Source: Lysobacter concretionis Ko07 = DSM 16239 (GTDB taxonomy: Bacteria > Pseudomonadota > Gammaproteobacteria > Xanthomonadales > Xanthomonadaceae). Taken from it: a DNA stretch of 64,000 bases. The stretch spans positions 62,001 to 126,000 of the forward strand of contig NZ_AVPS01000003.1 in assembly GCF_000768345.1 (NCBI RefSeq). Direction: 5' to 3'. A program made the position numbers and the translations under genes. Positions within the stretch are counted from its first letter, which is position 1. Every line of letters begins with the position of its first letter. This document shows, in pieces, positions 1-64,000 of this stretch. Under the pieces are notes generated by a model. The model saw only the letters and a program-made list of their open reading frames with translations. It was not told the origin of the DNA and did not search any database.

Positions 1-936
<936 letters not shown>

Positions 937-1161
937 GGTGTGGTCCCCGTTGGCCGCATGCCGTGGCGCACATTGCGCCGCGATCGATTATGCGCGATCA
1001 AGCCGCTGCGCCGACGGCACCTTGCCGTTCTGCGAGCCTCAATCCGAAAACGACGTATCCGACCTCGGCCCGGCCATCATCCGGTTACCCGAGAGCGACG
1101 AAGGCCAGCGAGTCATTGGCTATGGACGGTCGGTCGAACCGGCGTGTAAAACCCGGGCAAC

Positions 1162-1186
1162 AAAAAAACCCGCCGAGGCGGGCTTT
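1162..1186 (-). terminator. Rho-independent terminator of tRNA-Thr
   Basis: Read on the minus strand, a perfect 6-bp GC stem (1169-1174 with 1177-1182) and a two-base loop are followed by seven T. It lies about 65 bases downstream of the tRNA-Thr gene. The 937-1160 stretch beyond it shows nothing supportable. Confidence 0.85.
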
Positions 1187-1252
1187 GTGGATCCGGCAAG
1201 GCGAGAGCCTGCAGATCATTTTCCAGACGGTCGGGATGCCGCGGAAATCACG

Positions 1253-1328
1253 TGGTGCCGGAAATAGGAATCGAACCTACGACCTACGCATTACGAATGC
1301 GCCGCTCTACCAACTGAGCTATTCCGGC
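1253..1328 (-). tRNA. tRNA-Thr (CGT)
   Basis: A complete 76-nt cloverleaf with encoded CCA. The acceptor starts GCCGGAA and pairs with TTCCGGC. The D-arm is GCTCAGTTGGTAGAGC, the anticodon stem GCGCA/TGCG encloses CGT, and the T-arm contains GGTTCGATTCC. It reads the threonine codon ACG. Confidence 0.97.
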
Positions 1329-1338
1329 GAGGGGCTGA

Positions 1339-1368
1339 ATTGTAGTGTTGGCAAGGGCTGCCGGTCAA
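1339..1368 (-). promoter_or_regulatory. sigma70-type promoter of tRNA-Thr
   Basis: On the minus strand TTGACC (1368-1363) and TACAAT (1344-1339) are separated by 18 bases, about 10 bases before the mature tRNA 5' end. The -35 element overlaps the stop codon of ispH, so the tRNA promoter lies against the end of the upstream operon. Confidence 0.6.
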
Positions 1369-2315
1369 TCGACGGCGCGCTCGCGCAGCTCCTTCGGCAA
1401 CGCGAACACCATGTTCTCCGGCTCACCCTTGAGGTCGACCAGGTTGCCGGCACCCAGCTCGCGCAGGCGGTCGATCACGCCGCGCACGAGGATTTCCGGG
1501 GCGGACGCGCCGGCGGTGATGCCGATCTGCTTGCGGCCCACGAGCCAGGCGGGGTCGATCTCGTCGGCGCCGTCGATCAGGTGGGCCTGGACGCCTTCGC
1601 GCTCGGCCAGCTCGCGCAGGCGATTGGAGTTGGAACTGTTGACCGAACCGACCACCAGCACCAGGTCGCAACGGCCGGCGAGCTCGCGCACGGCGTCCTG
1701 GCGATTCTGGGTGGCGTAGCAGATGTCGTCCTTCTTCGGCCCTTCGATGGCCGGGAAGCGCTCGCGCAGCGCGGCGATGATCGCGCGGGTGTCGTCCACC
1801 GACAGCGTGGTCTGGGTGGTGTAGGACACATGATCCGGCTGGTCGACCACCAGCGTTGCGGCGTCTTCCAGGTTCTCGACCAGGTAGATGCGGCCCTTGG
1901 CCTCGCCCGTCCGCCACTGGCCCATCGTGCCCTCGACTTCGGGGTGGCCGGCGTGGCCGATCAGCACCATGTCGCGACCGGCGCGGCACTCACGCGAGAC
2001 TTCCAGGTGCACCTTGGTCACCAGCGGACAGGTCGCGTCGAACACTTTCAGGCCACGGCGATCGGCCTCCTCGCGCACCGCGCGGGAGACGCCGTGGGCG
2101 CTGAAGATCACGGTGGCGCCGTCGGGCACCTCATCGAGTTCCTCGACGAATACCGCGCCGCGCTGCTTGAGGTCGTCCACCACGAACTTGTTGTGCACGA
2201 CTTCATGGCGCACATAGATCGGCGCGCCGAACAGTTCCAGCGAGCGGTTGACGATTTCGATCGCGCGGTCGACGCCGGCACAGAAACCACGGGGATTGGC
2301 AAGAATCAGGTCCAT
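1365..2315 (-). CDS. ispH: 4-hydroxy-3-methylbut-2-enyl diphosphate reductase
   Basis: Last step of the MEP isoprenoid pathway: reduces HMBPP to IPP and DMAPP using a 4Fe-4S cluster. The 316-residue length matches the family. The three conserved cluster cysteines are visible in [14 protein letters not shown] (near residue 12), [11 protein letters not shown] (near 96) and [13 protein letters not shown] (near 200). [14 protein letters not shown] and [10 protein letters not shown] belong to the HMBPP-binding region. It follows lspA by about 27 bases and is the last gene of the murJ-to-ispH series on the minus strand. Confidence 0.97.
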
Positions 2316-2342
2316 CCGGCGATTTTACGCTGTAACCGCGCC

Positions 2343-2840
2343 TCAGGCCTTCTTGTCCGCGTGACCGCCCAGCAGCCCGAACAGGGCGATGCCGATCGCG
2401 CCGCCGACGATGGCCGCGTCGGCAATGTTGAACGCGGGCCAGTACCAGTCCTGCCAGTGCCACTGGATGAAGTCGACGACATGGCCGTGGATGAGGCGGT
2501 CAATGACATTGCCGACCGCACCGCCGATCACCAGCGCATACGGCAGCGCGGTTTTCCAGTCGCCGCGCGCCGTCCGGGTCAACCAGTAAGCGAGCAGACC
2601 GCAGATGCCCGCCGCGAGTACCACGAAGAAGTACTTCTGCCAGCCGCCGGCGTCGCTGAGGAAGCTGAAGGCCGCACCGGTGTTGTAGGTGCGGTACCAG
2701 TTCCAGACGCCCTCGATGACCGGGATGGCGGTGTATTCGGGCAATGCGGTCAGCACCCAGTATTTGCTCCACTGGTCGAGGACGATGACGAGCGCCGACA
2801 AGGCCAGCCAGACAAGCGCATTGGGTTTGACCGGACGCAT
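2343..2840 (-). CDS. lspA: Lipoprotein signal peptidase (signal peptidase II)
   Basis: Inner-membrane aspartyl protease that removes signal peptides from diacylglyceryl prolipoproteins. Four hydrophobic segments are visible. The two catalytic aspartates lie in [19 protein letters not shown] and [11 protein letters not shown]. The ATG at 2840 was chosen because it overlaps the ileS stop as TGATG, the usual coupling; an ATG three codons upstream would lie inside ileS. About 165 residues, normal for the family. The ileS-lspA-ispH order is conserved in many proteobacteria. Confidence 0.95.
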
Positions 2841-5719
2841 CAGAACCACTTCCGGTGTTCGCCGTTGCCGTCGACGTTATCGACACATCGCCCGCACAGG
2901 GTCGGATGGGCGGCGTGGGTACCGACATCGGCGCGGTGGTGCCAGCAGCGGCCGCACTTGGGCTTGGTCGAAGGCTCGGCGATAACCTCCATCTCGGCCA
3001 GCTTGTCGTCGGCCACCATGCGCACGTCGCCGCTGATGAACAGGAAGCGCAACTCGTCGATGAACGGCGCCAGCCAGTTCTGGTCGGCGACGCCGCAGCG
3101 CAGGCCGATCTCGGCGTCCAGCGCAGCGCCGATCCTGCCTTCGGCGCGCATCGGTTCGAGCACCTTGCTGACCTGCTCGCGCAGGGCCAGCAGGCGCTTG
3201 AAGTCCGCCGCCGACAGCGGCGCGTCATCGGGCAACGGCGCCAGGCCGTCGTACCAGGTCGTGAACAGCACGTTGCCGGCGCGCGGGCCGTCCGCGGTGA
3301 CCGGCGGCAGGTGCTCCCACATTTCCTCGGCGGTGAAGCTCAGGATCGGCGCGATCCAGCGCACGAAGGCCTCGGCGATGCGGTACATCGCGCTCTGCGC
3401 CGAGCGCCGGCCGGGCGAGTCCTCGCGCATCGTGTACAGGCGGTCCTTGGTGACATCCAGATACAGCGAACCCAAGTCGACGCTGCAGAAATTGGCGAGG
3501 ATCTGCACAATCTCGGGAAAGTCATAGTCCTCGCAGGCCTCGATGATGCGGCCCTGCAACTCGTGCGCGCGGTGCACGATCCAGCGGTCCAGCTCGACCA
3601 TTCCGTCGATCGGCAGCAGGTCCGTGGCCGGGTCGAAACCGTGCAGGTTGGCAAGCAGGAACCGCGCGGTGTTGCGGATGCGGCGGTAGCCGTCGCCGCT
3701 GCGTTTCAGGATCTCGTCGGACACCGCCATCTCGTTGCTGTAGTCGGCGGAGGCGATCCACAGCCGCAGCACGTCGGCGCCCATCGCGTCGATGACCTTC
3801 TGCGGCGAGACCACGTTGCCGACCGACTTGGACATCTTGCGACCGGCCGAATCGACCGTGAACCCGTGCGTCAGCACCTGCTTGAATGGCGCGACACCGT
3901 CCATCGCCACCGCGGTCAGCAGCGACGACTGGAACCAGCCGCGATGCTGGTCGGAGCCTTCCAGGTACAGGTCGGCCGGCTTGCGCAGACCGTCCTGCGG
4001 ACGCTTTGCCAGCACGCAGTCGTGGCTGACGCCGGAGTCGAACCAGACATCCAGGATGTCGGTGACCTTCTCGTAGTCACCGGCCTCGTCGCCCAGCAGC
4101 GTGGCGGAATCCAGCGCGTACCAGGCATCGATGCCGTCGACCTCGACCAGCGCCGCCACCTCGTTCATCAGCGCGACCGAGCGCGGGTGCAGCTCGCCGG
4201 TGATGCGGTGGGTGAACAGCGCGATCGGCACGCCCCAGGTGCGCTGGCGGCTGATGCCCCAGTCCGGCCGGCCCTCGACCATGCCGCCGATGCGTGCCTG
4301 GCCCCACTCCGGGAACCACTTCACTTCATCGATCGCGGCCAGCGCATCGCGGCGCAGGTGGGCCTGATCCATCGAGATGAACCATTGCGGCGTGGCCCGG
4401 AACGCAACCGGGGTCTTGTGCCGCCAGCAATGCGGGTAGCTGTGGTTGAGGCGGGCCAGCGCGAGCAGCGAGCCGTTGCCCTGCAGCGCCTCGACGATCA
4501 GGTCGTTCGCCTTCCAGATGTGCACGCCTTCCAGCGCCACACCTTCGACCGGCGGAGTTCCCGGCAGGTACACGCCACGACCATCGACCGGCGTGAGCTG
4601 GCCGTCTTCGTAGCGATCCAGCAGGCCGTAGTGGCGCGCGACCGCGAAGTCCTCCTGGCCGTGGCCGGGCGCGGTGTGGACGGCGCCGGTGCCGTCCTCG
4701 TCGGAGACGTGTTCGCCGAGCAGCAGCGGAATCTCGCGGTCGCTGTAGAACGGGTGGCGGGTGAGCAGGTTCTCCAACGCCGCACCCTTGGCATGGCCGT
4801 GGATCACGACCTCCTCGATGCCGTAGCGGGCCAGCGAGCGGGCGGCCAGCACTTCAGCCAGCACCAGCCAGCGGCGACCGCCGTCCTTCGTCTTCGGGCC
4901 TTCGACCAGCACATAGTCGAGGTCCGCGCCCAGGCTGATCGCGACGCTGGCGGGCAGCGTCCACGGGGTGGTGGTCCAGATCGGCACCGCGATCTCGACG
5001 CCGTCGTCCAGCGCAACGCCGAACGCACTGGCGAGCTCGCTTGCCGAGGTCACCGGATAGGCCACGTCGACCGCCGGCGAGACCTTGTCGGCGTATTCGA
5101 TCTCCGCCTCGGCCAGCGCCGAGCCGCAATCGAAGCACCAGTGCACCGGCTTGGCGCCGCGCAGCAGGTGGCCGCGGTCGATGATCTTCGCCAGCGCGCG
5201 CAGCATGTCCGCCTCGTAGCGAGGATTCATCGTCAGGTAGGGATTTTCCCAGTCGCCGATCACGCCCAGTCGCTTGAAGTCCGCGCGCTGCAGGTCGACC
5301 TGCTCGGCGGCGTATTCGCGGCACTTCTGGCGGAATCCGGCGGCATCCAGCTTGACGCCGACCTTGCCGTACTTCTTCTCGATCGCGATCTCGATCGGCA
5401 GGCCGTGGCAATCCCAGCCCGGCACGTAGGGCGCGTCGAAGCCGGACAGCAGCTTCGACTTCACCGCCATGTCCTTGAGCACCTTGTTGACCGCGTGGCC
5501 GATGTGGATCACGCCGTTGGCGTACGGCGGTCCATCGTGCAGCACGAAGCTGCGCTCACGGTCCTTCACCTTGTCGCGGATACGGGCGTAGAGGCCGTCC
5601 TTCTCCCAGCGCGCGAGCGTGACCGGTTCGCGCCTGGGCAGATCACCGCGCATCGGGAAATCCGTCGATGGCAGGTTCAGGGTGGACTTGTAGGGATTGG
5701 GGGCTTTGGAATCGCTCAC
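2840..5719 (-). CDS. ileS: Isoleucyl-tRNA synthetase
   Basis: Charges tRNA-Ile. 959 residues, full length. The class I signatures are present: the HIGH motif as [15 protein letters not shown] (about residue 67-80) and [12 protein letters not shown] (about 620). The editing domain [10 protein letters not shown] is present. A C-terminal zinc-binding module has CGRCW near 925 and a second CGRC about 18 residues later. The start is GTG at 5719, inside the overlap GTGA with the ribF stop, so translation is probably coupled. Its C-terminal codons overlap lspA. Confidence 0.97.
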
Positions 5720-6681
5720 GCAGTGACTCGCGGTTGGGGTTGCATCAGGAGTGCGCGTGCCTGGGCGGCATCGCAGTGCATCTGCGCGGTGAGGGCCGGC
5801 AGGTCATCGAACATTTCCTCGTCGCGCAACTTGGCGACGAACTCGATCTCGATCCGCCGACCGTACAGGTCGCCGTCGAAATCGAACAGGTGGGCTTCCA
5901 GCAGCGGCTCGGTGCCGTCCACGGTCGGCCGGGTACCGAGGCTGGAGACCGAGGCCCAGGGCGTTTCGCCGATACCGTGAACGCGCGTGGCGTAGATGCC
6001 CGACAGCGGCGGCGTCTTGCCGGCGAAGCGCAGGTTCGCGGTCGGAAAACCGAGCGTGCGGCCCAGCTGGGCTCCACGCACCACCCGCCCGCCGATGGCA
6101 TACGGCCGCCCCAACAAGCGCGTGGCCGTTGCGAAATCGCCCGCCTGCAACGCGGCACGGATGCGGGTACTGGAGACGCGCTCGCCGTCCAGCAGTACCG
6201 GCTCGATGGCGGTGGCGACAAAATCGTGAGGGCGCGCGGTTCCGTCAGCGCCCATCTGCTGCAGCAACGCCAGATCGCCGCCACGACCCTTGCCGAACTG
6301 GAATCCGGGCCCGACCCAGACTTCACGCGCGTCCAGCAGCCGGACCAGCACCTGGCGGACGAAGTCCTCCGCGCTCATCGATGCCATCTTCGCCTTGAAC
6401 CGCAGCAGCCCGACCTGGTCGATGCCAAGGCAGAACAGGCCTTCCGCCTTGGCGCGCGGCGACAACAGCCGGGGCGGCGGCGCGCCACGGGCGAACAACT
6501 CGCGCGGGAGCGGCTCGAAGCTCAATGCCACCGCCGGAAGGTCAAGCGCGTGCGCCCGGGCGACAGCCCGCTTCACCAGCGCCCGATGCCCCAGATGCAG
6601 GCCATCGAACGCACCGATACAGACCACACTCCCGTGTGGACATCGGGCCTCGCCATCGATATCCCTGAACAGCCTGCTCAT
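5716..6681 (-). CDS. ribF: Bifunctional riboflavin kinase / FAD synthetase
   Basis: Makes FMN and then FAD from riboflavin. The ATG at 6681 gives about 321 residues, the normal length; a reading frame extending upstream to 6795 adds residues unlike the family. The N-terminal FAD-synthetase domain has [16 protein letters not shown] (about 20-35). The C-terminal flavokinase domain has [11 protein letters not shown] (about 195-205). The stop overlaps the ileS GTG start by four bases. The 231 bases between it and murJ show no other gene. Confidence 0.95.
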
Positions 6682-6912
6682 CGTCGCGAAGTATAGCCGG
6701 GCCGCCGGTTCAGCCCGTAGATACCGTTCGGCCTCGAAAGTCGTGGCGGTGCAGGGAGCTGATCTACGCTTCAGACTCGCAGTCTCAGGGCGCAAGCAGT
6801 CTCTCCCTGCACCGATCCGAGTGCCCCCGGATCACCAGCCCATTGCTGGTGGGTTGAAGATACAAGGGCGCAATAAGCAAAGCGCATTGCGCCGCCGGGT
6901 CGACGCCGGCGC

Positions 6913-8526
6913 TTACTGCCTCAAATGCCGCGGCCTCAACCCGGCGGCGATCAGGACGACGCCGTAGGCGACCGCGCCGGCGGCGATCACGCCCAACAAC
7001 CATGCCCAGCGCCACAAGCCGGTCATCACCGACCAGTCGCCGATCCACCCGCGCAGGACGATCACCACCACCGCCATCGCGACCAGACCCAGCGCGATCC
7101 GCAACAGCCAGCGCCCCCAGCCCGGCTGCGCCTGGTAGATGCCGTCGCGCCTCAGGTAGCGCCACAGCAACGCTGCATTGAGGATGCCGGCGATCGCGGT
7201 GGCGCCGGCAATCCCGGCATGCGCGAACGGCACGTCCAGCCACCACAACGGGGTCACGATGACGACCGTCAGCAGCACATTGGCGACCACGGTGATGATC
7301 GCCGCGCGCATCGGCGTGCGGGTGTCCTGGCGTGAATAGAACGCCGGCAGCAACACCTTGCTCAGCATGAATGCCGGAATGCCGACGCTCATCGCGGTCA
7401 GCGCGTAGCCCACCATCCGGGTGTCGTCCGGGGTGAACTTGCCGTAGCGGAACAGCGACGCCGTCAGAGGCTCGGCCAACAAGGCCAGACCCAGCGCCGC
7501 CGGCAGACCGACCAGCAGCACCATCCGCAAGCCCCAGTCGAGCGATCGCGAGTAGCCACCCGCGTCCTTGTCGGCATGCAGGCGCGACAGCTGCGGCAGG
7601 ATCACTGTGCCGATCGCCACCCCGAAGAGGCCCAGCGGCAGCTCGGTCAGCCGGTCCGAGTAGTACAGCCACGACTGCGCGGCAGGCACCAGCAGCGACG
7701 CGAACACGGTGCCGACCAGCAGGTTCACCTGCGATACCGACGAGGAGAAGATCGTCGGCAGCATCAGCTTCATCACCCGCCGCACGCCCTCGTGGCGCAG
7801 GTTGAACTTGAACCGCGTGCGCAGGCCCAGCCGGGACATCGCCGGCCACAGCACCAGCATCTGCAGGATGCCGGCCAGCAACACGCCCCAGGCCAGCGCC
7901 TTCTCCGGCACGTCCAGATAACCGGCCAGGAACAGCATCGCGCCGATCATCGCCAGGTTGTGCAGCACCGGTGTCAGCGCCGGCAGGCCGAACTGCTTGA
8001 AGCTGTTGAGCACCGAGCCGGCCAGGGCGGTCATCGAGATGAACACCAGATACGGAAAGGTGACCCGCAGCATCTGCGCGGTCAGCGGCACCAGCTCGGA
8101 TTCGGACTGGTCGGCGAACGCGAGGAACAACCGCGCGACCCACGGCGCGGCCAGGATGCCCAGCCCGCTGACCACCACGACCACCGCCAGCAAGGCGCCG
8201 GCGACATGGTCGAGAAAGTCCTGCAACGCCTTCTCGTCGCCCTTCTGCTTCAGCTCCGACAGCAGTGGCACGAACGCCGAGGAGAACGAGCCTTCGGCGA
8301 AGATCCGGCGCAGGTAGTTGGGGATGCGGTAGGCGACCACGAACGCGCTGACCGCCGGGCCCGCGCCGAACAGGGTGGCCTGCAGCCAGTCGCGCAGGTA
8401 GCCGGCAATGCGCGAGATGAAGGTCATCACGCTGAAAACGGCAGTGGAGCGCAGCATGCCTCCCTGGCGACGGGCGCGGCCCGGCTCGCGAACGCTCAAG
8501 GACGGCTCCCGGAATGACCGCGGCAC
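6913..8526 (-). CDS. murJ: Lipid II flippase MurJ
   Basis: Moves lipid II across the inner membrane for peptidoglycan synthesis. About 13-14 hydrophobic segments span the protein, and VFSVMTFISRIAGYLRDWLQ begins the conserved first helix region. 537 residues from a GTG at 8526. An internal ATG at 8457 would give 514 residues starting MLRSTAVFS, closer to most family members, but its GGGAGG sits only one base from the start codon, so the start is undecided. It is divergent from rpsT and precedes ribF on the same strand. Confidence 0.95.
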   Translation of the reverse strand: MPRSFREPSLSVREPGRARRQGGMLRSTAVFSVMTFISRIAGYLRDWLQATLFGAGPAVSAFVVAYRIPNYLRRIFAEGSFSSAFVPLLSELKQKGDEKALQDFLDHVAGALLAVVVVVSGLGILAAPWVARLFLAFADQSESELVPLTAQMLRVTFPYLVFISMTALAGSVLNSFKQFGLPALTPVLHNLAMIGAMLFLAGYLDVPEKALAWGVLLAGILQMLVLWPAMSRLGLRTRFKFNLRHEGVRRVMKLMLPTIFSSSVSQVNLLVGTVFASLLVPAAQSWLYYSDRLTELPLGLFGVAIGTVILPQLSRLHADKDAGGYSRSLDWGLRMVLLVGLPAALGLALLAEPLTASLFRYGKFTPDDTRMVGYALTAMSVGIPAFMLSKVLLPAFYSRQDTRTPMRAAIITVVANVLLTVVIVTPLWWLDVPFAHAGIAGATAIAGILNAALLWRYLRRDGIYQAQPGWGRWLLRIALGLVAMAVVVIVLRGWIGDWSVMTGLWRWAWLLGVIAAGAVAYGVVLIAAGLRPRHLRQ

Positions 8527-8574
8527 CCGTGCGCGGCGACTGGCCCCGAACCCGGGGCCTTGACAGCTTCATTG

Positions 8575-8603
8575 TTGACGCAAGCCACTGAATCGCCCAT
8601 ACT
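8575..8603 (+). promoter_or_regulatory. sigma70-type promoter of rpsT
   Basis: TTGACG and CATACT are separated by exactly 17 bases, about 70 bases before the rpsT start and facing it. It lies in the divergent gap with murJ. Identified by pattern only. Confidence 0.6.
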
Positions 8604-8672
8604 TTCCTGTCTGATTTTCCGCCGTATCATATTTTCTTCTTCCAGCTCCAATCAATTTTCCAGGAATACGCC

Positions 8673-8942
8673 GTGGCAAACATCAAGTCCGCCAAGAAGC
8701 GCGCCAAGCAGACCGTCGTGCGCAACGCCCGCAACGCGAGCCAGCGCTCGATGCTGCGCACCTCCGTGAAGAAGGTGCTCAAGGCACTCGGCGAGAACGA
8801 CGCCGCCAGCGCCGAGGCCGCCTTCAAGGTTGCCCAGCCCATCCTCGACCGGTTCAGCTCGCGTGGCCTGATCCACAAGAACAAGGCTGCCCGCCACAAG
8901 AGCCGCCTGACCGCCCGCATCAAGGCGCTCAAGGCTGCCTGA
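8673..8942 (+). CDS. rpsT: 30S ribosomal protein S20
   Basis: Binds 16S rRNA early in 30S assembly. 89 residues; [20 protein letters not shown] and a C-terminal [13 protein letters not shown] are typical. The start codon is GTG, preceded by AGGA at suitable spacing. E. coli rpsT also uses a non-AUG start, which is tied to its autogenous control, so the weak start may be functional here. It is monocistronic, with its own promoter and terminator. Confidence 0.97.
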
Positions 8943-9007
8943 CAATCCTGCGACACCGGCCGCCGTCGCTTCGGCGATGGCTCCCGGGACGGCAGGTGCG
9001 ACAGCAG

Positions 9008-9035
9008 AAAAAACCCGGCTCCGGCCGGGTTTTTT
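9008..9035 (+). terminator. Rho-independent terminator of rpsT
   Basis: The palindrome ACCCGGCtccgGCCGGGT is followed by a run of T and preceded by a run of A, about 65 bases after the rpsT stop. Confidence 0.85.
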
Positions 9036-9126
9036 CGTGGGCGATGAATGAGCGACAGCGATGCGAGTGCCACGACCCCGGGCGCGTGGACGTGGTGCGG
9101 CCGTAACCGTGACCGCGACTTCGATT

Positions 9127-9225
9127 GTGGCTGTGGCTGTGGCTGTAATTGTAGGAGCGACGTAAGTCGCGATCGGGAGCGACGGCCTGATCGGACCGAC
9201 TTCCGATCGCGACTTGCCTCGCTCC
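9127..9225. repeat. GTAG-type REP doublet with short GGCTGT tandem
   Basis: A GTAGGAGCGACGTAAGTCGC palindrome at 9151-9170 is followed by a second, inverted and decayed arm ending near 9225 (GCGACTTGCCTCGCTCC). It is preceded by several copies of a GGCTGT hexamer. This fills most of the rpsT-obgE gap (8943-9317), where no gene is seen. Confidence 0.7.
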
Positions 9226-9317
9226 GGCGGCGAGCGGTCATCGCCGCAGCGAAAATGCCCCCGGATCCCGTGGACATGAGGCCACGAATTTCAGCCAACA
9301 CCCGGGAGCGTCGGGCT

Positions 9318-10836
<1,519 letters not shown>

Positions 10837-10848
10837 GGCTGCTGCTCC

Positions 10849-11172
10849 TTACTTGCTGTCGCCACCGGCAATGCCGGTGATCTCGATTTCGGTGTAATGC
10901 TGACGGTGGCCCATCTGCTTGCGGTGGTGCTTGCGGCGACGGAACTTGATGATGCGGATCTTGTCCGCACGGCCGTGGCCAATCACCTTCGCGCTGACGG
11001 TGGCACCCTTGAGCGCGTCGCCGAGCGTGGTCTCGCCCTCGCCATTGCCCAGCATCAGGATGTTGTCGAACTTGATCTCGCTGCCGGCTTCGGCTTCGAG
11101 CAGCTCCACGCGCAGGGTCTCGCCCTGCATGACGCGGTATTGCTTGCCGCCAGTGACTACTACTGCGTACAT
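10849..11172 (-). CDS. rplU: 50S ribosomal protein L21
   Basis: 107 residues starting [20 protein letters not shown], with [20 protein letters not shown] near the C-terminus; both are diagnostic. First gene of rplU-rpmA-(obgE), preceded by a good promoter. A GAGG lies about seven bases before the ATG. Confidence 0.98.
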
Positions 11173-11235
11173 GACCGTCTTCCTCTGTAGTTATTTTTGG
11201 TCGCTGCCGTGCCATCGAGGGCAGACAGAAGCGGA

Positions 11236-11264
11236 ATTGTAATGGCTTCAGTGGCTTGCGGCAA
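11236..11264 (-). promoter_or_regulatory. sigma70-type promoter of rplU-rpmA
   Basis: On the minus strand TTGCCG and TACAAT are separated by 17 bases, giving a leader of about 55 bases before the L21 ATG. Pattern-based. Confidence 0.6.
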
Positions 11265-11287
11265 CTCTTCCCAGGATGTCCGCGGAT

Positions 11288-11372
11288 GTAGAGCGGCTTC
11301 AGCCGCGACCCGCACATCTCTCCCGGGATCGAACCGCTTCGCGTATGCACTGACATCCGGTTTCGCCGTGCC
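11288..11372. repeat. Composite GTAG-type REP upstream of uvrA
   Basis: A GTAGAGCGGCTTCAGCCGC palindrome (11288 onward) is followed at 11345-11372 by a segment beginning TGCACTGACATCCGGTTTCG that recurs at 35036-35061 beside another REP. The rest of the 11265-11562 gap shows no gene and no LexA-like operator that I could recognise. Confidence 0.65.
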
Positions 11373-11562
11373 CCTGTGGTTGGCGATCGCCGCGCGGCGT
11401 GGAGATGATGGGTGGCCGCACGACAGCTACGGCTGAACGGGGTACCGACGACGGAACGCGTACGCTTCCATTCTCGCGATTTGCCCCCATTTCCTGCACT
11501 CGATACGCTCGTCTGTTTGCCGCCGCAGCTCGACGGCCCTCCCCCTATTCACAGGCTCTTCG

Positions 11563-14489
<2,927 letters not shown>

Positions 14490-14493
<4 letters not shown>

Positions 14494-15242
14494 GCGACAC
14501 CGACAAGCCGAAAACGGCCACACCACGCAAGCCACGCAAGCGAGTCACGAAGCCGGTCGATGGGAACGGATTGCTGAACAGCTCCGCGAACGACACACCC
14601 GACCCGCACGAACCGGGCAAGCCTGCACCGTCGAAGAAGGTGCAGGCTTCCTCCGAGCCGAACGAGACCTCATCCCCAGGGGGCGCGCCGGAAGTCGCGC
14701 CCCACGCGTCAGAAACCCGTCACTCGGCCAAACGCGGCAAACGCAAGCCGGCGGTAACCAACGCCTCCGGCAAGTCCGCCACCGCCCCGGCAATGACCTC
14801 GACGAAGCCCCAGGCAACGCCTGCGACCGATCCGGCGCAACGGGATCTGATCCGTGTACCCATGCCCGTGCGCTGGCGTGACCTGGACGCGTTCAACCAC
14901 GTCAACAACTCCAAGTACCTGAGCTATCTGGAAGAGGCGCGCCTGCAGTGGATGCTCGGCGTGCCCGGCCAGGGCATGGACGACCACGTCGCGCCGGTGG
15001 TCGCGGCCGCGCAGCTCAACTACCGCCGCCCGATCACCTGGCCCGCGGAGGTGATGATCGAGTTGTTTGTCGAGCGGCTGGGCAACAGCAGCCTGACCGT
15101 CGGCCACCGCATCGTCGATGCACAGGACGCCGACGTGCTGTTTTGCGACGGCCACGTGGTGCTGGTGTGGATCGACCGCGACAGCGGCGCATCCGCGCCG
15201 CTGCCTGCGACCGTGCGCGAGGCCTGCCGGGAATCCGCGTAA
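14490..15242 (+). CDS. Hotdog-fold acyl-CoA thioesterase with long N-terminal extension
   Basis: The 4HBT-type domain occupies about residues 120-250: [21 protein letters not shown] contains the catalytic Asp of the YbgC-like family, followed by LEEARLQWM and [12 protein letters not shown]. It probably hydrolyses an acyl-CoA in the cytoplasm; the substrate is unknown. The first 115 or so residues are low complexity (Lys, Thr, Pro, Ser, Ala), with no signal peptide, and resemble disordered basic tails. The start ATG at 14490 overlaps the uvrA stop as ATGA. An internal start near the domain cannot be excluded. Confidence 0.85.
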
Positions 15243-15267
15243 CCCGGCCCGGATCCGGCCGGGCGGC

Positions 15268-15714
15268 TTACCCGCCGGGCTTGCGTACCTCGAACTGGCC
15301 CTGCAGCACGCCGCCGCCCTTCAGCTCGAAGTCGATCCCGACCTTGTCGCCCGCCTGCAGCTCCGCACGGGGCTGCATCAGCATCAGATGCAGGCCGCCT
15401 GGCGCCAGGGTGGCGCTGGTCCCCGGGGCGATCACCAGTTCCGGCATCGCGCGCATCCGGCTGACACCATCGACGATGCGGGTCTCGTGGATCGACACGT
15501 CGGCAAACGCGGGGCTGCTCGCCGCGACGATCGTGACGGCCTCTGCACAATCGTTCCGGATCGTGCCGAACCCGGCCAGCATCGGCATCGACACCGGCGG
15601 CAGGCGCAACCAGCCGCCGGTCACGACCGGCTTGCAGTCGGCGGCGGAGGCCGGCGTTGCAACGAAAGTTGCGGCGAGCAAAACGACGGCGAGCAAAACG
15701 CGCAATGTGTTCAT
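15268..15714 (-). CDS. Periplasmic copper chaperone PCu(A)C
   Basis: 148 residues from the ATG at 15714. A signal peptide is evident (VLLAVVLLAATFVATPASA, cleaved before ADCKP). The PCu(A)C copper site H(M)X10MX21HXM is recognisable: VSIHETRIVDGVSRMRAMPELV and GGLHLMLMQP. Family members deliver Cu(I) to the CuA centre of cytochrome oxidase. It is convergent with the thioesterase gene and divergent from the DUF4139 lipoprotein gene, 38 bases away. Confidence 0.88.
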   Translation of the reverse strand: MNTLRVLLAVVLLAATFVATPASAADCKPVVTGGWLRLPPVSMPMLAGFGTIRNDCAEAVTIVAASSPAFADVSIHETRIVDGVSRMRAMPELVIAPGTSATLAPGGLHLMLMQPRAELQAGDKVGIDFELKGGGVLQGQFEVRKPGG

Positions 15715-15752
15715 GCGCTTATGATACCGGCAGGTCGAAATTGGAGTTCGAG

Positions 15753-17309
15753 ATGCGCCACAGCCTGTCATTGCTTGCCGTCGCCTGCGTACTTGCCGCG
15801 TGCTCGAACGGACCCGGACCCGATGCCACCCAGCCCCCTCCGGTCGCCAAGCCGGCCGCCGCGCCGGACACCAGCAAGGCAACGGATGACGCTGGCGTCA
15901 CCCGGCTGACCATCTACAGCGGCGATTACGACGCGCTGGCCCGCGAAGAAAGTGCCCGTGCCGGCATGCCCGGTTATGCGCTGGTCGAACGTCCCCTGCA
16001 CTACACGCTCAAGGCAGGCCCGAATGCGGTCGCCGCCACCAGCGTGCCGCCGGCAATGGACGTGGAAGCGGCCACCCTGCGCGCCCTGTCGCCCGGCGTC
16101 ACCCTGGAGTCCCAGCGCTACGTCGCCCCGCTGTCGGGTACCGCGGACGTGATCGCGCGGGTGCTCGGCCAGCGCATCGTCGTGGAGCACACGGCAGGCA
16201 ACGCCAAACAGACCGACGCCGGGATCCTGCTTGCCGCCAGTGACGGTCTTACGCTCGCCCTGGGCGACGGACGGATCAAGGTCATCCGCGACTACGACAA
16301 TTTCAGCATGGTCGACGGCAGCAAGCTGGTGCCGCAACAGGCCGAACTGCGCTGGACGGTGAACGCCAACGACGCAGGCGATGCCAACTTCCTGCTCAGC
16401 TACCCGATGGGCGGCATGGCGTGGCGCGCCGAGTACCTGGCGACCCTGGCCAAAGGTGCCGGCGAGGAGTGCAAGCTGGCACTGGATGGCGCCGCGCTGG
16501 TGGTCAATCGCGCCGGCGTGGGCTTTGGCGATGCACGGCTGACCCTGGTGGCGGGAGAGCCGAGGCGCGCGCCGCTGCAGAAGGGCTACCAGCTCCGCAA
16601 CCAGTTCGCGGCCGACTCCGTCGCGGCTGCCGCGCCACCGATGTCGGCCACGCGCCAGTCCGGCGAATACCACGCCTACGAACTGCCCGGCACGATCGCG
16701 ATCAGCAATGGCGCCACCGAGCGCGTGCCCCTGTTCGCCCGGCGCGAGGCGATCGACTGCCAGCGCACCTACGTGGTGGACGCCGGCGCGCCGCAATGGC
16801 CGACGCCGCAACCGAACATCGACCCGGGTTATCGCGGCCAGACCGGCCCGCTGCCGGTCACGGCGACGGTCTCGATCAGCAATGTGGCCGATGCCGGACT
16901 CGGCCAGCCCTTGCCGGCAGGGCGCGTGAGGGTGTTCGACGGCAACGACTTCCTCGGCGAGTCCACCCTGCCGCATACGCCGGCCGGCGCGGATATCCGG
17001 CTCGCCGTCGGCAAGGCGTTCGACCTGCGGGCGGACCGCGAAACCACCGCCTTCCGCGTCGACCGCACGGGCCGCACGATCACCGAATCGTTCGCCATCA
17101 CCCTCGGCAACGCGAAGGACACCGACACCACGATCCGGGTGGTGGAAGCGATGCCGCGCTGGAGTGACTGGGACATCACCGGCAGCAGTGTCGAGCCGGA
17201 AAAGAAGGATGCCAGCCACGTCGAATTCGACGTCCCGGTGGCCGCCAACAGCGAGGTCAAGCTGACCTATACCGTGCGTTACCGCTGGACCGAGGGCGTG
17301 AGTCCATGA
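15753..17309 (+). CDS. DUF4139-family lipoprotein
   Basis: 518 residues from the ATG at 15753, preceded by GGAG. The N-terminus is a lipoprotein signal with a lipobox ending VLAACSNG (Cys near 17), then a Pro/Ala-rich linker. The remainder resembles DUF4139 proteins (beta-rich, C-terminal TYTVRYRW typical of their last strand). Probably outer-membrane-anchored and periplasmic; no biochemical role is known for the family. Its stop overlaps the next start as ATGA, so it is co-transcribed with the crotonase-family gene. Confidence 0.8.
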   Translation: MRHSLSLLAVACVLAACSNGPGPDATQPPPVAKPAAAPDTSKATDDAGVTRLTIYSGDYDALAREESARAGMPGYALVERPLHYTLKAGPNAVAATSVPPAMDVEAATLRALSPGVTLESQRYVAPLSGTADVIARVLGQRIVVEHTAGNAKQTDAGILLAASDGLTLALGDGRIKVIRDYDNFSMVDGSKLVPQQAELRWTVNANDAGDANFLLSYPMGGMAWRAEYLATLAKGAGEECKLALDGAALVVNRAGVGFGDARLTLVAGEPRRAPLQKGYQLRNQFAADSVAAAAPPMSATRQSGEYHAYELPGTIAISNGATERVPLFARREAIDCQRTYVVDAGAPQWPTPQPNIDPGYRGQTGPLPVTATVSISNVADAGLGQPLPAGRVRVFDGNDFLGESTLPHTPAGADIRLAVGKAFDLRADRETTAFRVDRTGRTITESFAITLGNAKDTDTTIRVVEAMPRWSDWDITGSSVEPEKKDASHVEFDVPVAANSEVKLTYTVRYRWTEGVSP

Positions 17310-18109
17310 GCCCGGCTCCCATGAGTCATGTCGAGACCATCCGGCACGGCGACATCGTCGAACTGAAGCTTGCCCGCCCACCGGTCAACGCCCTCGATCC
17401 GGCGCTGTGCCGCGACCTGCGCCACGCACTGGAGGCCGCGCTGGTCGGCGACGCCCGCGGCATTGTCCTGTCCGGCGCGCCGAAGATCTTTTCCGCCGGT
17501 CTGGATGTGCCCTACCTGCTCGGACTGGGCGACGACCGAGAAGCACTGACCGCCGCATGGCAGGCCTTCTTCGGCGTCGCCCGTGCACTGGCCGCGTGCC
17601 CGGTGCCGGTCGTGGCGGCCCTGACCGGCCATGCCCCCGCCGGCGGCTGCGTGTACGCGCTGTGCTGCGACTACCGGATCATGGCCGCCGGCGATTTCCG
17701 CATCGGCCTCAACGAAACCCAGGTCGGCCTGGTCGCTCCCGAAGGCATCCAGCGCCTGATGCGGCGCGTGGTCGGCCCGCACCGCGCCGAACGGATGCTG
17801 GTGGCAGGCGAGATGGTCGACGCCGCCCGCGCCCTGCAGATCGGCCTGGTGGACGAACTGGTCGACGCCGGCGCGGTCGACGGCCCGACCCACGATCCCG
17901 ATGCGGTCAGCCGGCGTGCGCGCGAATGGCTGCAGACCCTGCTGGTGCTGCCGCCCGAAGCCATGCGCCACACCCGCCAGATCGCGCGGGCCGCGGTGAT
18001 CGAAGCACTGCAGCCCGAGCACATCGACCTGGAGCGGTTCGTCAACGCATGGATGGAGCCCGGCACGCAGGCGGCATTGCACGCACTGGTTGCCAGGTTG
18101 AAGAAGTAA
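17306..18109 (+). CDS. Enoyl-CoA isomerase-like crotonase-family protein
   Basis: 267 residues. The crotonase fold is shown by SGAPKIFSAGLDVPYLLGL (oxyanion/CoA region, about 55-73) and GHAPAGGCVYALCCDYRIMA. The first catalytic Glu position of hydratases is not Glu here. Instead it has IGLNETQVGLVAPEG, almost the motif of mitochondrial enoyl-CoA delta-isomerase 1 (ECI1), where this Glu is the catalytic base. I therefore favour a 3,2-trans-enoyl-CoA isomerase role in unsaturated fatty-acid oxidation. A second in-frame ATG five codons in (MSHVETIRH) is possible. Confidence 0.8.
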   Translation: MSPAPMSHVETIRHGDIVELKLARPPVNALDPALCRDLRHALEAALVGDARGIVLSGAPKIFSAGLDVPYLLGLGDDREALTAAWQAFFGVARALAACPVPVVAALTGHAPAGGCVYALCCDYRIMAAGDFRIGLNETQVGLVAPEGIQRLMRRVVGPHRAERMLVAGEMVDAARALQIGLVDELVDAGAVDGPTHDPDAVSRRAREWLQTLLVLPPEAMRHTRQIARAAVIEALQPEHIDLERFVNAWMEPGTQAALHALVARLKK

Positions 18110-18225
18110 CGCGCAGGCACGGCGGCCAACGATCACCGCTGTCCGACGAAGTATCCATGATGTCGGGCCTGCTACAACGATCGCACGATGTCTCCTTCGG
18201 TCACCCGACTGGACTTCCTCCAGCC

Positions 18226-18421
18226 GTAGGAGCGAGGTCAGTCGCGACCGGTTCATCAATGCCGGGCTGATGGGTGGTCACCGCTATCGTGACTGGCCGA
18301 TGCAGGAGGCAAGGCCGGGGAAGCCACGGCGCGTACTGGCCGGTTCCGGCGGGGAATACGCAGGCATGGGAGCCTCAACGCAGGCGTGGCTCTGCGCGTT
18401 CGCGACTGACGTCGCTCCTAC
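18226..18421. repeat. Pair of oppositely oriented GTAG-type REP elements
   Basis: GTAGGAGCGAGGTCAGTCGC starts at 18226 and its inverted counterpart (CGCGACTGACGTCGCTCCTA) ends at 18421. The 18110-18482 gap holds this pair and no recognisable gene; both flanking genes converge on it, so it may work as a bidirectional 3' end. Confidence 0.75.
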
Positions 18422-18482
18422 GACCGGAGGGTCCCCAGTTGGACAAAAATCGGGGTCGCGGCGATCAGGTTGGCGGCAAATC

Positions 18483-19445
18483 CTACCGGCTTTCACCCTT
18501 GGCAACCGGACGCTCAGGATGCTCGATCCAGCCGCTCCACGATCCGGTGAACAGCTTTGCGCCGGGAAGTCCGGCGTGCTCCATCGCGAGCAGGTGGTGG
18601 CAGGCGGTGACGCCGGAGCCGCACATCACCACCACGTCCTGCGGCATGCGGTCGCCGAGCAAGCCGGTGAACTCGGCGGCCAACTCCGCGGCCGGCTTGA
18701 AATGCCCATCGCGCAGGTTCGCGCTGTAGGGACGATTGACTGCTCCCGGCACATGGCCGGCGACCTTGTCGATCGGCTCCACGTCGCCACGAAAGCGCTC
18801 CGGCGCGCGCGCGTCGATCAGCATGCCGCCCTTGGCCAGATGCGCCTGCACCTGCGAGGCATCCAGCAGACGGCCGCGGTCGAACTGGGCGACGTAGCGC
18901 GTCGGCCCTACCTCGGGCAGGCCGGACTCGGCCGGCAATCCCTGCGCAGTCCAGGCCGACCAGCCGCCGTCGAGCACGGCCACGTCACCATGGCCGAGTG
19001 CGCGCAGCAGGAACCAGACGCGCGCCGCCGACAACGCGCCTTCGCCGGCGTCGTACACCACGATCTGGTCGGTCGGGCGGATGCCCCACGCGCCCAGCCG
19101 TGCAGTGAAATCCGCGGCGTCGGGCCACGGATGGCGACCACCGGTTTGGTGATGGTCGGACAGGTCACGATCCAGGTCCGCAAAGCGCGCGCCCGGCACG
19201 TGCGCCTGCCGGTACGCCGCTTCGCAGCCGGCCGGATCGGCCAGCGAGGAGCGCGCATCGAGCACGACGAGATCTTCCCGACCCAGCGCCGCCGACAACG
19301 CGTCGGCCGACACCAGCGTCTGCCATCTCTCCGTCGAAGCCGTCATATGGCCGGCTGGCGATGGATCGGCTTGATCCACACCCGGCACCGCAGTATCCGA
19401 CGGCGATTCGCCATGCATCACGTGTTGCACTGGGTGCTTGCTCAT
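18483..19445 (-). CDS. sseA: Two-domain rhodanese, 3-mercaptopyruvate sulfurtransferase type
   Basis: Transfers sulfur from 3-mercaptopyruvate or thiosulfate to a thiophilic acceptor. Two rhodanese domains: the inactive one (about 40-155, VLDARSSL...GHGDVAVLDGGWSAW) and the catalytic one (about 190-310), with loop CGSGVTACHHL. CGSGVTA is the 3-mercaptopyruvate type rather than the thiosulfate type. The ATG at 19445 overlaps the nudL stop as ATGA and adds about 33 poorly conserved residues; an ATG at 19346 (MTASTERW) is the alternative. Last gene of a three-gene minus-strand operon. Confidence 0.9.
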   Translation of the reverse strand: MSKHPVQHVMHGESPSDTAVPGVDQADPSPAGHMTASTERWQTLVSADALSAALGREDLVVLDARSSLADPAGCEAAYRQAHVPGARFADLDRDLSDHHQTGGRHPWPDAADFTARLGAWGIRPTDQIVVYDAGEGALSAARVWFLLRALGHGDVAVLDGGWSAWTAQGLPAESGLPEVGPTRYVAQFDRGRLLDASQVQAHLAKGGMLIDARAPERFRGDVEPIDKVAGHVPGAVNRPYSANLRDGHFKPAAELAAEFTGLLGDRMPQDVVVMCGSGVTACHHLLAMEHAGLPGAKLFTGSWSGWIEHPERPVAKGESR

Positions 19446-20077
19446 TTCACGCTCTCCAGCCGCTGCCGCAGGTTCAACAGGATAGACGCCGTGGCCCCCC
19501 AGATCCGTTGCACGGGATAGCGGTATTCGTGGATCGGGCGCATGCGCCCGCGATAGGCGACCTGCAGTTCAAGCAGATTGGCCGGATCCAGCAGGTAGTC
19601 GAGCGGCACCTCGAACACCTCGGCCACCTCGCGCGGATCGGGGTGGATCACGTGTGCGGGATCGATCACCGCCACCACCGGCAGCACCCGGAAGCCGGTG
19701 ATGGTCAGCAGCGGATCCAGCAGGCCCAGCGGCGTGATCTGGTCGGCGAACACGCCGATCTCCTCGCCGGTCTCGCGGATCGCGGCGGCAATCGCGTTTT
19801 CGTCCTGCGGGTCCACCCGCCCACCGGGGAAAGCGACCTGGCCCCCGTGCTGGCGCAGCGTATCGGTGCGACGGGTCAGGATGACCTGGGTCGCCTGCGG
19901 CCTTGGCACCAGGCCGACCAGCACCGCCGCGTCATCCTGTCTGGCCAAGGGCGGCACCAGGTCGGCAAGCTCTCTCCGGTTCCAGCCCTGCCCCGCGGGC
20001 GGCGCGTCCAACGGATGCAGCGCACGGCCCAGACGGGCCGCCTCATGCAAGCGTTCGATCAGGGCTGGACCGTTCAT
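19442..20077 (-). CDS. nudL: Nudix CoA pyrophosphatase
   Basis: 211 residues. The Nudix box is visible at about 90-112 (PGGRVDPQDENAIAAAIRE then TGEEIGV), preceded by LRQHGGQVAFPGG, which marks the CoA-hydrolysing NudL/YeaB subgroup. Predicted to split CoA or oxidised CoA to 3',5'-ADP and acyl-phosphopantetheine. Start and stop each overlap a neighbour by four bases, giving tight coupling with the DUF1289 gene upstream and sseA downstream. Confidence 0.9.
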   Translation of the reverse strand: MNGPALIERLHEAARLGRALHPLDAPPAGQGWNRRELADLVPPLARQDDAAVLVGLVPRPQATQVILTRRTDTLRQHGGQVAFPGGRVDPQDENAIAAAIRETGEEIGVFADQITPLGLLDPLLTITGFRVLPVVAVIDPAHVIHPDPREVAEVFEVPLDYLLDPANLLELQVAYRGRMRPIHEYRYPVQRIWGATASILLNLRQRLESVK

Positions 20078-20262
20078 CCCTGCGCCTCTTCCCGCAGCGG
20101 CAGCACGTCCTCCATCAGGCGCAGGCGCTCGCCGTCGCCCATCTGCGACCAGCGGGCGATCTCATCGCCGGTGCGGTAACAGCCTTCGCATAGACCGCGC
20201 TCATCCAGGCAGCACACCCCGGTGCAGGGAGTGAGGATGGGGGCGAGGAAGGGCGTGTTCAT
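20074..20262 (-). CDS. DUF1289 small Cys-rich protein
   Basis: 62 residues. Cysteine spacing CTGVCCLDERGLCEGCYRT followed by DEIARW is the DUF1289 signature, suggesting a bound metal or Fe-S cluster; the function is unknown. First gene of the DUF1289-nudL-sseA operon, with ATGA overlap to nudL. Confidence 0.85.
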   Translation of the reverse strand: MNTPFLAPILTPCTGVCCLDERGLCEGCYRTGDEIARWSQMGDGERLRLMEDVLPLREEAQG

Positions 20263-20405
20263 GTCGGCAACTCACATGTCTGGGATTGCCCGGCAGCTTT
20301 CCGGCAGAACGGTCACGGGCACAAAGAGGATCGGGATGATCCTGAAGTATGGGCACCCAAGGCGGCTTTCGACCATCGAAGCGGCCGGCACGTAGTAGCT
20401 GCTCC

Positions 20406-20497
20406 ACAAAAAAATTACGCCGCGCCAGCCGGCCACAAAAAAGTTGCGCCGGACTAGCCGGCGCACAAACAAGTTGCGCCGGGCAAGCCGGCGCAAC
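20406..20497 (-). terminator. Three tandem rho-independent terminators behind the FKBP gene
   Basis: On the minus strand three consecutive units of about 30 bases each form a GC hairpin followed by T-rich sequence: 20497-20466 (GTTGCGCCGG paired with CCGGCGCAAC, then TTGTTTG), 20466-20436 (then TTTTTTG) and 20434-20406 (then TTTTTTTG). The units are clearly related, like an expanded terminator. The rest of 20263-20521 shows no gene. Confidence 0.8.
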
Positions 20498-20521
20498 GGA
20501 TACCGCGATTCACAAATCCGC

Positions 20522-21211
20522 TTACTTGACGCTGACCAGCTTGATCTCGAACTGCACGGCCATGTTCGGCGGGACGCCGGTACGCGGATCGGCGCCGTAG
20601 GCCTTGTCCGACGGCAGGGTGATTTCCCACTTCGAGCCGGCCGGCATCTGCTGCAACGCTTCGCGCATCGCGGGCATCTCGACCTCGCTGAGCTTGATCT
20701 CAGGCATGTCACGCGCCTGCGCGGCTTCGCCCTGCGGACGCTGACCCCATGGGAACGGACCGGCAACCTGCAGGCTCACGCTGCTGGCGGCCGTCGGCTT
20801 GGCACCCTTGCCGACTTCGATCACGCGGTACTGCACGCCGCTGGGCAGCGACTGCACGCCAGGCTTGGCCTTGTTCTGGGCGATGAAGGCATCGCTGCGG
20901 GTCTTGTTCTCTGCCGCTGCGGAATCCCAAGCGGCCTTGGCCTTGGCCTGCTGGCGCTTCTGCATGTTCTCCACGGCAGTGCGCAGCTGGTCGACGGGAA
21001 CCGAAGGATCCTTCTTCGCGTAACCGTCCTGCAGACCCTTGGTGATGGTGGCGACGTCAAGCGCCTCGCCGCTTTCAGCGGCGTTGCGACCAAGGTCATA
21101 CCCCAGCGCGTAGCTCAGCTTGCCTTTTTCGGACGAGGTGTCCTGGGCGAAGGCTTGGCCCGCGGTCAGGGTCAGGGCGGCAACGGCGACCGCAATCAAA
21201 CGCAACTTCAT
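20522..21211 (-). CDS. FKBP-type peptidyl-prolyl isomerase, periplasmic, divergent
   Basis: 229 residues from the ATG at 21211, preceded by GGAGG. Signal peptide MKLRLIAVAVAALTLTAG, cleaved after AFA. Residues about 27-120 match the FkpA/Mip N-terminal helical dimerisation region (KLSYALGYDLGRN; KGLQDGYAKKD). The C-terminal FKBP core (PSGVQYRVIEVGKG to VQFEIKLVSVK) is recognisable, but the usual YxGxLxDGxxFDSS active-site strand is replaced by VAGPFPWGQRPQGEAAQARD, so isomerase activity is doubtful and a chaperone role is possible. Monocistronic, with strong terminators. Confidence 0.82.
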   Translation of the reverse strand: MKLRLIAVAVAALTLTAGQAFAQDTSSEKGKLSYALGYDLGRNAAESGEALDVATITKGLQDGYAKKDPSVPVDQLRTAVENMQKRQQAKAKAAWDSAAAENKTRSDAFIAQNKAKPGVQSLPSGVQYRVIEVGKGAKPTAASSVSLQVAGPFPWGQRPQGEAAQARDMPEIKLSEVEMPAMREALQQMPAGSKWEITLPSDKAYGADPRTGVPPNMAVQFEIKLVSVK

Positions 21212-21405
21212 TCGGTAAAACCTCCGGTGATGGCGCGAAGCGGCGACACCGCCCCGTTGGGATGTCCGTATCGGGCAACAGCCCCGAATGGACGCGCTAG
21301 GATAACGGCGGCAGGGCTTAACCGCCACTGACGACCAGACTGAGACAGCACGGGGGTTTGCAAGTTCCCTGCGCACCTTCCAACGCCCCAACGGATGCCC
21401 CCTCC

Positions 21406-22200
21406 ATGCCAGAAACGCCCCACTCCGCCGCCGTCACCACCACCGACCACGGCGCCGTGCGCGTCATCACCGTCAACCGCCCCGACAAGTTGAATGCGCT
21501 CAATGCTGCGACTCTGGATGCACTGCAGGCGGCGTTCGATGCGGCGGCCGCGGATGCCGGAGTGCGCTGCGTGGTGCTGACCGGTGCCGGCAGCAAGGCA
21601 TTCGTCGCCGGCGCGGACATCAGCGAGATGAACACCCTGACGCCGGTGCAGGGCCGCGATTTCTCGCTGCGCGGACAGCGCCTGATGCGGCGCGTGGAGA
21701 AGATGCCCAAGCCGGTGATCGCGATGATCAATGGCTTCGCCCTGGGTGGCGGGTTGGAACTGGCGATGTGCTGCCACCTGCGCGTCGCCGCCGACAGCGC
21801 CAGGGTCGGCCAGCCCGAGGTCAACCTCGGCCTCATTCCGGGCTTCGGCGGCACCCAGCGGCTGCTGCGGCTGGCCGGCCGGGCGGCGACGCTGGAGTTG
21901 TGCCTGCTCGGCGCGCCGATCGACGCGGCGCGGGCGCGCGAACTGGGCATCGTCAACCGGGTGGTCGCCGCCGGTGAACTGCAGGCCGAGACGATGAAGC
22001 TGGCCGCGCAACTGGCCGCCTCGGCCCCGCTGGCGCTGCGCGGGGTGATCGACTGCGTCAATGTCGGCGGCGAATGCGGCATCGAGGAAGGACTGGAGTA
22101 CGAGACCGCCCAGTTCGGGCTGATGTTTTCCACCGACGACATGCGCGAGGGCACCGATGCCTTCCTGGAACGCCGCAAGCCGGCATTCAACGGCCGCTGA
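21406..22200 (+). CDS. Enoyl-CoA hydratase
   Basis: 264 residues from the ATG at 21406. Both catalytic glutamates of true hydratases are present, in GFALGGGLELAM (about 112-123) and GQPEVNLGLIPGFGGTQRL (about 142-160); the oxyanion region is SKAFVAGADISEM. Predicted to hydrate 2-trans-enoyl-CoA in beta-oxidation or a related acyl-CoA pathway. It differs from the crotonase at 17306, which keeps only the isomerase-type Glu. Confidence 0.9.
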   Translation: MPETPHSAAVTTTDHGAVRVITVNRPDKLNALNAATLDALQAAFDAAAADAGVRCVVLTGAGSKAFVAGADISEMNTLTPVQGRDFSLRGQRLMRRVEKMPKPVIAMINGFALGGGLELAMCCHLRVAADSARVGQPEVNLGLIPGFGGTQRLLRLAGRAATLELCLLGAPIDAARARELGIVNRVVAAGELQAETMKLAAQLAASAPLALRGVIDCVNVGGECGIEEGLEYETAQFGLMFSTDDMREGTDAFLERRKPAFNGR

Positions 22201-22654
22201 GGCCTTGGCGGCTGCCGATTCTTGCAGCTGCGGCTGCATCGACCCGCATGGCGCGGGCGTGCATGCCTTGTGCATCGCGCTGGCCAATGGCGATGTGGAC
22301 CGCGCGCTCGCACTCGGCCTGCTGAAAGCGATGCCCTGCCCCGCCTGCAGCGTCGAGTGCCAGGTCGCGCTGGTGCAGGCCCGGGTCGAGCGCAAGCACG
22401 CGTTGGCTGCACGCGAGCGCTACCGGGCCCGCAATGCACGCCTGCAACGGCGGCACGACGAACGTGCGACGCGACGCGGGGTTACGACGAGCCGGCCGGA
22501 AGACCCGACGGCGGGCCCGCCCACGAACCCGCCGGCTCCCGACCCGACCAACCGGACACCACGCCCGGCCTTGCCCGCCGCGGTCGCGGCGGCGCTGGCG
22601 CGGGCCAAGGCGAAAGCCGCCGCGACACCACCCCCTGCAGGACCGGAATCTTGA
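22157..22654 (+). CDS. Small Cys-rich hypothetical protein between enoyl-CoA hydratase and nth
   Basis: Up to 165 residues, start uncertain: an ATG at 22157 overlaps the hydratase gene by 44 bases, while TTG near 22205 and GTG near 22259 are alternatives. It contains CSCGC and CPACSVEC, suggestive of metal binding, a helical region VDRALALGLLKAM, a basic segment ARERYRARNARLQRR, and a Pro/Ala-rich tail. The stop overlaps the nth start, supporting expression. Function unknown. Confidence 0.6.
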   Translation: MPSWNAASRHSTAAEALAAADSCSCGCIDPHGAGVHALCIALANGDVDRALALGLLKAMPCPACSVECQVALVQARVERKHALAARERYRARNARLQRRHDERATRRGVTTSRPEDPTAGPPTNPPAPDPTNRTPRPALPAAVAAALARAKAKAAATPPPAGPES

Positions 22655-23337
22655 GTACCCGTCCCGTCCGCAAGCGCAGCCCGCGTTCGCACTTGAGCAA
22701 GGCCGAGATCGAGGAGATGTTCGCGCGCCTGCACCAGCTCAACCCGCACCCGACCACCGAGCTGGAATTCAGCTCGCCGTATGAACTGCTGGTGGCGGTG
22801 ACGCTGTCGGCGCAGGCCACCGATGTCGGCGTCAACAAGGCGACCCGCAAGCTGTTTCCGGTCGCCAACACGCCGGCGCAGATCGCCGCGCTCGGGGTCG
22901 AGGGACTGAAGCCGTACATCGCCACCATCGGCCTGTACAACACCAAGGCCGCCAACGTGGTGGCGATGGCACAGCTGCTGCTGGAACGCCATGGCGGCGA
23001 CGTGCCACACGACCGCGCTGCGCTGGAAGCACTGCCGGGCGTGGGCCGCAAGACCGCCAATGTGGTGCTGAACACAGCCTTCGGCGAGCCGACGATGGCG
23101 GTCGACACCCACATCTTCCGGGTGGCCAACCGCACCGGCCTGGCGCCGGGCAAGAACGTGCGCGAGGTGGAGGACCTGCTGGTGCGGGTGATTCCCGACC
23201 ACTTCCTGCACGACGCCCACCACTGGCTGATCCTGCACGGCCGCTACGTCTGCAAGGCGCGCACGCCGGACTGCCCGCACTGCGTGATCCGCGACATCTG
23301 CCGTTACAAGGACAAGACGCCCGGCGAGCCCGGCTGA
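22651..23337 (+). CDS. nth: Endonuclease III
   Basis: Base-excision-repair glycosylase/AP lyase for oxidised pyrimidines. 228 residues from TTG at 22651, chosen because it overlaps the previous stop (TTGA) and has AGGA upstream. The helix-hairpin-helix LPGVGRKTANVVLN carries the catalytic Lys, VDTHIFRVANR the catalytic Asp, and CKARTPDCPHCVIRDIC the 4Fe-4S pattern CX6CX2CX5C. Full length for the family. Confidence 0.96.
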   Translation: MSTRPVRKRSPRSHLSKAEIEEMFARLHQLNPHPTTELEFSSPYELLVAVTLSAQATDVGVNKATRKLFPVANTPAQIAALGVEGLKPYIATIGLYNTKAANVVAMAQLLLERHGGDVPHDRAALEALPGVGRKTANVVLNTAFGEPTMAVDTHIFRVANRTGLAPGKNVREVEDLLVRVIPDHFLHDAHHWLILHGRYVCKARTPDCPHCVIRDICRYKDKTPGEPG

Positions 23338-23378
23338 AGCGACGATGCAGGCGTGGTCCTGCAGGTTCGTGGCTGATC

Positions 23379-23459
23379 GGCGGAGGCATGCCTCCGCCAT
23401 TCCCCCCAACGCGGTGGACGTGGCTTTCAGCCTTGCGTAGGAGCGGCTTCAGCCGCGAC
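23379..23459. repeat. REP elements upstream of the phosphate porin
   Basis: A 20-base palindrome GGCGGAGGCATGCCTCCGCC (23379-23398), identical to one at 35077-35096, is followed by GTAGGAGCGGCTTCAGCCGC (23437 onward). They lie between nth and the Pho box, with no gene. Confidence 0.75.
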
Positions 23460-23471
23460 CTGACCATCCTC

Positions 23472-23489
23472 CTGTCACATCGCTGCAAT
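23472..23489 (+). promoter_or_regulatory. Candidate Pho box before the porin gene
   Basis: CTGTCAC-ATCG-CTGCAAT matches the PhoB direct-repeat consensus (CTGTCAT, 4 bases, CTGTCAT-like) at the invariant spacing, about 50 bases before the porin ATG. The porin and pst context supports it. Confidence 0.6.
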
Positions 23490-23538
23490 GTTGCGCACCC
23501 ACACTGCGCGCACTTCCCCGATGTGACATTCCAGGCCC

Positions 23539-24690
23539 ATGCAAATTGCCGTCAACCGCCTCACCATCGCCCTGCTGCTGGCAGGCGCCGCACCGCTCGC
23601 CCACGCCGAAATCGCCATCGATGTGATCGGCGGATCGGAGATCAGTTTCGAAGGCCTGATACAGGCCGACTACAACCGTTTCGGCAGCGACGTCGCCAAC
23701 CTCAATGGCGATGCGCTGGATGGCAGCAACGCCGACCAGGAACTGCGTCGCGCCGAACTGGTGCTCAAGGGCAAGGGACCGGGCAACGTCGACTGGGTGG
23801 CCGGTTACGACGCCAAGGCCGACAAGTGGCTCGACGTCAACGCCAAGTACAAGCTCGGCGGCAACAAGCAGCATTACGTCCAGCTGGGCCAGTTCAAGCA
23901 GCCCAACAGCCTGGAAGAACTGTCGTCGACCAAGAACAACGACTTCATCTCCAAGGCCACCATCACCAACAGCTTTGCCACCGGCCGCCGTGTGGGTGCG
24001 GCCTGGTCCTACGGCAGCGGTCCCTACAGCCTGACCGCGAGCACCTTCGGCAGCGAGCTGACCCGCAACAAGGCCGCCGGCTCCGGGTACGGCCTGCGCG
24101 GCACCTTCGCGCCGATCAACCAGGACGGCAACATCCTGCACTTCGGCCTGTCGTACGTGAACCGGGACACCGACGGCGACAAGATCAAACTGTCGGCCAA
24201 ACCCAATGCCGACCTGACCCCGACCAGCCTGGTCAGCACCGGCACCTTCGCCGACGCGGACCGGATGGCGACCATCGGCCTGGAAAGCTTCTGGACCCGC
24301 GGGCCGGTCAAGCTGCAAGGCGAATACATGCAGGTCGACGTCGACCGCTACGGCACCGCCTCGAAGGACTTCAGCGGCAGCGGCGGTTATCTCAGCGCGC
24401 TGTGGAACGTCACCGGCGAGGGCTGGCAGTACAAGGACGGCGTGCCCGGCACCAAGGGCCCCAGCGACCCGGCCGCCGGCATGTGGCAGCTCGGCCTGCG
24501 CTACGACACGATCGATCTGGACGACGGCGCCGTGCAGGGCGGCCGGATGGACGCGATCACCGCGGGCGTCAACTACTACTGGCGCTCCAACTTCAAGTTC
24601 GCCCTGAACTACGTGAAGGTCGACAGCCAGCGCGCCGGCATCGACGACAACCCCGACATCACCGAAGCGCGCGTGCAGTTCTTCTGGTGA
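23539..24690 (+). CDS. OprP/OprO-type phosphate-selective porin
   Basis: 383 residues: signal peptide MQIAVNRLTIALLLAGAAPL ending AHA, then a beta-barrel-like pattern from SFEGLIQADYNRF to a C-terminal EARVQFFW with terminal aromatic residue. LRRAELVLKGKGPGNVDW, LGQFKQPNSLEELSSTKNN and SFATGRRVGAAWSY resemble OprP-family barrels. It probably carries phosphate or polyphosphate across the outer membrane. A Pho-like box precedes it and pstS1 follows after 68 bases, so the two probably form one unit. Confidence 0.88.
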   Translation: MQIAVNRLTIALLLAGAAPLAHAEIAIDVIGGSEISFEGLIQADYNRFGSDVANLNGDALDGSNADQELRRAELVLKGKGPGNVDWVAGYDAKADKWLDVNAKYKLGGNKQHYVQLGQFKQPNSLEELSSTKNNDFISKATITNSFATGRRVGAAWSYGSGPYSLTASTFGSELTRNKAAGSGYGLRGTFAPINQDGNILHFGLSYVNRDTDGDKIKLSAKPNADLTPTSLVSTGTFADADRMATIGLESFWTRGPVKLQGEYMQVDVDRYGTASKDFSGSGGYLSALWNVTGEGWQYKDGVPGTKGPSDPAAGMWQLGLRYDTIDLDDGAVQGGRMDAITAGVNYYWRSNFKFALNYVKVDSQRAGIDDNPDITEARVQFFW

Positions 24691-24758
24691 GCGCGCTGCT
24701 TTTCCGCAGCCATCCCCTGCCTTCCTCCCCTCTCCCTTCGCCTTTCCTGGAGCACTCC

Positions 24759-25778
24759 GTGTTCAAGTCCCTTTCGTTCCGCTTCACCGCGCTCGCCCTG
24801 GCGACCGCGTTTTCCGCCAGTGCGGCGGCCGCCGACGTCACCGGCGCCGGTGCCTCGTTCATCTACCCGGTCATGACCCAGTGGTCGGCCGACTACGCCA
24901 AGAGCACCGGCCACAAGGTCAACTACCAGTCGATCGGCTCGGGCGGCGGTATCGCCCAGATCAAGGCGGCGACGGTCGACTTCGGCTCCTCCGATGCGCC
25001 GCTGACGCCCGAGGAATTGTCCAAGCACGGCCTCGCGCAGTTCCCGTCGGTGATCGGCGGTGTGGTGCCGGTGCTGAACGTGCCCGGCATCGCCGCCGGC
25101 GCGATGAAGCTCGACGGCGACGTGCTGGCGGACATCTTCCTGGGCAGGATCTCCAGGTGGAACGATCCGCGCATCGTCGCCAGCAACGCCGGCCTGGCCC
25201 TGCCGGACCTGAAGATCACCATCGTCCACCGCTCCGACGGCTCGGGCACCACGTTCAACTTCGTCAACTACCTGTCCAAGGTCAGCCCGGCCTGGAAGGA
25301 CAGCGTCGGCGAAGGTACCTCGGTGAAATGGCCCGGCGGCATCGGTGGCAAGGGCAATGAAGGCGTCGCGGCCTACGTCAAGCAGATCAAGGGCGGCATC
25401 GGCTACGTCGAGATGTCCTACGCGCTGCAGAACCAGATGACGTACTCGCGCCTCAAGAACGCGGCCGGCAACTACATCATCCCCAGCGACAAGACCTTCT
25501 CGGCCGCCGCCGCGAGTGCCGACTGGGGTTCGTCCAGGGACTTCCATCTGGTGATGACCAACGCCCCCGGCGAGCAGGCCTGGCCGATCACCGCGACCAA
25601 TTTCATCCTGATGTACAAGCAGCCCAAGGATGCGGCCGGCGCCAGCTCGGCCAAGGCGTTCTTCCGCTGGGTCTACGCCAACGGCGACGCCGCTGCCAGC
25701 AAGCTCGATTACGTGCCGCTGCCGGATACGCTGGTGGAGCAGATCGAGACCTACTGGTCGAAGGAAATGGCCTATTGA
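24759..25778 (+). CDS. pstS: Periplasmic phosphate-binding protein PstS (copy 1)
   Basis: 339 residues from GTG at 24759 with GGAG upstream. Signal peptide LALATAFSASAAAA. Phosphate-binding loops are evident: TGAGASFIYPV (start), DFGSSDAPLT (about 72-81) and RSDGSGTTFNF. Delivers phosphate to PstCA. It lies in the porin unit, not directly before pstC; a second pstS starts at 27448. A hairpin follows the gene. Confidence 0.95.
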   Translation: MFKSLSFRFTALALATAFSASAAAADVTGAGASFIYPVMTQWSADYAKSTGHKVNYQSIGSGGGIAQIKAATVDFGSSDAPLTPEELSKHGLAQFPSVIGGVVPVLNVPGIAAGAMKLDGDVLADIFLGRISRWNDPRIVASNAGLALPDLKITIVHRSDGSGTTFNFVNYLSKVSPAWKDSVGEGTSVKWPGGIGGKGNEGVAAYVKQIKGGIGYVEMSYALQNQMTYSRLKNAAGNYIIPSDKTFSAAAASADWGSSRDFHLVMTNAPGEQAWPITATNFILMYKQPKDAAGASSAKAFFRWVYANGDAAASKLDYVPLPDTLVEQIETYWSKEMAY

Positions 25779-25806
25779 GGCCAGCCGCACGCCATCACAG
25801 CCAACA

Positions 25807-25832
25807 CAGAGCGGGCCTTCGGGCCCGTTCTG
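25807..25832 (+). terminator. Candidate terminator after pstS1
   Basis: CGGGCC, a UUCG-type loop and GGCCCG form a stable stem about 30 bases after the stop. The following T tract is weak (TTCTGCTGT), so termination may be partial. Confidence 0.5.
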
Positions 25833-25988
25833 CTGTCTGCGCAGCGGACTGGCCCGATGTCCGGATCGCCCGCCATGCGCCGTAGTTTGACTGTTGATGA
25901 CCGGGGATACCGGTCGAACTGCATGCCGTCGGAGCGCTACGCCGACGAACCGCATGCCGCCAAACCCGTGCAACCCGGAGCCGTACGA

Positions 25989-27263
25989 ATGAATGTCGAA
26001 AAACCGATCGCCCGCGTCAAATCGATCCTGTTGAGCCCGCGCACCGCCTGGCCGGAAATCGGCGCCGAGCCGGCCACCATCCCGGGCCTGTACACCGGCT
26101 ACATCATGATCCTGGCCGCGCTGCCGGCCGTGTTCGGCTTCATCAAGAGCAGCGTGATCGGCTACAGCCTGTTCGGGGCGACGATCCGGACCGGGTTCTT
26201 TGCCGGTCTTTCCGGGATGGTCCTCACCTACGTGCTGAGCCTGGTGCTGATCTATGTGGTCGCATGGATCGTCAATGCGCTGGCGCCCAGCTTCGGCGGC
26301 CAGAAGAACCAGGTGCAGGCGCTGAAGGTGATGGCCTATGCGTACACGGCGGCATGGATGGCGGGCATCGCCACGATCCTGCCGTGGATCGGCGGACTGA
26401 TCGGCCTGCTGGCCGCGATCTACTCGATCTACCTGCTGTACCTGGGCCTGCCGCACACGATGAAGAACCCGGCCGAGAAATCGCTGGCTTACACCGCCGT
26501 GATCGTCATCATCACCATCGTCCTGGGCCTGGTCATCGGCGCGGTCGTGGCCGGCATCACGGGTTTCGGTGCGTTCGCGGGCAGTGCTGCCGGCAACCGC
26601 GTCAGCAGCAGCGACGTCCGCTTCGACAAGGACAGCAGGCTGGGCCAGCTGGTGGCGTTCGGCGAGCAGATGGCGGCGGCCGGCGAGCAGATGGAGGCCG
26701 AGCAGACCAGGGCCCGGGCACGCGGGGATGGCGAGGCCACGCCCGAGTCCGCGGAAAAGGCTCTTGCCACCCTGTTTGGTGGCAAGGACGGCAAGCCGCT
26801 GGAGTCGCTGGAGCCGGAAACCATGAAGGGTTTCCTGCCCGGCTCGCTGGCCGGCCTGCCGCGCACGGCCATCAGCGCCGGTCGCGAGAGCGGCATGGGC
26901 ATGCAGATCACCAACGCATCGGCCGACTACGCCAACGATGACGGCAGCCGCCAGATCCGCATCAAACTGATCGACACGCCGATGATGGCGCGGGCGGGTG
27001 CGCTGACCCAGTTGATGCGGTCGGAGTCGTCCAGCGAGAGCGCCGATGGCTACGAGAAAAGCTACTCCCGCAATGGTCGCCAGATCGAGGAGAAGTGGGA
27101 TCGCCGAAGCGGCCGTGGCAGCTACGCGGTGATGATCGGCAGCCGGTTCTCGGTGCGGGCCGAGGGCCGTGCCGACAGCTTCGAACAGATCCGGCAGGCC
27201 GCCGAGAGCATCGACCTGGCCGCGTTCGAGAAGCTGGCCAAGCAGGACACCGCGAAACGCTGA
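25989..27263 (+). CDS. Yip1-domain inner-membrane protein
   Basis: 424 residues from the ATG at 25989 (MNVEKPIARVKSILLSPRTA). The first 200 residues match bacterial Yip1/DUF1282-type proteins: WPEI near 18 then five hydrophobic segments, ending around VIVIITIVLGLVIGAVVAGI. The last 220 residues are soluble and hydrophilic, with KALATLFGGKDGKPLESLE and repeated beta-like segments, probably periplasmic. Function unknown. It is placed between two pstS genes but has no Pho box of its own that I can see; its own terminator separates it from pstS2. Confidence 0.8.
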   Translation: MNVEKPIARVKSILLSPRTAWPEIGAEPATIPGLYTGYIMILAALPAVFGFIKSSVIGYSLFGATIRTGFFAGLSGMVLTYVLSLVLIYVVAWIVNALAPSFGGQKNQVQALKVMAYAYTAAWMAGIATILPWIGGLIGLLAAIYSIYLLYLGLPHTMKNPAEKSLAYTAVIVIITIVLGLVIGAVVAGITGFGAFAGSAAGNRVSSSDVRFDKDSRLGQLVAFGEQMAAAGEQMEAEQTRARARGDGEATPESAEKALATLFGGKDGKPLESLEPETMKGFLPGSLAGLPRTAISAGRESGMGMQITNASADYANDDGSRQIRIKLIDTPMMARAGALTQLMRSESSSESADGYEKSYSRNGRQIEEKWDRRSGRGSYAVMIGSRFSVRAEGRADSFEQIRQAAESIDLAAFEKLAKQDTAKR

Positions 27264-27321
27264 CCGGGGCCAACACCAATCCGGGCGGGTATCGCCCGCA
27301 CTGGCAGCAACATCGACATCA

Positions 27322-27351
27322 GGCGCGCTCCGGAAGGGGCGCGCTTTTTTC
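27322..27351 (+). terminator. Rho-independent terminator after the Yip1-like gene
   Basis: GGCGCGCTCC and the pairing GGGGCGCGC form a stem followed by six T, about 60 bases after the stop codon. Confidence 0.85.
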
Positions 27352-27373
27352 GTGCGTGCCGCAAAACGCGCCC

Positions 27374-27391
27374 CTGTCATACGCCGGTAAC
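27374..27391 (+). promoter_or_regulatory. Pho box before pstS2-pstCAB-phoU
   Basis: CTGTCAT-ACGC-CGGTAAC: the first half is a perfect PhoB half-site and the second agrees at most positions, with the correct 11-base repeat spacing, 57 bases before the pstS2 ATG. It follows a terminator, so it starts a new transcription unit. Confidence 0.7.
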
Positions 27392-27447
27392 AGAAATGTC
27401 CTTTCATGGCGGTGTCCGCTGGTCACGCCAGCCTTTTCGAGCAACCC

Positions 27448-28542
27448 ATGAAGTCGATCCGTCTCGCTGCCCTGTCCCTCTCCCTCGCCGTGGCAATGAC
27501 CGCCTGCGCGCCGTCCGGCGACAACGCGGCGACCACGGACACCGCCGCCAACGGGGCCACCGGCGCGGCCGACCATGGCGACAAGATCGCCGCGCAGATC
27601 ACCGGCGCCGGCGCGACCTTCATCTTCCCGCTGATCTCCAAATGGTCGGCCGACTACCACGGCGCCACCGGCAACATGGTCAATTACCAGTCGATCGGTT
27701 CGGGCGGCGGCATCGCCCAGATCAAGGCCGGCACGGTGGATTTCGGTTCGTCCGATGCGCCGCTGAGCAGCGAGGAGCTTGCTGAAGCCGGGCTGGGCCA
27801 GTTCCCCTCGGCCATTGGCGGCGTGGTGCCGGTGGTCAACGTGAAAGGCATCGCCCCCGGCCAGCTGCGCCTGACCGGCGCGCTGCTGGCCGACATCTAC
27901 CTGGGCACGGTCACGACCTGGAATGACCCGGCGATCGCCTCGCTCAACCCCGGCGTCGCGTTGCCGGCGACCCGGATCAGCCTGGTGCAGCGCTCCGACG
28001 GTTCGGGCACCACGTTCAACTTCACCAACTACCTCACCAAGGTCAGCCCGGCGTGGAAGGACGCGGTCGGCGAAGGCAAGTCGGTGCAGTGGCCGGCCGG
28101 CGTCGGCGGCAAGGGCAACGAAGGCGTGGCCTCGTACGTGCAGCAGATCGACGGTTCAATCGGTTACGTCGAGCTGGCCTACGCGATCCAGAACAAGATG
28201 GCGCACACGCTGCTGCAGAACGCCGCCGGCCAGTTCGTCGCGCCGGATGCGGCCTCGTTCCAGGCCGCCGCCGCGACCGCCGACTGGGCCAATGCGCGCG
28301 ACTTCAACCTGGTCATCACCAATGCGCCGGGTGAGCAGGCGTGGCCGATCACTGCGACCAACTTCATCCTGATGCACAAGCAGCCGAAGGACGCCAAGCG
28401 CAGCGCGGACGCCCTGGCGTTCTTCAAGTGGGCGCTGGAAAACGGCCAGGCGCAGGCGTCGGAGCTGCATTACGTGCCACTGCCGCCGGCGCTGGTGGGC
28501 CAGGTCGAGGCGTACTGGGCGGCGGAGTTCAAAACCCCGTGA
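27448..28542 (+). CDS. pstS: Phosphate-binding lipoprotein PstS (copy 2)
   Basis: 364 residues from the ATG at 27448. Unlike copy 1 it has a lipobox (SLAVAMTACAPS), so it is lipid-anchored, followed by a short Thr/Ala linker. ITGAGATFIFPLISKWSADY, DFGSSDAPLS and RSDGSGTTFNF mirror copy 1, and the two are close paralogues along their length. It directly precedes pstC, forming the high-affinity transporter pstSCAB. Confidence 0.95.
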   Translation: MKSIRLAALSLSLAVAMTACAPSGDNAATTDTAANGATGAADHGDKIAAQITGAGATFIFPLISKWSADYHGATGNMVNYQSIGSGGGIAQIKAGTVDFGSSDAPLSSEELAEAGLGQFPSAIGGVVPVVNVKGIAPGQLRLTGALLADIYLGTVTTWNDPAIASLNPGVALPATRISLVQRSDGSGTTFNFTNYLTKVSPAWKDAVGEGKSVQWPAGVGGKGNEGVASYVQQIDGSIGYVELAYAIQNKMAHTLLQNAAGQFVAPDAASFQAAAATADWANARDFNLVITNAPGEQAWPITATNFILMHKQPKDAKRSADALAFFKWALENGQAQASELHYVPLPPALVGQVEAYWAAEFKTP

Positions 28543-28555
28543 TGGGTTGGGGTTC

Positions 28556-28588
28556 GGCGCATTACGGCTTCGCCTAATGCGCCCTACG
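28556..28588. repeat. Palindromic repeat between pstS2 and pstC
   Basis: GGCGCATTACGGCTTCGCCT then AATGCGCCCTACG forms a hairpin (GGCGCATTA with TAATGCGCC). The same sequence forms the right arm of the repeat at 37611-37710. Lying between operon genes, it may set the pstS:pstC expression ratio. Confidence 0.75.
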
Positions 28589-28610
28589 CCATCTGGAGAA
28601 TTTTCAACCG

Positions 28611-29570
28611 ATGAACACCGTTGCCTTGCCCGCCAATACGCGTGACTTCACGGATGCGCGCAACGACCGCTGGTTCCGCTATCTGCTGATCGCGACCGTG
28701 ACTTTCGTGCTGCTGGCCCTGGCGGGGGCGGCGCTGTCGATGCTGTGGGGCGGTCGCCAGGCCCTGCAGGTCACCGGGCTGGACTTCTTTTTCAGCGCCG
28801 ACTGGAACCCGGTGGAAAACCGCTACGGCGCACTGGTGCCGATCTTCGGCACCATCGTCACCGCGGCGATCGCGATGCTACTGGCGATCCCGGTCAGCTT
28901 CGGCATCGCGTTCTATCTGACCGAAGTCGCGCCGCGCTGGCTGCGTGGGCCGGTCGGCACGGCGATCGAGTTGCTGGCCGGTATCCCCTCGATCATCTAC
29001 GGCATGTGGGGCCTGTTCGTGCTGGTGCCGGTGATGACCAAGTACGTCACGCCCTGGGCCAACGACCACCTCGGCACGCTGCCGGTCATCGGCCCGCTGT
29101 TCCAGGGCCCGCCGATCGGCATCGGCATGCTCACCGCCGGCATCGTGCTGGCGATCATGGTGGTGCCGTTCATCTGCTCGGTGATGCGCGAGGTGTTCCT
29201 GACCGTGCCGACGCGGCTGAAGGAATCCGCCTACGCGCTGGGTTCGACCAGGTGGGAAGTCAGCTGGGACATCGTGCTGCCGTACACCCGCTCGGCGGTG
29301 ATCGGCGGCATCTTCCTCGGCCTGGGCCGGGCGCTCGGCGAGACGATGGCGGTCGCGTTCGTGATCGGCAACTCGACCCGTTTCACCGCCTCGCTGCTGG
29401 AGCCGGGAACCACCATCGCCGCGCTGATCGCCAATGATTTCGGCGAGGCCACCGAGACCTACCGCTCCGCCCTGCTGCTGCTCGGCTTCGTGCTGTTCAT
29501 CGTGACCTTCATCGTGCTCGCGATCGCGCGCCTGATGCTGGCCCAGCTGTCACGCAAGGAGGGCAACTGA
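28611..29570 (+). CDS. pstC: Phosphate ABC transporter permease PstC
   Basis: 319 residues with six hydrophobic segments. The permease (EAA-like) loop appears as RLKESAYALGSTRWEVSWDIVLPYTRSAVIGG. GIPSIIYGMWGLFVLVP is typical of PstC. Partner of PstA, whose start overlaps its stop (TGATG). Confidence 0.96.
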   Translation: MNTVALPANTRDFTDARNDRWFRYLLIATVTFVLLALAGAALSMLWGGRQALQVTGLDFFFSADWNPVENRYGALVPIFGTIVTAAIAMLLAIPVSFGIAFYLTEVAPRWLRGPVGTAIELLAGIPSIIYGMWGLFVLVPVMTKYVTPWANDHLGTLPVIGPLFQGPPIGIGMLTAGIVLAIMVVPFICSVMREVFLTVPTRLKESAYALGSTRWEVSWDIVLPYTRSAVIGGIFLGLGRALGETMAVAFVIGNSTRFTASLLEPGTTIAALIANDFGEATETYRSALLLLGFVLFIVTFIVLAIARLMLAQLSRKEGN

Positions 29571-30466
29571 TGACCGCCACCGCTGCCGCCGTCCGTGCAC
29601 CCAACGCGCGTGTCACCGAGTCGCTGTACCGCCGCCGGCGGATCGGCAATGCGGTCGCGCTCGGACTGTCCTGCGTGGCCACCGCCATCGGGCTGCTGTT
29701 CCTGGGCTGGATCCTGTGGACGCTGGTCGCCAAGGGCATCGGCAGCATCGATGTCGCGCTGTTCACCCAGGACACGCCGCCGCCGATGGCCGAAGGCGGG
29801 CTGCGCAACGCCTTCTTCGGCAGTGCGGTGATGTGCCTGATGGCGATCGGCATCGGCACCCCGCTGGGCATCGCCGCGGGCACCTGGCTGGCCGAGTACG
29901 GCCGCAGCACGCGGATCGGCACCGTGGTCCGCTTTGTCAACGACATCCTGCTGTCGGCGCCGTCGATCGTGCTCGGCCTGTTCGTCTACACGCTGATCGT
30001 GATGCAGGCCGGCGGCAATTTCTCGGCCATTGCCGGCGCGGTCTCGCTGGCCTTCATCGTGCTGCCGGTGGTGGTGCGCACCACCGACGAGATGCTGCGG
30101 CTGGTGCCCGCACAGATGCGCGAAGCCGCGCTGTCGCTGGGCGTGCCGCAGTGGAAGGTGGTCGTGCAGGTGATGTACCGCTCGGCGATGCCCGGCATCG
30201 TCACCGGCATCCTGCTGGCGCTGGCCCGCATTTCCGGCGAGACCGCGCCGCTGCTGTTCACCGCCTTCGGCAACCAGTACTGGAGCAGCGACATCACCGG
30301 ACCGATCGCCAGCGTGCCGGTGGTGATGTACCAGTACGCCGGCAGCCCGTACCAGTCCTGGCAGGACCTGGCCTGGGGCGGCGCACTGGTGCTGACCGCA
30401 TTCGTGCTGCTGATCAGCCTGGTTGCCCGCGCCATCATTTCCCGCCATCGGGTGTCCAATGACTGA
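29570..30466 (+). CDS. pstA: Phosphate ABC transporter permease PstA
   Basis: 298 residues, six hydrophobic segments, with the coupling loop [20 protein letters not shown] and [18 protein letters not shown], characteristic of PstA. Overlaps pstC by one base. Confidence 0.96.
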
Positions 30467-30520
30467 GTTACTGCAACGACCTGCGCCACTTCCGCATACG
30501 CGGGAGTCCGTCCCATCACC

Positions 30521-30752
30521 GTCATTCCCGCGAAAGCGTGACAAGCGCGCAGCGCGCAGATCGTCCGGAAAGGACGACCCGAAGGGCGAGCGCAGCGAGT
30601 CGCCCAGCGACGTTGCCGCCATCACACCGTCACTCCCGCGAAGGCGGGAGCCCATGGACGTTGCTTCTCAAGAACCCACGTCCATGGATCCCCGCCTGCG
30701 CGGGGATGACGGCGGAAAGCGCGGGAGTGACGTCGGAGGGCGCGGGAGCGAC
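30521..30752. repeat. Array of GTCATTCCCGCGAA-type palindromes between pstA and pstB
   Basis: Several copies of a repeat with core GTCAYTCCCGCGAAGGCGGG: a single arm at 30521, an inverted pair at 30630-30711 (arms joined through CCATGGACG... and ...CGTCCATGG), and decayed copies up to about 30752. They fill the 349-base pstA-pstB gap, with no gene inside. Confidence 0.8.
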
Positions 30753-30815
30753 GAGCCACGCCTGCACGAGGATCACAGACAAAACACTCCATCGCTTACC
30801 CACAAGGCTCCGGTC

Positions 30816-31607
30816 ATGACCCATGCAACACTCCCCGCCGTCGCCGTGGATGCGCCGGTCAAGCTCGCCGCGCGCGGGCTGGACTTCCACTACGACAAGT
30901 ACCGCGCGCTCAAGGGCATCGACCTGGCGATCCCGGAGAAGCAGGTCACCGCGCTGATCGGGCCGTCGGGCTGCGGCAAATCGACCCTGCTGCGGGTGTT
31001 CAACCGGATCTACGCGCTGTATCCCAAGCAGGTCGCCAGCGGTGAGGTGCTGCTGGACGGCGAGAACATCCTCGACGCCGGCTACCCGATGAACCGCCTG
31101 CGCAGCAAGGTCGGCATGGTGTTCCAGAAGCCGGTGCCGTTTCCGATGACGATCTTCGAGAACGTCGCCTACGCGATCCGCCATCACGAGAAACTGTCGA
31201 AGCCGGACATGGCCGACCGGGTCGAGCACGCACTGCGCCAGGCCGCGCTGTGGGACGAGGTCAAGGACAAGCTCAACCAGAGCGCGCTGGGCCTGTCCGG
31301 CGGCCAGCAGCAGCGCCTGTGCATCGCCCGCGCGGTCGCGTTGCGGCCCGACGTGCTGCTGCTGGACGAGCCGACCTCGGCGCTCGACCCGATCTCCACC
31401 AGCCGCATCGAGCAGCTGGTCGCCGAGCTGAAAAACGACTTCACCATCGTCATCGTCACCCACAACATGCAGCAGGCCGCGCGCGTGTCCGACTACACCG
31501 CCTTCATGTACCTGGGCGACCTGGTCGAGCACGACGCGACCACGACGATCTTCTCCAACCCGTCCCGACGCCAGACCGAGGACTACATCACCGGGCGCTT
31601 TGGTTGA
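30816..31607 (+). CDS. pstB: Phosphate ABC transporter ATPase PstB
   Basis: 263 residues from the ATG at 30816; longer frames upstream read through the repeat array. Walker [18 protein letters not shown]-loop [13 protein letters not shown], signature [14 protein letters not shown], Walker [13 protein letters not shown] and switch [13 protein letters not shown] are all present; the PMTI/FNR features are PstB-specific. Confidence 0.97.
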
Positions 31608-31635
31608 GGACATCCGAACACCCCGGTTTTTGCCC

Positions 31636-31715
31636 GTCATCCCCGCGAAGGCGGGGATCCAGTGACTTCAAATTACTGAGCAACGTCCATGGATTCCCGC
31701 CTTCGCGGGAATGAC
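31636..31715. repeat. Inverted pair of GTCATCCCCGCGAA-type palindromes
   Basis: GTCATCCCCGCGAAGGCGGG at 31636 onward and its inverted partner (TGGATTCCCGCC...GGGAATGAC) ending at 31715 bracket about 28 bases. Same family as the array before pstB; fills the pstB-phoU gap. Confidence 0.8.
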
Positions 31716-31791
31716 GGCAATGGTCCAGGCCTTCCCCAATGAATGCCCAGCACCGCGCCATCGCTGGCGACACACTCCCAGGAACACCGAC

Positions 31792-32526
31792 ATGACACCG
31801 ATTCCCAGCGACCACATCGTCAAGAGCTACGACGAAGAACGGCACCGCCTGCTCGATGAAACCCTGCGCATGGGCGAGCTGGCCGCCACCCAGCTGGAAG
31901 CCGCGCTGGCCGTGGTCGCCGATCGCGACAACGTGGCCGCCGCGCGGATCGTGGCCGCGGACAAGGCGATCGACCGGCTGGAGCAGGACATCAGCCAGGA
32001 CGTCATGAAGCTCGCCCTGCGCGGGCCGATGGCGCGCGACCTGCGCGAGATCCTCGTCGCGATCCGCATCACCTCCGACATCGAACGCATCGGCGATTAC
32101 GCCGCCAACGTCGCCAAGCGCTCCACCGCGTTGAACCTCGCCCCGCCGCTGCCGCAGATCGGCGGCCTGCAGGCGATCGGGCGGTTGGCGGTCGCCCAGC
32201 TTCGCGACGTGCTGACGGCCTATCGCGACAGCGACATCGACGCCGCACGCCGCGTGCGCGACAGCGATGTCGCGATCGACACCGCCTACACCGCGCTGTT
32301 CCGCGAACTGCTGACCCACATGATGGAAGACCCGCGCGCGATCACGCCCTGCACGCACCTGCTGTTCATGGCCAAGAACATCGAACGCATCGGCGACCAC
32401 GCCACCAACATCGCCGAGAACGTCTGGTTCCTGGTGCACGGCGAGGACGACCTGCCGCCGCGCGAGAAGCGCGACAACAGCAGCACGCTCGCGCCGGACG
32501 CCGATACCGGAGCGCACCCGGACTGA
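31792..32526 (+). CDS. phoU: Phosphate-specific transport accessory protein PhoU
   Basis: 244 residues from the ATG at 31792. Two three-helix PhoU repeats contain ITSDIERIGDYAANVAKRS (about 80-100) and MAKNIERIGDHATNIAEN (about 190-207), the metal-binding E(R)xGD motifs. Mediates PstB-PhoR signalling to keep the Pho regulon off when phosphate is plentiful. The last codons run into a 14-base tandem repeat. Confidence 0.97.
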   Translation: MTPIPSDHIVKSYDEERHRLLDETLRMGELAATQLEAALAVVADRDNVAAARIVAADKAIDRLEQDISQDVMKLALRGPMARDLREILVAIRITSDIERIGDYAANVAKRSTALNLAPPLPQIGGLQAIGRLAVAQLRDVLTAYRDSDIDAARRVRDSDVAIDTAYTALFRELLTHMMEDPRAITPCTHLLFMAKNIERIGDHATNIAENVWFLVHGEDDLPPREKRDNSSTLAPDADTGAHPD

Positions 32527-32606
32527 TCCCTTCGGGCTGGTCCATTCGGGCTGATCCATTCAGGCTGTTCCATTCGGACTGGTCCATTCGGATTGATCCA
32601 GCCGCA
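32523..32606. repeat. 14-bp tandem repeat at the end of phoU
   Basis: Six imperfect copies in phase with a 14-base unit (CTGGTCCATTCGGG type) run from 32523 to 32606, starting over the phoU stop codon. No gene overlaps the remainder. Copy number may vary between strains. Confidence 0.85.
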
Positions 32607-32665
32607 CCCCAACCGCGCTAGGATTGCCGGCACTGCGGCCTTGCCGCGTCCGTCGGGAACACACC

Positions 32666-33151
32666 ATGTCGCACAAGTCGAACAAGCCCGTTTTCGCCGC
32701 CAGCGCCGCCCTCGCCGGCAGTCTGATCCTCGCCGGCTCCGCGTTTGCCGCCACGCCGCTGGCGCAGGGCTACATGCTCGGCGCGCAGGACGCCGCAGCG
32801 AGTGCCGAGGCCACCGCCGAGAAGACCGCCGAAGCCAGCTGCGGGGCGAAGCACGCCGCCGAAGGCCGCTGCGGCAGCGCCAACGCCGGTGCCGGCAAGG
32901 CCGCGCACGAGGGCAAGTGCGGTGAAGGCAAATGCGGCATGGCCATGATGGACACCGACCAGGACGGCAAGCTGTCGCCGGCCGAATTCGCCGCCGCCCA
33001 CGGTGGCGACAGCAGCCAGTTCGCCGCGCACGACGGCAACGGCGACGGCTTCATCGACGCGGATGAAATGGACGCCCACCACGCTGCCATGATGCCCGCC
33101 AAGACCGACATGGAAGGCAAGTGCGGCGAGGGCAAATGCGGCTCGATGTAA
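32666..33151 (+). CDS. Secreted RiPP metallophore precursor (HvfA/bufferin-like) with two EF hands
   Basis: 161 residues from the ATG at 32666. The signal peptide ends at AGSAFA (cleavage near 28). Six cysteines (59, 69, 85, 90, 153, 158) all sit in CG; five are EG(K/R)CG, arranged as a double [10 protein letters not shown] before and another at the C-terminus after the EF hands. The two EF-hand loops are [12 protein letters not shown] (96-107) and [12 protein letters not shown] (123-134), with Asp at positions 1, 3 (Asn in the second) and 5 and Glu at 12. EGKCG is the motif modified by DUF692/MNIO enzymes in HvfA-type copper-binding peptides (known from that family). The MNIO and DUF2063 genes follow at once. 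The modification itself is inferred. Confidence 0.85.
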
Positions 33152-33176
33152 GCGTCGCAACCGTCGTTTCGTTCCA

Positions 33177-34091
33177 ATGATTTCCTCGACCGCGCTCGGG
33201 CCCCATGCCGTCGGACCCCATGCCGTCGGACGGCGTGCCCTCGCACCCCACGCCGTCGGCCTGGGCCTGCGGCGCGGGTTGTTGCCGGAGTTGCGGGCAT
33301 CCACGGCCGGCTTCGATTTCCTCGAAGCCGCGCCGGAGAACTGGATCGGCGTCGGCGGCGCACTGGGCGAGGCCTTCGCCGAGCTCGCCGCACGCCACCC
33401 GATCGTCTGCCACGGCCTGTCGCTCTCGCTCGGCGGCCCCGGCCCGCTGGACGACACCTTCCTGGGCAAGCTGCGCCGCTTCCTCGACGCCCACCACTGC
33501 CCGATCTACAGCGAACACCTCAGCGCCTGCAGCGACGAGCAGGGCCAACTCTACGACCTGATGCCGCTGCCGTTCACCGAGGCCGCCGTCGAGCACGTCG
33601 CCGCGCGCATCCGCCGCGTCCAGGACGCGCTGGGCCGGCGCATCGCAGTAGAGAACATCTCCTACTACGCCACCCTGTCCGCGCCCGCCGCCATGCGCGA
33701 GATCGACTTCATCAACGCCGTGCTCGAGCGCGCCGACTGCGACCTGCTGCTGGACGTCAACAATCTCGTGGTCAACGCGACCAACCACGGCTACGACGCC
33801 CTCGACTTCCTGCACGCACTGCCCGGCGAACGCATCGCCTACCTGCATGTCGCCGGCCACTTCGACGAGGCGGCCGACCTCAAGATCGACACCCACGGCG
33901 CGCCGGTCAGCGACCCGGTGTGGGCACTGCTGGCACAGACCTACCGCGCATTCGGCCCGCGCCCGACGCTGCTGGAACGCGACTTCAACCTGCCGCCGCT
34001 GGACGAGTTGCTGGACGAACTGGATGTCGTGCGCCGGCATCTCGACCCGCATCTCGCAGAGCGGCATGGCCAGGCCTCCCGTGTCGCCTGA
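33177..34091 (+). CDS. DUF692 multinuclear non-haem iron oxidase (MNIO, BufB/HvfB-like)
   Basis: 304 residues, TIM-barrel DUF692 protein. Candidate metal ligands: His in [18 protein letters not shown], Glu in IAVENISYY, Asp/Asn in [12 protein letters not shown], His pair in [11 protein letters not shown], Glu in [10 protein letters not shown]. These follow the pattern of MNIOs that turn Cys of EGKCG peptides into heterocycles. The N-terminus contains an in-frame tandem repeat ([21 protein letters not shown]), so the true start may be internal. It starts 25 bases after the precursor and overlaps the partner gene. Confidence 0.88.
33200..33262 (+). repeat. 15-bp tandem repeat at the start of the DUF692 gene
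   Basis: Four imperfect copies of a unit containing CCCCAYGCCGTCGG, in frame with the coding sequence and encoding the repeated PHAVG. Length changes of whole units would keep the frame. Confidence 0.75.
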
Positions 34092-35016
34092 CAACGCCAG
34101 TACCGACACCGCAGGCGACCGCGCCGGGGAGGGCGGCAATCGTGCCGGCGTTGTGGTTGGTGCCGACCGCGGCGGGCCCGGCAACCCCGGGGCAGAACCC
34201 GGCACCGACGCCCAGCGCGCGCTCAGCGACTACATCCGCGATCCCGACCACGCGCCTGCGCCGGCCGGCATCGAAGCGCGCCGGCTGAAGGTCTACCGCG
34301 AGCTGTTCTTCAACAACCTGCAGTCGATGCTGGCCGGCAACTTCCCGGTGATCCACCGCATCCTCACCACGCCATCCGACGATGACCGCTGGACGCCCCT
34401 GATCCGCGATTTCTACCGCGAACATCCCTCGCGCACGCCGCTGTTCACCGAGCTGGCGCGCGAGTTCCTGCGCTACCTTCAGCACCGCGCCGACACCGCC
34501 CGCGGCGACCCGCCCTGGCTGCCGGAACTGGCCCATTACGAGTGGGTGGAACTGGCGCTGCAGATCAGCGAGAACGTCGCCGACGCGCCCGGGCAGACGC
34601 CCGGACCCACGCGCGCCGGCATCGTGGCGGGCGAACCCCTGACCCGCGTCGCACTGCGGCTTTCCGCGCTGGCGTGGCCGTTCGCCTACCACTGGCCGGT
34701 GCACCGTCTGGCCCCCGACCACCTGCCCGAATTCCCACCCGCAGAGCCCACGTTCCTGCTGCTGCAACGCGACGCCGCCGGCACAGTGCACTTCCAGCAA
34801 CTCAACGCACTGACCTTCCGTTTGCTGGACCGCATCGAACAGGCGCCCGGCCTGCTCGCGCACACCCTGCTGCACGAGCTGGCCGAAGAAGCACGCGCCT
34901 CATCGGTCGCCGCCTTCATCGATCAGGGCACTGCCATGCTGCAACAGCTGTGCGATGCGGGGGTCGTGATCGCGATGCCCGCCAGCCGCGACGAATCACC
35001 CGGGAACCGGCCGTAG
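34066..35016 (+). CDS. DUF2063 partner protein of the MNIO (BufC/HvfC-like)
   Basis: About 316 residues. The conserved DUF2063 N-terminal domain begins near residue 48: [20 protein letters not shown] then [24 protein letters not shown] and [12 protein letters not shown]; a C-terminal winged-helix-like half ends with [19 protein letters not shown]. In the HvfABC and bufferin systems this partner binds the precursor leader and presents it to the MNIO. The start is either ATG at 34066 (26-base overlap) or GTG at 34081; the first 45 residues are Gly/Ala-rich. Its TAG stop is supplied by the GTAG head of a REP element. Confidence 0.85.
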
Positions 35017-35103
35017 GAGCGAGGTGAGTCGCGAATGCACTGACGTCCGGCTTCGCCGTGCTGTCGCGACTCACCGGCGGAGGCATGCCTCCGCCACTCC
35101 TAC
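35013..35103. repeat. Composite GTAG-type REP ending the metallophore locus
   Basis: GTAGGAGCGAGGTGAGTCGC (35013) and an inverted CTCCTAC end (35103) bracket a TGCACTGACGTCCGGCTTCG segment also seen near 11345, and a palindrome GGCGGAGGCATGCCTCCGCC identical to one at 23379. The whole can fold into one long hairpin and may act as transcript 3' end. Confidence 0.8.
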
Positions 35104-35190
35104 AAAAGGCTGCTCTTGTCCCACGCAACTCCGTTTGCTCCCACCCGCAAAGCCACGGAGCCATCGCGGTCCTCTGCTACGCTTTCCGCC

Positions 35191-35880
35191 ATGACCAACG
35201 CCGCACCTCCTGCGTCCACTCCAGGCTCCCCCCTCGTACCCGCGGCCTCTCCACTGGCAACCCGTTTCCGCGGCTTCCTGCCGGTCGTGGTCGATGTGGA
35301 AACCGGCGGCTTCGACTGGAATCGCCACGCCCTGCTCGAAATCGCGGTGCTGCCGCTGGATGTCGATGAAAACGGCCTGCTGATCCCCGGCGAGACCACC
35401 AACGCCCACGTGGAGCCGGCGCCCGGGCTGGACATCGACCCCAAATCGCTGGAGATCACCGGCATCGTGCTGGGCCACCCGTTCCGCTTCGCAAAGGACG
35501 AACGCACGGCACTGGACCACGTGTTCGCCCCGGTGCGCGCGGCGTGCAAGAAGCACGGCTGCCAGCGCGCGATCCTGGTCGGCCACAACGCCCACTTCGA
35601 CCTCAACTTCCTCAACGCCGCCGTCGCCCGGGTCGGCCACAAGCGCAACCCGTTCCACCCCTTCAGTGTGTTCGACACCGTGACGCTTGCCGGGGTGGCA
35701 TACGGCCAGACCGTGCTCGCCCGCGCGGTGCAGGCGGCCGGCTTCGAGTGGGACGCCAACGAGGCCCACTCCGCGGTCTACGACACCGAGCGCACCGCGG
35801 AGCTGTTCTGCAAGATCGTCAACGCCTGGCCCGGCCCGATGGCCGGCGTCGCGCCGCTCGCGAAGCTGCCGCTGGCGTAA
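35191..35880 (+). CDS. rnt: Ribonuclease T
   Basis: 229 residues from the ATG at 35191. DEDDh exonuclease motifs: [12 protein letters not shown] (Exo I), [13 protein letters not shown] (Exo II) and [14 protein letters not shown] (Exo III with catalytic His). Trims 3' ends of tRNA and other stable RNAs. It has an N-terminal extension of about 25 residues before [11 protein letters not shown]. Preceded by REP repeats and no strong promoter pattern. Confidence 0.95.
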
Positions 35881-35923
35881 GCCGCCGCCGCAACCCTCGT
35901 GCAGCCACGACGGCGGCATGCGG

Positions 35924-36241
35924 CTACGGCGTCGCCAGTTTCAGCCCGACCAGTCCCGCGATGATCAGCACGATGCTGCCGACCCGCAGCGCATTCACCG
36001 GCTCGTCGAACAGCACCACGCCGAGGATGACGGTGCCGACCGCGCCGACGCCCACCCAGATCGCGTAGGCGGTGCCGACCGGCAGGGTTTTCATGGCGAT
36101 GCCGAGCATGCCGACGCTGATCGCCATCGCGGTCAGGGTGCCGACCGTGGGCCACAGACGGGTGAAGCCTTCGGTGTATTTCAGGCCGATCGCCCAGGCG
36201 ATCTCGAACAGGCCGGCGAGCAGCAGGATGATCCAGGACAT
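35924..36241 (-). CDS. gdx: Guanidinium exporter, SMR family (Gdx/SugE)
   Basis: 105 residues with four transmembrane helices. The membrane-embedded Glu is in LLAGLFEIAWAIGLKYTEGF (residue 13), and GTAYAIWVGVGAVGTVILG is the Gdx/SugE signature rather than EmrE. Exports guanidinium against protons. A guanidine-II riboswitch candidate lies directly upstream, which strongly supports this substrate. GGAG lies eight bases before the ATG. Confidence 0.93.
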   Translation of the reverse strand: MSWIILLLAGLFEIAWAIGLKYTEGFTRLWPTVGTLTAMAISVGMLGIAMKTLPVGTAYAIWVGVGAVGTVILGVVLFDEPVNALRVGSIVLIIAGLVGLKLATP

Positions 36242-36259
36242 GACGTTCTCCGTATCAAT

Positions 36260-36302
36260 GGGGCCGTCCCCGGATGAGATGGAGCGGCGGGGTCGTCCCC
36301 GC
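36260..36302 (-). promoter_or_regulatory. Guanidine-II riboswitch (mini-ykkC)
   Basis: On the minus strand two stem-loops each carry the ACGR loop that defines this class: GCGGGG-ACGA-CCCCGC (36302-36287) and GGGG-ACGG-CCCC (36271-36260), joined by a 15-base linker. The second hairpin ends about 10 bases before the ribosome-binding site of gdx, the usual geometry for translational control in which guanidine binding exposes the site. Confidence 0.88.
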
Positions 36303-36385
36303 GTCCTGTTGCTGGTGGTGCGCGCGCGGCATTATCGCAGCGCGGCCGCGCGGGCAGCGTCTGCCGGGGCAGGCGGGCACCGGGT

Positions 36386-36467
36386 GTGAATGCCCTTGGG
36401 TGTGAATGTCCTCCGGCACCGATGAAGCCGGTGCCTCCTCCTTTATTTCACACCCAAGGGCATTCAC
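36386..36467. repeat. Long perfect inverted repeat with nested hairpin
   Basis: A perfect 21-base inverted repeat (36386-36406 with 36447-36467; left arm begins GTGAATGCCC) encloses a second hairpin (CCGGCACC with its complement GGTGCCGG read in GCCGGTGCC). No gene overlaps. A further copy of the GGGTGTGAATG motif lies just left at 36383. Confidence 0.8.
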
Positions 36468-36537
36468 GCCCGTCGTTCCAGCATGGCGGTGGTTCCGGAA
36501 GCGCAAACCCGGCTGCTGCGATCCGACAGCACCGAGG

Positions 36538-36637
36538 TGCGACCTGCAGGCCTTCGGGGCGAAGTAAAGGAGGAAGCATCCGCCGCAGGAGGAGGCCGGG
36601 GGACATTCGTCCGGAAGGTCTGCAGGTCGCGCCCCAC
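36538..36637. repeat. Imperfect inverted repeat in the gdx-rlmB gap
   Basis: GCGACCTGCAGGCCTTCGG near 36538-36557 is complemented by CCGGAAGGTCTGCAGGTCGC near 36611-36637. Together with the 36386-36467 palindrome this fills the 434-base gap 36303-36736, in which I see no coding sequence. Confidence 0.6.
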
Positions 36638-36736
36638 CCCACAAGGTGGCGCTCCTGCCGAAGTCGAAGAACTCCTCCGCAGCAATCACGCCTGAGCGTC
36701 TGCCGGGTATCCCGACCAGTCGCTACCGCAGTGCGG

Positions 36737-37495
36737 TCAGCCGGCAATCCGCTGACGCACCGCCTCGAACAGGGTCACGCCGGTCGCCACCGAGACGTTG
36801 AGGCTTTCGACCCCACCGCCATCGCCACCCGGCATCGGGATGTTGACCAGCTGGTCGCAGTTCTCGCGGGTCAGCCGGCGCAGCCCGTCGCCCTCGCCGC
36901 CCAGCACCAGGCCGACGTTGCCGCGCAGGTCGATCGCATACAGCGACGCCTCCGCCTCGCCCGCCAGTCCGTACAGCCAGACACCAAGCTGCTGCAGATC
37001 GCGCATGGTCCGCGCCAGGTTGGTCACCGGCACCACCGGCACGCTGTCGGCCGCACCGGCGGAGGTCTTGCGCACGGTCGCGTTGACCTGCACCGACTTG
37101 TCCTTCGGGATGATCACCGCCGTCGCCCCGGCCGCCGCCGCGCTGCGCAGGCAGGCGCCCAGGTTGTGCGGGTCCTGCACGCCGTCCAGCAGCAGGATCA
37201 ACGCGCGCCCCTCGGCCGCGGCCACCAGCTCTTCCAGCTCGTCCTCGCTCCAGGTCTTCGCCGCCGCGTAACGCGCCACCACGCCCTGATGACGCAGGTT
37301 GCCGACCACCCCCGCCAGTGCCTGCTGGTTGACCCGCCGCACGTCGATCCCGAACCGCCGCGCGGAGCCTTCGATCTCGGTCAGGCGCGGGTTCTTCGCC
37401 CCGGCCTCGATCAACACCTCGCGCACATTGTCGGCGTCGTGCTCGATCGCGGCGGTGACGGCATTGATGCCGGCGATCCATTGTTTCTGGCTCAT
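36737..37495 (-). CDS. rlmB: 23S rRNA (guanosine-2'-O-)-methyltransferase RlmB
   Basis: 252 residues from the ATG at 37495 (MSQKQWIAGINAV); a start at 37525 is possible. SPOUT/TrmH motifs: LILLLDGVQDPHNLGACLRSA (motif 1), LVLGGEGDGLRRL (motif 2) and NIPMPGGDGGGVESLNVSVAT (motif 3). Methylates G2251 in the P loop of 23S rRNA. Monocistronic. Confidence 0.94.
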   Translation of the reverse strand: MSQKQWIAGINAVTAAIEHDADNVREVLIEAGAKNPRLTEIEGSARRFGIDVRRVNQQALAGVVGNLRHQGVVARYAAAKTWSEDELEELVAAAEGRALILLLDGVQDPHNLGACLRSAAAAGATAVIIPKDKSVQVNATVRKTSAGAADSVPVVPVTNLARTMRDLQQLGVWLYGLAGEAEASLYAIDLRGNVGLVLGGEGDGLRRLTRENCDQLVNIPMPGGDGGGVESLNVSVATGVTLFEAVRQRIAG

Positions 37496-37610
37496 TGGGA
37501 TTGGGCGGAGTCTGGGGGCGGCCATTGTAGGCTGCGGCGGGACCGGAGGCGGCGAGGCATTCCCGTCGCCGCGGTCACCTCGCCGAGGAACCCGGACCGG
37601 ACGACCAAGC

Positions 37611-37710
37611 CGTAGGGCGCATTAACAATGCGCCATGCGCCGGACCGCCTTGATCCGGCGCATTACGGCTTCGGGTCGGCGCATTACGGCTTTGCCTAAT
37701 GCGCCCTACG
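37611..37710. repeat. GTAGGGCGCATTA inverted repeat
   Basis: Perfect 14-base terminal inverted repeats (CGTAGGGCGCATTA at 37611-37624 and its complement at 37697-37710) enclose internal copies of GGCGCATTACGGCTT. It lies between the convergent-side ends of azurin and the rlmB promoter region. The same family occurs at 28556-28588. Confidence 0.8.
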
Positions 37711-37714
37711 CGAC

Positions 37715-38374
37715 TTACTCGACCGCGATCACGCCCTTCATCACCGCCGAGTGGCCGGGGAAGCTGCAGAAGAACTCGTACGGGCCGCCGCTCTTCAGCT
37801 TGCTCACCGGGAAGCTGACCGAGGTGGACTCACCGCCGCCGATCATCTTGGTGTGCGCAATCACGCGCGTGTCGCCGGGCTTCACGTAATCCGCAGCCAG
37901 ACCGGCGGACACGCCGTCGGCGGCAACCGCCTTCATGTCGGACATGGCGGTGATCACCACGTTGTGGCCCATCGCGGCGACCGGCAGCGTGCCGGGGTGC
38001 TTCAGGGTGATCTTGAACTCGGTGCACGAGGCGGGAATGGTGATGGAGCCGACGTTGTACTGCATCGCGTCGGTGCCCTCGATCTCGGTCGCGCAGTCGG
38101 TGACCACCGCGGCCGGCTTGTCACTGCCCGACGCAGCCGGCGTGGCGGCGTCCGCCGGGGCCGCGCCCGGCGCGGTGCCCGGTACGGTGGTGCCTTCCGC
38201 CGTCCCCGACACATCGCCGGTGTCAGCCGGCGTGCCGGCCGGCATCGTGTCCGTCGCCGCCGGGGTATTGGCCGTGCTGGCAGGCGTGGTGTCGGTGGTG
38301 CCGGGCGACTTGTCGCCGCAGGCCGCAAGGGCCAGCGCACAAGCGGCGGCAAGGAAGGTGATCTTGGTATTCAT
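37715..38374 (-). CDS. Azurin-type blue-copper lipoprotein
   Basis: 219 residues from the ATG at 38374 with GGAG upstream. Lipobox ACALALAACGDK (Cys near 19), then about 65 residues of Thr/Pro/Ala-rich linker, then an azurin domain from DCATEIEGTDAMQYN. Copper ligands are visible: His in MGHNVVI, and Cys, His and Met in FFCSFPGHSAVMKG. Membrane-tethered electron carrier, probably between quinol oxidation and terminal or nitrite reductases. The tether and linker distinguish it from soluble azurin. Confidence 0.92.
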   Translation of the reverse strand: MNTKITFLAAACALALAACGDKSPGTTDTTPASTANTPAATDTMPAGTPADTGDVSGTAEGTTVPGTAPGAAPADAATPAASGSDKPAAVVTDCATEIEGTDAMQYNVGSITIPASCTEFKITLKHPGTLPVAAMGHNVVITAMSDMKAVAADGVSAGLAADYVKPGDTRVIAHTKMIGGGESTSVSFPVSKLKSGGPYEFFCSFPGHSAVMKGVIAVE

Positions 38375-38621
38375 GGTGGACGCTCCGTTGGGGAATTCGC
38401 CCGCCATTCTTCGGCCCACGCCGTAATGGTGTGATGAATACGGGCGGCGATGGCCACCCGGGCGCGTGTCCACGCGGCCCATCCCGCCGGCCGGCGGGGT
38501 TGGCACCAGGACGGCCCGGGCAGGACCTGCCGCAGGTAGGTGTTGCTGCCCGCCGGGCCGGACACTCACGGCACGGTTCAGCCCGGCGAGTCTGTCAGCG
38601 GCGAGACAGGGCTGGATAGGC

Positions 38622-39179
38622 CTAGTAGCGCGCGTCGTCACGTGAGCGCATGCGTCGATTCTCGAGTTCGAACATGCGCCGGATGCTGGCGCCATCGGAC
38701 GGCTCTCGAGCCAGGGTTTCCGGATTCCACTGGCTCCGCGTCGTGTTGAAGAAATCGCCACCGTATATGTGAATACCGCCGGTGAACCGCGGAAGTGGAT
38801 TGGTAACCGAGTGGATAACATCGACGGGAAGCGCGACCACATCCCCAGCGAACAATGCTTTGGCCCCAAAGGCCTCGATACGACCGGGGGTTTCGCGCCA
38901 GAGAATATTGTCTTCGCGTCCGGTATAGATACCGATGTTTGCCCACATCAGGTGGTTGTGGGGCATGAGGTTCATTTGCGGGGCCCATGTCGCGCTGAAT
39001 ATCGTCAGCGACCTGGAACTGTGCAGCACTTTGATCCCTGCCTCGGTGGGCGCACCGACTGCGGCAAGCATTGCATCTGGATTGCCGATCGCCGGGGACA
39101 ACACCTCCAGTACTGCAGCCTGGGGATGGTCGCCGTCATTTGCTTCGATGCAGTCGGCGACAAAGCGTTCAATATCCAT
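38622..39179 (-). CDS. Cupin-fold protein, cysteine-dioxygenase-like
   Basis: 185 residues. A candidate three-His iron site is formed by MPHNHLMWANIG (HxH) and LPVDVIHSVTNPL, in the spacing of cysteine-dioxygenase-type cupins; GGIHIYGGDFF follows. No signal peptide. The substrate is unknown and thiol dioxygenase is only one possibility. Its start overlaps the end of the PAP2 gene by 11 bases, so the two are co-transcribed. The gap 38375-38621 on the azurin side holds nothing I can identify. Confidence 0.65.
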   Translation of the reverse strand: MDIERFVADCIEANDGDHPQAAVLEVLSPAIGNPDAMLAAVGAPTEAGIKVLHSSRSLTIFSATWAPQMNLMPHNHLMWANIGIYTGREDNILWRETPGRIEAFGAKALFAGDVVALPVDVIHSVTNPLPRFTGGIHIYGGDFFNTTRSQWNPETLAREPSDGASIRRMFELENRRMRSRDDARY

Positions 39180-39792
39180 GTTTGCTCCTCGTCATCCGGG
39201 CCAGAACCAGCGTGAGCGCCCCTGCAACGACGATGGAAGCAGCGACATCGCTGACGAAATGATCGTTGGCGTTGACGCGGGCGGCCGCAATGAACCAAGG
39301 CGTCAACATGATTGGCCAGTGCCATCGCGGAAACAGATACGCCAATGGCATAAACAAGCCAAAGTAGAAACCCGCATGTCCGGAAGGAAATGCGCTGCCA
39401 TCCGCAAACCACGCATGGCTCCAATCGCCGCTCTCGAGCAGCTGGAACGGACGGAGCCGCTCAAAGACGTTCTTGCTGACGCCTGTCAGCAATGTCCCAA
39501 GTAGCTGTACCAGTCCGACGAACAAGGTGACCCAGCCCAACGCGCGTGTTTTTGAGGACACCATCAAGGCAAGTGCGCAGCCAGACAAGGCCAGCCCGAT
39601 CAGGAATTTGGATATCTCCTTGCCGGTGACCGTGTCAAGCAACGTGGTGCCGGCGCTGAAAACCCATAAATCCTCATACCCGTAACTGCGCAGGTATTCC
39701 GCGATAGTCCTGTCTACACCGAGTAGACCGGCAATCAGCAGCGCGGCCCCAACGGCGATGTGTACTGTTATCAGTTTTTCGCTTCTGGTCAT
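39169..39792 (-). CDS. PAP2-family membrane phosphatase
   Basis: 207 residues from the ATG at 39792, about six hydrophobic segments. The three PAP2 motifs are present: KNVFERLRP (KX6RP), FPSGHAG (PSGH) and ARVNANDHFVSD, in which the usual SRX5HX3D has Ala for the first Ser. Probably dephosphorylates a lipid phosphate such as undecaprenyl diphosphate or phosphatidate on the periplasmic side. First gene of a pair with the cupin protein. Confidence 0.85.
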   Translation of the reverse strand: MTRSEKLITVHIAVGAALLIAGLLGVDRTIAEYLRSYGYEDLWVFSAGTTLLDTVTGKEISKFLIGLALSGCALALMVSSKTRALGWVTLFVGLVQLLGTLLTGVSKNVFERLRPFQLLESGDWSHAWFADGSAFPSGHAGFYFGLFMPLAYLFPRWHWPIMLTPWFIAAARVNANDHFVSDVAASIVVAGALTLVLARMTRSKHGY

Positions 39793-39944
39793 GGGTCTGA
39801 TGATTCTCTGGTGGGGATAACGCCAGCTCCCTACTGTAGGCGCCAGGAGACCGGGGATGTGTGCCCGGCAGGCGCGCACCCTGCCTTATACCGGGCGACG
39901 AACTGCCTTGAGGTCGCTGTTGGAACGCTCGATGCCGGCCCGGA

Positions 39945-40823
39945 TCAAATTTCCGGCGTGTTGGGCGCCAGCACCCGCATGGCTTCGTCCGCCTTGCGCT
40001 GCGATTCCCGGATCTCGGCCTCGGTGGGACGTCGCGGCGCGCGATGCGTTTGTTGTACGGGCGCCGGTGGCATTGCCGCGGGCCGCTCGCTCGCGGGGGG
40101 CGACAAGACCGGCTCGCTCTGCCGGTGCACGTGCGCCGTTGGGGGTTTGGTCGGCGCAGTCCTGGGAGTGGTTGAAGGCCCGGAGCATCGCCACGCCAGC
40201 AGCCCGAGCAGCACCACGGCCGCGGTGACGAACTTTGCAACGCCATCCAATTCGTCGTCCTTCTTCGCCCGCCTCCCGTATCGGATGCTTCCGCGGGGAT
40301 GCCACTCCGCTGGCGCGGGCCACCCACGGTCCGGTGTGCGTCTGGCAACTTCGACTGAAACCGGAATCCATTCGGGCTCCGGTTCCGGCAGCTCATCAAG
40401 CAGCGATCCCAGCATGCCGCGCAGCCGGTCACCGTCGATGAGCTCCAGCTGTGGGTTCTTCGCGGCGGTCGCCCAGGCGTAAGGCGTGAACTCGCCGGCG
40501 TTGACGACGATGGCGCGATTCGCCCTCTCGGTCATCAGGACACCAAGAAGCTCGTGGCCCACGTTGTGGGTCACCTGCAGGGCGTTCTCGCGCTTGCACT
40601 GGACGATGGTGTACTCGCCATCGCGATACATCTTCAAGTCGATGCCGCCGTCAAAGCGGCGCCCGCCGCCTCCGGTACCGCAGTGCTCGACCGTGTAGCC
40701 CTGCCGGCGGTAGTACTCAGCGACGACCCGCTCGAATTCCAGCGGATCCAGCTTGGCCAGCCGGTCATCGCGACGGTTGCGGACCCTGGGGCGTCCCCCG
40801 CCCCTTCCCCACGTGCGACCCAT
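39945..40823 (-). CDS. Mrr-like restriction endonuclease domain protein with membrane anchor
   Basis: 292 residues. The N-terminal half is a Mrr-type PD-(D/E)xK nuclease: LDPLEFERVVAEYYRRQGYTV, then FDGGIDLKMYRDG with the catalytic Asp and YTIVQCKRENA (QxK), then RAIVVNAGEFTPYAWATA. One transmembrane helix follows (FVTAAVVLLGLLAWRC, about 198-213), then a Pro-rich tail and a charged helix RESQRKADEAMRVLA. Last of three closely spaced minus-strand genes, six bases after the phospholipase D-like gene. Likely a DNA-targeting protein held at the membrane; role in defence is inferred. Confidence 0.78.
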   Translation of the reverse strand: MGRTWGRGGGRPRVRNRRDDRLAKLDPLEFERVVAEYYRRQGYTVEHCGTGGGGRRFDGGIDLKMYRDGEYTIVQCKRENALQVTHNVGHELLGVLMTERANRAIVVNAGEFTPYAWATAAKNPQLELIDGDRLRGMLGSLLDELPEPEPEWIPVSVEVARRTPDRGWPAPAEWHPRGSIRYGRRAKKDDELDGVAKFVTAAVVLLGLLAWRCSGPSTTPRTAPTKPPTAHVHRQSEPVLSPPASERPAAMPPAPVQQTHRAPRRPTEAEIRESQRKADEAMRVLAPNTPEI

Positions 40824-40829
40824 GGCCTA

Positions 40830-41549
40830 TCAGGCGTCCATCGCTTCCGGCCAGAGGAAATACGCCCCGAACCGCGGGCTCATCCGGAGCTCGCCTCCGG
40901 CTGTCTTGCCGGCGTCGGTCAGAACCTGCTTGCCGTCCTTCAGCTCCAGATAACCACTGGCGACCATTCGGTCGAGGAAGTCGGCCGTCTTCAGACCCAG
41001 CTTCCGGGCCAGCTTTGAACTGGTCAGCTTGCCAACCTCGTCGCTGTCGTCCTGCTCGGAAACCTGTTCGGTGTCCGCCGGCTTTTCCTCGGGCGGCGTG
41101 GCCACCCGCTCCATCGAGATACGCACCTCATCGCTGATGCGGATGATGCGCTGCGCTTCCTCATACGCCTCGCGATAAAGCTCAGCATCCTCCGAGCGGC
41201 GGATCAGGATGCCCATCTCGTTGTTGTTGACCTGGCTGAACTCGTAGAGGTTGAGGCTGGTGATGATGCACAGCTCCTCATTGAGGTAGCACTTGGCGTG
41301 GAGGTTCTTGCAGAAGCTGGTGCGGATGTAGGTCTGCTCGCGCAGCCAGCTGATCTCCAGCGGCTGCAGCTCGCTTTTGCCGTAGACCATGCGCACGTCG
41401 ATCTTCAGCCGGTTCTTGTCGGCCAGCAGCTCCTTGATGCGGTCATTGAGCTTGAGATACGGACTGATGAGGATCAGCCGGTCCTTGGCGTCCTTGATGA
41501 GCTCTTCGAGGAAGTAGTTGGTTGCGCTGGTGTTTAGAAACTTTGCCAT
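40830..41549 (-). CDS. Phospholipase D-like (single HKD) nuclease-type protein
   Basis: 239 residues. One HKD-type motif, LHAKCYLNEELCIITSLN (His, Lys, and Ser/Asn downstream), within a PLD fold starting RLILISPYLKLNDRIKELL; such proteins usually dimerise to form one active site and often are nucleases. After an acidic linker (about 155-175) a C-terminal winged-helix-like module begins LTSSKLARKLGLKTADFLD. Middle gene of the three-gene unit, 23 bases after the small membrane protein. Confidence 0.78.
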   Translation of the reverse strand: MAKFLNTSATNYFLEELIKDAKDRLILISPYLKLNDRIKELLADKNRLKIDVRMVYGKSELQPLEISWLREQTYIRTSFCKNLHAKCYLNEELCIITSLNLYEFSQVNNNEMGILIRRSEDAELYREAYEEAQRIIRISDEVRISMERVATPPEEKPADTEQVSEQDDSDEVGKLTSSKLARKLGLKTADFLDRMVASGYLELKDGKQVLTDAGKTAGGELRMSPRFGAYFLWPEAMDA

Positions 41550-41572
41550 GACGTTTGCCTGTCAGAGACAGA

Positions 41573-41824
41573 TCACACCTCGCCCGCGCGGTCGGAGGAA
41601 ATACCGGAGCCCGGCAGCCGCGTCGCCATTGCTGTCCGGTTCGCAGCCAGTTCCGCCGCGATGCGGGCAAGCTCGGCGTTGGTCTTCTTCGATTCCGCGA
41701 TGATCTCGGCCAGCTTGTCCTTGGTGCCGAAAATCGCGAACGGCAGCAGGAACCACAACACCGCAAGAACCAGCACGAACAGCGCAATAACGAGGCCCAG
41801 GCCTCCGGTCATCATTCCGCCCAT
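41573..41824 (-). CDS. Small membrane protein with C-terminal coiled coil
   Basis: 83 residues from the ATG at 41824, preceded by AAAGGGG. One long hydrophobic segment (GLVIALFVLVLAVLWFLLPF), then a helical heptad-like stretch KDKLAEIIAESKKTNAELAR ending in a polar tail. Unknown function. First gene of the unit with the PLD-like and Mrr-like proteins. Confidence 0.65.
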   Translation of the reverse strand: MGGMMTGGLGLVIALFVLVLAVLWFLLPFAIFGTKDKLAEIIAESKKTNAELARIAAELAANRTAMATRLPGSGISSDRAGEV

Positions 41825-42110
41825 CTCAATCCCCTTTAAAAGTCCAAAAATCCCCAGGGCGAGTAGACCACGGATGTCTTTGCGGAGCCACGCGACCGCG
41901 CCGCATCGATGCTCTCCACTTCGGATCACGGCAGTACGGGCGCGGTTCTCGAAGACAGACCTGCGTTGCTTCAGGTGTCGAGCGTCCTGCATCGACGGCG
42001 GGGCTCGGCGCTCGGCGGCTGCAGTTGCTTGTGCGCGCCGGGGCACTCCCACGCTCCGCTGGTGCTGATAATTTCACCAGCGCCCGGGAATTTTGCCCGG
42101 CGCTTCAAGC

Positions 42111-42136
42111 AAAAAGCCCCGGAGACCGGGGCTTTT
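42111..42136. terminator. Bidirectional terminator hairpin
   Basis: AAAAAGCCCCGGagaCCGGGGCTTTT lies 20 bases downstream of the stop of the minus-strand gene at 42157; flanking A and T runs make it usable in both directions. The gap 41825-42110 holds nothing else recognisable. Confidence 0.8.
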
Positions 42137-42156
42137 CGGACCGAGCGTGGAGCCAT

Positions 42157-42633
42157 TTACTCGGCGAGCGCGGGTTCCGGCTCGGGGCTTCGTGAGTTGC
42201 GGCTGAAACGCGCGGACAAGGCCTGGCTCAGGGCCTGCAGACCCTTGTTGCGGCCGGCCAGCTTGAGCAGCCCGTAACCCTGCAGCGCGGTGTTCATCGC
42301 GTCGCTGCCCAGCGCCATGCGCGAATCGGACACCCGCTCGGACAACCGTTGCAGGCGCGCGGCGACCGGACGCAGCTGATCCATCGCCCGCAGGTCCGCC
42401 TGCGCCTCGGACAGATTGATCGCAGCGGGCACGATGTCGGGGTTTTGCTCCAGCACCATCAACGTCTGCCGCACGAACGCCTCGGACTTGTCACCCATCT
42501 TGGTCAGTCCCCGGCGCGCGTCGTTGTCCAGCGCGACGAGCTGGACCAAGCGGGATTCGATGTCGCCCAGCGCCATGTTGATGGCGGCGATGTCCTCGTC
42601 GGACAGGGCAATGGACAGCAGGTTTTGGCTCAT
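42157..42633 (-). CDS. Hypothetical helical protein (full-length copy of a partly duplicated gene)
   Basis: 158 residues from the ATG at 42633, chosen because GGAG lies nine bases upstream; an in-frame ATG at 42648 would lie over that site. Entirely helical in appearance (SDEDIAAINMALGDIESRLV; LNLL-type repeats), acidic N-terminus, basic region RFSRNSRS near the end, no membrane segment. I do not recognise the family. Its first 50 or so bases and about 120 bases of upstream DNA recur at 46041-46212. Confidence 0.7.
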   Translation of the reverse strand: MSQNLLSIALSDEDIAAINMALGDIESRLVQLVALDNDARRGLTKMGDKSEAFVRQTLMVLEQNPDIVPAAINLSEAQADLRAMDQLRPVAARLQRLSERVSDSRMALGSDAMNTALQGYGLLKLAGRNKGLQALSQALSARFSRNSRSPEPEPALAE

Positions 42634-42756
42634 TTCGACTTTCTCCATGTCATGAATGCGACCGGCGTGGTGCCGGACGCTGCGCTGCTCCGCCGCTTCC
42701 GTGTGGCGTGAGGTTGGCCGATGGGGCGGCCGGAGCGAGGGGGATTGTGGCAGAAG
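42586..42756. repeat. Direct repeat, copy 1 (171 bp)
   Basis: Covers the 5' end and upstream region of the gene at 42157-42633. It aligns to 46041-46212 with a constant offset of 3455 bases and one single-base indel, at high identity (most positions agree by eye). Confidence 0.85.
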
Positions 42757-42821
42757 GAATCGTCAGGCGCTTGCCGGCGCCAACGCAGGTATCGTCTGTA
42801 GCTGCATCATGGGGAAGTCGA

Positions 42822-43585
42822 ATGGCGCGCCGAAAGTCCAGTCCGCTCGATGAGATCGCATCACTGCCGTGGTATGTCGGCGTGACGCTGGGGATCATCG
42901 CGTTTGTGTTCGTCCGCAGCGTTGGAGGCGGGTTGTTGGCACCGCTGGCGTGGGTGTTCCTGGGAGGGTGCTGGCTCGCAGCCGCGGTGTCCTTCCTCAA
43001 CAGCCACAAGCGCAAGCGACTGCTGGAAACGCAGACCGGCCTCGACAGCCTCGCGCGGATGAGTTGGCGCGAGTTCGAGATGCTGGTGGGCGAGTCATTC
43101 CGCCGCCGTGGCTACTTCGTCGAGGAAACCGGACTGGGCGGCAAGGACGGCGGCATTGACCTGGTCGTCAGCAAGGCCGGGCGCAAGGAACTGGTGCAAT
43201 GCAAGCAGTGGCGATCGCGGCGGTGCGCGCTTCCACCGTGCGCGAGATGTGGGGACTGGTCGACCACCACCGCGCCGATGCGGTGCATATCGTCTGCATC
43301 GGCGACTTCACGCCGGACGCCGCCGACTTCGCGCGTGGCAAGCCGATTGAACTGGTTACCGGCGAACGGCTGCTGGAATTGGTGCGTGAGGTGCAGTCCG
43401 TGCCTGCGGCGCCAACAACTGCACGGAATCAGCGCGTCGAACCAGCCCTGCAACCCGCAGCGCCCACCATCCCCGCCTGCCCGAACTGTGGCGAGTCGAT
43501 GCTCCAGCGGCACAACCGCCAGACCGGCATGGCGTTCTGGGGCTGTCCGGCCTATCCACGCTGCAAAGGCACGCGACCGGCGTAA
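42822..43585 (+). pseudogene. Frameshifted Mrr-like restriction endonuclease with topoisomerase-type zinc ribbon
   Basis: Starts at ATG 42822 (MARRKSSPLDEIASLPWYVG), has two hydrophobic segments, then the Mrr domain: MSWREFEMLVGESFRRRGY, GGKDGGIDLVVSK, ELVQCKQW. Near 43221 the frame breaks. The expected continuation (VRASTVREMWGLVDHHRADA, GDFTPDAADFARGKPIEL) is read in the next frame to 43585 and ends with CPNCGESMLQ...GCPAYPRCKGTRP, a zinc ribbon. One missing G would restore a single frame of about 254 codons. It is either a real inactivation or a base-call error. Confidence 0.85.
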
Positions 43586-43638
43586 TTGCTACTTAAGCAG
43601 CTGTCCCGCCTGTGGTGCCTGGTGACCGCGTCCCATCG

Positions 43639-44016
43639 TCAACCGAGCACATACCCCGCGAGCACCGACTGGACCTCGTAGATGCTCAGCTTCTTGTTGA
43701 AGGTTTTCTGCACCGGCGTTGCCATCCCGGAAATCCAGATCTTCAGCTCCGCATCCAGATCGAAGCTGCCTGCGGTCTCGACGCTGAAGTGGGTGATGCT
43801 TTTGTACGGGATCGAGTGGTACTCGACCTTGCTGCCGGTCAGCCCCTGCTTGTCCACCAGGACCAGCCGCTTGTTGGTGAAGACAAAATAGTCGCGGATG
43901 AGCTTGTAGACGTGCTCCACCACCTCGCCTGGCGCGAGCACCTGCGCGAACTCCTGCTGGATCGCGGCACTGTCGATCTTGGATGCGTTGCCGAGCAGGC
44001 CATCGAGAATCCCCAT
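43639..44016 (-). CDS. Bacterial PH-domain protein
   Basis: 125 residues from the ATG at 44016 with AGGGGA upstream. MGILDGLLGNASKIDSA and VYKLIRDYFVFTNKRLVLVD match the bacterial PH (bPH) domain; VEYHSIPYKSITHFSVETAG gives its central strands and the C-terminal helix is VQKTFNKKLSIYEVQSVLAG. Function unknown; such proteins form oligomeric rings. Lies inside the direct-repeat-flanked segment. Confidence 0.82.
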   Translation of the reverse strand: MGILDGLLGNASKIDSAAIQQEFAQVLAPGEVVEHVYKLIRDYFVFTNKRLVLVDKQGLTGSKVEYHSIPYKSITHFSVETAGSFDLDAELKIWISGMATPVQKTFNKKLSIYEVQSVLAGYVLG

Positions 44017-44113
44017 GATTTCCCCTGTTGTGCAGTCGCCAAACGCGAACTGTGGTTTATACGCCAGCGAACTTTGCGCCGGTGGCCGAGCGCCCCACCC
44101 GGCCTTTGCAGGC

Positions 44114-44416
44114 TTAGAACTTTTCTGCGCCCAAGGTAAGCCATATACCAACGATCAGGATCGCAGCCACCATGATTCCAAAGAGCAATGCGGATAGCCC
44201 TGGTTCCCGCAGGGAGACAAGGCCGGATATCAGGAAGCCGACCGGAAGCAGAAGCAATCTGTTCCCCGCCCAGCGATGCAAGGCTGCGGCATCTTTGACA
44301 TTCGCGTAGTTAACGACGTTGAGCGGCCGTGAGCTCCCGGCAAAACGAACGGCCAACCCTACTCCGAGAAGTATGGGCACCAATAGCAATTGGACGATTG
44401 CAAGCAATGGAGCCAT
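44114..44416 (-). CDS. Small membrane protein of unknown function
   Basis: About 100 residues from the ATG at 44416 (MAPLLAIVQLLLVPILLGVG); a start at 44449 is possible. Three hydrophobic segments: near 4-25, 62-77 and 80-103. RPLNVVNYANVKDAAALHRW connects the first two. I do not recognise a characterised family. It is not tightly coupled to neighbours. Confidence 0.6.
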   Translation of the reverse strand: MAPLLAIVQLLLVPILLGVGLAVRFAGSSRPLNVVNYANVKDAAALHRWAGNRLLLLPVGFLISGLVSLREPGLSALLFGIMVAAILIVGIWLTLGAEKF

Positions 44417-44473
44417 GCGGTCTAACACCTGAGCTAAGCCGCGCCGCAAAGCGGTGTCGGATTGAATAACTTG

Positions 44474-45082
44474 TCAGCGGCCGCCTGCGGCACCAACTTC
44501 TTGCCACTGATAGTACTTCCTGGTGGCGATGCCAAGCAGGTCCCGATCCTCAAAGGTGTCCCCGTAAGCGTAGACCTCGGTGAACGCCTGCAAGTCATAG
44601 CGCTCGCGCACCCGGCGGGCCTTCTCCGCCAGAACGCATTGCTGCCCCTCGTAGTAGCCGGTAAGAACGCCATTGCGTCGCTGCAAAGATGAGCAGAGCA
44701 GCTCGAGGCCGTGTGCTTCGCACCAGGGCGCCAAGTACACGTCGAGGCCACCGGAAACCACGACAACCTTATGGCCCTGAACCACATGCCAGGCGATGCG
44801 CTGCATCGCCTCAGGCCGCAAAACGTTCGGCAGGTAGCTCTCGGCGAAGTCGCGGCCAGAAGTCACCACTGCCGAAGCCGCGACGCCGCTGTATCCCACG
44901 CGAACAATGGCGCGGCGAACAAGGGTTCCGGCGATGAGCTGCCACTTGTATCCGAGCATCAGTGGCGCCAACAGCAGCCACCCCATGAATAATCGGCGAC
45001 GCGAAATCGACCGGCACAGGAACTCCGGCATCGTCTCGTGCGTGGTTATCGTTCCATCGAAGTCAAAGAGTGCGAGAGACAT
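44474..45082 (-). CDS. HAD-IB family phosphatase (SerB-like)
   Basis: 202 residues from the ATG at 45082. HAD motif I is FDFDGTITTHETM; motif II/III region KVVVVSGGLDVYLAPWCEAHG; motif IV YGDTFEDRDLLG with the metal-binding Asp. The cap contains a hydrophobic stretch FMGWLLLAPLMLGYKWQL typical of HAD-IB members annotated as phosphoserine-phosphatase-like. Substrate unknown. Confidence 0.85.
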   Translation of the reverse strand: MSLALFDFDGTITTHETMPEFLCRSISRRRLFMGWLLLAPLMLGYKWQLIAGTLVRRAIVRVGYSGVAASAVVTSGRDFAESYLPNVLRPEAMQRIAWHVVQGHKVVVVSGGLDVYLAPWCEAHGLELLCSSLQRRNGVLTGYYEGQQCVLAEKARRVRERYDLQAFTEVYAYGDTFEDRDLLGIATRKYYQWQEVGAAGGR

Positions 45083-45147
45083 TGTTTTTGGGGTCACAAC
45101 ACCAGAATTGGCTCGTTTCGCGAAACGGCGTCGGTGTGAGTGATCTA

Positions 45148-45903
45148 TTACGCCCCACACCGACCATCTTCGAGAAACGACAAGAGAAGAGTGTTGATCT
45201 CGGACTGTAGATCAGTGGGGCCATGGTCGTTCATATCGTTGTGACGGGAGCCGGCGATTGTGGCAATACACGTGCCTGCAACCGCTTCTTCGACAGTGGG
45301 CAGGACGCCCGCATCTGCCGGGAAGTCACTGCCGCGAATAGAGAGAACCTTGACGGCAGGGGTGCGCGGAAGCGGATACCTGCGATTATCCAATGTGACC
45401 AACGTTGCCGCCAAGGCGGGCGATTCCTGCACCGCAAGCGCCGAAAGGTCTCCTCCATTGGAATGGCCGATGAGTACGAGGCCTGGCCAATCAAATCCGA
45501 TGTAGGTGCGGGATAGGCTGTCACGCACGAAACGAAGATTTTCGATCCCGCGCCGCCACATAGGGGTGCGATTCGCGACCAGGTCGCCGGTTTTGCTTAT
45601 GGCAGGATCCGACGGCAGATCATGCTGGATAGCCACGACCAGATAACCGGATGCCGCCAGTGCATTGGCGATAAACGAATAGTCGGTGTGGCGAAGCCCG
45701 TAACCTTGGCTTAGAAAAGCCACAGAACACGGACTTTCGCGTGTGCAGCGATGCTGCTGTGCCGGAAAGTAGAGTTCAAGTGGGATCTGTCGATCGCGGT
45801 TTGCATCAAAAAGCGCAGCCGACTTTGTGGACATGGAATTGTGCGCAGCGACGGTCGTGCAACCAGCCAGGATAGCCAACGCTGCAATTGCCACGAGTCT
45901 CAT
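45148..45903 (-). CDS. Alpha/beta-hydrolase lipoprotein
   Basis: 251 residues. A signal with lipobox LAILAGCTTVAA (Cys near 15) predicts lipid anchoring. The hydrolase fold has SVAFLSQGYGLRHTDYSF (oxyanion region), the nucleophile elbow LIGHSNGGDLSALA (Ser near 147) and a late His in SRHNDMNDHGPT. Similar to secreted dienelactone-hydrolase/esterase-like proteins; substrate unknown. Confidence 0.8.
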   Translation of the reverse strand: MRLVAIAALAILAGCTTVAAHNSMSTKSAALFDANRDRQIPLELYFPAQQHRCTRESPCSVAFLSQGYGLRHTDYSFIANALAASGYLVVAIQHDLPSDPAISKTGDLVANRTPMWRRGIENLRFVRDSLSRTYIGFDWPGLVLIGHSNGGDLSALAVQESPALAATLVTLDNRRYPLPRTPAVKVLSIRGSDFPADAGVLPTVEEAVAGTCIATIAGSRHNDMNDHGPTDLQSEINTLLLSFLEDGRCGA

Positions 45904-46025
45904 TGATGCTCCATGTGGATCCTGACGCTTGAGTTAAACCGAACCATGATCGGCTTGAACGAATTAATAGACCTATAGGTGGCCGCGTCAGCTGGTGATC
46001 GCTGCGCGACGAGCTGTTTCAGGCG

Positions 46026-46103
46026 TCACCGTGTTGTGCCGGCGATATCCTCGGCGGACAGGGCAATGGACAGCAGGTTCTGGCTCATTTCGACTTTCTC
46101 CAT
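46026..46103 (-). pseudogene. 5' remnant of the gene at 42157-42633
   Basis: Encodes MEKVEMSQNLLSIALSAEDI before the similarity stops and a stop codon follows within a few codons. It is the broken second copy of the hypothetical helical protein's N-terminus; no further homologous sequence follows on its 3' side. Confidence 0.85.
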
Positions 46104-46212
46104 GTCATGAATGCAGCCGGCCAGGTGCCGGATGCAGGGATACTCCGCTGCTTCCGTGTGGCGTGAGGTTTGGCCGATGGGGCGGCGGGAGCGAGGGAGA
46201 TTGTGGCAGAAG
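46041..46212. repeat. Direct repeat, copy 2 (172 bp)
   Basis: Counterpart of 42586-42756. Together they bracket 3.28 kb (frameshifted Mrr-like gene, PH protein, small membrane protein, HAD phosphatase, hydrolase). No integrase or transposase is present between them. The gap 45904-46025 holds nothing else identifiable. Confidence 0.85.
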
Positions 46213-46226
46213 CCGACCTCCAATAC

Positions 46227-47066
46227 TCAACGCGCAGACTCAGCGTGGACTGATCGATTAAACAGCGTGTGAAGTTCTTCCCAGGATTGGAACGAGTTCC
46301 GAGAATGAATGACCCGCTTCGTCCCGTGAAGCGCGCCAAGGGTTGGGCCGTCGGGCAACGATACGGAACCGGCGCGGAGAAATTCCATTGTCTGAGTCGC
46401 TGTTTTATCTGCCATTCGAAGGAGCCGATTAGCTACGAAGTCCGCGCCTGCGTCAGCGCTCGCATAACTCATCACCCAACCTTCGGGCAACATGCACCCC
46501 TCGATTATCGCTTGCTTGCCTCGATTAATGGCTTCAAGCTGGCCCAAGTGGGCATCTACTAAAATAGCGGTGGATTGCCCTCGCATTAGAAAACTATCCG
46601 CACAGAGGTGGTTCAAAGCCAGCGTCCAACCCACACGCTCCTCCCATCCCACTGGGATATCTGCGACTTCGATGCAATAAGGCACTCCGTAGACCTGCCA
46701 ATCTGTGACAACCACTCCGATAACCGACCGGCGCCTGCCATCGACGACTGTAGTGTTTGTGTCAATGGCGACACATACCTCGAAATCCCGTAGAGCAGCA
46801 TCCGCGTCAAGCGCCACATTGCCGTCGCGCGAGAAAACTCGGTTCACTGTCTTCTCTCCTTTAGCGGCATTCTCACGTTCATAGGTGACTGAAGTGTATG
46901 CGGCTTCGCAAGCCATACCGGGCGAGACTCGCCCGGTTTTGGCATCAATCGCAAGCTCGATCCGCGATGTGTCAGGAGCTGTCCTAAAGTACGCAGCCTC
47001 AGTTCGGGGACGCGTGGATGTTTTCCTTTTTCGTCTTGATTTTTGGCTGCTGGGCTTCTTACTCAT
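46227..47066 (-). CDS. Unrecognised protein in the defence region
   Basis: 279 residues with a strongly basic N-terminus (KKPSSQKSRRKRKTSTRPR). Candidate acidic positions in strand-like contexts: FEVCVAIDTNTTVVDGRR, TAILVDAHLGQLEAIN and YASADAGADFVANRLLRMAD. The order beta-Asp, beta-Asp, helix with Asp reminds me of RNase H-like folds, but I cannot assign a family. Base composition is visibly lower in GC than the core genes, suggesting acquisition. It stands before (upstream side of) the direct repeat and after the Abi_C gene on the same strand. Confidence 0.65.
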   Translation of the reverse strand: MSKKPSSQKSRRKRKTSTRPRTEAAYFRTAPDTSRIELAIDAKTGRVSPGMACEAAYTSVTYERENAAKGEKTVNRVFSRDGNVALDADAALRDFEVCVAIDTNTTVVDGRRRSVIGVVVTDWQVYGVPYCIEVADIPVGWEERVGWTLALNHLCADSFLMRGQSTAILVDAHLGQLEAINRGKQAIIEGCMLPEGWVMSYASADAGADFVANRLLRMADKTATQTMEFLRAGSVSLPDGPTLGALHGTKRVIHSRNSFQSWEELHTLFNRSVHAESAR

Positions 47067-47158
47067 TCAGCATTCCTCGTCAGCGACTTTTCACGGGATG
47101 ACGTCAGAGTTTAGCCGATCGTCCTAGCGGAGCCGGCAAAAACACGACTTGAGATAAC

Positions 47159-47902
47159 TCAGGCATCTGCCTCACTGCGGGCCTCCCAGGTCGCCAACAA
47201 ATATGTTGCTAGAGCGCCCGACAAATTGACCGAAAGCTCGGCGTGGCGTGGGGCCGGCCTCTTGCCGATTTTTCCTTTACCGTGAGCGTCACTAAGCCGA
47301 TTCCGCAGAGACCCTAGCCCCTCGACGACCGCAGTGCAGCCACCAAGAATTTGCTTAAACACCTGCTCGGTATGTTGAGACGGCGCTATGTTGAGGCTTT
47401 CCGCCGTTAGTCTATATAGCTTTGGAAGATCCGCACTGTCGTCGTATGAAACTTCGGCGCCATCCAATATGTGCTTACAGACTGACTCAATGAGAGTGCG
47501 GGCCGAGGTGATTGCTCCCTCGGGATCAGACGACCGCCTATCAAGAGCTTTTGACCAAGCTGCTTGGACGTGGGCAGCATCGAATCTCTCGAGCTTCTGG
47601 GAAATGATTGTGTCGGACGGCGCAAGTGCACCCCTCTCTACTGCTTCCAACATGGGGTTAAACTCGCCCCAGATGTAGTCACGGCGCTCCGCATATGTCC
47701 CGTACTTGAACTTGATGAATTGCCAGAACTGAGAAAGGTTCCGGCAGGCACGCAAGAACCGCGGCAACAACGGTTCTAACGCCGCATTGGAAAGCATCAT
47801 CTGGCGAAGACGGACATACTCCGCATCATCCTCGCTCCCGCCGGTTGCCTGCGAGATCAGCAGATTTTGTAACGCTTCTGTTTGGTCGAGTAGCTCGTTC
47901 AC
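47159..47902 (-). CDS. Abortive-infection C-terminal (Abi_C) domain protein
   Basis: 247 residues. The C-terminal half matches Abi_C: SARTLIESVCKHILDGAEVS, LPKLYRLTAESLNIAPSQHT, EQVFKQILGGCTAVVEGLG, LRNRLSDAHGKG, RPAPRHAELSVNLSGALATY. RNRLSDAH resembles the R-X4-6-H RNase motif of HEPN proteins. The N-terminal half (LEPLLPRFLRACRNLSQFWQ) is unassigned. Predicted phage-defence effector that cleaves RNA or arrests growth; lower GC than neighbours. Lies next to the MmeI-like enzyme on the same strand. Confidence 0.82.
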   Translation of the reverse strand: MNELLDQTEALQNLLISQATGGSEDDAEYVRLRQMMLSNAALEPLLPRFLRACRNLSQFWQFIKFKYGTYAERRDYIWGEFNPMLEAVERGALAPSDTIISQKLERFDAAHVQAAWSKALDRRSSDPEGAITSARTLIESVCKHILDGAEVSYDDSADLPKLYRLTAESLNIAPSQHTEQVFKQILGGCTAVVEGLGSLRNRLSDAHGKGKIGKRPAPRHAELSVNLSGALATYLLATWEARSEADA

Positions 47903-47954
47903 TGTCGTAATCGCCTAACTTTAGTTATCAAAAAACCCCGTTTGATTGCACAAC

Positions 47955-50900
47955 TCAAACTGCACTGAGTTTCCCTTCCTTCTCCTGCGCCCTTCCCAAC
48001 GCCACCAACATTTCCACCAACATCGGCAGGCGCTTTTTCCACGCGCCACGTGCAGTAAACCTTGCGGCGATCTCATCGAGTGAGAGGGGGACGGGGCTGG
48101 TGGCGAGGACGTCGGCGACGGCGCGGACCTGGTCGACGGTGTCTTTGGGCCAGGGCTGGGGTTTGGTGGCGGGGGGCTGCGGGGCGGTGGGGGTGGTGTC
48201 GTCGTCGGGTTCGCCGGGTTTGGTGGTGTCGGCGGCGAGGCTGGTTTGTTCGGGTTCGCGTTCGCGGGCGAGGTCGGGGTTCTGGTACTCGGGGCGGAGC
48301 CAGAGGATTTCGCCGCGGGCTTCGGCGGCGGCGCGTTGGGCGTTGAGGGCGACGAGGCGTTCGAGGATGGCTTCGTCGAAGGCGCGCTTGGCGTCGTCGC
48401 GGGTCTGGCCTTCGCTCGGGGTGTCGTTGCCGTGGCCGATGCGCAGCAGGGGCAGGAGGTCGCCCCAGCCGTAGGCGTACAGGACGGCTTCGTCGAGTTC
48501 GTCGTGGAGTTGGCGCAGGACGGAGACGAGGCCTTGTTCGTGGATGGTGCGTTCCTTGGTGGTCAGAACGTCGCCGCTGCGCAGTTTTTCGAGGACGTTG
48601 TACATGCCGGTCAGGGTCAGGCCGGGATGGGCGGCCTGCTGGCGCTTGCGGTGGGCGTCGAGTTGTTCGGCGAGGTGGCGGATGCGGTCGGAGGGATATT
48701 CGCCGTAGGTCTGCGTCTCCCCTGCCCGGCCGGTTTCGTCGACGAGGGCGACGCCGATGGGGCTGGCGAATTTGTCGGCGGTGTGGAGGTTGGGAAAGGG
48801 AAAAGTCTCGAAGCAACTGCTTTGGTTGTACCGCGCATCATTTCCAACGCCCAGACGGCTGCCACTCGCTAACGCCCACGCGAGGTGACAAGCACTTGAG
48901 AGCACCCCTAATACGCTGGCGTGATCATGGGCGACTGGCACAAGCCCTTGATCTGGCAGTGCGGCACCATCCAGAAACGCAAAGATTCGATGCCTCGCCG
49001 TCATTGGTGTCGCGATATATCTATTTAGACCTCGCATCGCCATGCGAAACTCAGAACGGGGCTCAGCAAAAATCCACCAACGCTTTCGATATGCTCCACG
49101 CGCGTTCTGCTCTCTCTCAGGTTTCACGCGATCCAGCAGTCGCTGATAGATGGCGGGGACTTGATCACGAGCTTCGCACTCTTCGAGACCAAACAAGTCC
49201 AGTGCGAACACGTCGCGAGAGCCCTGCATCAAGTCACGCCCGTTAAAGAATGGGCGGATATAGCTGTGTGCTAACCCCTGTTCGAAGGCACCGAGCTCCG
49301 CTGCATGTGCACGGTCGATTAAAAAGCCAGCGCCGACAAGGGTGATGCCTCGGAATGCAAGCTCCCGGTTCGCCAGTAGCTTTGAAGCGGAGTTCACGTT
49401 CACTCCGACCGTGAGGTCTGCATTTACCGTGCCTCTTCTTGCATTCAGGCGAACCGCCATCTCGCCATCGGTAATCGGCTCCTCATCCACCGACTCATGC
49501 AACTTCCCGGAAATTTCTTCTGTAGCCCCCACCGTCATTGCGATACGAACTGCTGCACCTTCCGTTGAGTCCACCCACGGGTGATCCGGGATCGCGAACA
49601 CCAACGACAGGGGTTGTTCCTTCTGTTCGTTGGTGCCGCGCGAGCCGGCGCTTGGCGGATCAACAGCAACGTCCATGGATCCCCGCTTTCGCGGGGATGA
49701 CGAAGCGGGGGCGGATGACGAAGCGGGGGCGGATGACGGTGTGGGGAAGGATGACGATGTGGGAACGGATGACGGTGTGGGGACGGATAACGGTTTGGCT
49801 GCGGCACGGGGTGCGGCCATCGCGGCTTCGATGACGCGGCGGTTGAACGACTGCCGGATCGAGTTGGTGGTGATGAAGCCGAACCGTTCCAGCGCGCCGC
49901 GGCGGGTGAGCTGGGCGGCGTGGTGCCACCAGTACATGACGAAATCGGCCGACTCGGGCATCTCCGGCCACACGCCGCGCAGTGCTTCGACGTAGCCGTC
50001 GCCGAGCGCGGTGCGCATGCGTTTGTTGCCGATGAAAGGCGGATTCCCCACCACGAAATCCGCGTCCGGCCACGCGGCCTTTCTCGGATTCACGTAGCGC
50101 TCCACCGGCTTGCGGGCGGTGTCGTCGGGCACCTTCTCGCCGGTCACCGGGGAGACCTTCATCGTCTCGCCGTCCCAGCGGGTGACGGGGATGCCGCGTT
50201 CGTCCAGCTCGAACTCGACGCGGTCGTAGGCGAGCACGGCGTCGCGGTTCTCGATGTTGCGGAAGTCGCGGATCACCGGTTGCGGGGGGTGGACGTCGCC
50301 GCGGGTGCGGAAGTGCCATTGCAGGTAGCCGATCCACAGCACGACTTCGGCGATGGCGGCGGCGCGGGGGTTGAGCTCGATGCCGAGCAGGTTGTGCGGG
50401 TCGACGGTTTCACCGGCGGCGGCGTCGGCGCGCTCGCCACCCAGGGCGAGGCCGGTCTGGCGGTAGCCGAGTTCGTCCAGGGCCAGCAGCACTTCGCCTT
50501 CCAGCCGCTTGAGGTGCTCCAGGGTGACGTACAGGAAGTTACCGCTGCCGCAGGCGGGGTCGAGCACGCGCACGGTGCACAGGCGGTGGTGGAAGCGGCG
50601 CAGTTCCTTCACTGCGTCGTCGGGCTTGTCCTCGGCGGCGAGGGTCATCGCGGCGGCCTGGGCTTCGCCCCACTCCTTGCGCAGCGGTTCGATCACGGTC
50701 GGCAGCACGAGGCGCTCGACGTAGGCGCGCGGGGTGTAGTGGGCGCCGAGCTTGTGGCGCTCGCCGGGGCTGAGGGCGCGCTCCAGCAGGGTGCCGAAGA
50801 TGGCCGGTTCGACGTGTTTCCAGTCGGCGCGGGCGGCCTCGATCAGCAGGGTGAGCTGGGCGGTGTCCAGCGGCAGGGTGTCGGGCTGCTTGAACAGCTT

Positions 50901-51890
50901 GCCGTTGAAGCGCAGCACGTTGCCGGCCAGCACCGCCGAGAAGCCCCCTTCGTCCATGTCGCGCCAGAGCTGGGCGAGCATGCGCATGGCGATGTCGGGC
51001 TGCTCGGCGTGTTTGGTCAGCAGCTCGCGGAAGCTGTCGCGCGGCAGCAGCTTGACGTCCTCGGCAAACATGGTGAACAGACAGCGCATCAGGAACTGGG
51101 CGACGGCTTCGGCGTCGTGACCGGCCTGCTCCAGGCTGCGGGCGAGCCGGGCCAGGCGGGTGGCGATTTCGCGGGTGACGCGGGCGGACTCGCGGCTGGG
51201 GTCGAGGCCGAGCGGGTCGGTCCAGAGGCGGCGCAGGCGGTCGCGGACCTCGGGCTTGCGCAGGTCGGCCAGCGCGATGCGGTGGCTGCGCGGGTCCGGG
51301 AACGGGGTGTAGGTGGCGCCGGAGCGGCTGAACTCGGAGTACAGCTCGATGCGGTGGCCAACATCGACCACCACCACGAACGGCGGCCGGCCCTCGGCGG
51401 CTGGCAAGGCGCGGGCGTAGTTCTCGGCCTGGCTGCGGGCGCGCAGCATGGCGTCGTCGAAGCCCCTGGTGTGCGCGCCCTGGCGGAGCTTCTTGGACTC
51501 CAGCACGAACGCGCCGCGCCGGTACAGGTCGATGCGCCCGGCGCTGGTGCTGCCATCGCCGTGGGCGAAGGTGATCGGCCGCTCGAACATGTAGTCCTGC
51601 TCGGCGGTGGCGTGCGGCATGTCGACGCCGAGCAGGGCGCACAGGTCGATCAGGAAGGATTGCGAGGTGGACAGCTCAGAGGCGGTGATGCCTTGCCATT
51701 TGGTGATGAAGGCGTCGGTGGCGAGGGTGTCGCCAACAGCGCCCTCATCCGCCCCGTTCTTGTTCAAGGCCGGGGCACCTTCTCCCGCGAGCGGGAGAAG
51801 GGAGGCGTTCCCGTCCGCGGGCGGGAGAAGGGGAGCATTGCCGCGCGCGGGCGGCGGAGGGGTGGAGCGGTTATCTGCGTCGTCTGCCAC
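47955..51890 (-). CDS. MmeI-like single-chain restriction-modification enzyme
   Basis: 1311 residues from GTG at 51890. Nuclease: IDLYRRGAFVLESKK gives D121-X9-E131-X-K133, the MmeI spacing. Methyltransferase: DPACGSGNFLY (about 444-454) and NPPFIGNKRMR (about 616-626), giving N6-adenine methylation. The target-recognition part follows (GVGNDARYNQSSCFETFPFPN). Residues about 694-755 are an insertion encoded by repeat DNA. The first 50 or so residues (PPADGNASLLPLAGEGAP) are also repeat-derived, so the real start may be later. Methylates and cuts at its own site; defence role inferred from family. Confidence 0.85.
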   Translation of the reverse strand: MADDADNRSTPPPPARGNAPLLPPADGNASLLPLAGEGAPALNKNGADEGAVGDTLATDAFITKWQGITASELSTSQSFLIDLCALLGVDMPHATAEQDYMFERPITFAHGDGSTSAGRIDLYRRGAFVLESKKLRQGAHTRGFDDAMLRARSQAENYARALPAAEGRPPFVVVVDVGHRIELYSEFSRSGATYTPFPDPRSHRIALADLRKPEVRDRLRRLWTDPLGLDPSRESARVTREIATRLARLARSLEQAGHDAEAVAQFLMRCLFTMFAEDVKLLPRDSFRELLTKHAEQPDIAMRMLAQLWRDMDEGGFSAVLAGNVLRFNGKLFKQPDTLPLDTAQLTLLIEAARADWKHVEPAIFGTLLERALSPGERHKLGAHYTPRAYVERLVLPTVIEPLRKEWGEAQAAAMTLAAEDKPDDAVKELRRFHHRLCTVRVLDPACGSGNFLYVTLEHLKRLEGEVLLALDELGYRQTGLALGGERADAAAGETVDPHNLLGIELNPRAAAIAEVVLWIGYLQWHFRTRGDVHPPQPVIRDFRNIENRDAVLAYDRVEFELDERGIPVTRWDGETMKVSPVTGEKVPDDTARKPVERYVNPRKAAWPDADFVVGNPPFIGNKRMRTALGDGYVEALRGVWPEMPESADFVMYWWHHAAQLTRRGALERFGFITTNSIRQSFNRRVIEAAMAAPRAAAKPLSVPTPSSVPTSSSFPTPSSAPASSSAPASSSPRKRGSMDVAVDPPSAGSRGTNEQKEQPLSLVFAIPDHPWVDSTEGAAVRIAMTVGATEEISGKLHESVDEEPITDGEMAVRLNARRGTVNADLTVGVNVNSASKLLANRELAFRGITLVGAGFLIDRAHAAELGAFEQGLAHSYIRPFFNGRDLMQGSRDVFALDLFGLEECEARDQVPAIYQRLLDRVKPEREQNARGAYRKRWWIFAEPRSEFRMAMRGLNRYIATPMTARHRIFAFLDGAALPDQGLVPVAHDHASVLGVLSSACHLAWALASGSRLGVGNDARYNQSSCFETFPFPNLHTADKFASPIGVALVDETGRAGETQTYGEYPSDRIRHLAEQLDAHRKRQQAAHPGLTLTGMYNVLEKLRSGDVLTTKERTIHEQGLVSVLRQLHDELDEAVLYAYGWGDLLPLLRIGHGNDTPSEGQTRDDAKRAFDEAILERLVALNAQRAAAEARGEILWLRPEYQNPDLAREREPEQTSLAADTTKPGEPDDDTTPTAPQPPATKPQPWPKDTVDQVRAVADVLATSPVPLSLDEIAARFTARGAWKKRLPMLVEMLVALGRAQEKEGKLSAV
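49645..49800. repeat. Palindromic repeat and 18-bp tandem inserted in the restriction-modification gene
   Basis: CGTCCATGGATCCCCGCTTT then CGCGGGGATGAC at 49671-49702 belongs to the repeat family found around pstB. It is followed by short tandem units (GAAGCGGGGGCGGATGAC-like, then GTGTGGGGA-like) to about 49800. The whole is in frame and encodes PASSS/SVPTPSS repeats. Confidence 0.8.
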
Positions 51891-51963
51891 GTATGGGTCC
51901 CCTACCCTGCGGTTTCGTGATGCCGTTGGCAGGATACGCGATGGGGCAGACGAGGCAGTCCGA

Positions 51964-54417
51964 TCAGTATTTCTGCTTCTTGCGCTTGGCCGGTTCGCCG
52001 CGCGGGGGTGGCGGTTTCACGCCGCCGTTCTCGCCCGCGAGGCGGAAGTCAATCTTGCGCTCCTCCAGGCTGGCCTTCATCACGATGATGCTGGCGCGGT
52101 CGCCGAGGCGGAATTCACGGCCGGTGCGTTCGCCGGTGAGGGCCTTGCGGATCGGGTCGAAGCGGTAGTAGTCGTTGGGCAGCTGGGTGACGTGGATCAG
52201 ACCGTTGACCTTGGAGTCGTCGAGTTCCACGAACAGGCCAAAACTGGTCACGCCGCTGACCACGCCGTCGAACTGGCTGCCGACGTGCTGCTCCATCCAG
52301 GCGGCGCGGTAGCGTTCGTCGACCTCGCGCGAGGCCTCATCGGCGCGGCGTCCGCGCTCCGAGCTCTGCAGCGACAGCTGGGCCATGTCGCTGGGTGAAT
52401 AGCGGAACTTCTCCGGCTTGGCACCGCTGAGCGCGTGCTTGATCGCGCGGTGCACCAGCAGGTCGGGATAGCGGCGGATCGGTGAGGTGAAGTGCGCGTA
52501 GGCCTCCAGCGCGAGGCCGAAGTGGCCGATGTTCTCGGGCTGGTACACGGCCAGGCTCTGGCTGCGCAGCAACACCGACTCGATCAGCGGGGCATCGGGG
52601 CGTTCGCGGATGTTGCGCAGCAGCTGGGTGAAATCGCGCGGCTGCACTTTCGACCACGGCGGCATGCGCAACTGGAACTCCTTCAGGAACTCCAGCAGGT
52701 CTTCGTATTTCTGTTCCGGCGGGCGGTCGTGGGTGCGGTACGGCGCAGACACTTCAGCTTCGATCAGGAACCTGGCCGCCTCCACGTTGGCGGCGATCAT
52801 GCATTCCTCGATCAGCTTGTGCGCATCGTTGCGCACCAGCATGCCGGCCTGCACCACCTCGCCGCGCTCGCCGAGCACGAAGCGCACTTCGCTGGTCTCG
52901 AACTCGATCGCGCCGCGCTTGGCGCGTGCCTTGGCCAGCACCTGGTACAGCTGGTGCATGCGCTGCAGGTTCGGCAGCAGGGAGCCGACCTGCTCCAGTG
53001 CCTCCTCGCGCGCGTGGTCCTCGATGCCGTCGCCGATCGCGTTCCAGACCTGGTTGTAGGTCAGGCGCGCGTGCGAGTTCATCACCGCTTCGTAGAACTT
53101 CGAGCCGGTGACCTGGCCGCTGCGGTCGACCTGCATGTCACAGACGAAGCACAGGCGGTCGACCTTGGGCTTCAGCGAGCAGATGCCGTTGGACAGCACC
53201 TCGGGCAGCATCGGCACCACAAAGCCGGGGAAATACACCGAGGTCGCGCGCTTCTGCGCCTCCTCGTCCAGCGACTGGCCCGGGCGCACGTAGTGCGACA
53301 CGTCGGCGATCGCAACCACCAGGCGGAAGCCGTCGCGGTTGGGTTCGCACCACACCGCGTCGTCGAAATCCTTTGCGTCCTCGCCATCGATGGTGACCAG
53401 CGGCAGCTCGCGCAGGTCGACGCGCGATGCGATCTCGGCCGGCTGCACCTCGACCGGTATCGCGGCGGCCTGGTCGAGCACTTCGGGCGGGAACTCGTGC
53501 GGGATGTCGTGGCCGTGGATCGCGGCCTGCACGGCCAGCGAGGCGGTCAGGCGGTCGCCCAGGACGGTCAGGATGCGGCCCAGCGGCGGGCGGCGCGCAT
53601 CCGGCGAGCGGGTCAGTTCGCACACCACCAGGTTGCCGGGCTGCGCGTCCCCACGCGCCTCGGGCGGGATCAGGATGTTGCGCTGGATGCGGCGGTCGTC
53701 CGGCTCGACGTAGGACACGTCGTCTTCGAGGATGAAGCGGCCGATCATGCGGCTGAGGCGGCGCTCCAGCACTTCCACGATCACGCCTTCCTGGCGGCCG
53801 CGATGGTCCACGCCGGTGACGCTGGCGAGCACGCGGTCGCCGTGCATCACCTTCCGCATCTCGTAGGGCGGCAGGAACATGTCGTCGCCGCCGGCTTCGG
53901 GCCGGAGGAAGCCGAAGCCGTCGGGGTTGGCGATCACGCTGCCGGCGACCAGGTCCAGCTGCTCGGCGGGCACGTAGCCGCCGCGACGGTTCTGCAGCAC
54001 CTGGCCGTCGCGGACCATCGCGCGCAGGCGTGCGGACATCGCGTCGAAACGTTCCGGTTCGGTCAGGCCCAGCTTCCCGGCCAGTGCCTCGGCGTCCAGC
54101 GGTCCATCGGCGGCGACCAGCAGCTGCAGGATCATTTCGCGGCTGGCGATGGGCTGCTCGTAGCGGGCGGCCTCGCGCGCGGCGTAGGGATCGCGCAGTC
54201 CGCCCCCACCCTGCGCCGGGTCGCCGTGCAGCGGCGCCAGCGGCGGCGGACGGGTGCCGCGCGGCGGCGGTTCGGGCAGCCAGCCGGGCTTCTTCGCGGT
54301 GGATTTGCCGGGGCCGCGGCCACCTTTTGCTGGCCTGGAACTGCCGGCTGGCGGGGGGGTTCCGGTCTTGCCGGTCGATTTGCTGCCGCTGCGGCGCTTG
54401 CTGGGAGGCTTGTTCAT
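51964..54417 (-). CDS. rnr: Ribonuclease R
   Basis: 817 residues. The N-terminal tail is basic and low complexity; a winged helix follows (SREMILQLLVAADGPLDAEA). Two cold-shock-like OB domains precede the RNB catalytic core (VTIDGEDAKDFDDAVWCEPN, GFRLVVAIADVSHYVRPG with the metal-binding Asp residues; FTSPIRRYPDLLVHRAI). The C-terminal S1 domain (GSQFDGVVSGVTSFGLFVEL) and basic tail end in RKKQKY. Degrades structured RNA 3'-5'. Confidence 0.97.
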   Translation of the reverse strand: MNKPPSKRRSGSKSTGKTGTPPPAGSSRPAKGGRGPGKSTAKKPGWLPEPPPRGTRPPPLAPLHGDPAQGGGGLRDPYAAREAARYEQPIASREMILQLLVAADGPLDAEALAGKLGLTEPERFDAMSARLRAMVRDGQVLQNRRGGYVPAEQLDLVAGSVIANPDGFGFLRPEAGGDDMFLPPYEMRKVMHGDRVLASVTGVDHRGRQEGVIVEVLERRLSRMIGRFILEDDVSYVEPDDRRIQRNILIPPEARGDAQPGNLVVCELTRSPDARRPPLGRILTVLGDRLTASLAVQAAIHGHDIPHEFPPEVLDQAAAIPVEVQPAEIASRVDLRELPLVTIDGEDAKDFDDAVWCEPNRDGFRLVVAIADVSHYVRPGQSLDEEAQKRATSVYFPGFVVPMLPEVLSNGICSLKPKVDRLCFVCDMQVDRSGQVTGSKFYEAVMNSHARLTYNQVWNAIGDGIEDHAREEALEQVGSLLPNLQRMHQLYQVLAKARAKRGAIEFETSEVRFVLGERGEVVQAGMLVRNDAHKLIEECMIAANVEAARFLIEAEVSAPYRTHDRPPEQKYEDLLEFLKEFQLRMPPWSKVQPRDFTQLLRNIRERPDAPLIESVLLRSQSLAVYQPENIGHFGLALEAYAHFTSPIRRYPDLLVHRAIKHALSGAKPEKFRYSPSDMAQLSLQSSERGRRADEASREVDERYRAAWMEQHVGSQFDGVVSGVTSFGLFVELDDSKVNGLIHVTQLPNDYYRFDPIRKALTGERTGREFRLGDRASIIVMKASLEERKIDFRLAGENGGVKPPPPRGEPAKRKKQKY

Positions 54418-54535
54418 CGCGGGGATGTTACAGGTGCGGCGTCAACAGGCCGTAGGCAAACCGGCTGCCGCGCGGCGGTTTGCGGCGGTGGTCTGCGGCG
54501 GTGGCTTGTGCCGGTGGCTTGCGGCGATGGCCCGC

Positions 54536-54820
54536 TCAACCCGCGCTGGAGTCGCCGACCAGCCTGCGCTTGCGGATCAGGTGCAGGTTGCGCAGGTAGA
54601 TCCCCAGGCCGGATGCCTGGCCGACGATGAACACCGGATCGGCGCGGTGGATCGCATACGCCAGCAGCACCGAGCTGCCCGCCAGGCTGAAATACCAGAA
54701 CGCCGTGGGGACGATGCTGCGCCGGGCGCGCTCGGAGGCCAGCCACTGCAGGATGAAACGCGAGGCAAACAACGCCTGGCCGATAAACCCCACCACCAGC
54801 CAAGGGGACAGGTTGCTCAT
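54536..54820 (-). CDS. LAB_N domain membrane protein (lipid A biosynthesis N-terminal)
   Basis: 94 residues from the ATG at 54820, overlapping the GT2 stop as ATGA. Three hydrophobic segments; GQALFASRFILQWLASERAR, SIVPTAFWYFSLAGSSVLLA and GQASGLGIYLRNLHLI are the LAB_N signature. Free-standing LAB_N proteins accompany lipid-carrier-dependent glycosyltransferases of envelope modification. The 54418-54535 flank shows nothing. Confidence 0.9.
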   Translation of the reverse strand: MSNLSPWLVVGFIGQALFASRFILQWLASERARRSIVPTAFWYFSLAGSSVLLAYAIHRADPVFIVGQASGLGIYLRNLHLIRKRRLVGDSSAG

Positions 54821-55683
54821 GGCGCGCTCCCGATAACGCTTGCGGATGATTCCTTGCCGGCGGCGGTGGCACTGCTGACGGCAACCACGTGACTGCGGCG
54901 GATCAGCCAGGCCACTCCGCACAGGTCGGACAGGCCGACCCACGCCCGGCCCAGGTTGGTGTAGTTGGATGCGCCGCTGCCGCGTTCGCGGTGATTGACC
55001 GGAACGCTCAGGGTGCGCCAGCCGGCGCGCTGCATGAGCGCGGGCAGGTAACGGTGCATGTGGTCGAAATACGGCAGATCCAGGAACGCCTCGCGCTCGA
55101 ACAGTTTGATCCCGCAACCGGTGTCCGGGGTCGCATCGTGCAGCAACGAGCGCCGGATCGCGCTGGCCAGGCGCGAGGCGATGCGCTTGCTCCAGCGGTC
55201 GCGGCGATGGACCCGCCAGCCGCCTACCAGTTTCAGTTGTGCGTCCGCGCCGTCGCGGACCGCCAGCAGCCCCGGCAGGTCGGCCGGGTCGTTCTGGCCG
55301 TCACCGTCGAGCGTCGCCACCCACGGCGCGCGCGCGGCCTTGACGCCGTTGCGGACCGCGGCGCTCTGGCCGGCGCGTTCGGCGTGGGCAAGCACCCGCA
55401 ACTGCGGGTAGTGGTCGGCCAAGGCATACAGCACCTCGCGGGTGGAGTCCTGGCTGGCGTCGTCGACGCAGATGATCTCGAAATCGATCCGGCCCTGCAG
55501 CGCCTGCACGACTTCCTCCAGCAGCGCGGCGGCATTGCCGGATTCGTTGAGCATCGGGATCACCACCGACAGCGCGGGCGGAACCGATACCAGGGAAAAC
55601 GCGCCGCGATGGACCTGCGGATCAGGGGCATGCGGATCCGGGGATCGTGGCGTGCACTGGGGAGTGGCTAGCGGAGTGGACAT
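54817..55683 (-). CDS. Family 2 glycosyltransferase, dolichyl/undecaprenyl-phosphate type
   Basis: 288 residues from the ATG at 55683. GT-A fold: LSVVIPMLNESGNAAALLEE, EIICVDDASQDST, VATLDGDGQNDPADL (DxD-like), TGCGIKLFERE and YLPALMQRAGWRT, like ArnC/DPM1. It lacks the C-terminal transmembrane pair, which the LAB_N protein may replace. Predicted to load a sugar on undecaprenyl phosphate for the ArnT-like enzyme at 57930. Confidence 0.9.
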   Translation of the reverse strand: MSTPLATPQCTPRSPDPHAPDPQVHRGAFSLVSVPPALSVVIPMLNESGNAAALLEEVVQALQGRIDFEIICVDDASQDSTREVLYALADHYPQLRVLAHAERAGQSAAVRNGVKAARAPWVATLDGDGQNDPADLPGLLAVRDGADAQLKLVGGWRVHRRDRWSKRIASRLASAIRRSLLHDATPDTGCGIKLFEREAFLDLPYFDHMHRYLPALMQRAGWRTLSVPVNHRERGSGASNYTNLGRAWVGLSDLCGVAWLIRRSHVVAVSSATAAGKESSASVIGSAP

Positions 55684-55747
55684 CACGGCAACCTCGAGGC
55701 GATGCGGCAATGGTCGACAACCGGGTGTCGGAGAACCGTGAGAGCCC

Positions 55748-57043
55748 TCAGTCCGCGCGGGCGACCGGGTCCGGCCTGGACACGCCCATGTCGATCGTCG
55801 ACCGGGTTCCGCGCACACCCTCGCGCGGTTCGATCCGCAACTGCCAACCCAGGTGCCGGCACAGGCGGGTGATCAATTCCAGGCCCAATCCACCGCCACC
55901 ACGTCCCTGTTCATGCGCCTGGCGGGTGTAGATGGCGCTGATCTGCTCGGGCGACATGCCCTGGCCGGGGTCCTCGATCACCACCACCGCATCGGGCTGC
56001 AGCCGCAGCGTGACCTCTCCGCTGTCGCTGTTCTCGATCGCGTTGCGCAGCAGGTTGCCCACCGCCGCCTGGACGATCGCGACCGGCGCCACCACCTCGC
56101 AGGCGGGCAACGGCAGCACCCGCAATTCCAGCGCTTTCTCCCTGCACAGGTGGCGGTGGTCGTCGGCGATCTCGGGCAGCAGCTGGTCCAGCTCGATCCG
56201 GTCGCTGCTGCGGGCGAGCCGGGCCGGGTCCTTGGCCAGCACCAGCAGCATCGCGATCAGCTCCTCGACGCCGCGCACCGTGCGCTGGATCCGGCCCAGC
56301 TGCAGCCGGGCCGACATCGGTATGTCCGCCTCCAGCGCCAACTCGCTGGCGCCGGCGATCACCGCGATCGGCGTGCGCAACTCGTGGCTGGCGCTGTCGA
56401 CGAAGGCGCGCTCGCGTGCGATGAAATCGTCGTGCCGTTGCAGATAGGCATTCAATGCGTCCGCGATCACCACCAGTTCCGCGCTGGCGTGGTCCGGCAC
56501 CTCGATGCGTTGTGCGACGGCGTCCGGGCGCAGGTCGCCGATGCGCGACGCCAGTTCCCGCAGGGGCCGCATCAGCCGTGCGACACCCCAGGCAACGGCG
56601 GCGCCCAGCAACCCCACCACCAGCAGGCTGGACAGCAGCAGCTTCAGGACGATCTCGCGCTCGAGCTGCTCGAACTCGGAAATGTCCAGCGCCAGCACCA
56701 GCCGGCGGCCGTCCTGCTCGCGCACCAGGACCACGGTTTCACGACCGTTGACCATGACTTCGTCGTGCAGGCCGGGGGCCAGGCGGGCAAGTTCCGGGGG
56801 AGCGGGCACGGCGTCGGTGTCCTGGTAGAACTCCAGCAGGTCCGAGTCGCGCGGCTGCCATCCGTCATCGCGTGCGTGGCCAGCGAAATACGCCATCTCG
56901 GTTTCCAGCAGCGAGTTCCAGACCAGCTCCTCCGCCTGCTCGTTGATCACCCAGCCATGCAGCAGCACCGCCACGCTCAGCAGCGCCACGTAGGCGAGCG
57001 CGCCGAAGGTGATGCGGCGCTGCAGGCTGTGCCTAGGATTCAT
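55748..57043 (-). CDS. Sensor histidine kinase
   Basis: About 431 residues from the ATG at 57043 (a GTG three codons upstream is possible). Two transmembrane helices (about 14-32 and 132-152) flank a short periplasmic sensor; HAMP follows. H-box SASHELRTPIAVIAG, N-box VGNLLRNAIENS, G1 VVIEDPGQGMS and G2 GGGGLGLELITRL are complete. Start overlaps the response-regulator gene, so both form one operon. Proximity to GT2, LAB_N and ArnT suggests it senses envelope stress, as PmrB does, but this is inference. Confidence 0.9.
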   Translation of the reverse strand: MNPRHSLQRRITFGALAYVALLSVAVLLHGWVINEQAEELVWNSLLETEMAYFAGHARDDGWQPRDSDLLEFYQDTDAVPAPPELARLAPGLHDEVMVNGRETVVLVREQDGRRLVLALDISEFEQLEREIVLKLLLSSLLVVGLLGAAVAWGVARLMRPLRELASRIGDLRPDAVAQRIEVPDHASAELVVIADALNAYLQRHDDFIARERAFVDSASHELRTPIAVIAGASELALEADIPMSARLQLGRIQRTVRGVEELIAMLLVLAKDPARLARSSDRIELDQLLPEIADDHRHLCREKALELRVLPLPACEVVAPVAIVQAAVGNLLRNAIENSDSGEVTLRLQPDAVVVIEDPGQGMSPEQISAIYTRQAHEQGRGGGGLGLELITRLCRHLGWQLRIEPREGVRGTRSTIDMGVSRPDPVARAD

Positions 57044-57755
57044 TGCCGGCACCGGGGTCGATGCCCTCCTCGGCTCCCGACGCCGCCACGCCGAGCCGGT
57101 AACCGACGCGCGGCAGGGTATGGATCAGCTTGAAGGCGAAACCGGTATCGACACTGCGCCGCAACTCGTAGACGTGCGAACGCAGCATGTCGCCGTCGGG
57201 CGGGTTGTCGCCCCACAGCGCTTCCTCCAGCCGCTCGCGGGTGACCGCGGCCGGGCTGGCCTGCATCAGCACCTGCAGCAACCGGCGACAGGCGGGATAC
57301 AGATGCAGCGGCTGGCCGGCCCGGGTGACCTCCAGCGTCGCCTGGTCGAAACGCAGGTCCGCCACCTCCAGCACCTTGCCGCGCCCGCGGCCGGCCGCGC
57401 GGGCGATCAGGGCCTCCAGGCGGACTTCCAGCTCGGGCAATGCGAACGGCTTGGTCAGGTAGTCGTCGGCGCCGGCGCGGAAGCCGGCGATCTTGTCCGG
57501 CAACTCGTCGCGCGCGGTCAGCATGATCACCGGGACGCCACTGCCGGCATCGTCGCGCAGCCGGCGCAGCACCTCCGGCCCGTCCATCCGCGGCAGCATC
57601 CAGTCCAGCACGACCACGTCATAGGGTTGCGTGGTGGCCAGGTGCAGGCCGGTAAAGCCATCGGGTGCGGCATCGACGACATGGCCGCGGGCCTCGAGGT
57701 AGTCGAACAGGTTGGCGACCAGGTTCTGGTTGTCTTCCACCACTAGTACGCGCAT
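57033..57755 (-). CDS. OmpR-family response regulator
   Basis: 240 residues from the ATG at 57755. Receiver: acidic pair VVEDNQN, phosphorylated Asp in VVVLDWMLPRMDGP, Thr in IMLTARDE and Lys in YLTKPFAL. C-terminal winged helix: LRSHVYELRRSVD and LIHTLPRVGYRLG. Pairs with the downstream kinase. The 174-base divergent gap to the ArnT-like gene would be its natural target; I saw no clear direct repeat there. Confidence 0.93.
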   Translation of the reverse strand: MRVLVVEDNQNLVANLFDYLEARGHVVDAAPDGFTGLHLATTQPYDVVVLDWMLPRMDGPEVLRRLRDDAGSGVPVIMLTARDELPDKIAGFRAGADDYLTKPFALPELEVRLEALIARAAGRGRGKVLEVADLRFDQATLEVTRAGQPLHLYPACRRLLQVLMQASPAAVTRERLEEALWGDNPPDGDMLRSHVYELRRSVDTGFAFKLIHTLPRVGYRLGVAASGAEEGIDPGAGNES

Positions 57756-57929
57756 CGCGGGTTTCCGGCTGGCGGTGACGGGAGAAGCCGTGCACGGGGG
57801 CGTGGCATGGCACGGCTGACTGTAGGCCAGAGCGTCCCACCGCGCGCGTCGGAGTGGTGTCGGAACCATTACGACCAAATTCCGATGCGATGATCGGCAC
57901 CGTGACCACCCCGCCTGCGGAGTCCACAC

Positions 57930-59660
57930 ATGCACGATCGACGCCTGTCCCGGCCGTCCACCCTCTGGTGGTTGCTGCTGCTCGCCGCGCTGGCCCTGGG
58001 TGCCGGCATCGGGCTGCGCGATCCGTCGCCGCCGGATGAGCCGCGGTTCGTGCTGGCGGCAAAACAAATGGTCGAATCCGGCCAGTGGCTGGTTCCGCAC
58101 CGCGGCAGCGAGCTGTACGCGCACAAGCCGCCGCCCTTCATGTGGCTGCAGGCGATCGCCTACACCGTGGTGCGCGATTGGCGGGTCGCCTTCCTGCTGC
58201 CGTCGCTGCTGGCCGGGCTGGGAACCCTGTGGCTGGTGCACGACCTCGCCCGGCGGCTGTGGAACCGCCGCGTGGCCATGTATGCCGGCTTCGCCCTGCT
58301 CGCCTGCCTGCAATTCGGACTGCAGGCCAAGCGCGGCCAGATCGACATGGTGCTGGTGTTCTGGACCACCTTGTCGCTGTGGGGCCTGTCGCGGCACCTG
58401 CTGCGCGGGCCGGACTGGGCGGCGCTGGCGCTGGGCGGATTCGCCGCCGGCATCGGCACGGTCACCAAGGGGGTCGGCTTCCTGCCCCTGCTGGTGCTGC
58501 TGCCGTGGTGGCTGGCACGGCGTCGCGACCCGGCGGCGATCGCGGGGAGTTACAGGAACTGGCGCTGGCTCTGGCTGGCCGTGGGCTTCCTTGCCGGCGC
58601 CGGGGTGTGGCTGCTGCCGATGCTGCTGGCGGTGGTCGGCACCACCGATGCGGCGCTGCATCAGTACGCGTCGGAGATCCTGTTCAAGCAGACCGCCACC
58701 CGCTACGCCCACGCCTGGCACCACGTGAAGCCTTCCTGGTACTACCTGCAGGTGATCGCGACGCTGTGGTTGCCCGGCGCGCTGCTGCTGCCGTGGCTGG
58801 CGCCGGCCTGGTGGCGGCGCATCCGGCGCGGCGATGCGCGCACGACCCTGCTGGTCGGCTGGGCGGTGCTGGTGTTCGTGTTCTTCAGCGCCAGCCCGGG
58901 CAAGCGCGAGGTCTATATCTTTCCCGCGCTGCCGGCACTGTGCGTCGCCGCCGCGCCGCTGCTGGCCGGCCTGCTGCGCCGGCCCGGCGTGCGACGCACC
59001 CTGCTCGGTTACGTGCTGGCGATGTCGGCCGGAATGCTGGCGCTGGGCATCAGTGGGTTGTCGGGTGCGCGATGGGTGTCAAAGGTGGCGGCCGACCGCA
59101 GCCTGGATGCGATGAGCGTGCACGGACTGCTGGTGTGGGTGTGCGTCGTCGGCACGGCGGGCCTGCTGCTCTTCTTCTGGGGCTTGCGGACGCGAGGGCG
59201 GCAATCCCGGGCAGCGGTGGTGGCAGTGGCGTTCAACCTGGTGCTGTGGACGGTGTACGGCCTCGGCCTGGCCCCCGCGCTGGATGCCAGCAGCTCGGCC
59301 CGGGAGCTGATGCAGGACGTCCGCGCGCGCATCGGCCCGGATGCCGGACTCGGTCTGGTGGGCTGGCGGGAGCAGCACCTGTTGCAGGCGACCGGGCCGA
59401 CGCGCGAGTTCGGTTTCGAACGCGACATCCGCGGCCAATGGCACGACGCGGTGACCTGGCTCGCCGCCGCCCCGGCGCAACGCTGGCTGTTTGCGCTGAA
59501 GGAGTCGGTGGGCGATTGCGTGGACCCGGCCCGCACCATCGACCTGGGCCGTTCCAGCCGGCGCGACTGGGTGTTGATTCCCGGCACCGCATACCTCGCC
59601 GGTTGCATCCCGCCGTTGCCCCGGGAGCCGATCGATGCCGAACCACGGGATCCGGACTGA
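57930..59660 (+). CDS. ArnT-like family 39 glycosyltransferase
   Basis: 576 residues from the ATG at 57930 with GGAG upstream. About 11-13 hydrophobic segments; the first periplasmic loop has LRDPSPPDEPRFVLAAKQM (the DE/R catalytic motif region of PMT/ArnT enzymes) and AHKPPPFMWLQAIAY. GTVTKGVGFLPLLVLLPW and FFSASPGKREVYIFPALP are typical of ArnT-type membrane transferases. Predicted to transfer a sugar from undecaprenyl phosphate to lipid A or another envelope acceptor. Confidence 0.9.
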   Translation: MHDRRLSRPSTLWWLLLLAALALGAGIGLRDPSPPDEPRFVLAAKQMVESGQWLVPHRGSELYAHKPPPFMWLQAIAYTVVRDWRVAFLLPSLLAGLGTLWLVHDLARRLWNRRVAMYAGFALLACLQFGLQAKRGQIDMVLVFWTTLSLWGLSRHLLRGPDWAALALGGFAAGIGTVTKGVGFLPLLVLLPWWLARRRDPAAIAGSYRNWRWLWLAVGFLAGAGVWLLPMLLAVVGTTDAALHQYASEILFKQTATRYAHAWHHVKPSWYYLQVIATLWLPGALLLPWLAPAWWRRIRRGDARTTLLVGWAVLVFVFFSASPGKREVYIFPALPALCVAAAPLLAGLLRRPGVRRTLLGYVLAMSAGMLALGISGLSGARWVSKVAADRSLDAMSVHGLLVWVCVVGTAGLLLFFWGLRTRGRQSRAAVVAVAFNLVLWTVYGLGLAPALDASSSARELMQDVRARIGPDAGLGLVGWREQHLLQATGPTREFGFERDIRGQWHDAVTWLAAAPAQRWLFALKESVGDCVDPARTIDLGRSSRRDWVLIPGTAYLAGCIPPLPREPIDAEPRDPD

Positions 59661-59715
59661 TCGCATTACCGGCAAACCAGCGGCACCAAACGCCCCGGCC
59701 AAAAGCATCGGCCAC

Positions 59716-59745
59716 AAAAAACCCCGCCGAAGCGGGGCTTTCTGT
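59716..59745. terminator. Bidirectional terminator between the GT39 gene and tRNA-Leu
   Basis: An A run, CCCCGCcgaaGCGGGG, then CTTTCTGTTT. On the minus strand the hairpin ends in six T and serves tRNA-Leu; on the plus strand the T run is weaker. Confidence 0.85.
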
Positions 59746-59775
59746 TTGTTCGACATGGTAGTCGTCGAACGGTGT

Positions 59776-59862
59776 TGGTGCCCGGGAGAGGACTCGAACC
59801 TCCACGGAGTTGCCCCCGCTAGCACCTGAAGCTAGTGCGTCTACCAATTCCGCCACCCGGGC
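59776..59862 (-). tRNA. tRNA-Leu (CAG)
   Basis: 87-nt class II tRNA with encoded CCA. Acceptor GCCCGGG/CCCGGGC, D-arm with GGCGGAATTGGTAGACGC, anticodon stem CTAGC/GCTAG around TTCAGGT (CAG), a long variable arm, and T-arm GGTTCGAGTCC. Reads CUG, the main leucine codon of this GC-rich genome. Confidence 0.97.
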
Positions 59863-59902
59863 AAACCGCAAAACCGTTGTGTTCTGGCTGTGCGGGCCGC
59901 GT

Positions 59903-59931
59903 ATGTTGCGTTGCCGCGAACAGGTTGTCAA
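59903..59931 (-). promoter_or_regulatory. sigma70-type promoter of tRNA-Leu
   Basis: On the minus strand a consensus TTGACA (59931-59926), 17-base spacer and CAACAT (59908-59903), about 40 bases before the tRNA 5' end. Confidence 0.55.
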
Positions 59932-60069
59932 CGCCTTGCGAAATATTTCTTCGGAAGTGGGACAATGTCGCCTCGACGGGCCCGGGGTGCGCTTCCTGGA
60001 CTTGCCGGTTGAACCGCCAGTTGATGCGCACCCGATTCAGAGCTAACTTCAACCCACCACAGAAATTCC

Positions 60070-60101
60070 GCGGGCGACGCGCATTTTGATGCGTCGCCCG
60101 C
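60070..60101 (+). promoter_or_regulatory. Hairpin in the rnk leader
   Basis: A perfect 11-base stem (GCGGGCGACGC with GCGTCGCCCGC) and 10-base loop end 10 bases before the GGAG of rnk. The following ATTGCTTTT is too T-poor for a certain terminator; it may be an attenuator, a processing site or the end of a transcript from further upstream. The 59932-60069 stretch holds no gene. Confidence 0.55.
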
Positions 60102-60123
60102 ATTGCTTTTGGAGCCATGAAGC

Positions 60124-60540
60124 ATGAACGCTACCGCCACCCCGCCGCTGTTGGTGTCCCGTCTGGACTGCGAGCGTCTGGAGTCGCTGCTTGAGCAGCC
60201 TCTGGCCCAGGGTCTCAATACCGACGCCCTGCGTCGCGAGCTCGACCGCGCCGAATTGCTGGAGCCGGCCGAGATGCCGGACGACGTGATCACGATGAAC
60301 TCCACCGCCCGCTTCCGCGACGTCAACAGCGGTGGCGAGCGCGAACTGACGCTGGTCTACCCAAAGGATGCCGATGGCAGCCCGGAGAAGGTGTCGATCC
60401 TCGCCCCGGTCGGCAGCGCGCTGCTGGGCCTGCACGTCGGTGCGGTGATCGAATGGCCGGTGCCCGGTGGCCGCACGATCAAGCTGGAAGTGCTGTCCAT
60501 CCGCTACCAGCCGGAGGCATCCGGCGAGCTGCACCGCTGA
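60124..60540 (+). CDS. rnk: Regulator of nucleoside diphosphate kinase (Rnk, GreA-like)
   Basis: 138 residues from the ATG at 60124, with GGAG nine bases upstream. GreA/GreB C-terminal-like FKBP fold: VITMNSTARFRDVNSGGERE, LTLVYPKDADGS, ILAPVGSALLGLHVGAVIEW; a short N-terminal coiled coil (RLDCERLESLLEQ) lacks the catalytic acidic tip of Gre factors. Binds RNA polymerase in the secondary channel region and affects nucleotide pools in relatives. Confidence 0.92.
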   Translation: MNATATPPLLVSRLDCERLESLLEQPLAQGLNTDALRRELDRAELLEPAEMPDDVITMNSTARFRDVNSGGERELTLVYPKDADGSPEKVSILAPVGSALLGLHVGAVIEWPVPGGRTIKLEVLSIRYQPEASGELHR

Positions 60541-60722
60541 GTCGCACCCGCACAGGTGATCGTCCGGTTCCGCGCGGCCACCGCTGGTAACACACCCCCA
60601 AGGCCGGAGGCGTCGCAAGCGCCTTCGGCCTTGTGTTTTCCGGCCGTCGCGTCCGCCCAGGCCACCGCCCGCCGGTAGAATTGCCATCCCCCTGCGTTCC
60701 GCTTACGAGATCCACTGCGCCC

Positions 60723-62966
60723 ATGACCGATTCCGTACGGCCCCACTTCCACGGTTACGAACAGATTCCGCTGCGCGAATACGCCGAGCGCGCCTACCTC
60801 GACTATTCGATGTACGTGGTGCTGGACCGCGCGCTGCCATTCCTCGGCGACGGCCTCAAGCCGGTGCAGCGGCGGATCATCTATTCGATGAGCGAGTTGG
60901 GCCTGAATGCCGGGGCGAAGCCGAAGAAATCCGCGCGCACCATCGGCGACGTGATCGGCAAATACCACCCGCACGGCGACAGCGCCTGCTACGAGGCGAT
61001 GGTGCTGATGGCGCAGCCGTTCTCGTACCGCTATCCGCTGGTCGAGGGCCAGGGCAACTTCGGCTCCAGCGACGACCCCAAGTCGTTCGCGGCGATGCGC
61101 TACACCGAGTCCAAGCTGACCCCGATCGCCGAGGTGCTGCTGGGCGAGCTGACCCAGGGCACGGCCGACTGGGTCCCCAACTTCGACGGCACCTTGGAAG
61201 AGCCGTCCTGGATGCCGGCACGACTGCCGCACCTGCTGCTCAACGGCACCACCGGCATCGCCGTCGGCATGGCCACCGACGTGCCGCCGCACAACCTCAA
61301 TGAAGTGGTCAGCGCCTGCATCCGCCTGCTGGACGACCCCGATGCCACCACCGCCGACCTGTGCGAGCACGTGCTCGGCCCGGACTACCCGACCACCGCC
61401 GAGATCATCACGCCGCGCGCCGACCTGCTGCAGATGTACGAGACCGGCCTGGGCAGCGTGCGCGCGCGCGCCGTGTACGAGAAGGACGGCCCCAACATCG
61501 TCATCACCGGCCTGCCCCACCAGGCGTCGCCGAGCAAGATCATCGAGCAGATCGCGACCCAGATGCGGGCCAAGAAGCTGCCGTGGCTGGAGGACATCCG
61601 CGACGAGTCCGACCACGCCAACCCGACCCGGATCGTGCTGATCCCGCGCAGCAACCGGGTCGATGTCGACCAGCTGATGGGTCATCTGTTCGCCACCACC
61701 GACCTGGAGAAAAGCTTCCGGGTCAACATCAACGTGATCGGTCTGGACGGCCGCCCGCAGGTCAAGGGACTCAAGGCGTTCCTGGCCGAATGGCTGACGT
61801 TCCGCACCGACACCGTGACCCGCCGGCTCAACCACCGGCTGGCGAAGGTCGAGCAGCGGCTGCACCTGCTGGAAGGCTTGCTGGTCGCGTTCCTCAACCT
61901 GGACGAGGTGATCCGCATCATCCGCAGCGAGGACGAGCCCAAGCCCGTCCTGATGCAGCGCTTCGCGCTCAGCGAGGAGCAGACCGACTACATCCTGGAA
62001 ACCCGCCTGCGCCAGCTGGCGCGGCTGGAGGAGATGAAGATCCGCGGCGAGCAGGACGAACTGGCGAAAGAGCGTGACCGGCTGGTCGCGATCCTCGCCA
62101 GCAAGGGCAAGCTGAAGAAGCTGGTCAAGGACGAGCTGCTGGCCGATGCGAAGAAATTCGGCGACGCCCGGCGCTCGCCGCTGGTCGCCCGCGGTGCGGC
62201 GCAGGCGCTGTCGGAAACCGATCTGGCGCCGAGCGAGCCGATGACCGTCGTGCTCAGCGAGATGGGCTGGGTGCGCGCGGCGAAGGGCCATGACGTCGAC
62301 GCGGCCGCGATGAACTACCGCGAAGGCGACGAGCTGCTGGTGGCGACCCGCACGCGCAGCAACCAGCAGGTCGCGTTCCTGGATTCCACCGGCCGCAGCT
62401 ATTCGACCGTGGTCCACAGCCTGCCCTCGGCACGCGGCAACGGCGAACCGCTGACCGTGCGCTTCTCGCCCGCTCCGAAGACCTCGTTCCAGGCGATCGC
62501 CAGCGGCGACAACGACCAGCGCTTCGTGCTCGCCAGCTCGCACGGCTACGGTTTCGTGACCCGCTTCGAGAACCTCACCAGCCGCAACAAGGCCGGCAAG
62601 GCGATGCTGTCGCTGACGCCGAACGCCCACGTGCTGCAGCCTGCGGCCGTGAGCGACGTCGCGCAGGACCGGGTGGTCGTGGCGACCAGCGCCGGCCACC
62701 TGCTGGCCTTCCCGGTGTCGGAATTGCCGGAACTCGACAAGGGCAAGGGCAACAAGCTGATCGACATTCCCCGCGCCAAACTGGGCACCGAGCACGTGGT
62801 CGCGGTGGCCGTGGTCGCTCCCGGCGCATCGCTCAGCGTGAAGTCCGGCGCCCGCACGATGACGGTGACCTGGAAGGACCTGGAGGCGTATCTGGGCGGG
62901 CGCGCGACGCGCGGCGGGTTGTTGCCGCGCGGGTGGCAGAAAGTGGAAGGGCTGTCAGTCGAATAA
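60723..62966 (+). CDS. parC: DNA topoisomerase IV subunit A
   Basis: 747 residues from the ATG at 60723. Quinolone-resistance region [17 protein letters not shown] carries Ser (wild-type-like) at the position of E. coli Ser80 and Glu four residues on. The active-site Tyr is in [12 protein letters not shown]-terminal beta-pinwheel repeats follow ([20 protein letters not shown]). Decatenates daughter chromosomes with ParE, whose gene is not in the window. Confidence 0.97.
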
Positions 62967-63030
62967 GTCGCAAGCAAGTTACATCGCGCGCGGCGGCGCG
63001 TTGGGAAACCGTCGCAAGCGGATTACATCG
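62967..63030 (+). repeat. Two 20-bp direct repeats before tpm
   Basis: GTCGCAAGCAAGTTACATCG (62967-62986) and GTCGCAAGCGGATTACATCG (63011-63030) agree at 17 of 20 positions with a 44-base period, close to four helical turns, just upstream of tpm. Could be an operator or a chance duplication. Confidence 0.6.
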
Positions 63031-63050
63031 AGGCGCAACGGAGAATCCTG

Positions 63051-63707
63051 ATGGAACCCGAATTCTGGCAACAGCGTTGGCGCGAAGGCCGCATCGGCTT
63101 TCATCAGGACCGCGAGACGCCGCTGATGCTGAAGCACTGGTCCGCCCTGCAGGCGCCTCCGGGCAGCCGGGTGTTCGTGCCCTTGGCCGGCAAGAGTCTC
63201 GACATGGCGTGGTTCGCCGCACAGGGCCACCGCGTCCTCGGGGCCGAGTTGTCGGCGACGGCGATCGGTCAGTTCTTCGCCGAACACGCGCTGGAGCCGC
63301 ACATCAGTGAATCGGCCATCGGCCGGCATTACCACGCCGGCGGTATCGAGATCATCCAGGGCGACGTGTTTGCGCTGGACACCGCGACCCTGTCCGACTG
63401 CAACATCGTGTACGACCGCGCCGCGCTGATCGCGCTGCCGCCACCCATGCGCCGGCGCTATGCCCGCGAGGTGTACGCGAAACTGCCGGCCGGCTGCCGG
63501 GGTTTGCTGATCACCCTGGAATACCCGCAGGACGAGAAAGCCGGCCCGCCGTTCTCGGTGGAAGAAAGCGAAGTCCGCGAGCTGTTCGAGCCGCTCTGGC
63601 ACGTCGACGTCCTGGAACGCCGCGACATCCTCGCCCAGCAGCCGGCCTTCATCGCCGAGGGAGTCACCGCCTTGCAGACCGTGGTGTACGGTTTACGCCG
63701 GCAATAA
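63051..63707 (+). CDS. tpm: Thiopurine S-methyltransferase
   Basis: 218 residues. MEPEFWQQRWREGRIGFHQD, VFVPLAGKSLDMAWFAAQGH (SAM-binding) and LEYPQDEKAGPPFSVEESEV are diagnostic of the bacterial TPMT family, which also methylates selenium and tellurium compounds. GGAG lies eight bases before the ATG. Confidence 0.96.
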   Translation: MEPEFWQQRWREGRIGFHQDRETPLMLKHWSALQAPPGSRVFVPLAGKSLDMAWFAAQGHRVLGAELSATAIGQFFAEHALEPHISESAIGRHYHAGGIEIIQGDVFALDTATLSDCNIVYDRAALIALPPPMRRRYAREVYAKLPAGCRGLLITLEYPQDEKAGPPFSVEESEVRELFEPLWHVDVLERRDILAQQPAFIAEGVTALQTVVYGLRRQ

Positions 63708-63774
63708 GCCCACATATTGCGGTCAGCGTGCTTCGCCCCCGGAACCTGAACAGCAATGGACGCAGGCCGCCGAG

Positions 63775-63788
63775 TTGATTTATATCAA
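63775..63788 (+). promoter_or_regulatory. FNR/Anr box
   Basis: TTGAT-TTAT-ATCAA is a perfect match to the FNR/Anr palindrome. A -41.5 placement would put the transcript start near 63823, with TACGGT (63811-63816) as a plausible -10. The downstream gene starts at 63862. Confidence 0.8.
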
Positions 63789-63861
63789 CTCTTTCTAATA
63801 TGCGGTGACGTACGGTAACAGTGTGGATCCTGCGGTATGGATCCGATCAAGGAGAAAACAC

Positions 63862-64000
63862 ATGAGCACTGTTCCCATCACCCATACGATCCTGCGTGCC
63901 GAGGGCTTTTCCTGCCCGTCGTGCGTCGAGAAGATCGAGAAACAGGTCGGCCGCATCGACGGCGTTGAGAAGGTGAAGGTCTATTTCGCGTCGGCGCGCA
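63862..64000 (+). CDS. Heavy-metal-associated domain protein, probably the start of a P-type metal ATPase (partial)
   Basis: 46 codons are visible from the ATG at 63862, with AGGAG upstream. RAEGFSCPSCVEKIEKQVGR holds the metal-binding CxxC and RIDGVEKVKVYFASAR continues the ferredoxin-like HMA fold. The gene runs off the right edge, so a small chaperone and a CopA/CadA/ZntA-type ATPase cannot be separated. The Anr box predicts induction at low oxygen. Confidence 0.82.
   Translation, partial: MSTVPITHTILRAEGFSCPSCVEKIEKQVGRIDGVEKVKVYFASAR

Follow-up and report, generated by a model that had tools for sequence, protein, structure and literature searches.

A cassette of three genes located between phoU and rnt probably encodes a RiPP system of the HvfABC type, whose product would be a putative copper-binding exported peptide. 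The precursor of this peptide carries a pair of EF hands flanked on both sides by EGKCG core blocks, and the arrangement is conserved in relatives. The fusion of EF hands to such a precursor is already known as such, and it is the conserved two-sided layout that looks like the new element. The gene content of the cassette, its motifs, the two-sided layout and the conservation of the locus are established from the source locus and from loci sampled in the same family and beyond.

The three-gene cassette at the source locus

The features of the locus are collected in Table 1. Positions are those of the window, i.e. the whole stretch of 64,000 nucleotides that was analysed.

Table 1. Features of the cassette and its neighbours, with the basis of each assignment
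Feature	Position	Strand	Basis
phoU, conserved upstream neighbour	31711..32526	+	Pfam + NCBIfam + locus comparison
HvfA-type precursor, 161 aa	32666..33151	+	ORF reading, Pfam + NCBIfam profile matches
Sec-type signal of precursor	about residues 1-28	+	by inspection
Start of mature part, LxxGY-type motif	32750..32788	+	motif comparison among sampled precursors
N-side block: Cys59, EGRCG (Cys69), 10-residue block (Cys85, Cys90)	32840..32938	+	motif reading
EF-hand loop 1, residues 96-107	32951..32986	+	Pfam + motif reading
EF-hand loop 2, residues 123-134	33032..33067	+	Pfam + motif reading
C-side 10-residue block (Cys153, Cys158)	33113..33142	+	motif reading
HvfB-family MNIO (DUF692, PF05114)	33177..34091	+	Pfam + NCBIfam
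HvfC-family partner (DUF2063 + NGO1945_C)	34066..35016	+	Pfam + NCBIfam; start codon by reading
rnt (ribonuclease T), conserved downstream neighbour	35116..35880	+	NCBIfam + locus comparison

The precursor ORF begins with the ATG at 32666 and terminates with the stop codon at 33149–33151. A preliminary description of this DNA had reported a 161-residue protein with five EG(K/R)CG motifs and two intact EF-hand loops, followed by DUF692 and DUF2063 genes, and was right in both coordinates and content. Five of the six cysteines of the precursor lie within EG(K/R)CG motifs, one in EGRCG (Cys69) and four in EGKCG (Cys85, Cys90, Cys153 and Cys158). The sixth, Cys59, is located in the sequence EASCG outside these motifs, and had been missed. 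The precursor matches the NCBIfam model KCGExKCG_twice (NF050137) with 48.2 bits (cut-off 19.5, E 6e-13) and the Pfam model EF-hand_5 with a score of 36.2 (cut-off 25.9), so the motifs and the EF loops are beyond chance. EF-hand_1 (Pfam) is also above its cut-off, and the pair model EF-hand_7 (Pfam) scores 27.3, below its cut-off of 30. The HvfA equivalog NF050188 gives 23.4 bits, below its cut-off of 95, and judged by these profiles the precursor is of HvfA type and not HvfA proper.

The precursor is separated by 25 bp from the MNIO gene, the only MNIO of the source genome. Its product matches PF05114 (Pfam) at E 7e-100 and the HvfB-family model NF003818 with 407.1 bits (cut-off 360), and its N terminus is extended by about 26 aa that are rich in repeats. 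The partner matches HvfC (NF050145) with 274.7 bits (cut-off 142), together with the DUF2063 and NGO1945_C domains of Pfam; its likely ATG is that at 34066, giving an overlap of 26 bp with the end of the MNIO gene. The HvfB, HvfC and KCGExKCG_twice matches above cut-off bear out the earlier assignment to an MNIO RiPP operon of the HvfA/HvfB/HvfC kind, and the three genes are predicted with good confidence to form an HvfA-type (oxazolin/captophorin) operon. By the DUF2282 and BufB models the cassette does not belong to the bufferins (Buf1/Buf2, BufB): DUF2282 (Pfam) does not match the precursor and the BufB model NF050167 scores 270.4 against the MNIO, below 310. A scan of the locus for promoters and terminators gave zero hits, such a scan being little informative in GC-rich DNA.

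HvfX, a DoxX-like protein that is frequent but not universal in HvfA-type systems, has zero family matches in the source genome at E 0.001. No DoxX gene was found 3′ of the HvfC partner at the source locus, where rnt stands instead; the single DoxX-family match of the genome shares the contig with the cassette, at a distance of about 300 kb.

An AlphaFold2 model of the precursor has a mean pLDDT of 50, with 38 residues of the EF region at pLDDT 70–90 and the flanking core blocks below 50. The helix that would enter loop 1 is absent from the model at the place where the N-side block stands. The alignment used was shallow (three sequences), and therefore the model is taken as a hint only. Sequence matches of the precursor in the PDB are EF-hand proteins (E 0.0016 or weaker), and a Foldseek search with the low-confidence model (best E 0.022, none below 0.001) adds nothing beyond this. 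A match to XopAW (NCBIfam, 25.1 bits versus 120) was set aside as EF-hand similarity only. It is most improbable that the loops bind another metal (Mn, a lanthanide or Cu) in place of calcium: there is a weak similarity to lanmodulin (NCBIfam, 17.0 bits versus 135; PDB 6mi5, E 0.0026), but this falls far under the lanmodulin cut-off and is no better than the matches to calcium-binding proteins. Lanmodulin-like lanthanide binding was accordingly rejected as a candidate.

The two-sided layout and its distribution

A search with NF050137 across 198 genomes of the family gave matches in 116. Eighty-seven places were fetched from among the best listed matches and, with L001 and L032–L034 added, made up 91 loci, of which 88 yielded an ORF containing three motifs or more (none came from L105, L116 or L117). 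L055 is identical to L032 and was dropped, giving a final set of 87 precursors. An MNIO is encoded close by on the same strand for 83 of them; the loci of L041, L083, L092 and L115 lack one, and the MNIO tree has 83 rows.

The precursors adopt three layouts, which are termed EF-less (no EF hands), one-sided (the EF pair follows the last block) and two-sided (the EF pair lies between blocks). There are 34 EF-less, 18 one-sided and 35 two-sided precursors in the set, and these counts are not population frequencies because strong EGKCG matches are favoured in the sample and loops had to fit a pattern. The pattern was a regular expression, which scores degenerate loops as missing and recognises just one loop in six one-sided members and in L091. 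An EF fusion is present in 53 of the 87 sampled precursors. In the preliminary description it had been regarded as unusual and was the central surprise. It is widespread in the sample and was already known, because EF-hand fusions to EGKCG precursors are in print as Buf_EGKCG|EF-hand_5, with a role in copper and calcium proposed (PMC12452194). In contrast, the flanking of the EF pair by core blocks on both sides, also pointed out before, is a conserved arrangement. The EGKCG motifs are likewise kept beside the MNIO in relatives, so that the search of homologues speaks for the earlier reading and has not refuted it.

In 24 of the 35 two-sided precursors the end of the N-side block lies four residues ahead of loop 1. 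Seven more (L046, L080, L090, L091, L109, L112 and L121) have xxxCG at the same place, which reduces the exceptions to four. The starts of the two loops are separated by 27 residues in 30/35, and the C-side block starts five residues past loop 2 in 23/35; the corresponding distances in the source precursor are 4 (N gap), 27 (loop spacing) and 15 (C gap). Twenty additional two-sided ORFs, 12 of them found in the family and 8 beyond it, show an N gap of four in 17 cases. On alignment of the 35 two-sided regions, the loop residues and a histidine in the linker number among the positions that show little or no variation.

The two blocks differ in how well the motifs are kept. All 35 two-sided precursors have at least two motifs on the C side, compared with 26 on the N side, and three have no exact N-side motif, though the comparison is biased toward the C side by the definition of the type through its C-side motif. 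These figures, and one precursor of the source genus that has no N-side cysteine at all (L124, below), would fit a C-terminal block that is the sole working core beside a degenerating N-side block. This reading is somewhat unlikely, given that the N-side block is intact in most two-sided members and that one-sided precursors presumably work without any C-side block.

Beyond the family, profile searches gave matches in 141 of 299 genomes of the order and in 69 of 369 genomes of the class, many of them plain EF-hand proteins. A two-sided gene is present in 12 of the 31 loci fetched there, from six families (f2, f12, f54, f55, f91 and f144), and the other 19 have none; the C-side motifs of one outside gene (L157) are of EGSCG type. 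An MNIO is encoded within the fetched flanks of nine of the 12 genes, and elsewhere in the genome for the remaining three (G507, G471 and G611).

Ten genomes of the source genus were compared, and four of them contain an MNIO match. The HvfB-like MNIO loci of these four (the source locus, L123, L124 and L125) all encode EF loops and a C-terminal block. L123 and L033 encode the same precursor, L124 has zero cysteines before the EF pair, and L125 has one EGRCG and a change of Gly to Ala in loop 1. A second, weaker MNIO match in G109 (L126) is not accompanied by such a precursor. In the six genomes without an MNIO match phoU is followed directly by rnt. The cassette as a whole is therefore cleanly present or absent between phoU and rnt in this genus.

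Neighbouring genes and history of the EF pair

All 35 two-sided loci have phoU upstream. The rnt gene is located downstream in 33 of them, the other two (L036 and L118) lying on short stretches, and in 62 of the 87 sampled loci overall. The 34 EF-less loci are mixed, with both genes in 14, rnt alone in 15, phoU alone in one and neither in four, while all 18 one-sided loci lack both.

The family has an HvfX match above cut-off in 41/198 genomes. Its place was counted for 84 of the 87 loci (L055 standing for L032, and L001, L033 and L034 being excluded). HvfX is located 3′ of HvfC in 19/33 EF-less loci, with one more nearby on the opposite strand, and in 2/33 two-sided loci; in 15/18 one-sided loci it lies just upstream of the precursor. 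The contrast of layouts was drawn over 67 loci (35 two-sided and 32 EF-less; L034 and L041 excluded, L001 and L033 counted among those without HvfX), and HvfX is missing from 33/35 two-sided versus 13/32 EF-less loci. The gap between HvfC and rnt is shorter than 350 bp in 30/33 two-sided versus 10/29 EF-less loci, and room for HvfX is therefore lacking. The absence of a DoxX-like gene, recorded earlier at the source locus, is thus a trait of the two-sided layout. These two contrasts would be expected if the two-sided EF layout had taken over the task of HvfX. Such a replacement is very improbable, however: 13 EF-less loci also lack HvfX, and the 15 one-sided loci noted above hold the EF pair and HvfX together. 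Moreover the MNIO tree provides only six independent pairs on well supported branches, within which HvfX is mostly unchanged (median p 1), so the contrast may be inherited and a link to the layout is unproven.

The one-sided type occupies a single branch of the MNIO tree (support 81/89), and the two-sided and EF-less types are intermixed. Placing the EF-bearing rows in one clade was rejected (p-AU 4.7e-5), as was a single clade of two-sided rows (p-AU 1.6e-5), and with it, for the two-sided type, the confinement of the EF pair to a single MNIO clade. The presence of the EF pair switches at least nine times on the tree. Together with the rejection of one clade this means that the enzyme can do without an EF pair, and the pair is perhaps a dispensable add-on. 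Because the distance between block and loop is shared, a single origin with repeated loss appears to be a likelier history than many gains.

These shifts bear on the reading of the EF pair as a modular spacer or solubility element in which calcium has no role. EF-less precursors occupy the same site, and they carry more motifs (median 7 versus 5), so repeats and EF pair might be interchangeable filler. On the other hand distant lineages have kept both the positions of the loops and the distance on the N side. The ligand positions of the EF pair also have a dN/dS of 0.11 compared with 1.02 elsewhere in the pair (26 pairs), although this contrast is weak because the loops were chosen by pattern, many pairs are distant and the GC-biased codons distort synonymous change. 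On balance a plain spacer is unlikely.

Possible role of the EF pair and relation to known systems

The putative Sec signal of the precursor would double as a leader, by analogy with characterised relatives. In the cytoplasm the HvfB MNIO with its HvfC partner would oxidise EGKCG cysteines, turning them into 5-thiooxazoles able to bind copper; 5-thiooxazole chemistry is demonstrated for fontiphorin and the captophorins (PMC13097082). Formation of thiooxazoles is most likely in the C-terminal 10-residue block and probably occurs in the N-side block too. The modified product would then be exported to the periplasm and sequester copper there, again by analogy with characterised relatives.

The preliminary description had envisaged a leader-independent presentation of the core, and here the evidence points the other way. 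A Sec-type signal, as read by inspection, is kept, and so is the post-signal LxQGY motif, which the source precursor has in common with EF-less precursors; a motif of the LxxGY type is found at the start of the mature part in 34/34 EF-less, 34/35 two-sided and 14/18 one-sided precursors. HvfBC favours a precursor that carries the Sec signal, modification of HvfA being far weaker once the signal is removed (PMC13419390). As a partial counterweight, FonBC still modifies FonA in vitro when the peptide is cut down to two EGKCG repeats, one repeat being too few, and single changes to Ala before the FonA core are tolerated (PMC13097082).

The EF-hand pair could then be a small calcium-binding scaffold located between two core blocks. 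We infer that it would be open in the calcium-poor cytoplasm, where the cores could reach the enzyme and Sec, and would fold on periplasmic calcium, thereby setting how far apart the copper-binding ends lie. That calcium binding drives folding is put forward tentatively. The more elaborate form of this proposal, in which the EF pair is half complete, the helix entering loop 1 being replaced by a thiooxazole core, the calcium and copper sites are mechanically coupled in a single two-metal protein and HvfX becomes superfluous, is quite unlikely. A two-metal buffer, as put forward in the preliminary description, would be a hypothetical role. Holding the two blocks together cannot be essential, because L124 has no N-side cysteine and loop 1 of L125 is altered; the first of these weakens a two-block clasp as an essential feature.

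A different role was suggested by the authors of PMC12452194, by analogy with EfhP of Pseudomonas, namely calcium sensing. A sensor gating copper affinity or signalling would be in keeping with the two canonical loops, but the three-gene cassette contains zero signalling genes. A steady high calcium in the periplasm would fit a structural role better than sensing. The EF pair is thus improbable as a sensor.

Should the calcium-dependent scaffold prove correct, a domain held at constant spacing from the modified cysteines would be a simple answer to the problem of premature export; some mechanism must prevent export of the precursor before modification, as set out in the Discussion of PMC12452194. 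Nature provides matched controls: forms without the EF pair or without the N block occupy this site, and one-sided forms are found at other places. If calcium is irrelevant, a comparison of the layouts would still tell which of the core blocks and helper genes can be dispensed with.

Four known systems lie close to the cassette. The one-sided paralogues (e.g. L056–L059 and L107–L110) similarly have EGKCG blocks and then EF loops, with an adjoining MNIO in 15/18. They differ in that no block follows the EF pair, in a conserved C-tail, in a gap of seven residues, and in the setting of their loci and the single MNIO branch described above. Fontiphorin and the captophorins (FonABC, PMC13097082) share the EGKCG repeats together with MNIO-PME1 and belong to the 5-thiooxazole class, but the word EF-hand is absent from the main text of that paper. 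HvfABC of Haemophilus influenzae (PMC13419390) has in common the Sec signal, which in the source precursor is read by inspection, 10-residue repeats, an HvfB MNIO and an HvfC partner. There HvfA consists of a signal and three 11-residue motifs with no EF hands, its operon has HvfX, and the narrow HvfA model is the one that the source precursor fails.

The fourth system is that of the Buf_EGKCG|EF-hand_5 chimaeras of PMC12452194, the one paper of the literature searched (from 2022 on) in which MNIO and EF-hand are mentioned together. These chimaeras, the second type of Buf_EGKCG/oxazolin precursors, have a predicted N-terminal membrane or signal helix, EGKCG motifs, two EF-hand_5 domains as in the source precursor, and associated genes for an MNIO and DUF2063. 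The two-sided EGKCG layout was not found in this literature, as far as its available text goes, and the PMC12452194 set may contain it unstated. The EF hands described there are C-terminal to a short EGKCG domain, whereas in the precursor of the present locus a second block follows the EF pair.

Genomic setting of the cassette

The cassette of precursor, HvfB-family MNIO and HvfC-family partner occupies a recurrent position, with phoU and rnt flanking it in 33 of the 35 sampled two-sided loci, where EGKCG blocks lie on both sides of the EF pair. Ten genomes from the window's genus were compared, and six of them show a clean absence of the cassette at this site. The cassette may be transcribed by read-through from the pst-phoU operon, which would give it a possible link to phosphate limitation. 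Upstream of the precursor gene a 14-bp unit of the type CTGATCCATTCGGG is present in five tandem copies, a copy number above that of all of 100 shuffles.

Sequence features in and around the cassette
Feature	Window position	Location
phoU-rnt site	31711-35880	
14-bp tandem repeat	32523-32600	between phoU and precursor gene
LxxGY-type motif	32750-32788	precursor, after signal
MNIO N-terminal extension	33177-33260	start of MNIO gene
15-bp repeat	33196-33225	within MNIO N-terminal extension
Inverted repeat, 18-nt arms, 89% complementary	35023-35075	between HvfC and rnt

The MNIO and HvfX genes

The Pfam domain of the MNIO is preceded by a repeat-rich extension of ~26 residues. Alignments of this MNIO with its counterparts at three loci of the same genus, L123, L124 and L125, begin at residues 38, 22 and 10, respectively, of the window's MNIO.

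In one-sided loci, with blocks only before the EF pair, the gene for the DoxX-like HvfX lies immediately upstream of the precursor rather than after HvfC in 15 of 18 (for example L057, L075 and L107); the remaining three have no MNIO nearby. The one-sided EF-EGKCG genes of L083, L092 and L115, in which the first EF loop is degenerate, have no MNIO within the fetched 9 kb, and their genomes each encode two or three MNIOs at other places. The two-sided EF-EGKCG genes of L160, L162 and L163, from outside the family, have no MNIO within the fetched flanks, the MNIOs of these genomes being located elsewhere.

Conserved elements of the precursor

In two-sided proteins the linker joining the EF loops contains a near-invariant histidine (around AEFxAAH, residue 112 of the window precursor), and in many a second histidine immediately precedes the C block (alignment A2, of the 35 two-sided regions). 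Both might provide additional metal ligands. The LxxGY-type motif following the signal is found in all 34 EF-less, 34/35 two-sided and 14/18 one-sided precursors; it could be part of HvfC recognition, and similar motifs are also present outside the family.
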